From NCBI RefSeq assembly GCF_030253575.1, contig NC_080560.1:38673001-38737000 (forward strand): DNA of 64,000 nucleotides. The letters run 5' to 3'. Shown here piece by piece: positions 1 to 64,000 of this stretch (the first letter of the stretch is position 1; every line of letters begins with the position of its first letter). The position numbers and the translations under genes are program-made. The notes beneath the pieces were generated by a model. The model was not told where the DNA came from and made no database searches. It saw only the letters and a program-made list of their open reading frames with translations. This stretch comes from Rhododendron vialii (taxonomy: Eukaryota > Streptophyta > Magnoliopsida > Ericales > Ericaceae).

Positions 1-736
1 GTATCCAGCCATTTGATCTGTCAGTTTATAGAGGTTGTTGAAAACATGGAAAACAAAAATCAAGCTAATCGGATAAAGATGTCTACACAACCAAAATTGA
101 TTTGTCTCACAATACATTTCTGAACTGTATTGGCCATCCATTTTCGTTTAACAAATGTTGTCTGACAAATGTACTAATGATATCTAATCATTTAAATTAT
201 TATTATTTTTGGTTGAATGATATTCTCAGTAAACTCTACAAAGTGAATGATTCAGATTAGCATAACGAAATTTTAGTTGAGTACATTGAGATTCCCTATA
301 CTTTCGTAGTGCATTGACGCACTACGGTAACCTCTTATCTGTGCCATCTGCCCATTGCGGATCTCATTTGATATCTTTAAATATCGGAGAAAATTTATTA
401 ACAAAAAAATAAAACACAATTCTTGATCAAGTTTTATTTCATCGTTCTCAATACTTTTTTTTTCTTCAAGGTTAATGTACTCAAAATTAATAGATGTTTG
501 ACAAACATAAGTTCACCTGATTATTCTATTCCACAAGCTCTACAATATTAGTATATCAAATAACTAAAGTGGAATCCCAAAATGGCGTCGGAAATAACCA
601 GATAGCACGCATTGCAGTCCACTGGGCACCTTCAAACAACACGACCTTATTTTCAAAAGCTTAAACTCAAGGGATTATTTTATTTTACTTTCTTGAATTT
701 GTACTTTGACTTATGATTTTATCTCTATCTCTATCT

Positions 737-823
<87 letters not shown>

Positions 824-2139
824 ACTGTGGCAGTATTGGGCCTAGTTGAATTGGTATGTCCAGATACAAACTATTATTAGGCCTATTTAGGATGTTCACG
901 GATGATCACATTGGGCCGTAACTGGGACTGTGTCAGTTTTGGGCTACACAGAATTAGTATATGATTCCAAAATTGCCTTGTACAGCCCCAGCCTCAACCC
1001 AGCAAATTAATGTAACCAATCATCAAACGATTAGATTCTTCATCTTCGGTTGAAAAAGTCTACAATACTCATCCCTTATTTGGGTGTATCATGTGCACCC
1101 CTTCATCTTTGGTTTGGGAAATAAATCTACCCAAAAGCTTAGACTGTTAGTGAGTAAGTTTATTATCTACATCCTTAACAGAAACCATAGGCATGAACCA
1201 AGAACCCGTGACACAACACTATCACTAGGTGTTGTACTTCGCATTTTTGTACTTGCGTACAAGACCTTGTTCCAATAGGAACTTTTAGGACTTTTGGGTT
1301 GTCATTATTTGAATTTTTTTCTCGTTTGTTAATTTTACGCCTCACTTTTTTACTTTTTCGATACGTCTGAAAAAAAGGTAGAAAAAATGTTAATGGAATG
1401 GGGTCTAAATATTTGGACCTACGTTAAAAGGACTCTCACATGACATACGGAGAAGAGAACGGGGCCCACCCCAACCACCCCATATAGACTCGAAGAGGTT
1501 GCGGCAATGCCAATTCGGCTCCCAACAGGCCTTTTCACAGCTGTTCAGCGTTTTTCCCAGAGCATGCCAAGCGGAGACGTTGATCACAGAGCATGCCAAG
1601 CGGAGACTAGTAACGAGTCTTTAATAAGATTTTATTTCTCGTCTTTGTTTTTGAAACCAGAGATTTTAATAGTTAAGAGTTACCATTGTGTAAACTCCAT
1701 TTTCCAGCAATCGCACAGTGAAAACTTTTTATTCTCCGTTGAGCAGACATTCCAGAAAAACCACATACTATGTCTTTAATGTCTGTGTTCTTTGTGTGAC
1801 CCACGATCCCTAACAAAAAAGAAGACCTCGGCGTATCTAAATATTTACATCAGCTATGCTTCATTGTACATAACAAGGTACGGTGGCTTAGTTTTGATTA
1901 GCTGATATGTTCAATACTTCAATCTGATCACAACTAACTTACAAAGTTGATAACAAGCTGTAGAATCCCATCCCTCTCCGTTAGCATGTGACAATCAACT
2001 TTATTCCTACTACGTGAATACGTAAAAATGAGCCCTAACACCTAACCAAAACGGGGCATTAGGCAATAAGCACCAAAATGAAATGATATCAGGATGAACC
2101 GTGGGAATGGGAAGACAAAAACCTCAATGTCTATTTTGG
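1..2139. other. intergenic DNA without a recognisable gene
   Basis: No reading frame here resembles a known protein. It holds an (AG)n tract at 739-818, a short hairpin near 306-327 (the arms read CGTAGTGC and GCACTACG), and a 20-base direct repeat near 1561 and 1589 (AGAGCATGCCAAGCGGAGAC). The longest frames are low complexity or unconserved in character. The final part is the 3' flank of the EGF-like gene. Confidence 0.6.
739..818. repeat. (AG)n microsatellite
   Basis: About 80 bases of uninterrupted AG dinucleotides. On the minus strand they make a spurious Ser-Leu repeat frame. Confidence 0.97.
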
Positions 2140-5123
2140 CTAGTTCGATTTCAATATGACTGGAGCCAAGATCATTGTAACGGTAATCAACCAATTGATG
2201 TTACCATGCGGTAGGGAGCTAGCTGCAAAATCATGAAATTAAGCACATTACATACTTACAACGCCAAACAAGATGTAACCAGTTACGAGTGTTCTAGTAA
2301 CCATGAAATGAAACAGCGATAAGTGACCCTAGTTAACAAAATTCTAACGCTTTTTTTACTTAAGTTTTTGCCAGAAAACGAACAGAAATTAGTGAAACTG
2401 GAATATCCTAAGCTAAGATTGATATTTGGTAGATACTTCAGTAAAAATATACTGTATCTTATACAGGACAAGTGATGAAAAAAAAAAGTCATTTAAATAG
2501 GTTTTTGGAAGTGAAAATCTCACCTTGGTTGGTACTGCTGTCAGTCATACTGGGTGATGTAGGAGATGAGTTGTTCATTATTGTAATCCCGAGGGGCGCG
2601 CAATCCATCCCAAGTGCACCTTAAATCACATATGAAAACTCAGGTCAGTCTTTGTCCTAGAGGCCTAATTTGCTGCATTATGCATTAAACAACTTTTTTT
2701 CAAGGATGAAAATTGCTGTTATTCTTTCCCACTAAATTTGTCAACCTAGACCAAACATCAGGGATCTATGTACTGATTTGAGAAAGGAAAAAGAGGAAAA
2801 CGGATATGCGAAGGTAGGAATTTTTTTAAATCCATTCCGTTGTTTTTATTTTCCCTCCGATCCCTCCGCGGTCCAAACAGAGCGTAACTGTGCTTGAAAT
2901 ACCCTCAGCTCGCAACGAAACATAGGAAGTATATTACTGTAGTAGGTTTGTATTCTTACAGTCTTGGAAGCATGGGAAAGCCCCGATTTTGAGTAGATTG
3001 TAGTACCCCTCTTTACATTCGCAAGTATACGTGACTGGCGATGTCTTGTTGCATGTGCCTCCGCCGCAATCACTCCAGTGGCAAGCTACAAGAACACACT
3101 CACACGTTACTTGGAAACTACAATTACAAGACTATGTCAAATGAAAACAGTAGTAATATGGCGATTACGGTCAAAGACTGAAATGTTGGCACGGGTTTCT
3201 TTATCCTGAACAGAAGGAGCAGGTTTCGTGCAAGAGAAATCCATGGTACCTGGAAAACCAAGCATTGTCAACAGCGATAAAGCCACAATATTAAAAAGTC
3301 TAGAAAACAAAAGATCATCCGGTGAATACAGTCAATCATCAAGTTTACGAAAAAACAAATCTGATCGCTCACGTAAGTTAGCTACCACAACAATTTAAAA
3401 TGAAAACTTAAGATCTTCGCCTTAGTCCGAGCAACATCAGTAGCTTGCGAGTTTAACACACGCCTACTCACCCTTTTGGACAAAACTGGATGTATCTAAA
3501 CTTAGTACGACAATCAAGATGGTTTAATAACTAGAACTAAACAAAGTCAGCCGCAGTTTCATTATGATATTGCCGTGTGCTACTCGTTATAGATTGCCTT
3601 TAGCACGAAATTGTTGACCAGTTCTTACGTCCAATAAGTAATGGAATTTAGCTACCGTTCATGCAGCAGCAAGGACCCACAATTGTCATTTCCTTTTGTA
3701 CAGTTTACATTGCCGAGTTTTGTGAAGCCTGATTCATGTAGTAAGCAGCAACCAACGTAATCTATAATTTTCCTTCATTCAATACATAGTGAAATGTGAA
3801 CTGAGCTGTTGATATACCTAATTACACAATTGCAAGGCTTTAAACAAAAGGCCGTTACCAGTCGTATGGACGTTACATAACGGGATTTTGGACCTTCGAT
3901 ACCGTTATTTACTTACGTATTGACTGACTAATACAGTCTCCTATCGGTCCATATATGGCTCTATCGCCGATATAATTAACTTTCCCAATACCACATGCTT
4001 AAAACCCTGCACAATTGGAAAACCACGCAAAATCTCTATATCCTTTCTCTATGTTCTTGTTTGATTTATTCTTCGTGCGATTGTGTGTGTTGTGTCTATT
4101 CAGGAACATACATGTCAAATGAATTGTTTACAGTCTCCGTTTTACCCCATTAAGTCTAAAAATTTGTTTTCTAGTCCATTTTTGTAGCAAAAAAAATTAA
4201 ACTTTTCCACGTGCCCATCGATATCTAATCAAGATGAATAGAAAAAGAGTAGGAATGGCAGAGAAAGTTCTTTTCTGGGAGGAACTACGAGATGAACAAT
4301 GCGGCCAGCCCAACAAAATGGGTGTATGAAGGGGAGCTGATCCCACAAAGGCGTATATTTCTTCTCATCACTTCACTAAAAGAATATGACGAACTCAAGC
4401 AAGCATTCTGGCAAATGCAATTTGGAACTTGCAACCACTGCAAACCCCCCACGGGGTTTGGCTAAGTAGGCACGAGAAAACTAATAAATTTGTCCACCAT
4501 GAGGTCGCATGTTCGAATCCCACGTAGGCCAAACGTTCAAAACCTTGGGGCCACAAGAGGGTTTGCCCGGTCCTTAACTTCAGGACCCCGAAATTAGTCG
4601 AGGTGCGTGGTAACTGGCCTGGACATCCCGTTATGGAAAAAAATAAGAAAAACTTGCAACCACTGCAAGATCCAACAGTAGCATCAACCAATTAGGAATT
4701 CCTGAAATTGAGCACCGAAATAAATTCCAAAAGACCCAATAAGTTTATGCATCTGTTACATCACAAATCTTGATCCCATTATTTATACTCGCATTGTTTA
4801 GTTCTATACTCAGAATGTTTGGTGGGATTAACGGAACCAGTAAGAGATTAGATTATAAAATGCCTATAATAAACAACATAGTAACAAATCCACTGAAAAA
4901 TTTAAGTATCCAAAGAAAGATCAAGTTAACCATAAAAAAGCTAATTCTTATATCATGCATATGACCATTTCACATACCGGCCACTAAAAACAGCGCAAAT
5001 TATTCCACACAAAATTCATGCCAATCGCACGTATTCGTACAATAATTACTCCAGTATATTATTTAAAGTCCTCACTTTTCGAACTGGACAATCTTACAGT
5101 ATATAGATGTGTGTACGTATGTC

Positions 5124-5183
<60 letters not shown>

Positions 5184-5664
5184 CACAGTTGGGGATAACG
5201 CAGGGAAGAAACTTGAAATCATCGTCCTTGTCAGAGCGAGTCTGCTTCCACCCAATTTCACATTCACAGACGAAAAAGAAAGTGGTGTTTAACGAAGGCT
5301 TGCAATTCCCCTTTCCACACTCCACTCCCTTGCACACATCATCTGTCAAAGATCAAGAAACACAAAAGAAAAACCCCTAAAACATGATCAAAACTCTCAA
5401 AAATCCTCAATTCGTAATATGATCTTCAAAAATAAACTCGACCCAGTTGGTAATGGGTCGTAACATCCCAAACCCATTATGGGGTTTTTGCAAATCAATC
5501 TTAAAGTTCGCAACTTTAAGCCAAAGGGCAAAAAACGAATTGAGAAAGATAAGGAATAAGAACAGACCAAGTATAGGAGTGAAAATGTCAGAAGTAACAG
5601 TCCAAGGATGAAGAAGAAGGAGGAGGTTTGCGATTATAGCAGCGGCGACAATAGCAGAGGCCAT
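2140..5664 (-). CDS. EGF-like, cysteine-rich, probably GPI-anchored secreted protein (six exons)
   Basis: Six exons joined by GT-AG introns in matching phase: 5664-5568, 5342-5187, 3249-3169, 3085-2960, 2619-2524 and 2222-2140, giving 212 residues. The start is the first ATG in frame with a hydrophobic signal peptide (residues 1-25 or so). The mature part begins with DDVCKGVECGKGNCKPS, then CECEIGW and CVIPNC, a linker with N-glycosylation sites (NIS, NNSS), then a second module CHWSDCGGGTCNKTSP, CECKEGYYNL and FPCFQDC. It ends in a hydrophobic tail (NINWLITVTMILAPVIL) of the kind removed when a GPI anchor is added. Plant proteins of this layout are often labelled Notch- or slit-like, but they are small surface EGF proteins, not receptors; their role is poorly known. 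A CT tract (5685-5708) lies in the 5' leader just before the ATG, and another starts a few bases inside intron 2. Intron 2 also holds a SINE. Confidence 0.9.
4440..4650 (+). repeat. tRNA-derived SINE, family 1, in intron 2 of the EGF-like gene (antisense to it)
   Basis: The head resembles tRNA promoter boxes: TTTGGCTAAGTAGGCACGAG (A-box-like) and GCATGTTCGAATCCCAC (B-box-like). The body includes GGGTTTGCCCGGTCCTTAAC and the tail GACATCCCGTTATGG followed by an A-rich stretch. Copies of the same family lie at 7590-8030, 27283-27468, 35516-35700 and, inverted, near 62.6 and 63.6 kb. Confidence 0.85.
5129..5181. repeat. (GA)n microsatellite at the intron 2 donor of the EGF-like gene
   Basis: About 53 bases. 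On the coding strand it begins directly after the donor GTGAGCT, so the first 50-odd intronic bases are (CT)n. Confidence 0.95.
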
Positions 5665-5684
5665 GTTCGAGAGTTACAAAGAAC

Positions 5685-5708
5685 AGAGAGAGAGAGAGAG
5701 AGAGAGAG
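5685..5708. repeat. (AG)n / (CT)n tract in the leader of the EGF-like gene
   Basis: A pyrimidine (CT) tract on the coding strand, 20-45 bases upstream of the start codon at 5664. Similar CT tracts sit before both RING first exons, a common feature of plant core promoters and leaders. Confidence 0.85.
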
Positions 5709-7348
5709 GAGTCCCTTTCCTTGTATTTAATGGAAGGGTTTGAAAATGTAAAACGATAGGACCATGGGGGGATACGGATGGGAAGTCGGAAGATTTTAAA
5801 CGTGTCTGAGCTAGAATAGGGATAAATTGGGGCGTTGGGAGTTGGGGTGTATGGTTTTCCTCTTCAGTAATAACTCCAATCTTTGTTATAGCAAGTACAT
5901 CAGCAGAGGGGAAATGATTTTTTGACTACTTTAGATAGAAAAAATTCAAAAAACACGCTGCACCAATAGAGGTAAAAAAGTAGCTAAAATGAATTTATGA
6001 ACGGTTGAACTCTATTTTTACCTATACATTGTTTGTACTCCTTAATTTTTTTTATTGTTTCTTTCTCTCCCTCCTTTCTCCTCTTTTTAAATAATAAAAA
6101 TAATAAAAAATGAGTGAAAAATATATTTTTTAATTGGTATTAGGTAAAATAGATAGTATTAGTAGAATTGTGAAGGAAAAAGTTGATAGTTAAAATAGAA
6201 TTGTGAACTGTTCACAATGCATTATACATGTTCACCGGTAAACTTGCTTTCATGACTAGTCTGATCAGCTTCCGGATCCCTTCTTTTGTAATTGGCCTTT
6301 TTGGAAGTTACTTCTTTGATAAAGAAAAAAGGATAAAATGCAATAGTCATTCAGTTCGTGGACGGCTCGTTTTTGCCTTTTTCGAGCTTGGAATGTTAAG
6401 TTTTTTTGAGCTCAAGCTCGCAAAAATAAACAAGCCTAAATATTCGCACATGATCATGTAGTGGAGGATTAACCTAAGTCATTAGATCATGTGAGAATCT
6501 AGAGACATGAAAAAATTCTCGCATAATTCTATGACAGATAATACACGAAAACATTGGAACAGAAACAACTGTGTATAGATAGAGAATTTGAGCTCTCGTG
6601 AGAGATTCCTTTTTCGCTTAGCATTCATCATCACTACTTTTTAAGTAGTTACCATATACTGTACAAAATTAAAAGGGTTATAGTACTCGTATCATTGTAT
6701 GTATTCTCACTAATTAAGTGTACATCATTTTATTTATCTTATGGCGTTTTCAACCATAATATTCTTTTTTTTAATTGAATGTCCAGATCAGCTTATGTGC
6801 ATCTTAACTTCACCATAATATTTTTATGGTGTTCTCCACCATAATATTTAAAGAGTAAAAAAAAACAAGTACGATTTCATAGTTGGGCACATTATTAAGT
6901 TATTGACAGAATAGACTATCCCTAACGTGAAAGGAGAGTGCTTTTTTTCCAGTTTCTTGTACATTATAAATGGGACCTCAAACCTCAAGACATATCATGT
7001 CAAAAAAAACCTCAAGACATAGGTGGGCTTGTCCTTTCAATTTCCAAACTATAGTTAACTACATCTGTGGAAACTAGTGTCAACTAAGTTGACAGAGACT
7101 GATTATCAGCCATAAGAGAGGCAAATATTGTTGCCGAGACATGCTATATACACTATACCAAATCAAACCACTATATTATTCATTATATTTTTTATAGAGT
7201 TCATTCAGGATTTTACAAAAATACAAAAAAATATTCAAAAATTTTAAAATAATATTTTATGAGACCCTGTAAAAAATCAGCTCTAACAGATATCAGTAAA
7301 TATTATTTCTTGGTTTGTATGTCCAAAACTGCGCAGTTGAGCATATTG

Positions 7349-7512
7349 CGGACAATACTACTCACACAACAATCAAAACATAACAACTCACACAACTTCT
7401 CACATACATGTGGGGCCCACACATAATAGTGTGTGTGGAGCTCACATGTATGTGAGAGATTGTATTTAATATTGTGTTTGAATTGTTGTATGAGTAGAGG
7501 CAAATATTGCCC
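7349..7512. mobile_element. MITE with long inverted arms
   Basis: The left arm (CTACTCACACAACAATC, then CTCACATACATGTG) is mirrored on the right by CACATGTATGTGAG and GAATTGTTGTATGAGTAG. Almost the whole 165 bases folds on itself. The superfamily is undetermined because no clean target duplication was found. Confidence 0.75.
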
Positions 7513-7589
7513 ATTCTTTACAATCTCAGGACCACAACACAACACCACCTACAACTAACTCCACCTTAGAACCTTCTTCTTTCTTCTAT

Positions 7590-8030
7590 CCCCGGTGGTT
7601 TCGTGAAGCGAGCACGAGGAAGCTAATAAGTGCTTGTCCTCCATGTGATCGAGGTAACATATTGAGGCTCCATTCCAGAAACCTTATTAAAAAATAAGCA
7701 GCTTATTTCACATTTTCAAACTCAAAAATAATATAAATGAAAAATAATTTTTTAATTTTTTTTGCATCGTATAAAAGACCTCGATGAGATTTTTCAAACA
7801 AGATCTATATTGCATATTTTTAGATTTCAATAAGTCTATAATTTTTGAGCTTGAAATTATATATTTTTTAAAATAAGGGCTTTTTTTTTTGTTTCCGGAA
7901 CGGAGCCTGAATCTCACGGAGTTTAAACAATCCAAACTTCGGGCCACTGGAGGGTTCACCCCGGTAATTAACTTCATTGCCCTAAAATTAATTGAAAATA
8001 CGCACAAGCTAAGCCGAATATCCGATTTTT
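7590..8030 (+). repeat. SINE family 1 copy interrupted by a nested MITE
   Basis: The left half (CGAGCACGAGGAAGCTAATA to CCATGTGATCGAGG) and the right half (GGAGGGTTCACCCCGGTAAT to the GCCGAATATCCG tail) match the family 1 SINE. The MITE at 7666-7907 separates them inside the B-box-like region. Confidence 0.75.
7666..7907. mobile_element. Tourist/Harbinger-like MITE (copy 1 of 4)
   Basis: Ends are GGCTCCATTCCAGAA and the near-complement TTCCGGAACGGAGCC, about 242 bases, flanked by TGA on both sides. The internal sequence is shared with the copies at 13394-13630, 14745-14995 and 15499-15741. A 3-bp target site and GGC-type ends suggest PIF/Harbinger. Confidence 0.75.
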
Positions 8031-8579
8031 AAAATAAAAAGAATCCGTGTTCTCTTCCTTTTTCATGATCTTATGGCGTAGAAAAGTCAATCGAAAGGGC
8101 CAGATATGTTTTGTTAGTCACTAGGATAATGCTAAACAACGTTGTTTCCTTTGGGACGGAACCTTGATTGTCATGCTCTTTGTATTTCACATATTGGCCA
8201 GTTCTGTTTCAAGTCTATTTCGAAGACAATGAGGTGGGATTTAGGTCTAATAAAACGCAAAGGAGGGTTTTCGGTTGGGTCTTCGCACAAATGGGGTCAC
8301 TGCTGATCGGTATGAAAAAGACTGGTTTTTTTTTTTTTAACATAATGCAGAAGAGGTCTTCTTTTTTTTTTTTTTATCCGCGCCAAAGAGGTCTTTTTAT
8401 ATTGGGCTTATTCTTTCTTTTTTTTTTTGATCAGATATTGGGCTTATTCATGCAAAGATTTTTTAAGCTGTCTCGGAATGGGGGCCTTCAGCAGGCCTTC
8501 ATTGGCTTTTGTATATTTTTCGATTCGATAACTCAGGTGTTCAGTTCAACTTACGCTTACCTTGATTAATTCTGCAGGG

Positions 8580-8745
8580 CCAATCCCACCGCCTTCTAGC
8601 GGGATTCCAATTAAAGATAGAGTAAAGCTTTTGAATGTATGGATTGACCCCAAATGAGTTGATAGCATTTGAGAGACTCGAATCTGAAATTTTAAGAGGG
8701 AGCAAACCCCTATTTCAAGGCCTTGACCACTGGGCTAACCGTTTG
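8580..8745 (-). repeat. SINE family 2 copy, reversed
   Basis: On the minus strand it reads GGTTAGCCCAGTGGTCAAGG (A-box-like), then AGGGGTTTGCTCCCTCTTAA, and ends near CTTTAATTGGAATCCCGC, matching the SINEs at 11756-11940 and 13964-14166. Confidence 0.75.
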
Positions 8746-9880
8746 ATTTGCTCATCTTAAGCAAATTAATTAGTGAATTAAATAGTTTGGACTGCTATTA
8801 CTTATTTGTTAATCCATAAACTACAATAAAGTAAATGAGCAGATAAGCAAAATGAATTGCCAAACGACTGTGTTTATTATGTGTCTTACTTATAACTTAT
8901 TAAGCAAATAAGCAAGTGAACCAAGCGGTTTCTAACTATTTACTTGGTTTGGTTTTCGGGTTTTACGTCGTTAGGGAAACTCCAGTGACTCCAAGCTTTG
9001 GATGTATGACCTTCATGAAATTCGATTTAGTGACCTAACCTAGTGACCTCTTAGGGGCAAGCCTTGTTTGAATCCCTCTTTCCGCACCTTCACTTAACAT
9101 ACCAATATTAGTATAGCAATAGATACCATTATTCTACCACTCACACTATGTTTTGGTATAGATTCTGTATGTTGAATTGATAAGCACGCACTATCTTCCG
9201 AATTCCCTTTTCCTTGGAATCCAATACTGGTAGTATAGTTCTAGTATCATGTATGAAATTCCATTTGAAAATTGTTCGAGAAACCAGTAAAACTGAAATT
9301 TCCAGACGCCATTTCTCCACTGTAAAACAAAAATATTCAACATTCAGGGACGAAGCTACTCAGATGGTTGTTGGTGGATCAGAACATGTAGGGCTTCAGC
9401 CCTCGCCTATCAAAGGAGCAGACGGTAACACACATACAGTAAGCTCTCGAATATAACATCTCATTGCAACCACTCCAAGAGCCACTGGAATCAATATCCG
9501 GTGGCTCAGTGGCACCACATGACCTTATAACACGCCAACCACCCAATTTTCCACCTCCGACGTTGTTGGGTATAAAAAGCCAGCATGAAAAAGAATGGAT
9601 TTCACTATTTAAATCAATCACGGTTAAGGTGCGTCACCCCTTTGACATTGCGACGCTCAGTAACTTGTAAACTTTTGAGAGAATTGAAAATTGATAATTA
9701 CTACTTTACAAGAAAAGAAGACAAAAAGACGAATATATCTTCAAAATTTGGCACCCGCTAAGAACAAAGGGGCCCATTCTATCTGTGTTTCTTGAAACCA
9801 CTTTAGTTGCAGCAACTAGTACTAGTAAGTAAATTTTCTGTAACACACAAAAAGGCCACAAGGTATACACTAGAGGCAAC

Positions 9881-12178
9881 TTAGATTTGAACCGGGCTTC
9901 GACAACTGGGACAATTGGGATGAGAAGCAAGCCAGGGGTTTAGGCATTTGGAGTGAAACTTGTGGGAACATGGCAATTCCATCACTTGTTGATCCTCCGC
10001 CCGGCAACCTTCCAAGCACACAACACAGATCAGCTGCTGCCCTCCTTTCGATTTACTACTTGTACTGCTGTTGATTAATTGGAAATTCCAGGGTCTTCGC
10101 CCTAGTATTCTTGAAACCAAGTGTTGATCATCGCTCCTATCTCTTGCGGTCGTCGTAAGTTGATCGGCTCTACCTTCATATGCTTGAACTCCGTTCAACC
10201 TGTTACTGAGAGAACACAAGATGGATTTGATTAATATGGACAACGGTTTTTAGAAAGGTTTTTCTGCCCGAAACAAACGAAGCGTTTGAATATGAAACTA
10301 GAATCGGAAGGCGTATGGATATTAACAGTTGAACTGAGGCGGGATGAGTTACAGTTAGTTAGCTCTGCCTTGCCCAGAATTAGGGGCGGGCATTGATTGT
10401 ACTAAACAGGTAGAGCAGTTGCATGTGCACAACTCCGCCAAACTAATAAAGAGGCTAAACTTAGTACTGCCTTATTTGTACGAAAGACTTAAAAGGGCCA
10501 AAACCATTACACACATCATTGTAGCTTTTATTTATTTGTTAAGAAAGTGTGAAAAAAAAAATACTAGTACGCAAATTAATACAAACCACATATATGAAAG
10601 AAAATACAAATTAGTACAATGTAGTAGTGTCAATACTAGATATTAAGACATTTAGCAGCCTTATAGAAACTTCTTCAACAGACAAATTAAAAGTGTATGT
10701 ATAGCCTGTATCTTCTATTCATGAAGATTTGGGCCAGATTAGGTTTGAAGGACTCTTCTCTAGCATGTCCCCTTCAACAAAAGGACCTGAAATTTTAATC
10801 AAAGTCGGTCCTATGCTTGGGTGAATGATGGAAAGTGCTGGTCCGGGTGGAGCGCAGTAGTCTCTTGGATGTGATAAGGTCAATATGCTTGGTCTTCTCA
10901 GAAGTATTTTGTTGTGAGAACAATCCGCCAATGGCTTCAATGGTGGATCAGGTTATAATTGATTCGGATCTGGTTTTGTTCGAGCCACACCTCCCAACGG
11001 TTATCAATTTCAAATCCTTGATCAAGCAGGTTGAGTTGAGCTGGTTATGGAGCCTTATGGACCCTATAGATCTGTTTGTTAGGCAATATAGAATTTGTGT
11101 ACAAGATATGCAATCTCATCGAACTAATAATGATGATCGTATAATATCTCCCGTACTATTCTGGCCTATGTATTACGTGCATTTTATTCGAAACGGTAAA
11201 TTAAATATGTTAACCGAACAACGAATATGTAGCCCTTTAAAAATGTAGTCACATCCAAACGCTTATATCTGGTCAAACAAACATCCAAATGCTTAAATCT
11301 GGTCAAACAAACAAGTATTCAGAGTTTTACATCCTTATCACCTAGTTGGTAATTCCTAATTATATGACCTACAAGAATTTGTCCATAAAGTTCGAAACAT
11401 TTCAGGGCACTCAAACTTAAAATAATAGAAATTTAGTATATAAAAAAACGCAATGCGTACCTACATTGACATGCAATGATTTTTTATAAAAAAAATTCAA
11501 AGCGTTGATGTTAAGCTTGGTCCTGCCCGCTCCATAGGTTGAATTAAGAAAAGAGTTAGTAATAACTTTGAAACAACGTATGATCTTCAGTAAACCAATT
11601 GCGGCTAGCCAGTTGACCACGACTCATGCATCTCATCAGGAGATCAGAGTTCGAATATTCTGACCTGAGCATGGGTGTTATAATCTTGTGTACCAAAAAG
11701 AAAGTAAAAAACAGATTCATATAGATTAATCATTCATTAATCAATGATGAAAACCCCAAAGGTTGGCCTAGTGGTCAAGACTTGAGAGTTAGGGTTTGCT
11801 CCCTCTCTTAAAATTTCAAGTTCGAAATGCCATCAACTCCTCTAGGGGTCGTCCATACAGAGTTCTGACTTTAATTGGGATCTCTGCAAGTGGGCGGTGG
11901 GATTGGTTCATAGGATTAATCAAGGTGCGCAAAAGCTTATTAAAAAAAAAAAACCAACGGTGAAGGGGGAAAAACCTTGAAGGACGGAAATAGCCAAGTT
12001 TCTCCTCCAGCCGCCGCCGCGCAAGTAAAGCCGCTTCATCCATAGATGGGTCGATCCATGATCTCTGAGAAGAAGGGTAATTTCCATGGAAATGATTATT
12101 GTCCTCATGAGCCCGTTGGGAATAAGTCTTTGATCTCCTCCTGTACGGCATCTCAACTCCGGGCAGCATTCCAGCCAT
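9881..12178 (-). CDS. RING-H2 finger E3 ubiquitin ligase (two exons)
   Basis: Exon 1 is 12178-11976 (ATG to ...FRPS plus AG of a split codon, donor AG/GTTTTT). Exon 2 is 10205-9881 (acceptor TTCTCTCAG/T). The phases join as AGT (Ser), giving 175 residues. The N-terminus MAGMLPGVEMPYRRRSK is typical of a plant RING subfamily. The RING-H2 finger spans residues 128-169: C128-x2-C131-x15-C147-x-H149-x2-H152-x2-C155-x10-C166-x2-C169. It should act as an E3 ligase binding E2 through this zinc-binding domain; no membrane segment is seen, so it is probably soluble. Exon 2 alone has no ATG and an in-frame stop just upstream, so exon 1 is needed. The 1.8-kb intron holds a SINE. The leader has (CT)n at 12190-12220. 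A second usable first exon lies 2.2 kb upstream (14426-14224). Confidence 0.88.
11756..11940 (+). repeat. tRNA-derived SINE, family 2
   Basis: Starts AAGGTTGGCCTAGTGGTCAA (A-box-like), with a B-box-like CAAGTTCGAAATGCC and the tail ATTAATCAAGGTGCGC. It lies in the RING gene intron and is repeated in copy 2 of the segmental duplication, so it predates that duplication. Confidence 0.85.
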
Positions 12179-12187
12179 GTTAATTTC

Positions 12188-12189
<2 letters not shown>

Positions 12190-12220
<31 letters not shown>
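12190..12220. repeat. (GA)n / (CT)n tract in the RING-H2 leader
   Basis: About 30 bases, ending 12 bases from the ATG at 12178. The counterpart before the duplicated exon is at 14437-14469. Confidence 0.92.
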
Positions 12221-12222
<2 letters not shown>

Positions 12223-12474
12223 GTCGAGGAAGGAAGTTTTGTTGTTTATCCCTAGAGGTGGGTTTGGTTTTGGTTTTGGTTTGTGTGAAACAGGAAGTTT
12301 CCAAAGAAACCTGTGGGCCGAAGGTTTCAACGAATCAATTTGGGCGTGAACGACACTCCCTCTAAACTTTTCCTCCTAAACTTTTCTCTCTTTTCTTTTT
12401 CTTTTTCAAGTTCATTTTAAAATTGCAAAAAGTACACAAAACTATCCTTAAGGTTTATGACGAGAAAATCTTAT

Positions 12475-12530
12475 TTACGGGAAGAGAGGGGTACGTGAAG
12501 GTGTTTGATGTGTGCTTTAATATGTTTCAC
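12475..12530 (+). pseudogene. short LRX-derived fragment
   Basis: Contains GGTGTTTGATGTGTGCTTTA and AATATG, the same words as the LRX pseudogene near 16352 and a diverged form of the intact LRX at about 60536. Too short to have a function. Confidence 0.5.
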
Positions 12531-12532
12531 AT

Positions 12533-12714
12533 TGAGCCGGTCCTGAATTAAAGCAAATGTTACGGTCGCTTTAGGCCTCCTAAATTTTTTGAATTGTAAA
12601 TAGCTCTCCTACTTTTGTATCCCATTATTATAGTCCAACAAAACAGGTTCTATTTTTAAGTTCTATTTTTAATTTTCGCTTTTAAGCCTCCAAAAAATCA
12701 GGACCGACTCTGGT
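12533..12714. mobile_element. small TIR element with hAT-like ends
   Basis: Ends GAGCCGGTCCTGA and TCAGGACCGACTC are inverted repeats around an AT-rich interior. The superfamily is inferred from the ends only; the target duplication is not clean. Confidence 0.5.
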
Positions 12715-12739
12715 CTCACATGGGTTATCAATTTCAAAT

Positions 12740-12872
12740 TGGAAAATAACGGCCAATGACGTGTTTTGATAATTAATACTTGCTAAGGACATTTTCAGCA
12801 TTAACAAATGTTCTTAGCATGTTCCTAACGGATATTAATTATCAAAACACGTTTTGAACCGTCATTTTCCCA
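12740..12872. mobile_element. 133-bp MITE with an 8-bp target duplication
   Basis: Inverted ends TGGAAAATAACGG and CCGTCATTTTCCCA, flanked on both sides by TTTCAAAT. Copy 1 of the segmental duplication has a single TTTCAAAT at this place, the intact empty site. An 8-bp duplication fits a hAT-type MITE. Confidence 0.88.
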
Positions 12873-12959
12873 TTTCAAATCCTTGATCAAACAGGTTGAG
12901 TTGAGCGGGTTATGGAGCCTTATGGACCCTATAGATCTGTTTGTTAGGCGATATAAAAT

Positions 12960-13083
12960 GTGAAATGATATTGGCACTCTAAAAATTGATGCAGCCACTC
13001 CAAAATCAGTGTAACTCCAAAGTCACTTTCCTTTGTTTTTTGGAGTGCCTGCATCAATTTTTGGAATGTCAATATCATTTCTC
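12960..13083. mobile_element. about 124-bp MITE
   Basis: Left arm GAAATGATATTGGCACTC plus AAAAATTGATGCAG; right arm is its near-complement, ending CAATATCATTTCTC. Absent from the matching place in copy 1 (about 11085-11100). Confidence 0.82.
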
Positions 13084-13393
13084 TTTGTGTATAAGATATG
13101 CAATCTCGTCCAACTAATAAAGACGACGGTATAACATATCCCGTATTTAGGCCTATGTATTACGCATATTTAACCGAACAACAAAAGTCCTTTAAAAATT
13201 AATGTAGTCAAATTCAATGCTTATATCTGGTCAAACAAACGAGTATACAGAGTTTCTCATCCTTATCAACTAGTTGGTAATTCCTAATTGTAATCTACAA
13301 GAATTTGTCCATAAAGTTCAAAAAATTACAGGGCACTCAAACTTAAAATAATAGAAATTTAATATACCTAGATTGGTCCTGCCGGCTCCATAA

Positions 13394-13630
13394 GGCCTCG
13401 TTCCAAAAATCTTCTTAAAAAATAAGCAGTTTATTTTACATTTTCAAATTAAAAAATAATGTAAATAAAAAATAATTTTTCAAAATTTTTTTTTTGCATT
13501 GTATAAAAGATCTAGATGAGATCTTTAAAACAAGATCCATATTGTTTTAGATTTCAATAAACCAATAATTTTTGAGCTTGAAATTATCTCGTTAAAAAAT
13601 AAAAAAAAAATTTGCGTTGTGGAACGGACA
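13394..13630. mobile_element. Tourist/Harbinger-like MITE (copy 2 of 4)
   Basis: Starts GGCCTCGTTCCAAAAAT after TAA and ends near GTGGAACGGAC. The interior matches the copy at 15499-15741. Absent from copy 1 of the segmental duplication (about 11535). Confidence 0.75.
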
Positions 13631-13963
13631 TTTTAATAACTTTGAAACAAGGTATGATCTTTAGTTAACCTTGCGGCTAGCAAGTTGACAACGACTCATG
13701 CATCTCATCAGGATGTCAAAGTCTAAATATTCCAACCTCAAGGTGGATGCTTTTTTCTCTTGTATTTGTCGGGATTTTTTTCTCCTTTCTATTGTGACTA
13801 CGAGTTAAATTGAGCTTATAGTGATTGCAAAGTTATTTTTAGTTTGGTGAATTCTGATATACGTCCGCTCATAAAGAAAAAAGAGGTAGCATAATCTTGT
13901 GTATCAAAAAGAAAGTCGAAAACAATTCATATAGATTAATCATTCATTAATCAATGGTGAAAA

Positions 13964-14166
13964 CTCCGAGGGTTGGCCTAGCGGAGGCTTGGGACTCAGC
14001 TTTCTCTCCCTCCTCAAATTTCCTCAAATTTCAGAATCGAAACCTTTTAGGTGTCGGTTACTCTTTGAGCCGATTCATACAGGGCTTTGACTTTAATTGG
14101 AATTCTTACTAGTGGACGGTGAGATGGACCTCCTAAGATTAGTTGAAGTGTGTGAAAATTGACCCG
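13964..14166 (+). repeat. SINE family 2, duplicated copy
   Basis: Counterpart of 11756-11940 inside copy 2 of the segmental duplication: AGGGTTGGCCTAGCGG at the head, GATTAGTTGAAGTGTGTG near the tail. Confidence 0.8.
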
Positions 14167-14223
14167 AACTGCCGAATACATGACTTATAAAAAAAAAAAA
14201 ATACAATGGTGAAGGGGGAATAC

Positions 14224-14426
14224 CTTGAAGGACGGAAATAGCCAAGTTTCTCCTCCAGCCGCCCCCGCGCAATTAAAGCCGCTTCATCCATGGATGGGTC
14301 GATCCATGATCTCAGAGAAGAAGGGTAATTTCCATGGAAATGACTATTGTCCTCATGAGTCCGGTGGGAATAAGTCTTTGATCTCCTCCTGTACTGCATC
14401 TCAACTATGGGCATCATTCCAGCCAT
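14224..14426 (-). CDS. duplicated, open first exon of the RING-H2 gene (possible alternative first exon)
   Basis: ATG at 14426, 67 codons plus two bases, ending TTCAAG/GTATTC. It is the same length and phase as RING exon 1 (12178-11976), differs at about 9 of 68 residues and has no stop. It reads MAGMMPIVEMQYRRRSK, and later WIDPSMDEAALIARGRLEEK. No second copy of exon 2 follows, so it can only make a full protein by splicing over about 4 kb to 10205, skipping the downstream exon 1. It has its own CT leader tract (14437-14469). Either it is an alternative promoter and first exon, or a fossil exon that has not yet decayed; the open frame and good donor favour recent origin or use. Confidence 0.65.
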
Positions 14427-14435
14427 GTTAATTTC

Positions 14436-14436
<1 letters not shown>

Positions 14437-14469
<33 letters not shown>
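14437..14469. repeat. (GA)n / (CT)n tract before the duplicated RING first exon
   Basis: Duplicate of the tract at 12190-12220, in the same position relative to the ATG. Confidence 0.92.
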
Positions 14470-14472
<3 letters not shown>

Positions 14473-14744
14473 GGAGAAAAGGGTAGAGGAAGTTCTGATG
14501 TTTATCCAGAGGTGGGTATGGTTTTGGTTTGTGAAATTATTGAGGAAGTTTCCATGTGCTGTCTGTTGGCCGGACGTTTCAACGAATCAATTGGGGCGGG
14601 AACGACACTCCCCTTGTGTTTTCCTCATAAACTTTTCTGTCTTTTATTCCCATCATTTTAAAATTGAATAAGACCAAAATTACAAATTTACACTATTGTT
14701 CAAAATCTGAAAATTGAAAGAACCTTCTGACTCGTTTGTTTTGG

Positions 14745-14995
14745 GATTTTTGAATTTGTAGGTAATGAGGTGGTGTTCTACTTTCTAAAAAAAGAATTTT
14801 TTGAAAAAAGAAGATAATTTTAAACTCAAATATAATGAAAATGAAAAATATTTTTTCAATTTTTTTTGCACCGTTTAAAAGATCTTAATGAGATCTATCA
14901 AACAAGATCCATATTGATAGAAAAATTATTTGCGTAAACACATATTTTTTAAGCTTGAAATTGCCTTCTTTTTCAAAAAAGTTACTTTTCCACAA
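14745..14995. mobile_element. Tourist/Harbinger-like MITE (copy 3 of 4, diverged ends)
   Basis: The interior CACCGTTTAAAAGATCTTAA, then ATGAGATCTATCAAACAAGA, then ATAGAAAAATTATTTGCGTA matches the copy at 15499-15741. The ends are eroded. Confidence 0.65.
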
Positions 14996-15498
14996 AAGTG
15001 GAACACCCATGAATGCAGAGAAAAATAAAGTAATGATTAAAAATATGAGTAACGGTTTGAGAGAGATAGAGAGAAAAATGAGAGTAATAATTAGAAAGAA
15101 ATATGATAATTATTACAATATAAAATTCAAAACCCTTAAAAGAATGGTCTCCAAGTCTAGGTTTATGATATCTTTAGACCATGTCAAACATTTACTCATT
15201 CTTTTATTGAAATTGAAGTAAAGATTTGAATAAAACTTTAGCATGTATGAAGCACTTTGATTGATGGAAAATTTATGAAACCATAGGCAATAGAAAAAAC
15301 AGTTAAACTTAAAACAAATAAGCCTTCCCTGATCATACAACTATACAAGCACGCGTTGAGCCCAAGTGAAGACTGAAGGGTTTGGTTAAGATATGCTAGA
15401 TTCCACCGAGTATACAAATTTTCATTGATAACAGAAGGAAAAGGCGTGAACGCAAACGAAGATTTGATTGATAAAAAAATGGAATCGTGGCAATCTAA

Positions 15499-15741
15499 GG
15501 CCCCGTTTCAGAAGATTTTTTTAAAAAATACGTAAGTATTTATTTTACATTTTCAAACTAAAAAATAATGTAAATGAAAAATAATTTTTCAATTTTTTTT
15601 GCACTGTATAAAAGATCTCAATGAGATCTATCAAACAAGATCTCTATTGATAGAAAAATTATTTGCGTAAGCACGTGATTTTTGAGATTAAAATTGCATT
15701 CTTAAAAAATAAGTACTTATTTCCCTTTCTGAAACGGGGCC
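15499..15741. mobile_element. Tourist/Harbinger-like MITE (copy 4, best preserved)
   Basis: 243 bases with ends GGCCCCGTTTCAGAA and TTTCTGAAACGGGGCC and the target duplication TAA on both sides. It carries no protein. A 3-bp TAA duplication and this terminus type fit PIF/Harbinger. Confidence 0.85.
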
Positions 15742-16184
15742 TAAGTCAAAATTTGATTAAGAATTCCATTACAGCAGTTGGCCTTTCATAAAAGTTTTTC
15801 ATTGTTTGGTAGTAGAAAATAAGGGGAAAACATTTTACACAGTTAAATATATTCAGTCAAGAGACGTAAAATGACTTTTTGCTCGGTAAGTTGTTTTCCA
15901 AAGGCTATAGAGCACTGCATATTATGTATACCGGATTATGATACCCGCTGATTGACATTGCGAAGTGGCTAGCTTCCTAGTTGGCACCAGCTGATTTGTC
16001 GATAATTGTTGTTAAAATAGTGTTTGGCTAATAGTTTGCAAATATCAGCCAAACACTGAAAAATAAAAACGAAACTTTTCCTTTTGACAAAATCAATTTA
16101 CAAGAAAAATATTTTTTTAGTAAAATATCTTGCGTCGAAACAAAAGAAGCCTAACTTCCTCAATATCCAGTTTAATTGGTTTGG
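15742..16184. other. AT-rich spacer
   Basis: No gene recognised. It holds degenerate inverted words (GGGGAAAACATTTTACAC against GGTAAGTTGTTTTCC), perhaps an old decayed element. Confidence 0.4.
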
Positions 16185-16690
16185 AGGTAAAATCAAGGCC
16201 TTTTGACTTGAAACTTGACCGGCTTGTTCATGAACGGTCATTGTTGCCGAGAAACTTCGGCAACTCTCCTGTCTCCGTTGTTGTTTTGGCTAATAACAAA
16301 CTCAATTTTGTGGCTGTTTGCCGCCGGAGATAGGGCTGTTGAAATATGTGACAGTGTTTGATGTGTGCTTTAATATGTTGGGAGGAATGTTGCCCGACAC
16401 AATCGGAGGGATGAAAAGCTTGGAGCAGGGGAAAGTGGCACACAACAAACTTTCCAGGGGGATTCCAACTAGTATATGTTCATTGCGAAATCTTCAAAAT
16501 TTTACGTATTTGGGTAATTACATCTGCGGTGTGCAGAGAGCATGTTGCATGTCTTAAGCTGCTTGAAAAAGTCGAGTGTATACCACGTGGACCGGAAAAT
16601 ACTAGTTGCGCGCGATGTTTGGGGTCGACCCAAAGTTTAGATTTGTAATTACTTAACACGGTTAGCATGGGATGGTAATGTGGATTAATG
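16185..16690 (+). pseudogene. LRX: LRX (leucine-rich-repeat extensin) pseudogene fragment
   Basis: Pieces match the LRR domain of the intact LRX at 59762-61051: NFGNSPVSVVVLANN, then EIGLLKYVTVFDV, GGMKSLEQ, VAHNKLSRGIPTSICSL and NFTYLGNYICG. It lacks the signal peptide, early repeats and extensin tail. Stretches between the matching pieces are lost and the frame shifts between them, followed by a stop in the Cys-rich segment. The downstream flank (AAGTCGAGTGTATACCACGT, GTCGACCCAAAG) recurs at 17582-17800 and, reversed, at 38080-38390. It is non-functional as protein. Confidence 0.85.
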
Positions 16691-17558
16691 TTAGCACCTT
16701 GATTTCCAAAGCTTGCTAAGCTTGGCTAGCGGTGGCACCTTGCACTCTAGCCAACCGGTGGAAACAAAGGCATGAGGCAGACATGTCTTTACAAGGTGAC
16801 CCGATGGTGTCGGTTGGTATCGGCACTGGTCCCTAAGGCAAGTGGCAGTCGTGATGCACGTGATGACCCGATGATATCGAGGCAAGGATGCTAAACGAGA
16901 AGCAGGCTTGTGGGACAAGGCAATCAAGAAAAACGGCTAAGTATTGGGAGCTGGGGTTGGATCACGAAATTGGCCAGGCAGCCTTGAGTTGGCTCGGGCA
17001 AAACGGAGGCAGACTTGCATTGGCTCAGGCAAAACGGTTGTTGACGGTTAACAGCATTCTGCACATGTTGCTGGGAGCATGGGACAGGTGTCCAAGGCAG
17101 AAACGGGCTGCATGTGTTGCTGGCAGCATGGGACAGGTGTCCAAGACAGAAATGGGCAGTTATCGGCAGTTATCTCCAGGCAGTTTCATATTTCAGTGTG
17201 CTGGCAGATTCTGGCAGTGCCAGCACAGCCCTAGGGCAGTTGGGGGTGTCAACTGCAAGATCATGGGTTGGCCCCATGATCTCATGTACTTAGTGGCCAT
17301 GTTTTTATGATTGTAAGCCTATTTAGGCAAGCATTTTCGTAGCCTAAGTCAGGGGATATTCTGTCTAGGTTCTTGGGTGTATTCCTTTGTAAGTTGGTGC
17401 TTAATAAAGATTAGGACGGTTTCCGTAACTCTTGAGTGTGTTTCTAGACGTTCAAACAGATCGGGTGTGTAAGTAAACACTAGTTGGCTGAGACCAAGTT
17501 GCTGGCAAACTTGGTGCCATCACGAACAGATTTCTAGGCGAAAAACAGCCCCGTGACA
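16689..17558 (+). mobile_element. probable LTR-derived insertion (fossil)
   Basis: About 870 bases separate two copies of the LRX-tail sequence. It begins TGTTAGCACC and ends CCGTGACA (TG...CA). A polyadenylation-like stretch (CTTAATAAAGATTAGG at about 17400) is followed by sequence like the end of an LTR. It has no coding region and no clean target duplication, so family and exact ends are uncertain. Confidence 0.4.
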
Positions 17559-17581
17559 TGGACCGGAAAACACAAAGTCTA

Positions 17582-17800
17582 GATTTGTAATTAAGTCGAG
17601 TGTATATCACGTGGACCGGAAAACACTAGTTGCGCGCGATGTCTGGGGTCGACCCAAAGTCTAGATTTGTAATTACTTAACATGGTTAGCATGGTAATGT
17701 GGATTAACATCATGACCTTCATAAATAACTTAACCAAAAACTGAAAAAAGTTTACTAATAACGAGGAAAACACAAATCTAATCATTCCAAAATCCACCTT
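17582..17800 (+). pseudogene. second copy of the LRX pseudogene 3' tail
   Basis: Repeats AAGTCGAGTGTATATCACGT, the GGTCGACCCAAAG word and the following TTGTAATTACTTAAC seen at about 16570-16690. It continues into ATCATGACCTTCATAAATAA, which also follows the tail at 38080-38390. Confidence 0.8.
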
Positions 17801-17939
17801 AGAAACAATAATTGAAGAAAAGTTCATCTAACAAGTACCTTCTATAGTTTGGTATAACAGGAATATGGATTTGACATTCAGAAAATACCTATCAACACGG
17901 GACTCTTTTCTTTTTCTGTTTCGATAAACAAAATGAACA

Positions 17940-18161
17940 TTGCCGATAGCCTACTCTTTTCAGACGTTCTCCTCTGCGCCAAGCTCAAATCGGTTATCTC
18001 TCAATAATATCGTCTCTAGCAGGGGGGGTTTGCAATATCCAGCCATAATGCTAGTTGGGAAAGTACTTTTCAGTACCTATTTCCATGTACCTGCATTGTC
18101 AAAAAGCATTGATATGGAACTTGTGTCTTGTAAAATGAATCATGAACCTGTTCGAGACTGA
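17940..18161 (+). other. duplicated short open frame downstream of IQD-1, unrecognised
   Basis: A 73-residue frame beginning MPIAYSFQTFSSAPSSN. A related frame with the same beginning lies at 30419-30619 (minus), and a partial trace near 37850-37990 (minus), each downstream of an IQD gene and pointing back at it. It resembles no family I know. It may be a conserved non-coding flank that happens to stay open, or the remnant of a duplicated neighbour gene. Confidence 0.4.
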
Positions 18162-18537
18162 TTTCATTTAATTTCCTAGGAAACATAGAAAACTCGGTTG
18201 AAGATCCATTTCTGAAAATTCTTATTGATTTTCTGAAAAATCAAGCTGCATTCAGTTTAGTTCCCATTAGTGAAGTCTTGGGATGGTAGATTAGTTATAG
18301 ATTGACCAAACCGTTAGCAATTTATGCAAAATAGTGGCCGTCCTCGTATTCAGCTTCCTTTGTTCTGGTATTAAGCGATTCTTAGTCACCAGATTACATA
18401 CAGAGGTTCTCACGTTTTGAAATTCCTACATTATCATGTGGCTGAGAATCACATGGTTCGTAGATACAAACAACAACAAAAAAAAAAAAAAACTAGTTTG
18501 ACTCCTAAACCAGTGGTTCCCTGAGCAACACCAAATA

Positions 18538-18716
18538 CTCCCTCTGTCTCGATTTGTTTGTTCATTTTTTGACTTATAGGGAGTACATGTCCCAAATTGA
18601 CTGTCCAATTTCAAATCAATGGCTTAGATTATGTAATTTTCAAATCAATGGATTAGATTTGATTTCCTAATAAGTTGAAAACCCGAGATTAGACAAACAA
18701 ATCGGGACAGAGGGAG
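18538..18716. mobile_element. Stowaway-type MITE
   Basis: 179 bases, ends CTCCCTCTGTCTCGATTTG and AAATCGGGACAGAGGGAG, flanked by TA on both sides. The CTCCCTC terminus with a TA target is the mark of Stowaway (Tc1/mariner group). Confidence 0.93.
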
Positions 18717-18839
18717 TAAATTTTTTCTAATTTTCACAAAAACCCTTTTTCTTAAAAACTTTATGAAAGAGATGTTTCGTTTTTTTTTTAATCAGTTTTG
18801 CTTTCCAAAACACAGAAAAAAACGAATAATGACAATTCG

Positions 18840-21800
18840 TTACTCACTGCGAGATCTGCCATAGACGGTATTCGTATGACCGGTACCAGAAGATCCATGG
18901 TCCCTCTCTTTACCCGAAGCACTCGCCCGAGCAAGCTTGGCCAGCCACGGGTCCGCATTCGAATCCGGTCTCGTCCCAGCCTGCGGGGCCTTCTTCCTAC
19001 TCGACATCCCCGCAATCGAATCGGCTCCCGTCTTAGGTGCACTTCGCGACCGCTCCAATTTCGCCTTAGGCTTAGAGGGTTCCGTAGTCTCACGCCCACT
19101 TCGCGACCGCTCCAATTTTGCCTTAGAGGGTTCCGTATCCTCAAGCCCGCTTCGCGACCGCTCCAATTTCGCCTTAGAGGGTTCCGTATTCTCACGCCCA
19201 CTTCGCGACCGCTCCAATTTTGCCTTAGAGGGTTCCGTATTCTCCATGTAAGCTGGAGCCATCATGTCGTAGTCGTACGAGGGGTACTCGGGTTTGGACG
19301 TCGTGGATGAGGCACGAGTGCTGCTCTGGGCCGTGTCCAAGTAGTAGTCAACGAAACGCCCGCTCTCGGCTCTCGGGCTAGAGTCCACGAGTGCCGGTGG
19401 TTGTAGCAGGGATAAGTCTTGGCGTTCTTGCTTCGAGTAAGCGCGGCTTGGGACGGCTCGGTGATGTGTTTGGGCGTGCGAGGGGTGGTCGGACATGGAC
19501 GCCGCGGACGAGTACGAGTACCGAGGGCTGCTTTGTCGAGAGCTGCTTTGTGCCGTGTCAAAGTAATAGTCATCGAAACGCATGCTTCGGGCTCTCGGGC
19601 TGGAGACGTCTATGAGTGCCGATGGTTTTAGGGACAAGTCTCGGAGTTCTTGCTTCGAGTAAGCGCGATTCGGGACGGAATGCATCGAGCCTCGGTGATT
19701 TGTTTGGGGTGTTTGAGGGTGGCCTGAGAAGCTCCTTCTGCTGTTTGTGCTTCGCTTTGATTCCCCAACATCCATTTCCACAATCCTGATGTTTTCATCG
19801 ATGGGCCAGTCTATTTCCTGCATCAACATTGACCATATGGTCGGATAAGTATTTTACTTTCAGGCATGTCGGAGTCATAACAAAACGATGCATCATCTCG
19901 CTAAATGATTAATGTTTCCAAAAACGCTATGAATACAAGGCGGGCGGGGCTTCAGGTAGGCCACCCGCCTGAATAGAATGAATCAAAATTCCGTTGATTG
20001 TAGCAAATATCCGGACATATATGAGTCCTGAAATCGTTCGATGTGCATGTGCCTCACCACTTGCATGCTCCGGTTAATTCTGTACCCGAATTTGTGCACT
20101 TTTATCTGTACGTCTGCAGTATTACTCATGTAAAATCATGCAACTTGTGTCCAGTACACTTTTATCTGTGTCCGTAACGTTACTCATGTTAAATTCATCT
20201 AAATGTGGCCCTCACCATAGGAAAGTAAAAACTATATTAGGCATTTCATTTTTGAGTATTTTGAGCAAGGTTACGAATACCATTCCGAACCGACTAGTAC
20301 CTGTTGGTACGTACTGTTTTGGAGAGAAACCTTTCTCTATGGAGTTTTATCCTATTGCTTTTGAGTATGGAGTATAATACTCCTGCATCTGGCCGTTTCG
20401 GCATTTCGCGTTTTGTACCAATTCCAAACTCCTATAATATGCTATTGCCACCACACGAGTGATTATTCAGTGTTCTTGGAGTCTCACTACATGTCGCTCT
20501 AGGAACAAGTAATAATTTTTACTGCCACATACACTCCCAACTAGACACAAAATATATGCATCTCCAACAGACCACATTATGATCAAGTCTTCCTAATTCC
20601 TAGTCCAATTCACAAACAGCAAATCTTTTAAGTATACTTCCCCTTATGGCCTTATGTAAAGTCTTCCTACTATTTTTGGAGCCAAAATTTCCTCCGTCGT
20701 AAAGTACTCTCTCTCTCTCTCATGCTAGCAAAACCACACTCTGCTACATAGCCTACCTCTACTCTTTGAAGAGGAAATACTTAGAATCTAATTTCTGCTC
20801 CAGAAAAGTTCGATTTTGTATTTGGTTGAATCGAAAAAGTATGGTTTCGATCTTGGATTTGTTCAATATCTTCCGCGAAAATTGGGCTTTTGATAAAATT
20901 GGGACTTCTTAAGAAAAAACTTAGGCTTGCTAGAAAATTTGTTTGGTCCACCGAATCACGAATCCAGTAACCGCCAAACCACATTCTGTAATAGGTAATT
21001 AATTCCAACATGAAAATGTAATTTCTTGGAAATAAAGAACGATTCGATTAGTCGAAGAAAATGAAACTCACTTGATAACTCAAGGGTCTTGACCTCCTAT
21101 CCAAGGATTTCCTGTGGTTGGACGGTGTCCGATAATTGGAGTTTGATTCATCGGCCATTCTCATCCTCTGAGCCCGTGCCCTGGCTTGGGCCGTTGCCAG
21201 TGACTGCATGCACCGGAGGGTTGCCGTGGTACTTCTCCTCACTAAATAACCCCTCACCAATGCCTGCACCTTCACCAGCCCTTTCAAGGCCCTTAATGCT
21301 TTTCTTGCCTGAAAAAATAACACCAACAAAACAGTTCACATTTAGTCATGACCGCAGCCCAAAGTTTAACCTATGAGAAATTCTTGGGTGCAAATAGGGT
21401 ACGGCTGATGTGGTACCCTTCGCGCACATTTGGGTTGTCCCCAAAAATACAACCTAACGGTCCGGATTGAAACACTTTTTCTTTCTTTTTTTAAAAAAAA
21501 AATCCATTCAATACCAAGAGGTGGCAAACCTATTTAACTCGATTGAAAATAGCGAAAATCCTAGTAGAGCAGGGTATTTTCAAAAAATATGAAATTTCCG
21601 AAACGATCTTCTTTTTATCAGAGAGGTTTTAAATGAACCAAACTGTTTTAGTTCCAATATCTATATGCTTGATATGTTTTGACTTTGGTGCGACTCCTGA
21701 ACTTAGGAACATCTTTTATGGTAAACGATTTAGACGGTAAATTATTTACTCTCATAAAAAAAAATCAATTTGTGAACAGTTTAATAACATCATTGATTTT

Positions 21801-22483
21801 TTCTAAACTGTGAATTTTCTTTATTGTTTCCAATTTTTTTTTTCTCTCAAACAATTCATGAAGAAGTTTCAATTGTTCTTGTTCATCGAAAAAAAGTCTT
21901 AGTTGTTCACGAAAAATTAAACTATCATTCTTATATTTCACCACTAATCCACTACGTATTGTCATAATGAACCAGAGTTTCAAAGGCCATTTACTCATGT
22001 ATCGGCCTATATTGTCTGACATTAAATTTATCATCGTACTTTTACATTTTTTGATATCGCGATTTAAAACCTATAATCAACGTTTGATTGAGTACGTATA
22101 CGTACCAAATAAGAACGAAAAGCAGATTGGATCATGACAGCAGCCGCCTCCTCGACAGCACAACCTTTCCTATTGGCGGCCGCCCCAGCAAGCTTGGCAG
22201 TGGCCGCCGCCACCGCTACCGCCACCGCCACCGCTTGCTTCTGCTCAACCCAAGACTCCAGCACAGCATGATCCGCCGGGCGAAGGGCGGGGACCCTGGG
22301 TGGCGATCTCCGGAAGCTCCGTGCCCGTTTCTCCTTCGGAATCTCCGGCGGCGGGGTAAGGTCGGAAGCACTTCTGATGAAAATTTCAGAATCAGTAAAC
22401 GAATACGCCCGATTGCTTGTTTTTTCCTTCTTGTTTTTCTTCCCTCCCCAACAGTTTGTAAACCAGTTTCCTGCTTTCCCCAT
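18840..22483 (-). CDS. IQD: IQD-1: IQ67-domain calmodulin-binding protein (three exons)
   Basis: Exons 22483-22106, 21308-21072 and 19817-18840, all joined in phase 0 at GT-AG sites, encode 530 residues. The start [19 protein letters not shown] is the usual basic IQD N-terminus. The IQ67 domain covers about residues 114-180: [13 protein letters not shown], the exon junction, [25 protein letters not shown] and [15 protein letters not shown], with IQ-type repeats and the conserved intron position inside the first IQ motif. The C-terminal half is Ser-rich and basic with a DUF4005-like motif ([19 protein letters not shown]). IQD proteins bind calmodulin and act as scaffolds at microtubules, membranes or the nucleus. 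Unlike its two paralogues, this gene carries four tandem copies of the [14 protein letters not shown] unit (about 19055-19250). It is divergent from IQD-2. Confidence 0.93.
19055..19250 (-). repeat. four in-frame repeats in IQD-1
   Basis: Units [51 protein letters not shown] and [19 protein letters not shown] follow each other. IQD-2 and IQD-3 have one unit each. Pieces of the DNA (CTTCGCGACCGCTCCAATTT) are nearly identical between units, so the expansion is young. Confidence 0.93.
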
Positions 22484-23389
22484 CTCTTTCAAAAATACAT
22501 AGAAACACACACACACACACACTGAGAGAGAGCAACGTCTAATATATACGGGTACCAGGTGGGCACAGCCACGTGGTACCCACCCGCTACGCAAAAATTT
22601 CTCTTCTCGAGAATCTCTCTCTCTGAGTAGCTTTCAACTATTGATTTGTTATTTGATCTGATTTGTAATGTTTTGATTTGTCTTCTCTGTGACGTAAACA
22701 ATCAAATATGAATATATGATGTGGTAATTTGGGTATTTATGTTATTGTTTAGGTAAGAACGAAACTTGGAAGGCCTTCACCCTGTTTAAAGCCAGTGCCA
22801 GTGCCAGTTGCCACAAGTTAAATGGTTTCCTTCCCTCAATGAGGTGATTCCTATGTGCACATTTTATCCTTGTAAACAGGGGTAACTCTGCATCACTCAC
22901 ACGGACATGACAAGCATACGAGATATGAATATAATATAATACAGATAGGTCAATTGGCAAAAAATTGTTCTTTTTGCCCGAAATTGTTTGGTACAAAAAA
23001 ATAGTCAAAAAATTATGCAAGGTTGTATGTGACAGTATTTTATTTTTTTGGAAAACGGAACGACTTTTAAAATAGGATATGGATACAACTACGAAACGTT
23101 TGTAATAGGCTGTCTTATAATTTCTAGAACCATGTTAGCCCGTCAATAATTTTTTTTTCCTGTTGAATAAGTAGTAAAATTGCATATAACCGACAAGAGT
23201 ATCTGTGAACGATAATACTTCGGTGAACACATTTGGTCACCGCATTTTGAGTACCGCATTTGGTGGAATGTTCTCAATTTGTTAGGTAGCAAAAGCAGAT
23301 TTTATAAATTCGACGGTGACACATCTCGCAGTACCCATAATATGATACTCAAATGTGGTCACCATAGCATTGCTTATCTATGAAAATGG

Positions 23390-24130
23390 AGACCACTTTG
23401 TGTTGGGAGCCTGGAAAGGGATACACCATTGGACTGCTTCCAAACAAGCCCTAGCCTCTGCCATAGTCATAAAGAAAGATAACCCTGAGTTTAGATTATT
23501 AAGAAAAAGTAAAATAAAAATATTAAAAGAGTAATATTGGATCTGACCAGATACTATTCTTAAACATTCATCCTCTCTGTTTCCTCTAAACTACAAGTTT
23601 GGAATACAATTTTTGTTTTGTTTTGTTCATATTCAAATTTAATTTTACATTTGTTAGTTTTCGCCTAACTTTTCTTTATTATTGGTCCATCTCGACGAGA
23701 GGTATATGAAAAGTAAAAAATTATGACTTTTACATATGTATTTTTGAAAATATCCAAGAACTTTTCTTAGATATTCCATAATAAATTTGGTTAGAAGTCA
23801 TAATTTTTTACTTTTTCGGTACCTCTCGTTGAGATGAACCAATAATACATAAAAGTTTGCAGCAAAATTAACAAATGTAAAAAAAATTTGAATAAGGTCA
23901 AAATAAAAAAATTGTAATCTACAATTTATAGTTTAGTGGAAACGGGATACAGATACAATAATCTCAATTCCACACAAAGTTTGAATGGGTGATCCTATAC
24001 GGGAAAAAAATATTAGATACCTCTATGTCCAAAGATTCGAAAAGTAATCCAATAGGGAGGATACAATATGGATGACTTACCTCTGAAGTATCCGTGCCTC
24101 ATAGATTAGTACAATTTGGATATGATTTAC
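23390..24130. repeat. intergenic direct repeat, copy A (with foldback insertion)
   Basis: Begins AAAATGGAGACCACTTTGTG, then CACCATTGGACTGCTTCCAA, and continues through AATAATCTCAATTCCACA. Copy B is at 24770-25240. The foldback at 23577-23952 is present only here. Confidence 0.7.
23577..23952. mobile_element. foldback MITE of about 375 bases
   Basis: The arms CTGTTTCCTCTAAACTACAA and TATAGTTTAGTGGAAACGGG, and internally TTACATTTGTTAGTTTTCGC and GCAAAATTAACAAATGTAA, pair over almost the whole length. A shorter relative of the inner part lies at about 24200-24405, and a longer relative at 61868-62225. Confidence 0.75.
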
Positions 24131-24769
24131 ATGGTCAAGCTCCCGTCCGAAACCCAATCCTAGCTAAGTTCCGCTAAGAGTTTTTTTTTTTTTTTTTGGG
24201 ATTTTTGGACTTTTTCTTATTTAAAAATTTTCAAGTTTGTTAGTTTTGCGTCTAACTTTTTTGGAGTATTGATTTCTTGTCAAGACAAATCGAAAAAGTT
24301 AAAAATTGTGAATTTTACCCAAATATTATTTTAGCTTTATTTTGAATATTTCAAAAATATTTGGGTAAAAGTCATAATTTTTTCTTTTTCGATTCCTTCC
24401 CCGAACGGTTGACTTGTACATCCTATACATGACGTAAAACCTCATTCTTGCTGGCTCCATCTACAATCCAAACAGTTGACTTGTACTCCATCCTACAGGA
24501 CGTAACCAATTTACAGTTGACTTGTTTTTTTTTTTTAAATAAGAATATCGCGATAGAAACCAATTTACTGTTTGTTTGTTTGTTTTTTTTGGGGTCAAAA
24601 TGGTAGGAAAGTTCTATAATACGAAATCAATATGTCAAGAAAAATGGTTATCCTTCCCTAAAAGAGAGAGCGACCAATAAAGAGGTCGAGTTTCCCAAAT
24701 TTGAACCTCAGAATCCTCGCAATCCGGACTTTGTCGGTTAGGTACTGAACCAGAACGAGACTATTTGTG

Positions 24770-25240
24770 AAAATGGAGACCACTTTGTGCTCGGAATAGA
24801 TACACACCATTGGACTGCTTCCAAACGCGCCTTAGCCTCCTCCGCCATAGTCGCCGGACAAGAAGAATCCAGTTTAACATCCTCAGCCAGTTTTCGATTT
24901 CCTGCATCACAAGATCCCCATGAGCCAGTTTAACATCCTCAATAAAAAAATTTAGACATATATCGTGTACCTGTCCAGATACTATTCCTACTGTATGGTA
25001 CAGTCTTAAATGCTCCAATAATCTCAAGTCCACAAAAAATTTGAATGGGGAACTTTTCAATTATCCAATACTACTTGGATTAATGTGGAGCAAACTAATT
25101 TCGAGTATCAGATACTTACACAAAATATTAGATACGTCTGTCCAAAGATCCGAGAAGTAATCCAATACAGATACGATGTATGGATATGACTTACTTCCGA
25201 AGAATATGTGCTTCATAGACTAGTACTCCCATGTGAATCC
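24770..25240. repeat. intergenic direct repeat, copy B
   Basis: Matches copy A without the foldback: AAAATGGAGACCACTTTGTG, CACCATTGGACTGCTTCCAA and AATAATCTCAAGTCCACA. On the minus strand a short frame (ATMAEEAKARLEAVQWC) faintly resembles the RNase H-like region of LINE-type proteins. Confidence 0.65.
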
Positions 25241-25384
25241 CAATCCACCTTATTTCTCGTTCTTGTCGGCTCCATCCTAAATGCCGATTATCATTTGTTA
25301 AATGCGCGGATCAAATAGAAATAGTCTTATCGGTTATACTCCGTATGCAATTTACTACTTGTTCAAAAGAGGAAAAAAAAAAAA

Positions 25385-25830
25385 ACCATTGACGGGCTAA
25401 CATATTCTAGAAATTAAAGACGTCCTCTCACAAACGTTTATTAGCTGTATCAGTATCCAACTTTTACACTCAGCCACAAATTATTTGCCATATTTTAAAT
25501 TTTGAGCAATTTTATAAAAAATAAGAGACAATTATAGTCCTGCATAATTTTTTGACTATTTTTCTAGACAAAGAACGGGTCAAAATGAACAAATAATACT
25601 GGTCAAAAGGAATTGCTAATCAACGTATCTATATCACATCATATTGATATCTCGTGTCCTTGTTAGGTCGGTGTCAATGCGGCATAGATAATCATGTTTA
25701 TAAGGGTAAAATAGGCACATTGGAGTCACTTTATTGAAGGGAATGAATATGTACCCTTTAACTTCTGGCAACTGACACTGGTTTTAAACAGGGGAAGACC
25801 TTCTTCCAAGTTTCTTCTTATTCAAAAAAT
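25385..25830 (+). promoter_or_regulatory. IQD upstream module, distal copy before IQD-2
   Basis: Contains CCATTGACGGGCTAACAT, GAACAAATAATACTGGTC, ATATCTCGTGTCCTTGTTAG and TTTAAACAGGGGAAGACC. A second copy follows directly at 25840-26250, and pairs also precede IQD-3. It may be a duplicated promoter or an old repeat. Confidence 0.6.
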
Positions 25831-25839
25831 AAAAAATAA

Positions 25840-26250
25840 CAATTTCTATTGACGGGCTAATATGATTTTAGAAATTATAAGACAGTCTGTTAGAAACGTT
25901 TCTTAGCTGTATCCTATTTTAAAAGTCGTGCCATATCCTAAAAAATAGATTAAAGTACATCCTCGCATAATTTTTTTTACTATTTTTCGTATCATATTAA
26001 AGAACTAACAAAAATGAACAAATAATATCAGACAAAAAAAATAACTTTTTGCCAATTGACCTATCTATATCATATCATGTTCATATCTCGTGTCTTTGTC
26101 ATGTCCGTGTGAATGCTGCATAGTTACCCTTGTTTAAAAGGGTAAAATGTGCACACTGGAGACACCTTATTGAAGGTACCATTTAACTAGTGGCAACTGG
26201 ATTTAAACAGGGGAAGGCTTTCTTCCAATTTTCTTCTCCTCTGTCACTTT
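25840..26250 (+). promoter_or_regulatory. IQD upstream module, proximal copy before IQD-2
   Basis: Contains TATTGACGGGCTAATATG, GAACAAATAATATCAGAC, ATATCTCGTGTCTTTGTCAT and TTTAAACAGGGGAAGGC, ending about 200 bases before the IQD-2 ATG. The same block lies reversed ahead of IQD-1 (22745-23160). Confidence 0.65.
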
Positions 26251-26457
26251 CACTTCCTCATCTCATAAACAATAACATAAATACCCCAAATTACTAGATC
26301 ACCTCTGATTGGTTACATAACAGAGAAGACAAAATCAAACTTTACAATCAGATCAAACACCAAATCAATTGTTGAAAGCTACCCAAGAGAGAGAAACAGA
26401 GATCTATATGCATAGGAGACCTTGTTCTCTCTCTGTTTCTATGAATTTCTGAAAGAG

Positions 26458-29174
26458 ATGGGAAAAACAAAGAAGTGGATTAAGAACTTTTTCACAGGAA
26501 AAGAAGACAAGCAGAAGAAACCAAGCAGTCAGGCGTATTCGTTAACTGTATCCGAAATTTTCACCAGTAGTGCTTCGGTTGGTAATCCTGTGCTGCCGCC
26601 GGAGAGCCCGAAGGAGAAGCAGGGGTTGAGCTCCCGGAGATCGCCACCCCCCGTCCCCACCGTTCAGCCGGCGGACCATGCGGTGCTGGAATCACGGATT
26701 GAGCAGAAGAAAGCGGTGGCGGTGGCCGTGGTGGCAGCCACCGCCAAGCTTGTTGGGGCCGTCGCCTACAGGAGAGGTCGTGCTGTTGAGGAGGCGGCTG
26801 CTGTCGTGATCCAATCTGTTTTTCGTTCTTACTTGGTACGTATGTACACGCAGTCAAATGTTCATTACATGGTTTTAAATCACAGTAGGAAGAAACATAA
26901 CAGTACCAGTGATACCGCTAATACCGACCATATTGGCTGATACATAAGTAAATAGCGGTATCGGAGGTCAAAAACCTGTTACCCGTTACATAATGGCCGT
27001 GTTGAAAACTCTAGTTCATTATGATGATAAGTAGTTGATGAGGGGTAAATATGAGAATGATAATTTCATTTTCGGATAGAACAACTAAAACTTTTTTTCG
27101 ATGAATATGAACAATAGAAACTTCTTGGTGAAAAACATTTTTTTTGGAAACTATAAAGACAAATCACAGTTTAGAAAACACCAATGATGTTCGTAAATTG
27201 TTTAAACTTGAGTTTTTGGGGGAGTAAATAAACTATATTACAATTTAATTTGTTTACCATATTGATGATCTTAATTAACTGTTGGGCTAAGTGGGCATGA
27301 TAAAGCAATCGTCCTCCATGAGGTCGCATGTTCGAATCCTACGGAGGCTAAACATTTCTGAACCCTATGATCACCGGAGGGTTTGCCCGGTCCTTAACTT
27401 CATGACCTCGAAATTAGTTAAGGTGCGTGTAAAGTAGCCCGAACGTCCGTTATAGAAAAAAGCTACATGTACAAGCTCGAATCACCAATATATGTTGGCC
27501 AACCCTAGGTTAAACTCGGGGCTGCATCCATGCCTATCTGTGAACTGCTTTGTTGGTGTTGTTTTTTCAGGCTAGAAAAGCATTAAAGGCCTTGAGAGGG
27601 CTGGTGAAGGTGCAGGCATTGGTGAGGGGTTATTTAGTGAGAAAACAAACCACGGCGACCCTCCACTGCATGCAATCACTTGCGACGGCCCAAGCCAGGG
27701 CACGGTCTCAGTGGATCAGAATGGCCGACGAATCGAACTCTAGTTATGGGATACAGTCCAATCACAGAAAAGCCATGGACGGGAGGTCCAAAAAATCAAT
27801 TTATCAGGTGAGTCTCATTTCTTCGACTAATCACATCATGCTATTTCCAGGAAAATTCGTTTTCTTGTTGGAATTTGGACTAGGAATTAGAAAGACTTGA
27901 TGATGTGGTCTGTTTTGAGATGCATATATTTTGAGTCTAGTTGTGAGAGTGTGTGTGGAAGCAATAACATTACAGGAGTTTGGGATTGGTACAAGACGTT
28001 AAATGTATAATTTCTACTTCCGTGTGGTGTGAGCATCATTTAGATGAATCTAACATGAGTAATGTCACAAACACAGACAAAAACGAGTAAATCCGAACAC
28101 AAATTGCATTATGTAGGCCACATTTAGATGAATCTAACATAAGCATTGCTTCAAACACAGGCATAAGTGCATAGAGTCAGATACAAATGTATCCTGAACC
28201 GTTTGATGCACGTGAAGCTCACACTGTAGAAATGAGGCGCATACAGATCAAACGATTTATCCGAATATGTGCTTTTGGTATGTGTCCGTAGTATTTTTGA
28301 TTGATTCTGTTCAAGCGACTGGCCGCCTTAAGACCCGCCCCACCTTTTCTTCATAGTGTTTTTGAAAAACATAAAGTAAAAGTACTTTTTTTTTTTTCCG
28401 GTAAATAAAGTAAAGTACTTATCTTCCATATGGTTGATGCAGGAAATAGACCGGGGCATGGATGGAAACATCAGGATTGTGGAAATGGATGTTGGAGAAT
28501 CAAAGCGAAGCACGAACAGCAGAAAGAGCCACTCAAGCCACCCTCAAACAGCCCACACAAATCACCGAACCTCGAAAGGTTCCATGACGAATCGCGCTCA
28601 CTCGAAGCAAGAACGCCGGGACTTATCTGCAAAACCATCGGCTCTCGTAGACTCTAGCCCGAGAGCTCGAAGCATGCGTTTCGATGACTACTACTTTGAC
28701 ACGGCACAAAGCAGCCCTCAGTACTCATCCGCGGCGTCCGTGTCCGAGTATCCCTCGTACGCCCAAACATATCACCGAGTTGTGGACTCTAGCCCGAGAG
28801 CCGAAAGCAGGCGTTTCGATGACTACTACTTGGACACGGCCCAAAGCAGCCCTCATGCCTCATCCGCGTCTTCCAAACCCTCGTACCCCTCGTACCATTA
28901 CAACATGATGGCCCCGGCTTACGTAACGAATACAGAATCCCCTCGGGCAAAAGGGGTGCGATCGCAGAGTGCAACCTGGGCTAGACCCGATTCAACTGCG
29001 GGGATGTCGAGCAGGAAGAAGGCCCCAAGGGCTGGGACGAGACCAGATTCGAAGGTGGACCCGTGGTTGGCCAAGCATGCTAGGGTGGGTGGGTCGACGG
29101 GTAAAGAGAGGGACCTTGGATCTTCTCGTACCGGTCATACAAATACCGTCAATGGCAAATCTCGCAGTGAGTAA
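26458..29174 (+). CDS. IQD: IQD-2: IQ67-domain calmodulin-binding protein (three exons)
   Basis: Exons 26458-26835, 27571-27807 and 28443-29174 join in phase 0 to encode 448 residues. The start is the ATG of MGKTKKWIKNFFTGKEDK; an upstream in-frame non-ATG extension was ignored. IQ67 spans about residues 114-180 (AAVVIQSVFRSYL, junction, [26 protein letters not shown]). The Ser-rich tail carries repeated blocks ([20 protein letters not shown] and [20 protein letters not shown]) and a single, diverged DUF4005-like unit (MAPAYVTNTESPRAKG). Calmodulin-binding scaffold function is inferred from the family. Intron 1 contains a SINE shared with IQD-3. A LINE remnant has landed just downstream. Confidence 0.93.
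27283..27468 (+). repeat. SINE family 1 in intron 1 of IQD-2
   Basis: TTGGGCTAAGTGGGCATGAT at the head, GCATGTTCGAATCCTACGG (B-box-like), CGGAGGGTTTGCCCGGTCC, and the tail CCGAACGTCCGTTATAG plus A-rich end. It sits at the same place in IQD-3 intron 1, so it predates that gene duplication. Confidence 0.88.
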
Positions 29175-29229
29175 CGAATTGTCATTATTCTACTTTCTGT
29201 CTTTTGGAAAGCAAAATTGCTTAACATTT

Positions 29230-30035
29230 GAGTTCATACACGGCTTAATCATAAAAAAGCAGGACATAAAAGTTCAGGACTAACAAGTCCAAATCCCAGT
29301 CACACACAAACCCAGCTCCCAAAATGTCCTCTCGGATAAGGGACCTAGCTAGTAGCTTCAGCCTTCAGGGATGTCATAAGTGATAACCAAGCTTTCTTCC
29401 TGCTCAGCTCCAAAGCGGGATAGGTTATCTGCGCTTTGGTTAGCCAGTCTGGGAAAGTGGGAGATCGTGGTTCCCGTTTGAGCCATGAGTGCCTTTGAAT
29501 CTTCAATGAGGGAAGCACCGTTATCTTGAATGACTGTATCTCCTCTTGGACTTGAGGTTTTTGGATATCCAGTTATGAAAGGAGCAGTTCAAATCTCCTC
29601 TTATCCACTGTGAACTATGAATTTAGTCCAGATTCCAGAGACTTTGGCACACCTTCTAACGAGGTGATCAAGGTCTTCTGGGAGTAAGTTACATCTTGGA
29701 CATAAATCCGTAGTGTTAATACCCCTGTTGGCACGCAAGAGATTAGACAGAAGTCTATTCTACAAAATCAACCATGTAAGTGTTCTGAATTTGGCTGGGA
29801 ATTTGAGTTTCCAAAACCAAAGTCATCCTTTGACATCAGTGGCTTCCAAGTTGATAAGACCATAGGCGGCAGCTGTAGAAAATGACCACGGGCAGGGCCC
29901 TCCCAGTTTCGGTGATCTTGTACATTGGAAAATCTTGGAATGTGGATGTTAAGAATAGAGTTAAGCACATTCTCATCCACAATATTACTGAGGCCCAGGG
30001 AACATGATGCAAAGAGGGCCAGTGCTGTGCTGGTT
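29230..30035 (-). mobile_element. LINE (L1-type) 3' remnant, 5'-truncated
   Basis: On the minus strand a zinc-knuckle region reads LLSNLLRANRGI then LCPRCNLLPEDLDHLVRRC and IWTKFIVHSG, the C-terminal zf-RVT motif of plant LINE ORF2. Further on an RNase H-like end reads RLANQSADNLSRFGAEQEES. Stops and frame changes interrupt it. Comparison with the IQD-3 3' flank (GGAAAGCAAAATTG on one side, TTGATTTTTGGTG on the other) shows it as an insertion absent from that paralogue. Confidence 0.8.
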
Positions 30036-30418
30036 TAGGAGTTGAAACTTGATTTTTGGTGTATCTATGAGCCGCGTAATTCTCAGCCACAAGAGAACAT
30101 AAGAATCTCAAAACATGACAACTTCCCAAGATAATCTTGCGGCTGAGAATCACTTAATACATGTGCAAAGGAACTTGAGCTGAGGACGACCACTATATCG
30201 CATAAATTGCTAGAAGTTTGTTGATCTATAACTAGTCTACCCTCCCAAGACTTGATCACTAACGGGAACTAAACTGGATGTAGCTTGACTTTTTAAATTT
30301 TTTTCCTCTGAAAAGTGTTTTTTTTTTTTTTAGAATAATCAGAAATGGATCTTCAACCTAGTTTTCTATGTTTCCTAGAAAAATGAAATCAATCAATCTC
30401 AAAAAATTTCATGATTCA

Positions 30419-30619
30419 TTATACAAGACACAAATTCCTTATCAATGCTTTGTGACAATGCAGGTCCATGGAAATAGGTACTGAAAGTACTTTCCCAACT
30501 ACAAGCATTTTGGCTGGATATTGCAAAGAGACCCCCGTTCTAGAGACCATAATATTAGGAGACAACTGATTTGAGCTTGGCGCAGAGGAGAATGTTTGAA
30601 AAGAGTATGCTATCGGCAT
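30419..30619 (-). other. duplicated short open frame downstream of IQD-2
   Basis: A 66-residue frame with the same beginning as 17940-18161 (MPIAYSFQTFSSAPSSN), then QLSPNIMVSRTGVSLQYPAK. It is the paralogous 3' flank of IQD-2, with the same orientation relative to the IQD gene. No family recognised. Confidence 0.4.
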
Positions 30620-30917
30620 TGTTGCCCGTTACATTACAATTAACTCAAGCCTAAAGGGATGGTAGCCATTGTTGCCCATTGATACGCTGACGCTTTGTGC
30701 AAAAGAAAGAATCCAATTTTCTTTTAATTATCGACAAATTGTTTATCTGCTCGAATTTGTCTATAGTTTTACTTATGGATATATATACACACTGGTAGTA
30801 ACAATTTTTAAGTTGCAAACTTGAATAGATGGTTGTGTTGTCAAGTTAGCATATTCCCATACAGATTAACTTCTATACGGAGCCTCCGTGTACGTATAAG
30901 TCAATCTCATTCCCATA

Positions 30918-32290
30918 TCATGCATCTAAACGGATTGCAGGCAAACTCAATCCCTCGTCAAAGGCCTTTACCAATTTTACTGCTCCATCCAACTCGTAAC
31001 ACGTCACTGCTTCATATTTTTCCTCATAACATCCTTCTCGTAGACGCACCAAGCCACCACACTTCCAGCTTTTCTTCACAGGATCGGATCCGTTCTTCAG
31101 AGCTTCAAGGAGTTCAGCACTTCCTATGACGTCGCCATTAGCCTGAGAAGTTTCCGTTTCCATTGCCATCTTACTGGTAGTATCGTTTTGCAGTTTCCAA
31201 GCAATGACTGCCGAAGTAAAATGCTCAAGTCTCACCAGTGTTCACCATTTTCCACGAAGGGACTTCAACTTTCGAATGCTTTCCAATGTTACGTTTAAGC
31301 CTTTTACCATCAAGGATCCTCTGGACAGGCTTAGCTACTCTAGATAGTGATAGGCTAAACAGAAAGTGCTCAACAACATCAATCACTTCTCTATCAAAAA
31401 TTCAAAAGCCATCACTTTCTAAAGGGGCAAGAGCTGCAACATGAAACATCCGCACCGGTAGGCGTTTAAATTCTTTCAATATAGCCAGCCCATCATGCAT
31501 GCCACAAACAAACTCATCCAGCAATTTAATCGCAAACGCACGTGGTTCTGCATCCTCCATGTAAAGCTTCAGGTGTTCAAAACCTCCAAAATCTTCAACC
31601 CGTTTATCTTCGGCCAGTTTGGTAACATACTCAAATAGCTCCACGAATTTGACATCTTTCCAAGCTTCTAAACTCAGAGTATCAAGAACATGAGGTTTTG
31701 TGTCACGCACAAACTCCAACATCAGCTGCATTTTAAGATGTCCCTTCAGCGGCACATACTTCCTCATCTCTTTCAATGCAAGCTCCATCAAATGCAACTC
31801 AATACCATCCACCACGATAGGATGAATATCATATTCCCATGGCAAACCCTGAACCTCCCAGCGCTCGAAGTCTGGGTAACGAGACAGAATGGTATGAACC
31901 TTCAATATCTCTCCAACATCGTGTTCCCTTAGGATAGGATCTTCTCTTGCATTTATCGTCCTTTCAGCAATGGCTATCAGAGCACCACGGTCAGGCTTTA
32001 ATTGCCACAGGCTATGACAGAACTTTGTATAACTATCAATGAGCATCTCCAAGTTAAATATTCTCTCGAAATCTTCCAGATCGAAAATGGTCAATACAAA
32101 CTTGGCAATACTGCTAAACACACTGTCGCAAACAGATTCATACAGCTTAGGCGGGAGTAGCTTCTGCCAGTTTTAGGAAAATAGAAGCAAACCATCCCTC
32201 GTAAGGTTAATGCTGCATCAGCCTTAGCAATCAGATATTTCTTTTCCGAGCATTCCCCTTCCATGATCAAAAAAAAAAAGAAGCATTCCC
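30918..32290 (-). pseudogene. decayed gene of unknown family
   Basis: A long frame (about 32150 to 31402) reads KLLPPKLYESVCDSVFSS, then DFERIFNLEMLIDSY, LKPDRGALIAIAERTINARE, DPILREHDVGEILKVH, GLPWEYDIHPIVVDGIELH and FGGFEHLKLYMEDAEPRAF. It stops at LESDGF. Protein-like sequence goes on in a second frame (EVIDVVEHFLFSLSLSRVAK, down to about 31245) and a third (LEHFTSAVIAWKLQND to LPAIRLDA, ending 30918). The breaks between frames do not look like introns; one would have to be under 30 bases. A possible small upstream exon begins MEGECSEKKYLIAKADAAL (about 32263), with an acceptor-like CTGGCAG near 32170. The composition is that of a soluble, helical plant protein, but I do not recognise the family. 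It is probably a recent pseudogene; a working gene with sequence errors is possible. Confidence 0.55.
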
Positions 32291-33449
32291 CTTCTGGCGG
32301 CGTTGCTGCAGACCACAAACCGAGTTTGTTACAAGTTTCGTTTATGATTTCACTTTTCTGATTCTGTCGTGAATACGAATTCAAAACCAAATCTAGAAAA
32401 CGATCGGTCAATCATAAACAACCAAGACAAGTTCAGTTAGTCTAAACTCCACCGTTATGAGAATTGTTTAACTTCTTATTTCCCAACATAAGCATTCCTC
32501 TCAAATGGAGAGAGGGAGAGAGAGAGAGAAGGGCCACTTCCCATGCAACATGGGTGTTTTTGGCAAAATAACGCTATTTATTGTTTTGGCAAAATGACTC
32601 TATTCACTATGAGTACTGCTATGAGTACAGACCGGTCGGGGAGGGAAATTGTACCGACCGGCCGTCTTCGGCCACCGGACGGCCGATCCGAGCCGTCCAA
32701 AAATTCTATAAAAAAAAACCGAGGGGACCAAAGTGGGAATCAACCGCATCTGAGTTGTATAGGGTGCTTGATTCGAGCACCCCTTTTTCGTGTACCTATA
32801 TGATTATTGATTCACTATTCAAACATGAGAATGACAATAGTAAAATGGCATTCATGGGTGTGAATGCTCTTACAAGTTAGTACATCAAATATCGTACTAC
32901 ATCTTGAAGATTATATTAATATAGCTACTCATGTTAATTAAACTGTTCTATACAAAAAAGCTTTACTCATCATTTGAGACTAACCTGATGAGCAAGTAAT
33001 GGGGACAGGCTTAATTCCCTCCCGAAACCATCTTCTTATTTCACCAAAAATCTCTCATTCGCTTAGAGTACTCTGTTTCTAACTTTATATTGTTGAAGTG
33101 GATGGATCGATCAGTGGTAAAACAAGCTCATGTCCCAGCCACAGCGACCCTTTAAGCAGGGGAGCTAATTTTGTAGTCTAATCGGTTATATGCAATTTAC
33201 TACTACTACTTGTTCAAAAGAGAAAAAAGAAAATCACGTTGACAGGCTCATAATAATCTACAGAGATGGAAGAAGATTCTCTTTGAAAATCAATTTTGTC
33301 TGCTAGAACTTGAAGAATTCTCATAGGGTCAGTATATTTAGGGCCAATCGTATCCTCGCGGATATTTCTCTTTTTAAACAAACAATTACTAGGACACTAT
33401 TGTGATTCCTAATACAAGAGTAAAATAGGAACAAACATCATACGACATC
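32291..33449. other. intergenic DNA with one repeat element
   Basis: Apart from the GC-rich TIR element at 32606-32800 nothing was recognised. The short frames here overlap that element or are T-rich. From about 33190 the sequence resembles the start of the IQD upstream module, with an insertion of roughly 180 bases. Confidence 0.5.
32606..32800. mobile_element. GC-rich TIR element (partial copy)
   Basis: Contains ATGAGTACTGCTATGAGTAC, ACCGACCGGCCGTC, CACCGGACGGCCGATC and the TGCTTGATTCGAGCACCC word. It belongs with the elements at 35194-35470 and 55665-55945. Confidence 0.65.
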
Positions 33450-33830
33450 CTCTCACAAACATCTCTTAGATTTATAAGTATCCAACTTTTACTCTCTGCC
33501 ACAGATTATTTGTCATATTTTAAAAGTCGTTCAATTTTATAAAATAAAATAAAGCAGAATCTTGCATAATTCTTTGACTAATTTTCCATACAAAGAACTG
33601 ATCAAACTGAACAAATAATACCGGCCAAAAGAAATTGCTAATCAACGTATCTAAATCATATCATATTGGTATCTCGTGTCCTTATCATGTCGGTGTCAAT
33701 ACTGCATAGATACTCATGTTTACAAAGGGTAAAATAGGCACGAGTCACTTTATTGAAGAGAAGGAATATATACCATTTAACTTGTCGCAACTGGCACTAG
33801 CTTTAAATAGGGGAACACCTTTTGATACGG
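33450..33830 (+). promoter_or_regulatory. IQD upstream module, distal copy before IQD-3
   Basis: Matches 25385-25830: TATCCAACTTTTACTCTC, GAACAAATAATACCGGCC, GGTATCTCGTGTCCTTATCA and TTTAAATAGGGGAACACC. Confidence 0.55.
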
Positions 33831-33894
33831 CAAAACGTTTATTAAGAAATTTGTTAAGGGTAAATTAAGTCGGGAAAAAAAAGGAAGACCTTCT

Positions 33895-34240
33895 TGCAAG
33901 TGTCTTCTTATAAGACAGCCTATTAGAAACGTTTACTAGCTGTATCCATATCCTATTTTAAAAGTCGTGTCATTTTCTAAAAAAAAATAAAGTACAGTCT
34001 TGCATAATTTTTTGGTACCATATTAAAGAACTAACAAAAATGAACAAACAACATCGGACGAATCTCTTTGCCAGTTGACCTATCTCTTCATCGCATCATG
34101 TTCGTATCTCGTGTGCTTTGCATGTCCGTGTGTTAATCCTGCATAGTTACCATTTTAAAGGTAAAATGTGTAAATGCGAGCGACACCATTTTGAAGGGAA
34201 GGAATAAACAGGGGAAGGCCTTCTTCCGAGTTACTTAGAT
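33895..34240 (+). promoter_or_regulatory. IQD upstream module, proximal copy before IQD-3
   Basis: Matches 25840-26250: ACTAACAAAAATGAACAAAC, GTTCGTATCTCGTGTGC and AACAGGGGAAGGCCTTCTTC. It ends about 200 bases from the IQD-3 ATG. Confidence 0.6.
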
Positions 34241-34452
34241 CACATTTGATTGGTTTCATCACAGAGAGGACAAATCAAACATTATAATCAGATCAAATAC
34301 CAAATCTTTTTTTTTTTGGGTATACGTCGGTAATCCAATCAACTAAAAACGAAATCTAATATCGCTGAAAGCTGCTCAAGGGAGAGAAACAGAGACATAC
34401 ATATGAGAGACCTTGTTCTCTATCTGTTACTTACTACGAATTTCTGAGAGAG

Positions 34453-37063
34453 ATGGGGTTAACGAAGTGGATTAAAAAGTTGTTCACAGGGAAAAAAGAC
34501 AAGGAGAAAAAACCAAGCAGTACTCAGGCGAATTCCTTAACTAAGTCCGGAATTCTCACCAGGAGTGCTTCGGTTCGTAATCGCGTGCCATCGCCGGACA
34601 GTCCGAAGGAGAGCGACCGGAGATCGCCACCCCGCGTCCCCGCCGTTCGGCCTGCAGACCACGGGGTGCTGGAATCGTGGATGGAGCAGAAGAAAGCGTT
34701 TGCGGTGGCGGCGGCCGCCGCCGAGCTTGTTGGGGCCGTCGCCTACAGGAGAGGTCGTGCTGTTGAGGAGGCGGCTGCTGTCATGATCCAATCTGTTTTT
34801 CGTTCTTATTTGGTACGTATGTACACACACGCAATAAAATTTCATTACATGGTTTTAAATCACGGCAGAAAGAAACATGCACCAGTGATAAGGGAATACC
34901 GACCATATTGACCGATACATAGGTAAATAATGGTATCGAAAGTCAAAAATCCGTTAACCATTACGTAATGGCCGTGTTGAAGACTCTAGTTCATTATGAC
35001 GATAAGCAGTTGATTAGGGGTAAATATGAGAATGATAATTTCATATTTTCGGAGAGAACTAAAAAAAAATTCCGATGAATAAGAACAATAAAAACCTCTT
35101 GGTGAACTATAAGGACTAATCACAGTTTAGAAAACACGAATGATGTTCGTATATTGATTACAACTTGGGTTTTTTTGGAGAGTAAATCAACTACGAAAAT
35201 GATATAGGTACCGACAGTTTCCGTAGGGAAACAGTACCGACGGCCGTGCCGGCCGTCTCTATACATATATATACGAAAAATACGGTGTTTAGATCAAGTA
35301 CCCTACACACATCGGATGCCGTTGATTTTCGCGTGGGCCCCCGCGGTTTTTTTTTTTATAGAATTTTTGGACGGCTCGGATCGGCCGTCCGGTGGCCGGA
35401 GACGGCCCGGCATGGCCGTCGGTACGGTTTCCCTACGTAAACCGTCGGTACTCATAGCAGTACTCACATGAACTATATTACAATTTAATTCGTTTACCAC
35501 AACGATGATCTTAAGTGTTTGGTCAAGTGGGTATGAGAAAGCAATCGTCCTCCATGAGATTGCATGTTCAAATCGCACAGAGGCCAAACATTCCAAAGTC
35601 CAGGGTTACTGGAGGGTTTGTCCGGTCATTAACTTCAGGATGTCGAAATTAGTACTCAAGGTATGTGCAAGCTAATCTGAACATCCGTTATGGAAAAAAA
35701 GCTACATGTTGGACAACTTCAAGTTAAACTCGGGGCTGCATCCATGCCTATACGTGAACTGCTTAGTTGGTGGTGTTTTTGCAGGCTAGAAAAGCATTAA
35801 AGACCTTGAAAGGGCTGGTGAAGGTGCAGGCATTGGTGAGGGGTTATTTAGTAAGAAAACAAACCACGGCGACCCTCCACAGCATGCAGTTACTTGCGAC
35901 GGCCCAAGCCAGGGCACGGTCTCAGAGGATCAGAATGGCCGATGAATCGAACTCTAGTCATCGGATACAGTCCAATCACAGAAAATCCACGGATAGGAGG
36001 TCCAGACAATCAAGTTATGATCAGGTGAGTTTCATTTCCTCGACTAATCAAATTGTGCTATTTCCAGGAACATTCGTTTTCATGTTGGAATTTGGACTAG
36101 GAATTAGAAAGACTTGATGATGTGGTCTGTTTGAGGTGCAGTGATGCTACAATCAATGGAATTTTGATTGATTCTATTCAAGCGACAGGCCGCCTGAAGC
36201 CCCGGGCCGCCCGCTTTTTCTTCATAGCGTTTTTTGAAAACATAAAGTACTTATCTTCCATATGGTTGATGCAGGAAATGGACCGGGGCATGGATGGAAA
36301 CATCAGGATTGTGGAGATGGATGTCGGGGAATCAGAGCGAAGCACAAACAGCAGAAAGAGCCACTCAAGCCACCCTCAAACAGCCCACACAAATCACCGA
36401 CCCTCGAAAGGACCCGCGACGAATCACGCTCACTCGAAGCAAGAACGCCGGGAGTGCTTACCCGTAAAACCATCGGCACTCGTAAGCTCTAGCCCGATAT
36501 CCCGAAGCATGCGTCTTGATCGTGACCGGTACTTTGACGCGGCACAAGGCAGCCCTCAGTACTCGTCCTCCGCGGGGTCCATGCCCGAGTACCCCTCGTA
36601 CGGCGCCCAAACATATCACCGAGTCTTCACGAACGTTGCTTACGCAAAGCATGAATGCCAAGACACATCCCTAATACAACCATCGGCACTCGGGGACTCT
36701 AGCCTGAGGGCCGAAAGTGGGCGTTCCGATGACTACTACTTGGACACGGACCAAAGCAGCCCTTATGGCTCATCCGCAACGTCCAAACTCGAGTATCTCT
36801 CGTACGACTACAGCGTGATGGCTCCGGCTTACATGGAGAATACGGAACCCTCTAAGGCGAAATTGGTGCGGTCGCTAAGTGCACCCAGGACGGGACCGGG
36901 TTCGATTGCGGGGATGTTGAGTAGGAAGAAAAACCCACAAGCCGGGACGAGACCTGATTCGAAGCTTGCTGGGGTGGGTGGGTCGACGGGTAACGAGAGG
37001 GACTATGGAGCTTCTCGTACTGGTCATGCAAATACCGTCAATGGCAAATCTCGCAGTAAGTAA
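34453..37063 (+). CDS. IQD: IQD-3: IQ67-domain calmodulin-binding protein (three exons)
   Basis: Exons 34453-34812, 35785-36024 and 36275-37063 join in phase 0 to encode 462 residues. The start is MGLTKWIKKLFTGKKDKEKK. IQ67 runs from AAVMIQSVFRSYL across the junction to [26 protein letters not shown] and [14 protein letters not shown]. The tail contains the single DUF4005-like unit [20 protein letters not shown] and ends NGKSRSK. Compared with IQD-2, intron 2 is short (250 bases) and remains open in the exon 3 frame, so retention of this intron would not stop translation straight away. Intron 1 carries the shared SINE and a later TIR element. Calmodulin binding is inferred from the family. 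Confidence 0.92.
35194..35470. mobile_element. 277-bp GC-rich TIR element in intron 1 of IQD-3
   Basis: The target duplication AACTA lies at 35189-35193 and 35471-35475; IQD-2 has the uninterrupted site. Inner arms of about 50 bases (TACCGACAGTTTCCGTAGGG, ACAGTACCGACGGCC against GGCCGTCGGTACGG, CCCTACGTAAACCGTCGGTA) are inverted. It carries no protein. Relatives at 32606-32800 and 55665-55945. Confidence 0.85.
35516..35700 (+). repeat. SINE family 1 in intron 1 of IQD-3
   Basis: GTTTGGTCAAGTGGGTATGA, GCATGTTCAAATCGCACAG, GGAGGGTTTGTCCGGTC and the tail CTGAACATCCGTTATGG. It is the paralogue of the IQD-2 copy. Confidence 0.88.
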
Positions 37064-38079
37064 CGAATTGTCATTACTCATTTTCTGTTATTTTCCGTGT
37101 TTTGGAAAGCAAAATTGATTAAAATTTCACGAGAACTTCTATTTTCATCAAGTTTTTTTTTATTGATTAATTTTTTTATTCTTATTTTGAAAATTAGAAA
37201 CTTTATTTGGTATTGTTTAGGAAACCACTGGTTTAAAAGTTAAAAGTTGATTTTTGGTGAATCAATAAACCGCTGATCCTCAGCCACAAAAGAACACAGG
37301 AATCTCAAAAGTCAAAACATGAGAACCTCCGAATGTAGTCTTGTGGCTGAGAATCACTTAATACACGTGCAAAGGACCTTGAGATGAGGATGACCACTAT
37401 TTCACATAAATTGCTAGAGGTTTAGTCGATCATCGCACCGGTTTAAACAGATTGAATATTAGACCATTTAATTTTTTAATATATAAACAATCTAATCCAT
37501 TTTATCTTAAAGTATTATAATTAATTTTTCTGATCGGGCCATAGAGAGAAAAAAAAACTAACATCATAATAGAGTAATAGAAAGTAGATAAAATTGAAAA
37601 AGTGTACTGTTCATAGCCATTATAGCTCAAAATATACCTAATTTGGTGTACATGCTCTAACTAATCTACCCTCCCCAGACTTCACTAACGGGAACTAAAC
37701 TGGATGTAGCTTGCATTCAAAATAAATAAATAAATAATGCCCTGAAAAGTGTTTTTTGTATTTTAAGAATTTTCAGAGATGGATCTTCAGCCTAGTTTTC
37801 TATGTTTCCTAGAAAAATGAAATCAATCTCAATCAAAGTTCATGATTCATTGCTTTTTGACAATGCAGGGACATGGAAATGGAAATAGGTACTGAAAGTA
37901 TTTTCTTTCCGAACTTATGCCTGGATGCTGCAAATTTCCATACTGGAGACTATATAATGGAGCATTACTTTCTCCGTCCCAAATGGATAGTCCACTACGA
38001 CGAGATGCGTAATTTTCAATTCTTGTTACCAAGGTGGGGTTTGGAATGAATTACAGTTGTATTTTTTCCGTCACCGGTG
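37064..38079. other. 3' flank of IQD-3, paralogous to the IQD-1 and IQD-2 flanks
   Basis: Words such as GTGGCTGAGAATCACTTAAT and ACGGGAACTAAACTGGATGT are shared with the flanks of IQD-1 (reverse) and IQD-2. A decayed trace of the duplicated frame lies at about 37850-37990, and a Stowaway-like fragment (TTTCTCCGTCCCAAATGGAT) near 37972. Confidence 0.6.
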
Positions 38080-38390
38080 AACTTTTTTCAGTTTTTGACT
38101 ACAACTATTCATGAAGCTCATGATGTTAATCCACATTATCATGTCACCCTAACCAAGTTAGGAAATTACAAACCTAGACATTGCGTCGATCCCACACATT
38201 GCCCATAACTTACAATTTTGTCTAGTCCATCAACTAGACACTCGACTTTTTCAAGCAGCTTAAAACACAGTCTCTGCACACCGCAGATGTAATTATCCGA
38301 GTAGATAAAATTTTGAAGATTTGGCAATGAACATAAACAGTACTAGTTGGAATCTCAATGAAAATACTATTACTTTGCCTCTAGCATTTC
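38080..38390 (-). pseudogene. LRX pseudogene tail, reverse strand
   Basis: On the minus strand it reads GAGATTCCAACTAGTACTG, CAAATCTTCAAAATTTT, GGATAATTACATCTGCGGTG, then AAAAAGTCGAGTGTCTAG. These match the LRX pseudogene at 16450-16690 and its flank. It lies beyond IQD-3 as the 17.6-kb copy lies beyond IQD-1, so an LRX fragment travelled with the IQD duplication. Confidence 0.82.
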
Positions 38391-38530
38391 TCCCCACAAT
38401 TACCAAATGATGCATCCTTGGCCTAAGATGGGAACGGGGCGGTAGTGTGTCGTATTGTAAGGGATGATGGGAAATTTCAAATTTGTGTACTTTTTGTGTT
38501 ACAGTGATGACGAAGAGATTGTCTTATTCA

Positions 38531-38745
38531 CGGAGGTTCCGTGAACAAGCTTTTCACGGAAAACGCGCGATCTCAATCGTCCGTTTCTGCAATCAACGGT
38601 TGAGATTTATTTTTAATTTATGACATGTATTAAACATTTCTTACCGTTAATAGTTTGTCTTCAATCTGAAACGTCCAAAACACTTTTGGACGGCCAAGAT
38701 TGACCTCGATAAATTTTATTTACGGAAGCTCCGTAAATAAAAAAT
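38531..38745. mobile_element. small TIR element (relative at 58702-58932)
   Basis: Ends TATTCACGGAGGTTCCGTGA and TTTACGGAAGCTCCGTAAAT are inverted. The interior AAACACTTTTGGACGGCC and the CGCGCGATCTCAATCGTCCG word recur reversed near 58.8 kb. Confidence 0.65.
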
Positions 38746-39079
38746 TTCCCGATTATGAAATAATGAAATCAAAACCATCTAAATCATATCATAAATAAAA
38801 AATTGGCCTAAGGTCCACTATAACATGTTTCTAACCCGCTAGGTCCACTGATCAAGTTTATAACCCACTAAGTCCACTAATATGTATTTAGTAAGGCATA
38901 AAGTCCACTACATTTAAAAAGGAAAATAGTGCCTGACAGAATTACCCTTCCGTTCAAATCCCATCCGTTTAGCCCATTATCCCTTCTACTTTTGAAATCA
39001 CGCCAATCACGGCAGTGACGTTGGAATTTTGCGACAAAAAGAAAGAGGGAGTTTTATGACAGAGAGAAAAAAGGAAGAT

Positions 39080-40260
39080 CACATATAACGTTATATACTC
39101 GTTCAACAGTTCACATTTAACGTTAGATACTTACATTTTACGTCATATACTCATTCATCAGCTCACATTTAACGTTATATACTCATTCGCACATGACAAA
39201 AGATCACATATAACGATATTAACGATGCAAACCTAAAATGATTATGGTTGTTTAGGTTTAACCTTATATAATGTCACATGTTCATTTTTTCAAGGGATAC
39301 ACATGACAAAAACATACATTTAACGTTAGATATTCATTTATCAGAAAAAATGAAATTTTGATCTGGCCTCATATAACAATGTTAAATGTGAAATGGACAT
39401 TTGATTAGTGGTTCGGTTAAATATATAACGTTATCAAAAGTGAGTCAGTGAAGCCGCCGCGTGGACCAGTTCAATAAAGTAAAATATATAATGTTATATG
39501 TGAGTTTCTATGTAGTGAAACTCCAAAAAAGAGAGAGGAACATATACCATTATTTGGGTATTATTCAGAACATGAATAACAAATCAATTTCATTGATTTA
39601 TGAGGCTTACATAGTTATAAATTTGATCGATAGATCTACAAAATGGATTCAAAGTCTTCTGAATAGCAATATAAAAACAAGATAAATAAATTATACCAAA
39701 AAACTTTTAAAAAATTAAAATTCTAAATCTAATGGCATTGGCTGTCTTTTCAGACTCAACGATCCTGATGTGGCTCTTCAACTTCATCATGTATCTTTGG
39801 TAGAAGGATTTGATGTGGAGGGCTCTTCTGAGGTTGGAGTTCATCATTAACTCTATCACCACAGTGTCATTATGATTATTTGTGAAGAACTGAACTCTGT
39901 TATAGACATATATGGTTATCAGAAACACACATATAACGTTATATGGTTTACTTTATTGAATTGGTTCGCGCAGCGACATCAATGACTTGCTTCTAATGAC
40001 CATAGACAGATTCAGACATATAACATTATATGTTCAGAAAAACTGACATATGACAATATATAGTCACAGAGGTTGACACATAAACAATCCACATATAATG
40101 GCACAACAGTGTATCGATATTTAACCTTATATGTCTGAATCTGTCCCAAATAACCAATTGACGACATAAAGAATCGAAACAAATTGACAAATAAAAAGTC
40201 CACATATAACCACACAACAGTGTATTGCCATATAACCTTATATTCACACATATATGTGTC
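39080..40260. repeat. array of AACGTT-centred palindromes in the MULE
   Basis: Many variants of CATATAACGTTATATG (a perfect palindrome) at about 39083, 39112, 39134, 39165, 39202, 39312, 39424, 39932, 40018, 40050, 40122 and 40230, at irregular spacing. The last ones lie next to a repeated GGTTCGCGCAGCG-type word (39963, 40375). No frame here looks coding. Confidence 0.8.
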
Positions 40261-40420
40261 TCATATACGGAGAACATACCATATCATTTTATAATATAGT
40301 TATATGTACAAATAAAAATAACATATATTTATACACACAAATTAATAAACTACTAAATTTATGCTATTGAATAGGTCCGCGTAGCGGCTTATAAACCTCT
40401 TAGAAACCTGAATATATAAC

Positions 40421-42308
40421 TGTAGGCACCCCAATCTGGGCTTCCAGATTAGTTTACTTACAGTTTTTGATTCCTCGATGATGAAATGGATCAAGAACAC
40501 CCCGGGAATGATAGCGTGTTTGAGCTTTGAGTGTTTGCAAAATCCTTGAACCTAACCTAGCCTAAGCCACTTCAAAAACCAAAAACCCTACTGATGCGCG
40601 CCAGGGTGCAACCATCCCGCGCCGGGGCGCACCATCGTGCGCCTGACTCACTCCATCGCGCGACAGAGCGCCAGGACGCACCATCGCGCGACAGACTGAC
40701 TCCGTCGCGCGACGGTCCAACCTACCACCAATCTTTCTGAAGGAGGACAGTTGGCCACCAATGCAACTCTCAGCCAGCCTCGTGGACTGACTGAACTCCT
40801 TTCCTGGCACCAACCAAATCCACCATCTCCCCCTATATATACCCCCCCATGGTTATTCTTTCAAAGGGTTACCAAATTTTAAGCCCAAAGAAGGATTACA
40901 CTCACAATCCTCCATTTTCACACTTCAACCATTCAAGAACAAAGCTTGTTCTTTCCTTCTACCACTCAAACTCCTCAATCAAGCCTTCAAACATCAAAGT
41001 TCAAACATCTTTCAAACTCAAAACCGAAGGCATAACTTACCTTTGTTCTGTTTTCTGTTCTGATCCCTGAGGGGAGCTGGCAGAGCCAAGGCTGGTAATC
41101 AATACCAGTCCTGGTCCTAAAGCTGGCAAGGTTTCAAAAACTATCGTGGTAGGAACCAACGCGCGATGGTCCCACTCTCACGCGCGACACTCCGTTGTTG
41201 CACGCGATGGACCGCGTGGGGATTGGTTTCCTACTGTTTTATGCTTTATTATGTTATAGATCACTGTTAAGCATGTTAAAAATCAGTTTACTGCTTTCCT
41301 TTGTTAGAAATTGCTAGTATGTAGTTCAATTTGCATGTCTGCGGTTTTGGAGTACCCCTGGGATCATTCTGGACCTGTCCCAGAACCCAGAAATGTGTAA
41401 ACCAAACACCGGTCCGCGCCAGGGCGCACCATCGCGCGCCAAACTGGCTCCATCACGCGACAGAGCGCCAGGGCGCATCCTCGCGCGCCAGACTAGCTCC
41501 GTCGCGCAATAGTATGTCTCTAACCAGTGAGTGGCCTTGCACGGGTAGCTTAGTTTTTGGTCATTATTTTGTCCCCACACTGTTTATGGGGTGTTTTATT
41601 AATTTGTAGGGCTTTACAACCTTTAAACTGTATATTATGCTTCTTATAACTGCGTGGTTTGTCCTGGGTGTGCACTGGTCCTTCCATAGCCCAGAGGGTT
41701 TGAGAATAAGAGCTGTGGGTTTGAGCTCACCGGCGCGCACGTGTCTTGGAGTTGTGTGCGCATGAGTGAACAGTATGTAGTGACTTGTTCAGTGCATGTT
41801 GGTTTCTTCCTGCGCACGTCATTCCAAAACAGGGGCTTCCCAGTTTGTTTAAACTCCCACAGCAGTCTGTTCTCATCCTATACTAACTGTTCATCTATGC
41901 TATCATTTACATCCTGCAAACATGTTACAGTTTTAATTCCCGTTAAACTGTTCCCCCGCCCTAATTGGCTAAAGAATTGATTAATCAAACAGAATCGCAA
42001 AACAAGTATTTTCGCAAATGCCTAAGTAGAGACCGATCTCCGGATTGGGCGAGAGGGGTGCCATAAAACCATTTCCCTCTCGTAACCTGGCTCCCGAACC
42101 CAGATATGGTTATGACGGACTGGTTCCTTAAACTTTTTCAAATCAATCAGTGCGGCAAGTGCTTCGAAATACGGTTCCTTGGGTGTCGGACCTTCAAACC
42201 CGAGTGGCGACTCTGTATTTTGCGAGCGCTTGCTTCCCCGCTCGCGCTCCCTCGACCCGGGCCCTTTGCGTTTTAGAATCCGAAAATTCCAAGGGCACGC
42301 TGCCCATA
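40421..42308 (+). mobile_element. solo-LTR-like fossil, 1.9 kb
   Basis: Starts TGTAGGCACCCCAATCTGGG and ends near GCACGCTGCCCATA, with ATAAC on both sides (40416-40420 and 42309-42313). A TATA-like stretch lies near 40835. It carries no coding domains. Clusters of GCGCG-rich words (about 40590-40720, 41160-41215, 41410-41510) mark it. A related, truncated copy begins at 44401. Probably Ty3/gypsy-type, but no internal region survives to prove it. Confidence 0.65.
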
Positions 42309-42489
42309 ATAACCATATATATTCACAGAGCAAAATGACAACCGAACAAAATGATAAAATACCATACATCTTCACAGAACAAAATGATATATATAAACAA
42401 CCAATAGGAGAATATATAACGTCATATAATGTTACACAATAACATATAACATTACAATGTTATAACGTAATGTTATATGTTTACATCCG

Positions 42490-43149
42490 GGAGTGTGGGG
42501 GCGGAGCCCCCACGACACAAATGATATTTTGAAGAACTTGTGGTGTAATTTCGGCCATAGAACCTGACCTAATTATATTGTAGTCGGTATGTAATTAGAG
42601 TTATATGTTAAAGACTCAGATGTAAACATATAGCATCATATGTTCTTCCATTGTAATGAAAATGATTTCAGAAGCTCATATATAACATTATATGACCCCA
42701 TAAGTTCATCCAAAACCTTAACCAAACCAAATATGAACAAATAGTAACAAATAACCTTATATGTTCAACCCTAAATTAAACTCGACTTACCTGTTTGTGT
42801 TGAAAACAACGACAATGGTGGGAATGAAGCCGACGGTGGGAAAGGACGACGATCTAGTGGAGATTTGTGCAGATCTCGTTTGGTGACGCGCTGGCGACCT
42901 ATACTTTTGTTGAACACGAAGGTGATGCGGAAGTGAGATGCGATGGCGACAGCGAGGCTGGGACGGGATGCGACAGGGACAGGAGGTGGGTGGCGATGGC
43001 AACGGGAACGGGAGGCTGGCATGGGATGTGACGGCGATTGGAGGTGGGCGGCAACGACGGCGACGACAGAAGGTTGAGTTGAGATGCTTGTCCCGACGGC
43101 TCCCTCCTCTCTCTCTCTTTGATCTCTCTCTCTTTCTCTCCCGACGACA
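42490..43149. repeat. MULE internal unit A
   Basis: A 660-base unit: GGCGGAGCCCCCAC hairpin, CTTGTGGTGTAATTTCGGCC, a stretch with AACATTATATGA words, then a GC-rich end (GGCGACAGCGAGGCTGGGAC) running into CT repeats. Repeated directly as unit B and again as unit C. The basic or Pro-rich frames in it are compositional. Confidence 0.88.
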
Positions 43150-43909
43150 GGAGTGTAGGGGCGGAGCCCCCACGGCACAAACGATACTTTGAAGAACTTG
43201 TGGTGTAATTTCGGCGATAGAACCTGACCTAATTATATTGTAGTCGGTATGTAATTAGAGTTATATGTTAAAGACTCAGATGTAAACATATAGCATCATA
43301 TGTTCTTCCATTGTAATGAAAATGATTTCAGAAGATCATATATAACATTATATGATCCCATAAGTTCATCCAAAACCTTAACCAAACCAAATGTGAACAA
43401 ATAGTAACAAATAACCTTATATGTTCAACCCTAAATTAAACTCGACTTACCTGTTTGTGTTGAAAACAACGGCAATGGTGGGAATGAAGCCGACGGTGGG
43501 AAAGGACAACGATCTCATGGAAATTTGTGCAGATCTCGTTTGGTGACGCGCTGGCGACCTATACTTTTGTTGAACACGAAGGTGATGCGGAGGTGAGATG
43601 CAATGGCGACAGCGAGGCTGGGACGGGATGCGACAGAGACAGGAGGTGGATGGCGATGGCAACGAGAATGGGAGGCTGGGATGGGATGTGACGGCGACTG
43701 GAGGTGGGCGACAATGACGGCGACGACAGGAGGTTGAGTTGAGATGCTTGTCCCGGCGGCTCCCTCCTCTCTCTCTCTCTCTCCCCCCCCCCCCCCCCCC
43801 CCCCCCCCACACGTTTGAAGGAAATGAAAAAGAAACTGCTATAGTGGGGTATATATAGTGATTAGGGCTACAGGGTTATGAAACTGCTATAGTGGACTTA
43901 TGAAAAATT
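43150..43909. repeat. MULE internal unit B with its own right terminus
   Basis: Copy of unit A followed by (CT)n, a run of about 26 C (43783-43808), then AACTGCTATAGTGGACTTAT and GAAAAATTCTCC, the right terminus found at 51887 in a shorter form. Confidence 0.88.
43783..43808. repeat. poly(C) run
   Basis: About 26 consecutive C directly after a CT tract, on the unit B counterpart of the unit C CT tract. Length may vary or reflect assembly error. Confidence 0.85.
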
Positions 43910-44400
43910 CTCCATTCAAACTATCACTAGAAGGCTTCAATCCTTGCTTGTCGAAAGGAATATTTGGGACGGTTTGTGTCTCGAAGTTAGGGATCAGGTT
44001 CGGGATCTTCGGAGTGAAGTCGAGAACAAGAACATATTTGAAACTAGGGATTTGCTTGGTAATTTCGCAACTCGCAAATGCCTAATATTGACGCCGCGGT
44101 GAAGAAAAGAGAGTGGTGGATTGAAGAGGCGGCGGGTCAATAGAGAATGAGAATAAAATTGAGAGAACATAGAAGAAGTGTAAGGGTTTCCTGGTGAAGA
44201 GGAAAAAAGGTCAAAAGGTGAAAGAGGAGAAATCTCTCGTGAAAGAGACGAATCCAACTTGGTTGCTTTTAGTAAAGAGGGCAAGATTGTTAGATTACAT
44301 ACGAGTTCGTGGCACTATAAAAAAAATAGTCGTGGCATTATCTCTATCCTACTCTAAAATGCTACTATTAGCCTTTACAAAATAGTGATAAATGACAGTG
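43910..44400. other. unidentified DNA inside the MULE
   Basis: Contains TTGCTTGTCGAAAGGAATAT and GATCAGGTTCGGGATCTTCG; short frames on both strands, none recognised. It may be captured host sequence. Confidence 0.4.
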
Positions 44401-45300
44401 TAGACACCTCAATCTGGGCCTCCGAATAATCTTTAAGTTCCCCGATGATGAAATAAGAAAAAATATACTTTCAAGGCTTGGATTGTTGCTCCCTTCTTAC
44501 TCCTTCTCTAACCTCAAGAAAATCCCATTTTAAACATATATGGTGGCCCTAGGTTCAATTGCAAAAGAGAAATATGCGTTTACTTTGTCAAAAATAATTT
44601 TTTCCATGACACATTGAGGGTAAAATGGACACATATTTCAATGTATAAAATGTCTTTGAGTGAAATCAATTGGGTTAGAAAGAGGACTCGACAAGCTTTT
44701 CAACGCTTCAAACCGCGCTCAAATCCGAGTTTGGGAGTATTCGGGGCGCCCCCGCGAAGTTTGGTGAGCTGTGCTGTCTCGAAAAACCGCACGGCATTTC
44801 CAAACGCTGAACGGCATTTCAGAAAAATTCAAAAATCACTCCACTGCACGGCCTTCAGGAGGAGCGTCTGACAGATTCCCATGCGTGTCAGCAGATTGGC
44901 CAGAGCACATTTTGCACATTTTTTTTCCTTTGGGTGCACTCCAAGCATTTTTTTGCCTATAAATACACTCTTTCTCTTAAAGAAAAAGGACCCCCTTAAT
45001 TCTCTCTCTACAACCCTTTACACCCATCACCACCATATACATCTCTTTCTTTCTCTACATCAACCTACAAGCTGGGCTATTACAAAATCACTTTGAAATT
45101 GATTTTTCTTCTTATTCTCTCTACAAAAGTTCATCAAATCTCCCCTAAACTCAGAAATCCCACTGATTTTAGGGATTTTCAGTCCTTATCAACCTTCATT
45201 CCTCCACATTCAAGCTTCGATCAAAAGGTATAAATAAATTCCTTGGGCTAAAACGTGTTTTAGCCTTGAGGGGAGCTCACCGAGGCCCTTCCTAGTTCAT
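44401..45300 (+). mobile_element. partial LTR fossil, relative of 40421-42308
   Basis: Begins TGTAGACACCTCAATCTGGG and shares CCCGATGATGAAATA and CTTGAGGGGAGCTCACCGAG-type words with the first LTR. A TATA-like CCTATAAATACAC stands near 44957. The right end is not found, so it is truncated or too diverged; the end given is approximate. Confidence 0.5.
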
Positions 45301-46599
45301 CTATACTGGGTTTGGGCCTCAAACGAGCTTTATATTCAAAAAGCACAAAAAAAAAAAAGAACAGCTTCTGCATTGGATGCGCTACATCGTGCGGCGTAGT
45401 GTGTTACACCGTGCATCATTTTATTTTTTTTGTACATGCTCCTTATGTTATTTTGTTTAGTCTTTTTTTTTTTTTTTGCGTAGATTTATTTCATAATGGA
45501 TTTTCAATTTAAAAGTCACTTTTGATTCTACTAACATTCTAAAACATCTCAAAATGGCTTTTAGTAAGATTTTGTATAATAAAATGAATCAAAAACTTCA
45601 CAATCTGTTTTTCGGAAACTCCGAATACAAAAAAGTCCATTTTAGAGGCCAAGGATTCATTTTATGATGCAAACTCGAACCATTCTGGAATATGCAGAAA
45701 TATGTACCGCACGGTATTCCTAGTACACTGTGCGATGTATTTTTCTGCCGCGCCGCATTTATTTTGATAGTAGCAGTTTTTGACTTTGTACAACTTTCTG
45801 TTATTTATACATCGTACATCCATTTCATACTGTACAATTTGCACTCCAAGCACGCCAATATGTTATATTAAACCCCATGCCCCTTTTTCCGTATATGTTT
45901 TTAAAGTTAAGTTTTTTAAACGATATTAAAGCCCACATTAAAAATATTTGTTAATGTCACTTCCCTTCTTATTTTTTCCCTATTTGTTAACGTCACTCTC
46001 CACAAATAGTACTAAGTCTATTTTTATGGTCACTTAAGAGAGAGAGTTGGTAGTTGTGAGTGTAATAGTAGTCCGGACAAAGTGAATCATGTCATAAACT
46101 GTGGAGATATAGCTATGAAAAATATTGCTTTCGAGGCAATGATTTTATTTACTCTTGGAAGAGATTTGATGTGGAAAACATCAATAGAGATGGGATTTTA
46201 GCCCAATTAGTTTAATCAATCTTTGTGGAAACTCGACTCAACGCTTAAAGTGAAACTCGACTCAATTAGTTTAATCACGCTTAAGATGCTAGGGACATCC
46301 TCAACTGAGACACCTGTGGGACATCCTAGACACGTAGGGACACGACTCAACTGAGACACCTGTGAGACACCGAGTGGTCTTCATAACGTATCAAACTTGT
46401 TTTGGGAATTATAATTTACAACAAAGTTAACTAAGGTTAGCAACATCATGCAATTATCAAAAAGATGCTAGAGCATACGTAGTGCAATAATCAAAACTAA
46501 ATCTAGCAATATTAGCTCAAAAAGAGCTCACATAGAATCCAAAGTCACATAAACCCAGACTAACAAAGTTCAACAAACATGCCATACAATGAATAACGC
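45301..46599. other. AT-rich DNA inside the MULE
   Basis: No gene recognised. Contains long T runs, the words ACATCCTAGACACGTAGGGA and CAACTGAGACACCTGTG repeated at 46300-46370, and a trace of a GAGCAT-type TIR element near 46450. Confidence 0.4.
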
Positions 46600-48240
46600 A
46601 AAAATTCAGATACTCACTCTAGGAATTAACAGTGTACATCCATATAGGAATACGAAGTCACATAACTCGGAATTAGAAAATCCAAAAACCATAGCCAAGA
46701 ATTAACTGAACAGTCTAGGAATTAAGAAATACGCAGTCACATAACCCAGAATTAGAAAATCCACAAACCATAGCCAGGAATTAACTTAACAGTCTAGGAA
46801 TTAAGACCCAACCTCCTTTCATGTGTATAAACACATTATCAGCAGGGCTCCTCTTATGCATCTTCTCAAGAACCTTTGGAATAACTGACAAACGTGTTAA
46901 ATAGAACTATTTCATTACTTATGGTAAAGCCACTATTACCTTAATAAGTAGTATGTAAGAGTAAGTTCAGGCATATACTGATAAGATATGTTGCCTTGAT
47001 GACATGTTTGACTGCATTGTCTGTGCATACATCATACTTGTTTTATAGTTGAATGAGGGTAAATCATTGTCAAATGGGCTGATTCATCGATTAGGTTCTA
47101 GGTTTGTTTGATCTGTAAATTCTGGAGAGAAGTCTGGTAATGTGAGATTTGTGAGTTTTTGGTTTCTAATGTGAGTTTTGGTTTTATCTCTCACTGACTA
47201 ATTTGGTTAAAGTGGCCAAACTCTTCAGCAAAGAGGTTATTGAGAACGTCCTACGTGGACTGTCCTACTCCATTCTCAATTTGGTACGAGATAATTTGTA
47301 TTCAATTTCAACTAGTTTTTTAACTAAATTACATTACATTATGTTAGATTTTAATTTAACTTTTCAATGCACAAGGATGCAATACTTGATGAAGGTGTTG
47401 GAACTGGCTTTCTCCTCGACCGTGATGGGTATATACTGACATGTGCACATGTCTTGTCGATTTTGCAAGAATTCAAAGTGGGGGATAAAAATGTCGAACG
47501 TTGGCTTCCCGGGCAGGTTAGGACAAATTTCAGAGGAGAAGATGCCTATGTTGTCGATGTCAAATCAATTGACATCGGCAACGACGTTGCACTGCTAAAG
47601 CTTCCTCCAGGTGTAATAAAGCAATCTCATCTTCCCTGTGTGCTTACAAAAGTACCCCCTGATATGGGTGAATATATCTTCTTGGTTGGACACCCAGCAA
47701 GTCTCCCCTTCCCCTTGCGGTTTGGTCATGTCATTAATCCTCGTCGTTCCCTTTATGATTTTAGCCCGGGTCACCTTGCCCGTTTCCCTCAGCATGATGA
47801 ATATATGGATCCAGACATGAAATTCCTCGAGCTGGATATGAGGTCAGCCCCAGGTTTTTCTGGTGGGCCATTAGCCACAATGGAAGGCAATGTGATTGGG
47901 ATTTGCATGCTGGGATTGATGGACTTTTTGATCAAGGTGCAAAAGCAGCATATGGGATTCTGTCGTCCATGATTACGAAGGTTCTTGAGAAGATGCATAA
48001 GAGGAGCCTTGCTGATAATGTATTTCGACACATGTAAGGAGGTTGGGTCTTAATTCCTAAACTGTTAAGTTAATTCCTGGCTATGGTTTATGGATTTTCT
48101 AATTCTGGGTTATGTGACTGCATATTTCTTAATTCCTAGACTGTTCAGTTAATTTCTGGCTATGGTTTATGGATTTTCTAATTCTGGATTATATGACTTC
48201 GTATTCCAATGTGGATGTACACTGTTAATTCCTAATGTGA
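46600..48240. repeat. inverted repeat framing the captured protease
   Basis: The left arm (about 46610-46890: GTGTACATCCATATAGG, CTAGGAATTAAG repeats, TGCATCTTCTCAAGAACCTT) is the complement of the right arm (about 47975-48240: AAGGTTCTTGAGAAGATGCA, CTTAATTCCTA repeats, TGTGGATGTACACTG). A transcript across it could form a long hairpin. Confidence 0.85.
47203..48037 (+). pseudogene. captured trypsin/Deg-like serine protease gene in the MULE
   Basis: Exon-like part ending 47283 (VAKLFSKEVIENVLRG, then LSYSILNL, donor TTG/GTACGA), a 92-base intron, and a main exon from 47376 (acceptor CACAAG/GAT). The protein shows a trypsin-2 domain with the full catalytic triad: GVGTGFLLDRDGYILTCAHV (His), IDIGNDVALLKLPPG (Asp) and SAPGFSGGPLATMEG (Ser). 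The frame ends at 47972, while the expected C-terminus (GLFDQGAKAAYGILSSM, KVLEKMHKRSL, to 48037) continues one frame over, so a single-base shift alters the end. Upstream coding parts are missing. Retention of an intron shows capture at DNA level. Deg-type proteases act in plastids, mitochondria or peroxisomes; targeting here is unknown. Confidence 0.75.
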
Positions 48241-48292
48241 GCATCAGAATTTTTGTGTTATTCCCTTGTTATGGCATGTTTATTAAACTTTG

Positions 48293-48800
48293 TCAGTCTG
48301 GGTTTATTGAACCAGAAAAACCTGAGGCTGACCTCATATCCAGCTTAAGGAATTTCATGCTTGGATCCATATATTCATCATGTTGAGGGAAACGGGCAAG
48401 GTGACCCAAGCTAAAATCATAGGGGGAGCGGCGAGGATTAATGACATGACCAAACCGCAAAGAGAATGAGAGATTTGCTTGGTGTCCAATCAAGAAGACA
48501 AATTCACCCACATCAGGGGTACTTCCATAAGCACACAGGGAAGATGAAATTGCTTTATTACACCTGGAGGAAGCTTTAGCAGTGCAACGTCATTGTCGAT
48601 GTCAATTGATTTGACATCGACAACATAGTCATCTTCTCCTCTGAAATTTGCCCTAACATGCCCGGGAAGCCAACGTTCGACCTTTTTCTCCCCCACTTTG
48701 AATTCTTGCAAAATCGACAGGACATGTGCACTTGTCAGTATATGCCCATCACGGTCGAAGAGAAAGCCGGTTCCAACACCTACATCAAGTACTTGTGGTG
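48293..48800 (-). pseudogene. inverted second copy of the captured protease
   Basis: On the minus strand: VGVGTGFLFDRDGHILTSAH, VKSIDIDNDVALLKLPPG, then in another frame MGEFVFLIGHQANLSFSLRF, PRRSPYDFSLGHLARF and RSASGFSGS, where it breaks off. It is tail-to-tail with the 47.2-kb copy, diverged by scattered substitutions and one frame change. Its 5' side abuts unit C. Confidence 0.82.
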
Positions 48801-49202
48801 TAATTTCGGCCATAGAACCTGACCTAATTATATTGTAGTCGGTATGTAATTAGGGTTATATGTTAAAGACTCAGATGTAAACATATAGCATCATATGTTC
48901 TTCAACTGTAATGAAAATGATTTCAGAAGATCATATAGAACATTATATTATCCCATAAGTTCATCCAAAATCCTAACCAAATCAGATCTGAACAAATAGT
49001 AACAAATAACCTAAATTAAACTCGACTTACCTGTTTATGTTGAAAAGAACGGCAGTGGTGGGAATGAAGCCGACAGTGGGAAAGGACGGCGATCTCGTGG
49101 AGATTTGTGCAGATCTCGTTTGGTGACGTGCTGGCGATCTATACTTTTGTCGAACACGAAAGTAATGCGGAGGTGAGATGCAATGGCGACGGTGAGGCTG
49201 GG

Positions 49203-51508
49203 TGTCACGACCCGCTATCCCTAGACCCCTTATAAGGGAATCACGGCCTGTGACCGGCCAATAAGGCCTTCTTACATAACCAAATGGGCTCAGAATAAAG
49301 TGCTCTAAATAAAAAAATTGAACATTTGCGGAAGCGATTAAAAAAACTTCACTTAAATTTGTTGGGTCTATTAATCAAAGTAACCATAAACAAGTTTAAG
49401 CAAAATGAGCACAACCCATTTGGTCTAGAGCATCCATACATTGATAATTTTCATGAAATCATAATTACATTAGCATGAACATCCATAACATACATAACTT
49501 ATGTACATCACTTTGCAAAAATATATACACCCTTGATCATAAGGGAAACAAGTACAAACACGTCCAAAAATACAAGTCTTCTTTCTACTTCTATTCTATA
49601 TGCAAAACGATTCCATGAAGCCCAAACTTGCACAAAACATTGCACCTATAAGCTATTGTACTTCATCACCTGAAATTGATAATTAAACCGTCAGCTGAAA
49701 GCTCAGTAAGTAAAGCTCATACTCTAATTTGGGTTTTGAATATTCAATACATATATAGCACACTAGTTACGAACATTTAAAAGAAATACAAAAGATATCT
49801 TACATGAAAGCATAAGGTACTCGAACACATTTACATAGCTAATACCGCTAAACTTATCACACACATACATACTTGATACATATCGGGATCCCGGCCGATT
49901 ATTGGTACCCATCGGTAATGGCACATACCTGGATATTATAGAACCCTCCAAAAGGGCACATAATGCTGGCTATTATGGAACCCACCAGCGGGCACATACG
50001 GTAAAGCAATGGCAAGACATACTTACTTCGTAAAACAAAACTTGTAACATACATACTTCGAACATCTTAGGAAATACTTTAATGAACATTTTCATTATAA
50101 CATAGCACTCAAAACACTTAGACATATCACTTCATAACTTAGAAAATCAAGTCACACTTCATAGAAAAGAAAAGTTTATAAAATTTTCCAATTCAAAGTA
50201 TGAGGTTACTCACATTCCTTTACACTTCAAGTAAACATCAACTTGTATCTCTTATATCCTTCTCTTGTTCACCAAATCCTACATATTGTATATGAACATT
50301 CATCATTTACACAAAAAGCTCATAAAATGATGCACATGCATGATTCCCAAAAAAAAAAATGATAAGTTAACCATGACATGCTCCAACAATTCTTGAGGAT
50401 AAACACAAACACAAATACACAATGAACTAGGTCTCGAAAATTTTAACGTATAAAGGGGACTCATATTCACATGGTGTCAAATTTTCTTGAGAATTTACGT
50501 GGCCAAGAACTTCCCTTACAAATTAGAAGAATAAGGAACAAAACTGCAGAATTCAGCACAGTCCAAAACAGCACGCAGCTTAATAAACGAATTGTTCAAA
50601 ATTATTCTCTTTGAGTTTTACTCTAATTTTTGGACACAATACACTAGGCACATATGGGTACCTCACATAAAAATATCAGAAAATAACGTGATGCGAAACT
50701 AGGTCAAACACACCAAAAACCGAAGGCCAAAACAGAGATTCAGCAGTAGCAGTAAAACAGAGTGCAGTCTAGTGCGAGATTTTTCTAGACTTCGTTTCAA
50801 GGAATGCTAATCCCATATTTTTACACAACATTGTAGACTCACTGAGGAACATCCCATAAAAATTTCATAATTTTTGAAGATGATTTACTAGGTTTAAAAA
50901 TTCGTGGCTTAAGGTACAGATTCCAGTAAATTTCTGGACAGATTTCTTTTCAAACTCACTACAAGAAAATTTACCTCTTTTAGGTTTAAACCATGGATTG
51001 AGAGAGCTTCAAACACTTTTGTGAGAGATGGATTTAAGATTGAATCTTGCTCCAAGAACTTGATTGAACCCTAAAACCAAAACCCTAGAAGTAGAAGATG
51101 GGGAGCCTTCTTGATTTTTTTCTTGAGAGGAGTGAGAGACATAGGATGTTGAAGGAATGAGAGGGTGGGGGCTGTTATTATTTTCTTCCTTCTACATCTA
51201 GAATTGTCTAGAAAAGGGGTGATCTAATTATCTAATGAACCCTCACAAAACATTCTCTTCAAATAAGTACCCAATAATATTTTCACATTGACCCATAACT
51301 TTATTTTATGAATCTCTATGTTTTGTCTTAGGAAATTTGACTCATAACACATAAATCATATACATGGCATATAATTCAAATATAATTCGTTTGTGTCTCA
51401 TAGCACATAAAGGACACGTAAGTACTTAAAATCACATAATTTAACATCTATGATTAACTTATACTTAAATAAGCATGATTAGCATAATTAAACATCTTGG
51501 GTGTTACA
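49203..51508 (+). mobile_element. solo LTR, 2.3 kb (fossil)
   Basis: 2,306 bases beginning TGTCACGACCCGC and ending GGGTGTTACA, flanked by the 5-base duplication CTGGG (49198-49202 and 51509-51513). Units A and B show the uninterrupted site. No internal genes or second LTR are present. LTRs of this terminus type belong to plant Ty3/gypsy elements. It is younger than the unit it interrupts. Confidence 0.88.
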
Positions 51509-51650
51509 CTGGGACGGGATGCGATGGCGACAAGAGATGGGTGGCGATGGTGATGGGAACGGGAGGCTGGGATGGGATGTGACGGCGACTGAAGGTGGGC
51601 GGCAACGGTGGCGACGACAGGAGGTTGAGTCGAGATGCTTGTCCCGGCGG

Positions 51651-51651
<1 letters not shown>

Positions 51652-51712
<61 letters not shown>
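51652..51712. repeat. (CT)n microsatellite
   Basis: About 60 bases at the end of unit C; units A and B have short forms at the same place. Confidence 0.95.
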
Positions 51713-51714
<2 letters not shown>

Positions 51715-51898
51715 CGTTTGAAGGAAATGAAAAAGAAACTGCTATAGTGGGGTATATATAGTGATTAGGGCTACTTGGTTATATTAGTATTTTTGTAGGC
51801 TAGTAAACTTAATGGGTTATGAATTTTAGAAGTGGACTTAGTAGGTTATGAAACTGCTATAGTGGACGACTTATGAAAAATTCTCCCTATCATAAATA

Positions 51899-51933
51899 AG
51901 CAAGGCCTTTATAATATTTGTATTGCCTTTTGT

Positions 51934-51977
<44 letters not shown>

Positions 51978-52587
51978 AGTTGAAGGGAGCAACAGTGGGA
52001 AAATGTAATCTATACGTAGTGATTGAAAGAGAAGAGGTTAGACCTGTGGGAATGCAAAATCGATCGACCAAATTTGACATTTGGGATAGCAAAATTCAAT
52101 CTTTGTAGCATGAAAATTTCAATTTAACTGGAAGATCTTGAAAGTTAGATGATCTTCCTCTCTGTCATTAATCTTCGATATGTGAGATTTTTACCTTTCG
52201 ATTTCTCCTTTTGCCCAAACTGGCACGGAAATTCTTTGGAAGAAAATAATCAAATATTTTTTATGGGGTGGAACAAAATGTTTCACATTTCTCCTTCGAA
52301 TCAATTCTGCTTTTTGCCTTCTGTCGAAAGACCTTGAAGAAGAAGAAATCGATTTCAAAAAAGAAATGGCAATCGAAAAAGAAGAAGGAAAAGTAAAAGT
52401 ACGTTGGTGTGCAATATCGGTCAACCATAGACCCCCAGCTACAAGATCTAATCCTCCCGAAAAGATATGTACTTCCATTGAAATCGGGAAAGCTTCGACC
52501 AAAATTTGTGAAAAAATAAAAATAAAAGTTCACTAGAACAAACACGGTGAAAAAAATGAAGCCTATCAAACACAACTGAGGATAATT
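51899..52587. other. spacer with (GA)n and no recognised gene
   Basis: A GA tract at 51937-51974. Overlapping frames at 52149-52575 on both strands are rich in Phe, Lys and Ser and have no recognisable motif. Confidence 0.5.
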
Positions 52588-53039
52588 ACAGTGCCGGTCT
52601 TTAAATTATGGGGTCCTAAAACAAATTTAAACAAATAGGGCTCTTAATGTATACGTCAGAAACAAACGATAAAATAAATATTATATCGACTTAAAAAATA
52701 ATCATTATTAATAGTCAACAAGGAAAAATTCCAACATTAATTCATCATGACAAAAATTTCCAACAATTCCAAAATTATGCCTCATTACAAAAATCTGATA
52801 CCATCACTTAAATACTACGTATCACCCTTCCTGCATTTGTAGCAGCAAAAGTACCAATTACGATAGTATAATCAATTTTTCTCTTATTTGATGGATTCAA
52901 TTTGAACAAATTTCAATTTTATAGACCTGTAGTGAAGGTGAGTGCTACATAATTGATTTTTGGTGCCCCTCGGTTTAGGAATTTCCTGGAGGTCCAAAAG
53001 CGATCGCTTTGCTCGCTTCTTCCCAAGGCCGGCACTGTC
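52588..53039. mobile_element. hAT-like non-autonomous element
   Basis: Ends ACAGTGCCGGTCTTTAA and CCCAAGGCCGGCACTGT are inverted; interior AT-rich. No exact 8-base duplication was found, so the assignment is tentative. Confidence 0.55.
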
Positions 53040-53616
53040 ATAAATATGGACTTAATAATGTTTACAAACTTGGGCACACTAGCTGCACATTGACCTTGAA
53101 ATGACATTTAACACAACCTGGGCCTTTCTGCTTCGAAATCTTTTCAAGTTCTGGGCTACCCCAGGGAAAAGCCCACCACATGTTCACGTCTATCTTGACC
53201 GGGAAAATTCACGGCCAGCATCATACCGAACGGCCGGTGCCAAATAGTATTTAGTTTCTGTTAATTTGGTGTCTGGGTTAATTTGTTTGCATCTTGATTA
53301 ATTTTGAGGTCATTAAACTAAGGATTGGGCATACCTTCAGTGGTCGGAATGTTTAGAACGTTTTGCTCCAACGACCTTAAAAACACACAGAAACTAGCAC
53401 TAACTCCTTAAAATTTTTAGTTTTATTTCTTTTTTCAAAAAATTACTAAGTTGACAAAAAAAAGAGAAAAAGAGACTTGACTTTTCAACAAAAGGCATTT
53501 AATTTTTGAACTTCTTTTTTATTCACCAAAAAGTCTTGACTTTTTGGGTATGCCAAAAACAACCTGAGTTAGAGAAAAGACTAGGCAATCGTCAAGCCAA
53601 AACTTGGACTTCGAGT

Positions 53617-53792
53617 TGGTGTTGTGCAGTGAGGTGTGCTGCGCACCTCTAAGTCGTCGAATTATGTATCTGACGGTTCGGATCTCATCTCAACGATCAA
53701 CGATCGAAAGCTGTTCATTGCCGAGATGAGATCTGAGCCGTTCGGAGGCGCACAGCACAGTGCTGCGCACACCACACCACTGCACAATACCA
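53617..53792. mobile_element. 176-bp MITE with long TIRs
   Basis: Left arm TGGTGTTGTGCAGTGAGGTG with TGCTGCGCAC; right arm complementary (GTGCTGCGCACACCACACCA, CTGCACAATACCA). The centre also folds (GATCTCATCTCAACGATC against GAGATGAGATCTGAGCC). Confidence 0.85.
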
Positions 53793-53828
53793 TCTCCATT
53801 CGTTGAAAGTTACAAGAAGATAGTGCTG

Positions 53829-55031
53829 AGAGCATCCGCAATGGTAATAATCAAAACCAATAACCAAAATGTGTCATGTCAGCATTTAATTATCCATTTA
53901 GTTCATAATCAAACTTAACAACTTCTACCTCCACATTAGTTATTTTTGCATCTCTAACCAAAAAAATCCCCACAATACACATTTGTCCAATCGCAAACGA
54001 GTTTCAATCATGCACTCAACCATACCAAATGATTCTTCTCAATAAGACTATTCCAATGTGGGGTGTTTTTGAGTTTTGGTTATTGGTAAAAGTAGTTAAG
54101 TTTGGTTATGAAATGGGTGTAATTTGGTTATTTGCTAAAAGACTTGTAACTTAGTTTATTAGAGCATCCACAGTGAAATAAGCAAAACAAAAAATTATTA
54201 AAGTTAGCAATGTTGAATCAAAAAACTGCTTACATTGGAATAACCAAACCTAGCAACCTCTTAACAACTCATCAAATTTTGGCTCTTCAATAATCAAAGC
54301 TAGCAATATTTTGTCAATAACCAAATTTTATCTCTCAATTAAGTACACTAACATTACACAAAAACCGTCTCTCTCTCTCTCTCAATAATGTTTTCAAAAA
54401 ATAATTTTAAAAAAACTTTAACTTTCAGATTTTTTTTTGTTTTTTTCAGAAACCTTTTTTTTTTTTTTACAAAAAATAACTTTTTCAAAAATTTTAAAAA
54501 CTGTAAGTAAATCAAATGTGTTTTTCAAAATTCTTTTATAGAAAACTGTTTTTTTACACAAAATCTGTTTTTAAAAAACTGTATTTATAGTTTTTAAAAT
54601 TTTAAAACTATTTCTGTAAATACAATTCTTTCAAAATTTCTCAAAATTGTATTTATAGTTTTTAAGTGAACAAAGTGTGTTTTTTGGAAAACTGTTTTTT
54701 GTTTTGAAAATTTATTTTTTGAACTATTTCTAACATAAACGGGATTTTTTCCTTCAAAAACCGTTTTTTCAAAAAATATGCATAAAATGAAGAGAAAAAG
54801 TTTGGAGGGCCCATTGATTTTGATTATAGGCAAAAAAATAACCAATATGAGATTTGACATTGCTAACTTTAGCAACCTCTAAATGGATAATCAAAATTTG
54901 ATGTGGCATGTTTTGATTATTCACATTTGCTTATTCCACTGCCGATGCTTTTACAATGTGGGATTTTTTTTGGCATTATTATTAAATTTGCTTATATATA
55001 CCCATTTGGTTATTATAATGGGAATGCTCTG
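53829..55031. mobile_element. TIR element with GAGCATCC ends, containing a nested relative
   Basis: Outer ends AGAGCATCCGCAATGGTAAT and TTATTATAATGGGAATGCTC; inner copy about 54162-54952 (GAGCATCCACAGTG to TTCCACTGCCGATGCTT). The interior is AT-rich without protein coding. This is a common plant MITE or DNA-element terminus; the superfamily is not settled here. Confidence 0.65.
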
Positions 55032-57518
55032 AGGAGTTAGTTATCTTTGACCCAATATACACTTACAGAAAGCCAACTAATCAAAAATTTTACAAACCCG
55101 ATTAAACTTGCATCAGATACATATAAATCACGAAGTCTGAAATACACCTTATAATAGCGCGAGTTCGCACGACATATTTTGACAATTTGAGTTAGTTACT
55201 TTGGCATAAATAACATGCACGTTGAGAGCTACAAAATGAATGATTTTGATTGACAATAAGTGTGGTGAAACTCACTCTTTAATGGTGGCCGGTGTGTTCA
55301 GGAGGTGTACCTAAATTATGCATTTGTTTTTGTTAACTGTACGAAACCATTTTAAGCAACCAACAGAAAGTGCAAAGGCAGGAACTTAATAAGTTTGATC
55401 AACCATTGTAATCGCATAAAATTAATGTGGCTTAAAAACTGAAAAACTTAGGCATAGAGTTTTTAAGTTTGGGTTAAAAGTATAGACATTCAAACCCTAA
55501 GTCCCCTTCTTATAAAGACGTCCGCATTTTATTTAAAATACAAACATTTCCTTTTCTTCCTTTTTTTCGATCGAATTTTGATGTTCTTATAGCTTTTTTT
55601 TTATCAAAAATTGATCCCAGCGAACCCTTCCTGGTCTTTTTTTTTTTTGCCGATTTTTTATTGGTACCCTTAAAATCACATTCTGAACACATTGAGCGGC
55701 TCGGATCATCGACATTCGATCGGGAAAAGGGGGTGTTCTTGTAGGGGCGCCCTTATAAGAAGATTTGTGTTCAATGGAGTGTTTGGATCGAGCACTTACA
55801 CATGTCGGATGCCGTTGATTTCCACACGGGACCACTCGGTTTTTTTAAAAAAAAATTTGGACGGCTCGGAGGTGGCCGGAGACGGCCCGACGCGGCCGTC
55901 GGTGCATTTTCCCTATGCTATTGGTCGGTACCAATAGCAAGACTTCTTTTTTTCTCTCTCTCGAGGGAGTTTTTAGTTGTTAAGAATTCTTCGTCGAAAG
56001 TTCCAAAGACCTTTAGTGCTTTGGTTCGGTAGTTGGCTGTGGAAATTCCGACATTCTAGAAGTAACTTCAAATTCGTTTGGGCTTTGAATTGATGCACTC
56101 CTACAAGCCTGCCCTGAAAAAAAGAGACAAAAAATCCTCCCAAAAGAAAAATAATTAAAGCTTAAGCTAGTTAAAAAAAAACTTCAACTTTAGTTCTTCA
56201 TTTCATATATATCAAGTACTAACAACCTGGCTTTTTTTCTGCAGTCGACCGAGTTACTGCACCCTTTTGTTGAGCCTATTTGCGGGCTCTTCTCAAGCAT
56301 GCAAAGATGATCAGGATCGTTCCAAGTTACTCCATCCTTATGTTGAGCCCATATGCGGGCTCTTCTTGAGCGTGCTGAGGTGATTGGGACGTTCCTTAAA
56401 CCATCTTGAGAACATCATTCATAGTGGAAAACCTTAGCTTGCTCAGGTTTATAGATTTGCTGTGTATCGATCTCTTTTAGTAACTAATCCACAATTAATA
56501 ACTATACCAATCGCACAATGGAAAGCAACCAATTGAAGAACAATCAAACGGCGCACAAGGTTTATTCTTAGAGATGTCAGTCGGATGTGGTAAACATGAT
56601 TTAATTTTGAAGTCCATTTATCTTGAAAAAAAAAAAAAACTTCGAACCTGTTTATTCCATTTGTCAAAAGATAAGTGGACTTTGAAATTATTATATTACC
56701 ATTCAAAACTAACAAACACGAAATTCTTTTGAGTAAAGACAAAATAAGAAAAAGTCCCAAAAATCTTAGCGAAACTTAGCCTTATGCGTAATGCGTACAC
56801 AATTGGGATTTTACCGCTGTCTCCTGTACATATTTCTGCAACAAATTTCAGACGCCTTGCTTTACTACTTCACTGATAATTAAATTCTCATTTATTATTT
56901 CCCCAAGTCGTCTTCTTCTTCTTTTTTAAAATTAGATTTGGTATTTTCTCCATTTTTTCGTACCAAAACCTTTGTTGGTTGACTTTAACAAGTTTTCTAC
57001 TTTCCTAACGCAAGTGGGGTTTAAATTAAAACAAATATTACGTCACAAGAAATACCAAACCCAAGTAAAGAAAACAAGTTTTGAAGAAGCATGTTGGAAT
57101 ATTGGACCATTTTATATTTATTTGTAATTAAAAAAAATAAAAGTAATTGAGTTTTTCCAGCTGCTGAATTCACCTGTTGAACTTTGTCTAAAGGCTGTAG
57201 ATGAAGATCAATAAATAATGTTCTTTTTTAAGCTGTGGCTGCTGTCGACGGAGGTTGGCGTGGTGGTTTGGGCGGTGGCTGCCGAGATAGCTAGCTAGGG
57301 AGTGGGCAGCAGTTTGGTTGTTGTTGGTAGACTTAGGTTTTTTTTTTTTTTTTATTGTACTTGTCCGTTGGTGACAAAGCAATTAACATACATTATAAAG
57401 TCTAAAGTAGTAATATAAAAAAATATTCCAATCATAGTTGTTTAATTCAAAAAATACGTAAGACACCACCCATTAATTTAGCCTTAGGCATCCAAATCTC
57501 TTGAGCCGGCCCTGGAAT
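55032..57518. other. gene-poor spacer
   Basis: Holds a GC-rich TIR element (55665-55945), a tandem pair of about 70 bases (56262-56330 and 56331-56400, sharing TGTTGAGCC and TGCGGGCTCTTCT), and near 57500 the end of an older element (TTGAGCCGGCCCTGG). No gene recognised. Confidence 0.55.
55665..55945. mobile_element. GC-rich TIR element, third copy
   Basis: Shares CGGATGCCGTTGATTT, TTTGGACGGCTCGGA, GGTGGCCGGAGACGGCCC and the GGTCGGTACCAATAGCAAGA-type end with 35194-35470. Confidence 0.7.
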
Positions 57519-57969
57519 TAGGGCTGCAAACTAGCCGAGTCGAGCCGAGTTTTGCCTTACTCGAGCTCGGCTCGCCTTAGTTTTCCTCAGCTCGAGCTCG
57601 AATCGAGCTGAAATATGTGGGCTCGAACTCGGCTCAAACATATATTCAAAAACTCGAGCTCGGCTCGGCTCGGCTCGGCTCGAATGGCTCTTTCGGTACA
57701 TGTATGGGTATTGGTATATGTATATATATATATATATGTAAGCTCGAGCTTGGCTCGAATGGCTCGTTTGGTATATGTACGTACTGTATATGGCAGCTCG
57801 CGAGCTCAACGAGCCGAGCATCAAGTGGCTCGAGCTCGGCTCATTTATGAAACGAGCTGAAAATGTTGGCTCGAGCTCGTTCATTTGCTTGATGAACCGA
57901 GCTCGAACGAGCCGTTAGCGAGCCGAGTCACGAGCCACTCGCGAGCGGCTCGGTTCGTTTGCAGCCCTA
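57519..57969. mobile_element. 451-bp hAT-type MITE rich in GCTCGAGC words
   Basis: Ends TAGGGCTGCAAACTAGCC and GTTTGCAGCCCTA, flanked by CCTGGAAT (57511-57518) and CCTGAAAT (57970-57977), an 8-base duplication with one mismatch. The inside is made of inverted GAGCTCGAGC / CTCGGCTCG words and an (AT)n stretch. It sits inside the terminus of an older element. Confidence 0.85.
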
Positions 57970-58106
57970 CCTGAAATGATCCAAGGCTTTTGCTTGTGGT
58001 GAAAGTCATACTAGAGAGACTTGGATAGTAAGGTACTTACCAATACCCTCCTAACCACATATAATTAAAACTTGTTCAAACTAAAGCCAAAGAAGGTTGG
58101 TGGAAA

Positions 58107-58350
58107 CCCCTAAGGTTAGTCCGGTGGTCAAAATCCGAAATATTAGATTTGTTTCTTTCTATATGTCTCAAGTTTAAAATCTCTTCGATGCTATAACCTC
58201 TTATAGGACAAATATATATATATATATATAGACACACACACACACACACACATACGGACCAGCTTTAAATGGATTGACCTCTCTCCAATGATCGAATTGG
58301 TCTCATAAATTAGTTGAGCTGGTGCGCGTAACTAACCCAATTAACTTGAG
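58107..58350 (+). repeat. SINE family 2 copy
   Basis: AAGGTTAGTCCGGTGGTCAA (A-box-like), CAAGTTTAAAATCTC, and a tail with AATTAGTTGAGCTGGTGCGC. It is interrupted by (AT)n-(AC)n at 58211-58252. Confidence 0.7.
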
Positions 58351-58701
58351 TTTAATAAAAGTTTTTGGGAAGATCCTGATGCATGCTAGCTTGATGGAGA
58401 TCTTCATTGATCAAATATATACAAAATGGTTAAAAGCATGAAAATTTGGTCCTCAAGCCTTCCTCGATTACTAATATTTACTTAATTTGTCAATGCATGC
58501 AAGACAAGCTAGCTAGAATACTGGGTAAAACATAAACATGCATGTTTAACCTACACAAGTCCTTAAGTCATTGGCTTGTTGAACTGGCGTTATATACGAG
58601 CTGGTGGCTATTATAGATTAATTGCTACAATATATGAGCTGGTGGCTATTATACAATAAATTAATTAACCTGAAGAGACAAGAGTAGATTACAATAAGAG
58701 A

Positions 58702-58932
58702 AAAACTCATTTCACGGAGCTCCGTACGTACGTGGATAATGTTTTACGGAGGTTATCAATCGTGTACGTCCAAAAGTGTTTTGAACGGTTCAGATTTTAA
58801 ACAAACTTTTTCGGAGAAGAGTTAAAATTAATCTTGACCATTGATTGTCGAAACAGACGGATACGTGATCGAGATCTCGCGCGGGTTCCGTTTTTAACTT
58901 ATTCACAGAGCTCCTCCGTGAATAAGTTTCTC
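58702..58932. mobile_element. small TIR element, reversed relative of 38531-38745
   Basis: TTTCACGGAGCTCCGTACG at one end, AGCTCCTCCGTGAATAAG at the other; inside, GTCCAAAAGTGTTTTGAACG. Confidence 0.65.
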
Positions 58933-59670
58933 TCTTACCGTATTACCCCCGGTTTTTTTGAATTAGAGAATTAAACTCCAATTATTGTTTCAACCAAAAC
59001 TGTGGTTTGGCATGAGAAATACCAAACCGCGCGGTGTGAATTCTCTTGTCTAATGGGCATAATTAATGAGAGAAAACGTGACTACCCCACATCCATATAT
59101 ATTTCCCAAACCAATACTCTATCACGTTATTAATTTCAGTCACTTTCTCTATCTGTATATTAATTAGGCCCCCCAAAAGCCCATAACATTAGTCAAATTG
59201 CATGCTGTCCAAACATATTTTCTGTTTTCCATAGCTCAATTAATTCTCTTTAATAATGCCTGCAATCTGTAACCCACAAACTTAGAACCGTGTTTTTGGT
59301 GATCTCATGCGTCTAATTTCCATCTAACTTTTTAAATAAACTAAATCATCATCAAACATAGCCCGACCTACCATGTGCGTGCATTAATTCCCATGAAAAT
59401 TAAGAAAAATACTAACATAAATTAAAGAAATAAAATAAAATTTCAATAAATGAACTTTCAGTGTTACCTTCCTCTCAGACCTCAGGTCAAAAAAATGAAC
59501 TTTATATGCATTTCAAATACATCAAATTAAATATTGTTAGAATTAAACACATGAGGATATTAGTAAGAAATGGTCAAATTTGTTAGTTTATTTTAATTAA
59601 AGAATACTTTATTATTCTATAAAATACTGATAGCACTATCCAACCTTCCTCAAAAGTGATCTCGACACTC
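58933..59670. other. upstream region of LRX
   Basis: AT-rich, with no further gene or clear element. The proximal part is the LRX promoter. Confidence 0.5.
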
Positions 59671-59681
59671 CATTTATATAC
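59671..59681 (+). promoter_or_regulatory. TATA box of LRX
   Basis: CATTTATATAC about 85 bases before the LRX ATG, leaving a leader of roughly 50-60 bases. Confidence 0.65.
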
Positions 59682-59761
59682 AATTCAAACCCCCATTTCC
59701 AATCAACAAAGACAAAGAACAAACTAAATTCATCATCATTCATGGAATATCCATCTCCAAA

Positions 59762-61051
59762 ATGAAGATCAACCCACATCTCAACACACCCCTATGGGGA
59801 TCTCTCTCTCTCCTAATCTTCTTCTCTTCTCTCTCTAACCAAGCTTCCTTCTCTACCACACCCCTCTCAAACCCTAGGCTCCAAAAGGCCTACTTTGCCC
59901 TCCAAGCATGGAAACATGCCATCACCTCGGACCCTAATGGCTTTACTTCGAATTGGTACGGTCCAAACGTTTGTAACTACACCGGAGTCTACTGCGCCCC
60001 CGCCCCGGACGACCCCCAGGTCATCACAGTCGCGGGGATCGACCTCAACCATGCCGGGATCTCTGGTGAGTTACCGGAGGAGCTCGGCCTCCTGACGGAC
60101 CTCGCTCTCTTCCACATCAATTCCAACTTCTTCTGCGGCACCTTACCCAAGAGTTTTTCAAAACTCTGTTTGCTTCACGAACTTGACGTCAGTAACAACC
60201 TCTTTTCCGGGACGTTCCCGTACGTTGTACTCAACATCCCGTCCCTTAAATTTCTCGATATCCGTTTCAACAAGTTCGAAGGGGAAATCCCATCGAGACT
60301 TTTTGACTTGAGACTCGATGCGTTGTTCGTGAACAACAACGACTTCAAGTCAACGTTACCGGAGAACTTCGGTAACTCCCCGGTGTCTGTGGTTGTTCTG
60401 GCGAACAACCAAGTCAATGGGTGCTTGCCATCGAGCATAGGGAACATGGGGGGAACCCTGAACGAGATCATTCTCTTGAATGTGGGGTTGAACGGTTGTT
60501 TGCCGACGGAGATAGGGTTGCTGAAGGAAGCGACGGTGTTCGACGTGAGCGATAATATGTTTGTGGGGACGTTGCCGGAGTCGATGGGAGGGATGAGGAG
60601 CTTGGAGCAGCTGAATGTGGCGCATAATAAACTTACCGGCGAGATTCCGGCGAGCATATGTACTTTGCCCAAGTTGGAGAACTTCACCTACTCTTACAAT
60701 TACTTTTGCGGTGAACCGGCTGTTTGTCTTAAGCTGCCGGCGAAAGATGACCGGGAAAATTGCATTCCCGGAAGGCCGGAACAGCGGTCCCCGGCCGAGT
60801 GCAAGGCTGCTTACTCTCAGCCGGTGGATTGCAGTGCTTTTGGGTGTTCGCCTAGAAGCCCTCCTCCTCCTCCTCCGCCTCCGCCTCCGCCCCCGCCCCC
60901 TCCCCCTCCCCCTCCCCCTCCCCCGCCCCCGCCCCCATCACCTCCTCCGCCATCTCCGCCGCCACAACCATGCCAAACTCCTCCTTTGCCGCCGCCGCCA
61001 CCATGCCAAACCCCTCCTTTGCCGCCGCCGCCACCTTATCACTACCTATGA
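59762..61051 (+). CDS. LRX: leucine-rich-repeat extensin-like cell-wall protein (LRX), single exon
   Basis: An intact frame of 429 residues. A nearer upstream ATG (59741) opens only a seven-codon frame, so this ATG is the start. Residues 1-30 form a signal peptide. A Cys-bearing N-terminal cap (NWYGPNVCNYTGVYC) precedes about ten leucine-rich repeats (ISGELPEELGLLTDLALFHI through LTGEIPASICTLPKLENFTY). A Cys-rich hinge (NYFCGEPAVCLKLP, DRENCIPGRPEQRSPAECKA) follows. The C-terminus is almost pure proline, with SPPPP blocks and two [11 protein letters not shown] units, ending PPYHYL. LRX proteins sit in the cell wall, bind RALF peptides through the LRR domain and link wall state to growth. The extensin tail is short for the family and has few Tyr cross-link motifs. 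Fragments of a relative lie at 12.5, 16.2-17.8 and 38.1 kb. Confidence 0.95.
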   Translation: MKINPHLNTPLWGSLSLLIFFSSLSNQASFSTTPLSNPRLQKAYFALQAWKHAITSDPNGFTSNWYGPNVCNYTGVYCAPAPDDPQVITVAGIDLNHAGISGELPEELGLLTDLALFHINSNFFCGTLPKSFSKLCLLHELDVSNNLFSGTFPYVVLNIPSLKFLDIRFNKFEGEIPSRLFDLRLDALFVNNNDFKSTLPENFGNSPVSVVVLANNQVNGCLPSSIGNMGGTLNEIILLNVGLNGCLPTEIGLLKEATVFDVSDNMFVGTLPESMGGMRSLEQLNVAHNKLTGEIPASICTLPKLENFTYSYNYFCGEPAVCLKLPAKDDRENCIPGRPEQRSPAECKAAYSQPVDCSAFGCSPRSPPPPPPPPPPPPPPPPPPPPPPPPPPSPPPPSPPPQPCQTPPLPPPPPCQTPPLPPPPPYHYL

Positions 61052-61867
61052 ATAAGTACTTGACCAAATGAAAAATCCGTCTTACTTTTGTATTTTTGAT
61101 TTTGTTTGCATTGACAAAGGAGGTTAGAATTAATAACTTACATTTGGAGAGGGGGGTTTTTTTTTTTCTGGATTTCTATAGCTTGGCTGCAACTTCTGTT
61201 ACGTTCGCAATGACCTTCGATCTGGCATTCTTTGGGTTGTGTTAAGGAATAATGATTTTGTGAGGGGTTTTTTAGTTTGTCTCATTTTTCATGTTTTTTT
61301 TGAGTCACGGGTACTGAATGCAAAGTTCATTTTTCACTTTTTTCATGTGTTTTTTTTTTCTTTTCACATCGCAAATAAATGCTAGCCATATGAAGAAGAT
61401 AGGTCTATCGTTGAAGTAGATGCATATACATGGGTACCATTCTCTGTGTGGTTCAGATTTATTAGTGTGTTCAGTTCATAAAGTGAATTATGTGGTTTAG
61501 ATTTAAGTCACGTAATTAATGTGCGCGTGTATGACTGCGAGCTTGAAACCGTCAATAAAACTGATCATCCCAATTCCCAAACTATTAAAATTCTCTAGAG
61601 CAAAAATTGAAAAACGAGAGCACCGAGCATTTTGAAAAATTTGGACCACGAAATTCGTTTTATGGAGAACTTTTTTGGTACTAAACTCTGTTCGTATTGA
61701 ACTGTTTATTGCTGCAAGCCATTGTTTGTGTTAGGCTTTATATAACATCAATCACCTTAGCCACCCAAATTTAGTTAATGTAATCTAGAAGTTACTTCAT
61801 CTATTGTAAATTGATTTAAGATTAATGAAACCCTCCAAAAAAATCCATTATGGTACCAGAGCTGCCC
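61052..61867. other. 3' flank of LRX
   Basis: T-rich, without recognised genes. A polyadenylation-like CAATAAAACTG occurs near 61554, which is far for the LRX transcript; nearer AT-rich signals are ambiguous. Confidence 0.45.
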
Positions 61868-62225
61868 GTTCGGACAAATAAGTCACAGTGGCTTATTTTT
61901 TGTCCTTATTCAAATTTTTTTCGTATTACTTGGCATATTGTCATTTTTTTGGGGATTATTGCATCCTCACGACAAGAGAAATCTAAAAAGTTAAAATTTT
62001 TGACCGAAATCAAATTTTTTTTGAATAAAAACGAAAAAATTGGCTTATTGATTTTTTTTTGTCTTTATTTCAAAAAAATTGGATTTCGGTCAAATTTTTT
62101 TACCTTTTAGATTCCTCTTGGCGTGAGGATGCAATAATCCCAAAAAAAATTACAATAAGCCAAGTAATACGAAAAAAAATTGAATAAAAACAAAAAATAA
62201 GTCGAAATGATTTATTTGTCCGAAC
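61868..62225. mobile_element. 358-bp foldback element
   Basis: The arms GTTCGGACAAATAAGTCACA and GATTTATTTGTCCGAAC, TATTACTTGGC and GCCAAGTAATA, GATTATTGCATCCTCACG and CGTGAGGATGCAATAATC pair over about 170 bases each. No protein. The inner words (AAAAGTTAAAATTTTTGACC) relate it to the foldbacks at 23577-23952 and 24200-24405. Confidence 0.88.
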
Positions 62226-62539
62226 ACCCTTAAGTCGACTTCGGTGAATACACCTTACATGGTGGAGTCTTTGCCCAGGTCAACTATCTCATTTCGTAAT
62301 CAATCCACATGAAAAAGTGGAACAGACATATTTTGACAGTTGTATTTTGTTATCACACGAAAAAGAGATTCACAATCTGATCGATGACTGATAGAGCCAT
62401 CATTTGATGATGTAGAAATTTATATCAGGTGTATTAAACTTTCATTGTATAATATATAGCTTTGCTTTCTGGGAGGAAATGCCAGTTGCCTGGGTCGACC
62501 ACAAATCATGCACATAGTTCCATTCTCTTTTCCTTTAAT

Positions 62540-62960
62540 CTACGTACTAACTTTTTTTTTCGACGGTAAGGGATGTTCGGTCAGCTTACGTGCAACTCAA
62601 CTAATCTCCATGCTAGTTCGGTCAAAGACAAACCATCTACGCTGAGACTAGAAAATTCATAAAAAATTACTTTGTTGAAGTCTGACCTCGGAAATATTCA
62701 AACACTGATCAATTGTGTGGCAAACAATCTCATCAACCAACCGGACTAACCCTCGGGGCTCTTTAATCTATTATTAACAGGATAGACGTTAGGCACCAAC
62801 GCTCGCAGAGACGCAGTTATAAATACTACTCCACTAAACTTTCTCACAATCCTCAGTTAGTTCAACCACCAGGTTATAATGAACTGGCATGCGTACTAAG
62901 ATTTCTGAAACTTGTAGAAGACTGATTTTATTTAAATCCTAAATGAATTCTCTATAACTC
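62540..62960. repeat. direct duplication, copy 1 (with reversed SINE)
   Basis: Shares ACCAACCGGACTAACCCT, CTATTATTAACAGGATAGA, CTAAACTTTCTCACAAT, TTCAACCACCAGGTTATAAT and TTTCTGAAACTTGTAGAAGA with 63490-63930. The first 230 bases are a family 1 SINE on the minus strand. Confidence 0.88.
62545..62770 (-). repeat. SINE family 1 copy, reversed
   Basis: Minus strand: GGGTTAGTCCGGTTGGTTGA at the head; tail ACGTAAGCTGACCGAACATC then CCTTACCGTC and an A-rich end. Confidence 0.75.
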
Positions 62961-63489
62961 ACGTTTCTCTTTCTGAAACTTGTAGAAAACTTGTGCAAAA
63001 GCTGCTAACTATTCTCTCATACGTAAATTTCGCCGCGTCAAGGAAAATATTATTGAAGTAAAAGATAAAAGCTAAACTCATAATGTAGTTTACATGCCCC
63101 TTTTATGATGCCTTAACCCTAAAAATTCTATTGAAAAAAATAATCTTAAATTATGCCAAAATTAGTGGCATTAAAAGAAAAGATAATTCCTAATTAATTT
63201 AAATAAATTCCTAATTTTTGTAGACCAAGAATCCTAATAAAGTTAAAAATCAAAATCAAACCAAATACAGAAAGTTAATAATTATAACATAAACGAAAAT
63301 ATTCTTTGTAAAAATCTTATTCTAATGCAATAGAAATAAAATATAGAAACTCTCCAATCTTGTCCTACATAAAAAAGAGTGTGAAACTTATTCCACATCG
63401 CTTAATTACCTAAGCCACCCAGCTTTGTTGATATTTTAAAGTTTGTATATGAGAATGAAAAAAGAAATGCTTTCCCAGCAATGAAAACT
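62961..63489. other. AT-rich spacer between the two direct repeats
   Basis: No gene or element recognised; short AT-rich words only. Confidence 0.5.
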
Positions 63490-63930
63490 TTTTTTTTTTC
63501 CCCAATCAGCAAGATAGAGGTGTTCTGGCCAACTTACGTACAACTTAACTAATCCATTTTCTGGTCCGGTCAACTAATTCCCTTCCTAGTCGGGTCAAAG
63601 GCAGACCATATATGCATCTACACCGAGACTACAAAATTTAGTAATTAGTACTTTCTTGAGTTTGACCTCGAGAATCGAACACTGGTCAATTATGTAAGGA
63701 GTAAACTTATCAACCAACCGGACTAACCCTTGGGACTCGTTAAACTATTATTAACAGGATAGATATGTTAGGCTCTAACTCTCTTACTAGCTAGTACTAA
63801 ACTTTCTCACAATTAATCCTGATCAGTTAGTTCAACCACCAGGTTATAATGAACTGCGTATACTAAGATTTCTGAAACTTGTAGAAGACTGATTCTACTT
63901 TTAAATCCTAAATGAATTCGCCGTAACTGG
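63490..63930. repeat. direct duplication, copy 2 (with reversed SINE)
   Basis: Counterpart of 62540-62960, including a reversed family 1 SINE (about 63500-63745, tail end ACGTAAGTTGGCCAGAACAC) and the same downstream words. The small open frames after the TATA-like TTATAAATAC of copy 1 are only a few codons, so it is not a gene pair. Confidence 0.85.
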
Positions 63931-64000
63931 CGTTTCTCTTTCGACCAAATTAAAATATGATAATTAAATTGAATCAAAAATACCTTTTCTCAACAAATCA

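Follow-up and report, generated by a model that had tools for sequence, protein, structure and literature searches.

A 13-kb compound MULE in Rhododendron vialii with two right termini and protease fragments inside one target-site duplication

Composite elements resembling the one described here are already known, as multi-TIR Pack-MULEs and as compound Ds elements, Ds being a member of the hAT superfamily. How MULEs acquire host genes remains disputed. Ferguson and Jiang (2012; PMC3310237), in the part of their paper devoted to types 4 and 5, describe MULEs that carry one further, solo TIR in their interior, and a review (PMC13317346), in its account of Catoni 2019, sets out a hybrid Pack-CACTA model in which related neighbours give one end each. 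For host DNA lying between TIRs, the relevant passages of PMC8277862 name end bypass (or transduction) and gap filling as candidate routes, and discount end bypass for Pack-MULEs. Here we describe an element that may record how host DNA becomes trapped. The window, that is, the whole stretch of DNA analysed, comprises 64 kb of R. vialii contig NC_080560.1, and contains a single insertion of about 13 kb at 38796-51887 with an exact target duplication on each side (Table 1).

Table 1. Features of the insertion (positions in the window; contig 4, contig 7 and so on are numbered contigs of the same genome)
Feature	Position	Strand	Remarks
Target-site duplication, left	38787..38795		TATCATAAA; identity extends to 38798 through the element's first bases by coincidence
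MULE copy A	38796..43913	+	left to right end; includes LTR-type insertion and tandem duplication
LTR-type insertion in copy A	40421..42308		5-bp duplication ATAAC; not in relatives compared
A1, first 660-bp tandem unit	42490..43149	+	single in relatives compared
A2, second tandem unit	43150..43778	+	96% over 629 bp
Inner right terminus of copy A	43873..43913	+	90-100% to relatives' right ends
Foreign (non-MULE) block	43914..48786		4.9 kb between A's right end and truncated B
Gene-like fragment	43941..44351	+	patchy 71-91% matches to two contig 7 loci (7.24 and 7.33 Mb)
Divergent LTR-type sequence	44399..about 45949		five near-full-length matches at 71-76%, common 3' end
Dispersed repeat, MITE-like, about 217 bp	46029..46246		27 of 40 scored candidates match nearly in full, at 80-88%
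a1, inverted partial copy of protease gene end and 3' region	46549..46889	-	
Protease gene 3' part	46890..48310	+	intron, exon 47383-47864, C-terminus, 3' region with 79-bp repeats
Inverted second copy of protease exon	48311..48791	-	92% to 47383-47864
Putative MULE copy B, 5'-truncated internal part	48787..49202	+	
LTR-type insertion in copy B	49203..51508		TGTCACGACC...GTGTTACA; 5-bp duplication CTGGG
Putative MULE copy B, right part and outer right terminus	51509..51887	+	
Target-site duplication, right	51888..51896		TATCATAAA

A single insertion of a MULE family

Within the window, the sequence TATCATAAATA has exactly two occurrences (38787 and 51888), both flush with matching inverted termini. 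A sequence-only reading of this DNA had proposed one insertion marked by an 11-base duplication; the single insertion and the exact repeat on both sides are borne out, and the true duplication is most likely 9 bp long (TATCATAAA). Because family relatives begin with TAAAAAATTGG, we placed the start of the element at 38796, and the repeat extends to 12 identical bases only since TAA, with which the right flank goes on, matches the element's first bases. In the long terminal inverted repeats, 38813-38879 is the inverted counterpart of 51801-51867 (79% over 68 columns), the outermost 17-20 bases not matching between the two ends. Of 23 tabulated family copies, the window included, 12 have an exact flush duplication of at least 8 bp (8-12 bp) and seven have none of at least 5 bp; among mis-paired left and right flanks, 3 of 506 reached at least 8 bp and none reached at least 10 bp, so that a chance origin of the window's duplication was rejected. 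The 23 copies are 25 places less L010 and L026, which were dropped by the end-finder script; L026 showed an 11-bp duplication on separate examination, and the right end of L011 was misplaced by the script. None of 42 matches to the joined flanks crossed the join as an empty paralogous site would, 40 of 509 candidates having been scored; the sole overlap in that search was of the window's own two halves, within the duplicated bases.

The family to which the insertion belongs is a true MULE family. The sequence-only reading had called for a genome search for copies with the same termini and for an autonomous partner. The left-end motif is present at 74 genomic places, with paired ends mostly 2.2-3.5 kb apart, and the target duplications (9 bp in the window, 8-12 bp in the 12 copies above) agree with the 9-11 bp or so that characterises MULEs. 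The element was rightly taken to be non-autonomous: no recognised transposase was found among the 40 of its 42 ORFs of at least 70 aa that were examined. Judged by its sequence, a good candidate for the autonomous partner is a relative of 11,770 bp on contig 12 (C12:19283899-19295668), which has the same ends (91.6% over the left 119 bp and 83.7% over the right 92 bp), an exact 9-bp duplication (ATCAAAAAA), MuDR-type transposase sequence (DBD_Tnp_Mut, E 1.3e-16) and two parts of a MULE domain, with E values of 0.015 and 6.1e-06 that both fall under the curated cut-off. This relative came to light through a left/right end pair 11.7 kb apart. Its transposase sequence is not among 150 scored MULE-domain matches, of which two are within 20 kb of a family end, both more than 12 kb off, in a check covering 73 places with a left end and 39 with a right end. 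A 5.3-kb copy on contig 13 was rejected as partner: it is an ordinary family member containing a 2.55-kb insert, and none of its open stretches exceeds 140 aa.

Two right ends and the block between them

From left to right end, copy A is collinear with relatives L019, L021, L022, L024 and L029-L031 and with the contig 13 copy, and by this comparison it is one nearly complete family copy. Its units A1 (42490) and A2 (43150) are about 96-97% identical (97.4% in one comparison), and only this 660-bp tandem pair is clearly an internal duplication. The thrice-repeated unit proposed earlier is real, as is the extra internal right terminus noted at 43909, so that the insertion holds two family right ends. 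The inner one ends at 43913, where the canonical CTCCC lacks its final base, and no duplication beside it matches the left flank; with similarity over at least 100 bp and no duplication of its own, this terminus is of the kind that marks a multi-TIR MULE. Around the two right ends, 43618-43879 and 51509-51782 are 84% identical over 274 columns.

The third repeat and the outer right end probably belong to copy B (48787-51887), which in its sequence looks like the right part of a separate, 5'-truncated family member; growth of a single element by capture and duplication, as the sequence-only reading had it, is not supported. Over 660 bp, A2 shares 93.0% identity with B, as against 97.4% for the tandem pair, which speaks against the third unit being a recent copy of that pair. 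Among 13 other copies compared, the median is 92.7% (78 pairs, 35 of them at 93.0% or above), and A2 is the nearest row to B, narrowly (93.0% versus 92.7% for the next). The best 430-bp tree joins A1, A2 and B (support 71/0). When B was placed among right-end copies (15 to 17 rows), sisterhood of A2 and B was rejected with simple repeats included (p-AU 0.010) and not rejected once they were removed (p-AU 0.379), and this separation was dropped. A and B are separable only weakly, in the trees as well.

The foreign block has no match in the fetched family copies apart from the LTR stretch 44439-44800, which recurs in the flank of L019. A gene capture had been proposed inside the insertion, and a trypsin-like protease is present in fragments that form an inverted pair: a 205-aa stop-to-stop ORF at 47355-47972 matches Trypsin_2 (E 6.7e-19), with a second match at E 5.7e-08. 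A host gene fragment therefore lies between the termini, as in a Pack-MULE. The protease exon copy meets copy B at about 48786/48787 almost without shared sequence. The nearest relative of the protease block, L039, has the same inverted arrangement but, across the 10 kb fetched, nothing homologous to a MULE, and is a relative rather than a proven parent; since the same a2/b' junction occurs there without a MULE, the inverted pair is not supported as a MULE product. Shared-site patterns (9 versus 3 and 1) favour a pair older than the split. The best seven of 16 protein matches fall at 38.72-38.94 Mb on contig 4, and three of these seven are in the window itself. A second gene-like fragment (43941-44351), weaker than the trypsin-like one, can be added to the sequence-only reading; the pieces tried gave no Pfam match at its cut-off. 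In this assembly, the 487 bp beside A's right end (43914-44400) matched only its own place and patchy relatives on contig 7.

Nested LTR-type insertions are present as first described, and they number three rather than two. Those in copies A and B are probably solo LTRs; a flanking duplication was looked for around the divergent one and not found.

Origin of the compound structure

How could a second right end have been enclosed within one pair of target duplications? We consider it probable (about 0.6) that A's left end and B's right end were paired and that the whole stretch moved as a macrotransposon by end bypass. Two copies of one non-autonomous MULE family would have lain in the same orientation with a few kb between them, in host DNA already containing the protease gene fragments, copy A being complete and copy B having no left part any more. 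Acting in trans, a MuDR-type transposase, whose source was probably an element resembling the 11.8-kb relative on contig 12, would have joined A's left end to B's right end while passing over the right end of A itself, and the entire stretch would have been inserted at TATCATAAA with duplication of 9 bp. The tandem duplication of 660 bp would have originated inside copy A, and the insertions flanked by ATAAC and CTGGG would be later than the MULE copies hosting them.

Several observations argue for this macrotransposon. First, TATCATAAA lies outside A's left end and B's right end and is absent at A's right; this is the expected arrangement of two copies within one duplication pair and none at the inner end, the separateness of the copies being likely rather than proven. 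The two termini probably come from different elements, contrary to the sequence-only reading, but the shared duplication shows that they arrived together. Second, foreign DNA begins within one base of A's terminus, which would be expected had A's donor flank been transported with it, but not had a break occurred inside the element. Third, the identity of A2 and B resembles that of other copies and not that of the tandem pair. Fourth, directly oriented neighbour copies occur elsewhere, with left ends 7.7 kb (contig 10), 33 kb (contig 9) and 40 kb (contig 7) apart. Finally, the protease block's nearest relative stands 215 kb away without MULE homology, and the contig 12 element is a candidate partner. 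Against it, no donor locus was found, although the donor site could have healed after cut-and-paste movement; the presence in the foreign block of sequence related to contig 4 and of sequence related to contig 7 could mean several template switches; and the weak separability of A and B, the missing last base of A's inner terminus and the absence of the contig 12 transposase from the 150 scored matches also count.

The same final structure would result from gap filling, the chief competing explanation, which we regard as rather unlikely. An ordinary MULE between the TATCATAAA copies would have suffered an internal break, and the repair would have copied another member through its right end and flank, then nearby protease sequence, before rejoining at 48787. 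The junction of protease and B falls within the element and has hardly any shared sequence, the protease relatives are on the same contig, and a bias toward nearby fillers is described for animal Pack-TIRs in the passages of PMC8277862 concerned; but several templates would be required, and the copied stretch must hold a second right end and leave the element within one base. Growth in situ, in which the right part of one element was duplicated and foreign DNA inserted, giving a layout like maize compound Ds-l4-483, seems improbable. The tandem duplication within A shows that such events occur, A2 is narrowly B's nearest row, and the 430-bp tree weakly joins the three units; yet A2 and B are no closer than other copies, far under the tandem pair, and the first copy of Ds-l4-483, as presented in PMC3260210, is duplication-flanked on both sides, unlike copy A here. 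Two independent insertions around a resident member of the contig 4 protease cluster, to which the window copy belongs, with a coincidentally shared duplication, are close to refuted by the exact flush 9-bp repeat (12 with coincident bases), given that 0 of 506 mis-paired flanks reached 10.

Because the locus retains the first copy's right end, what looks like a truncated second copy and one common target duplication, these routes predict differently for this position in haplotype B and in further Rhododendron genomes.

Comparison with described composites

Like the multi-TIR types 4 and 5, as characterised in the sections of PMC3310237 on them, the window element has one extra inner terminus without a duplication and a distinguishable outer target duplication; those elements are mostly single copy and non-autonomous, and type 5 contains a gene fragment. 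Whereas those sections give no settled origin, the extra terminus here is attributable to a nearly complete element, with a second, truncated copy as the probable source of the outer one. Ds-l4-483 of maize, in the description in PMC3260210, likewise consists of a complete copy, an LTR fragment with foreign transcribed sequence, and a truncated copy that has a perfect terminus and a target duplication at its end. It is, however, a Ds-like element whose first copy has its own flanking duplication, which the inner end in the window lacks. The Pack-TIR mechanisms treated in PMC8277862 address the same problem of capture, from animal data in the parts concerned.

With slightly more doubt than belief, we tentatively suggest that the locus represents host-sequence capture by MULEs frozen at an intermediate stage, in which one copy's left end was mobilised with the right end of a neighbour truncated at its 5' side, past an almost perfect nearer right end. 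If so, Pack-MULEs could arise by hybrid-end transposition needing one terminal deletion only, a route resembling that described for Pack-CACTA, even though PMC8277862 sets end bypass aside for Pack-MULEs. In that model, as reviewed in PMC13317346, the ends of neighbouring copies enclose host DNA as they would here, but the elements are CACTA, whereas in the window only B's 5' end is gone and A's 3' end is retained.

Limits of the insertion and its family

Where does the element begin and end? The sequence-only reading had claimed an exact 11-base target duplication, and an exact, flush repeat, TATCATAAATA, is indeed found at 38787 and 51888, with no third occurrence in the 64-kb window, G000:C4:38673001-38737000. 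In a comparison of relatives' ends, however, the first bases of the family are TAAAAAATTGG and the last mostly ATTCTCCC; placed by this rule, the element is 38796-51887 and its duplication is 9 bp, TATCATAAA, not 11 bp. Three extra bases agree because the right flank runs on as TAA. Exact duplications of at least 8 bp flank 12 of the 23 tabulated family copies (23 of 25 places, two having been dropped by the script), compared with 3 among 506 mis-paired flanks, where a length of 10 bp was never reached; seven of the 23 copies have no exact duplication of at least 5 bp. The left flank contains a dispersed repeat (38491-38762; 77-85% identity), which supplied 38 of the 42 matches listed for the joined flanks, and 52200-52300 in the right flank looks by eye like part of the reverse transcriptase region of a plant LINE.

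Copies with the same termini, which the sequence-only reading had proposed to seek, are numerous: across the genome (13 contigs, 532.6 Mb), a 29-base left-end pattern with at most one mismatch occurs at 74 places, 37 per strand (reversed control, 0), two of them within a single end. Pairing of 73 left-end places with 39 right ends at less than 20 kb yielded 17 pairs: 15 at 2.2-3.5 kb, one at 5.3 kb and one at 11.7 kb. Four relatives (L022, L029, L030 and L031) are collinear with 38796-40398, 42309 onward and 51509-51887. From this spacing and collinearity, therefore, the usual element is 2.2-3.5 kb long, and the closest relatives are about 2.7 kb. The genome also holds family copies in direct orientation near each other. 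Two copies 27 kb apart (L045 and L031; G000:C2:42220300-42248700) form the closest pair in two trees, which suggests that one of them hopped or was duplicated locally not long ago.

Anatomy and the protease block

Features of the compound insertion (window coordinates)
Feature	Position	Details
Copy A	38796-43913	left to right end of MULE copy
LTR-type insertion in copy A	40421-42308	5-bp duplication ATAAC
Foreign block	43914-48786	between copy A right end and copy B
Gene-like fragment	within 43914-48786	patchy relatives on C7
Divergent LTR-type sequence	within 43914-48786	many genomic relatives
Dispersed repeat, 217 bp	within 43914-48786	
Protease 3' piece	46549-46889	inverted
Protease piece	46890-48310	forward; intron, exon and 3' region
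Protease exon	48311-48791	inverted
Copy B	48787-51887	starts inside element sequence; interrupted by LTR-type insertion
LTR-type insertion in copy B	49203-51508	5-bp duplication CTGGG

The LTR-type insertions reported earlier are present, although they number three rather than two, one each in copy A, the foreign block and copy B; all are putatively LTRs from their ends, the outer two also from their 5-bp duplications and the middle one from its many relatives. Copy A carries a 660-bp tandem duplication (units A1 and A2) that is single in the relatives compared; its right end lacks the last base of the canonical terminus, and the sequence next to it is ATTCAAACT rather than TATCATAAA.

The ORF of the forward protease piece matches Trypsin_2 (E 6.7e-19). 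A locus 215 kb away (L039; C4:38.936 Mb) has the same forward/inverted arrangement and the same a2/b' junction, with 90-95% identity per piece, and no MULE homology was found within the 10 kb fetched. Of the site patterns over the four arms, nine favour an inverted pair that already existed at the split, against 3 and 1 for the alternatives, which suggests that the pair arose before the MULE event. At 5172-7878 of L039 (G000:C4:38930500-38940499) lies an inverted trypsin-like protease gene pair, one arm of which is split by a 568-base insert; this is a possible natural hairpin locus. The best 7 of 16 protein matches fall at C4 38.72-38.94 Mb, three of them the window's own; one of the seven is a 49% relative whose open frame spans 287 aa. 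A transcript spanning both inverted exon arms (about 482 bp, 92%) would fold into a hairpin and, judging from sequence, might be a source of siRNAs targeting the protease genes on C4.

How the two copies may have come together

Candidate routes described in Tan et al. (PMC8277862) include end bypass, gap filling and FoSTeST. The first of these requires that an inner end be skipped, that flanking DNA be carried along and that downstream sequence serve as an end, and the anatomy of the insertion fits every requirement: the inner right end of copy A would have been skipped during transposition, the DNA flanking it taken along, and the right end of copy B used as the downstream end. That paper deems Pack-MULE origins incompatible with end bypass. 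Gap filling, also set out there, is expected to leave breakpoints inside the element; the B-side junction does fall inside copy B, but the A-side junction sits at the terminus of copy A. A search of this assembly with 43914-44400 found no donor locus, and no paralogous empty site appeared among the matches listed for the joined flanks.

Over 660 aligned bases, with long pyrimidine runs left out, A2 and copy B are 93.0% identical, compared with a pairwise median of 92.7% for 13 other copies (35 of 78 pairs at 93.0% or more). A2 is the closest row to B by a small margin only, and is itself nearer to the 5.3-kb C13 copy (94.4%); A1 and A2 share 97.4%. In these alignments, copy B behaves as an independent family member of similar age. 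An old in situ duplication of one element is a less likely origin of A and B. A 430-bp tree puts A1, A2 and B together with support (71/0) that does not show the grouping. In the right-end tree, A2+B is rejected when simple repeats are kept (p-AU 0.010) but not after their removal (0.379).

A transposase-bearing relative and known systems

The long left/right pair, a candidate partner of the non-autonomous copies, is an 11,770-bp element on C12 (19283899-19295668) with an exact 9-bp duplication, ATCAAAAAA, whose ends match the window's at 91.6% over 119 bp (left) and 83.7% over 92 bp (right). Within the roughly 3.55 kb examined, an open stretch of 249 aa has a match to DBD_Tnp_Mut (PF03108; E 1.3e-16) and one, below the curated cut-off, to the beginning of the MULE domain (E 0.015); another frame matches the second part of that domain (E 6.1e-06, also below the cut-off). 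The non-autonomous copy L026 matches this element away from the ends (143 columns at 83%). Neither the C12 element nor the window is among the 150 scored matches out of 1,102 MULE-domain candidates in the genome; because the C12 element itself is missing from those 150, not being listed carries little weight. On the opposite strand inside the C12 element (L057; G000:C12:19286800-19287400), an open stretch of 160 aa has no Pfam match and seems to resemble plant mobile-domain or DUF1985-like proteins of Ulp1-bearing MULEs.

Among the titles listed from the open-licence literature, none reports MULE macrotransposition or MULE hybrid elements, and earlier reports may exist. A hybrid model described for Pack-CACTA (PMC13317346) invokes terminal deletions in two neighbouring copies, whereas the window insertion has one. 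Among tomato MULEs, types 4-6 are described with an internal solo TIR, and 13 of 61 multi-TIR elements with a solo TIR that is either terminal or internal (PMC3310237); like the internal-solo-TIR elements, the window element has an outer duplication and none inside. The layout is also that described for the maize compound Ds-l4-483 (PMC3260210), which, unlike the window element, retains a duplication at the end of its first copy. Given this shared signature and layout, the insertion belongs to a kind already known (multi-TIR Pack-MULE, compound Ds), and its value is that of a preserved intermediate.
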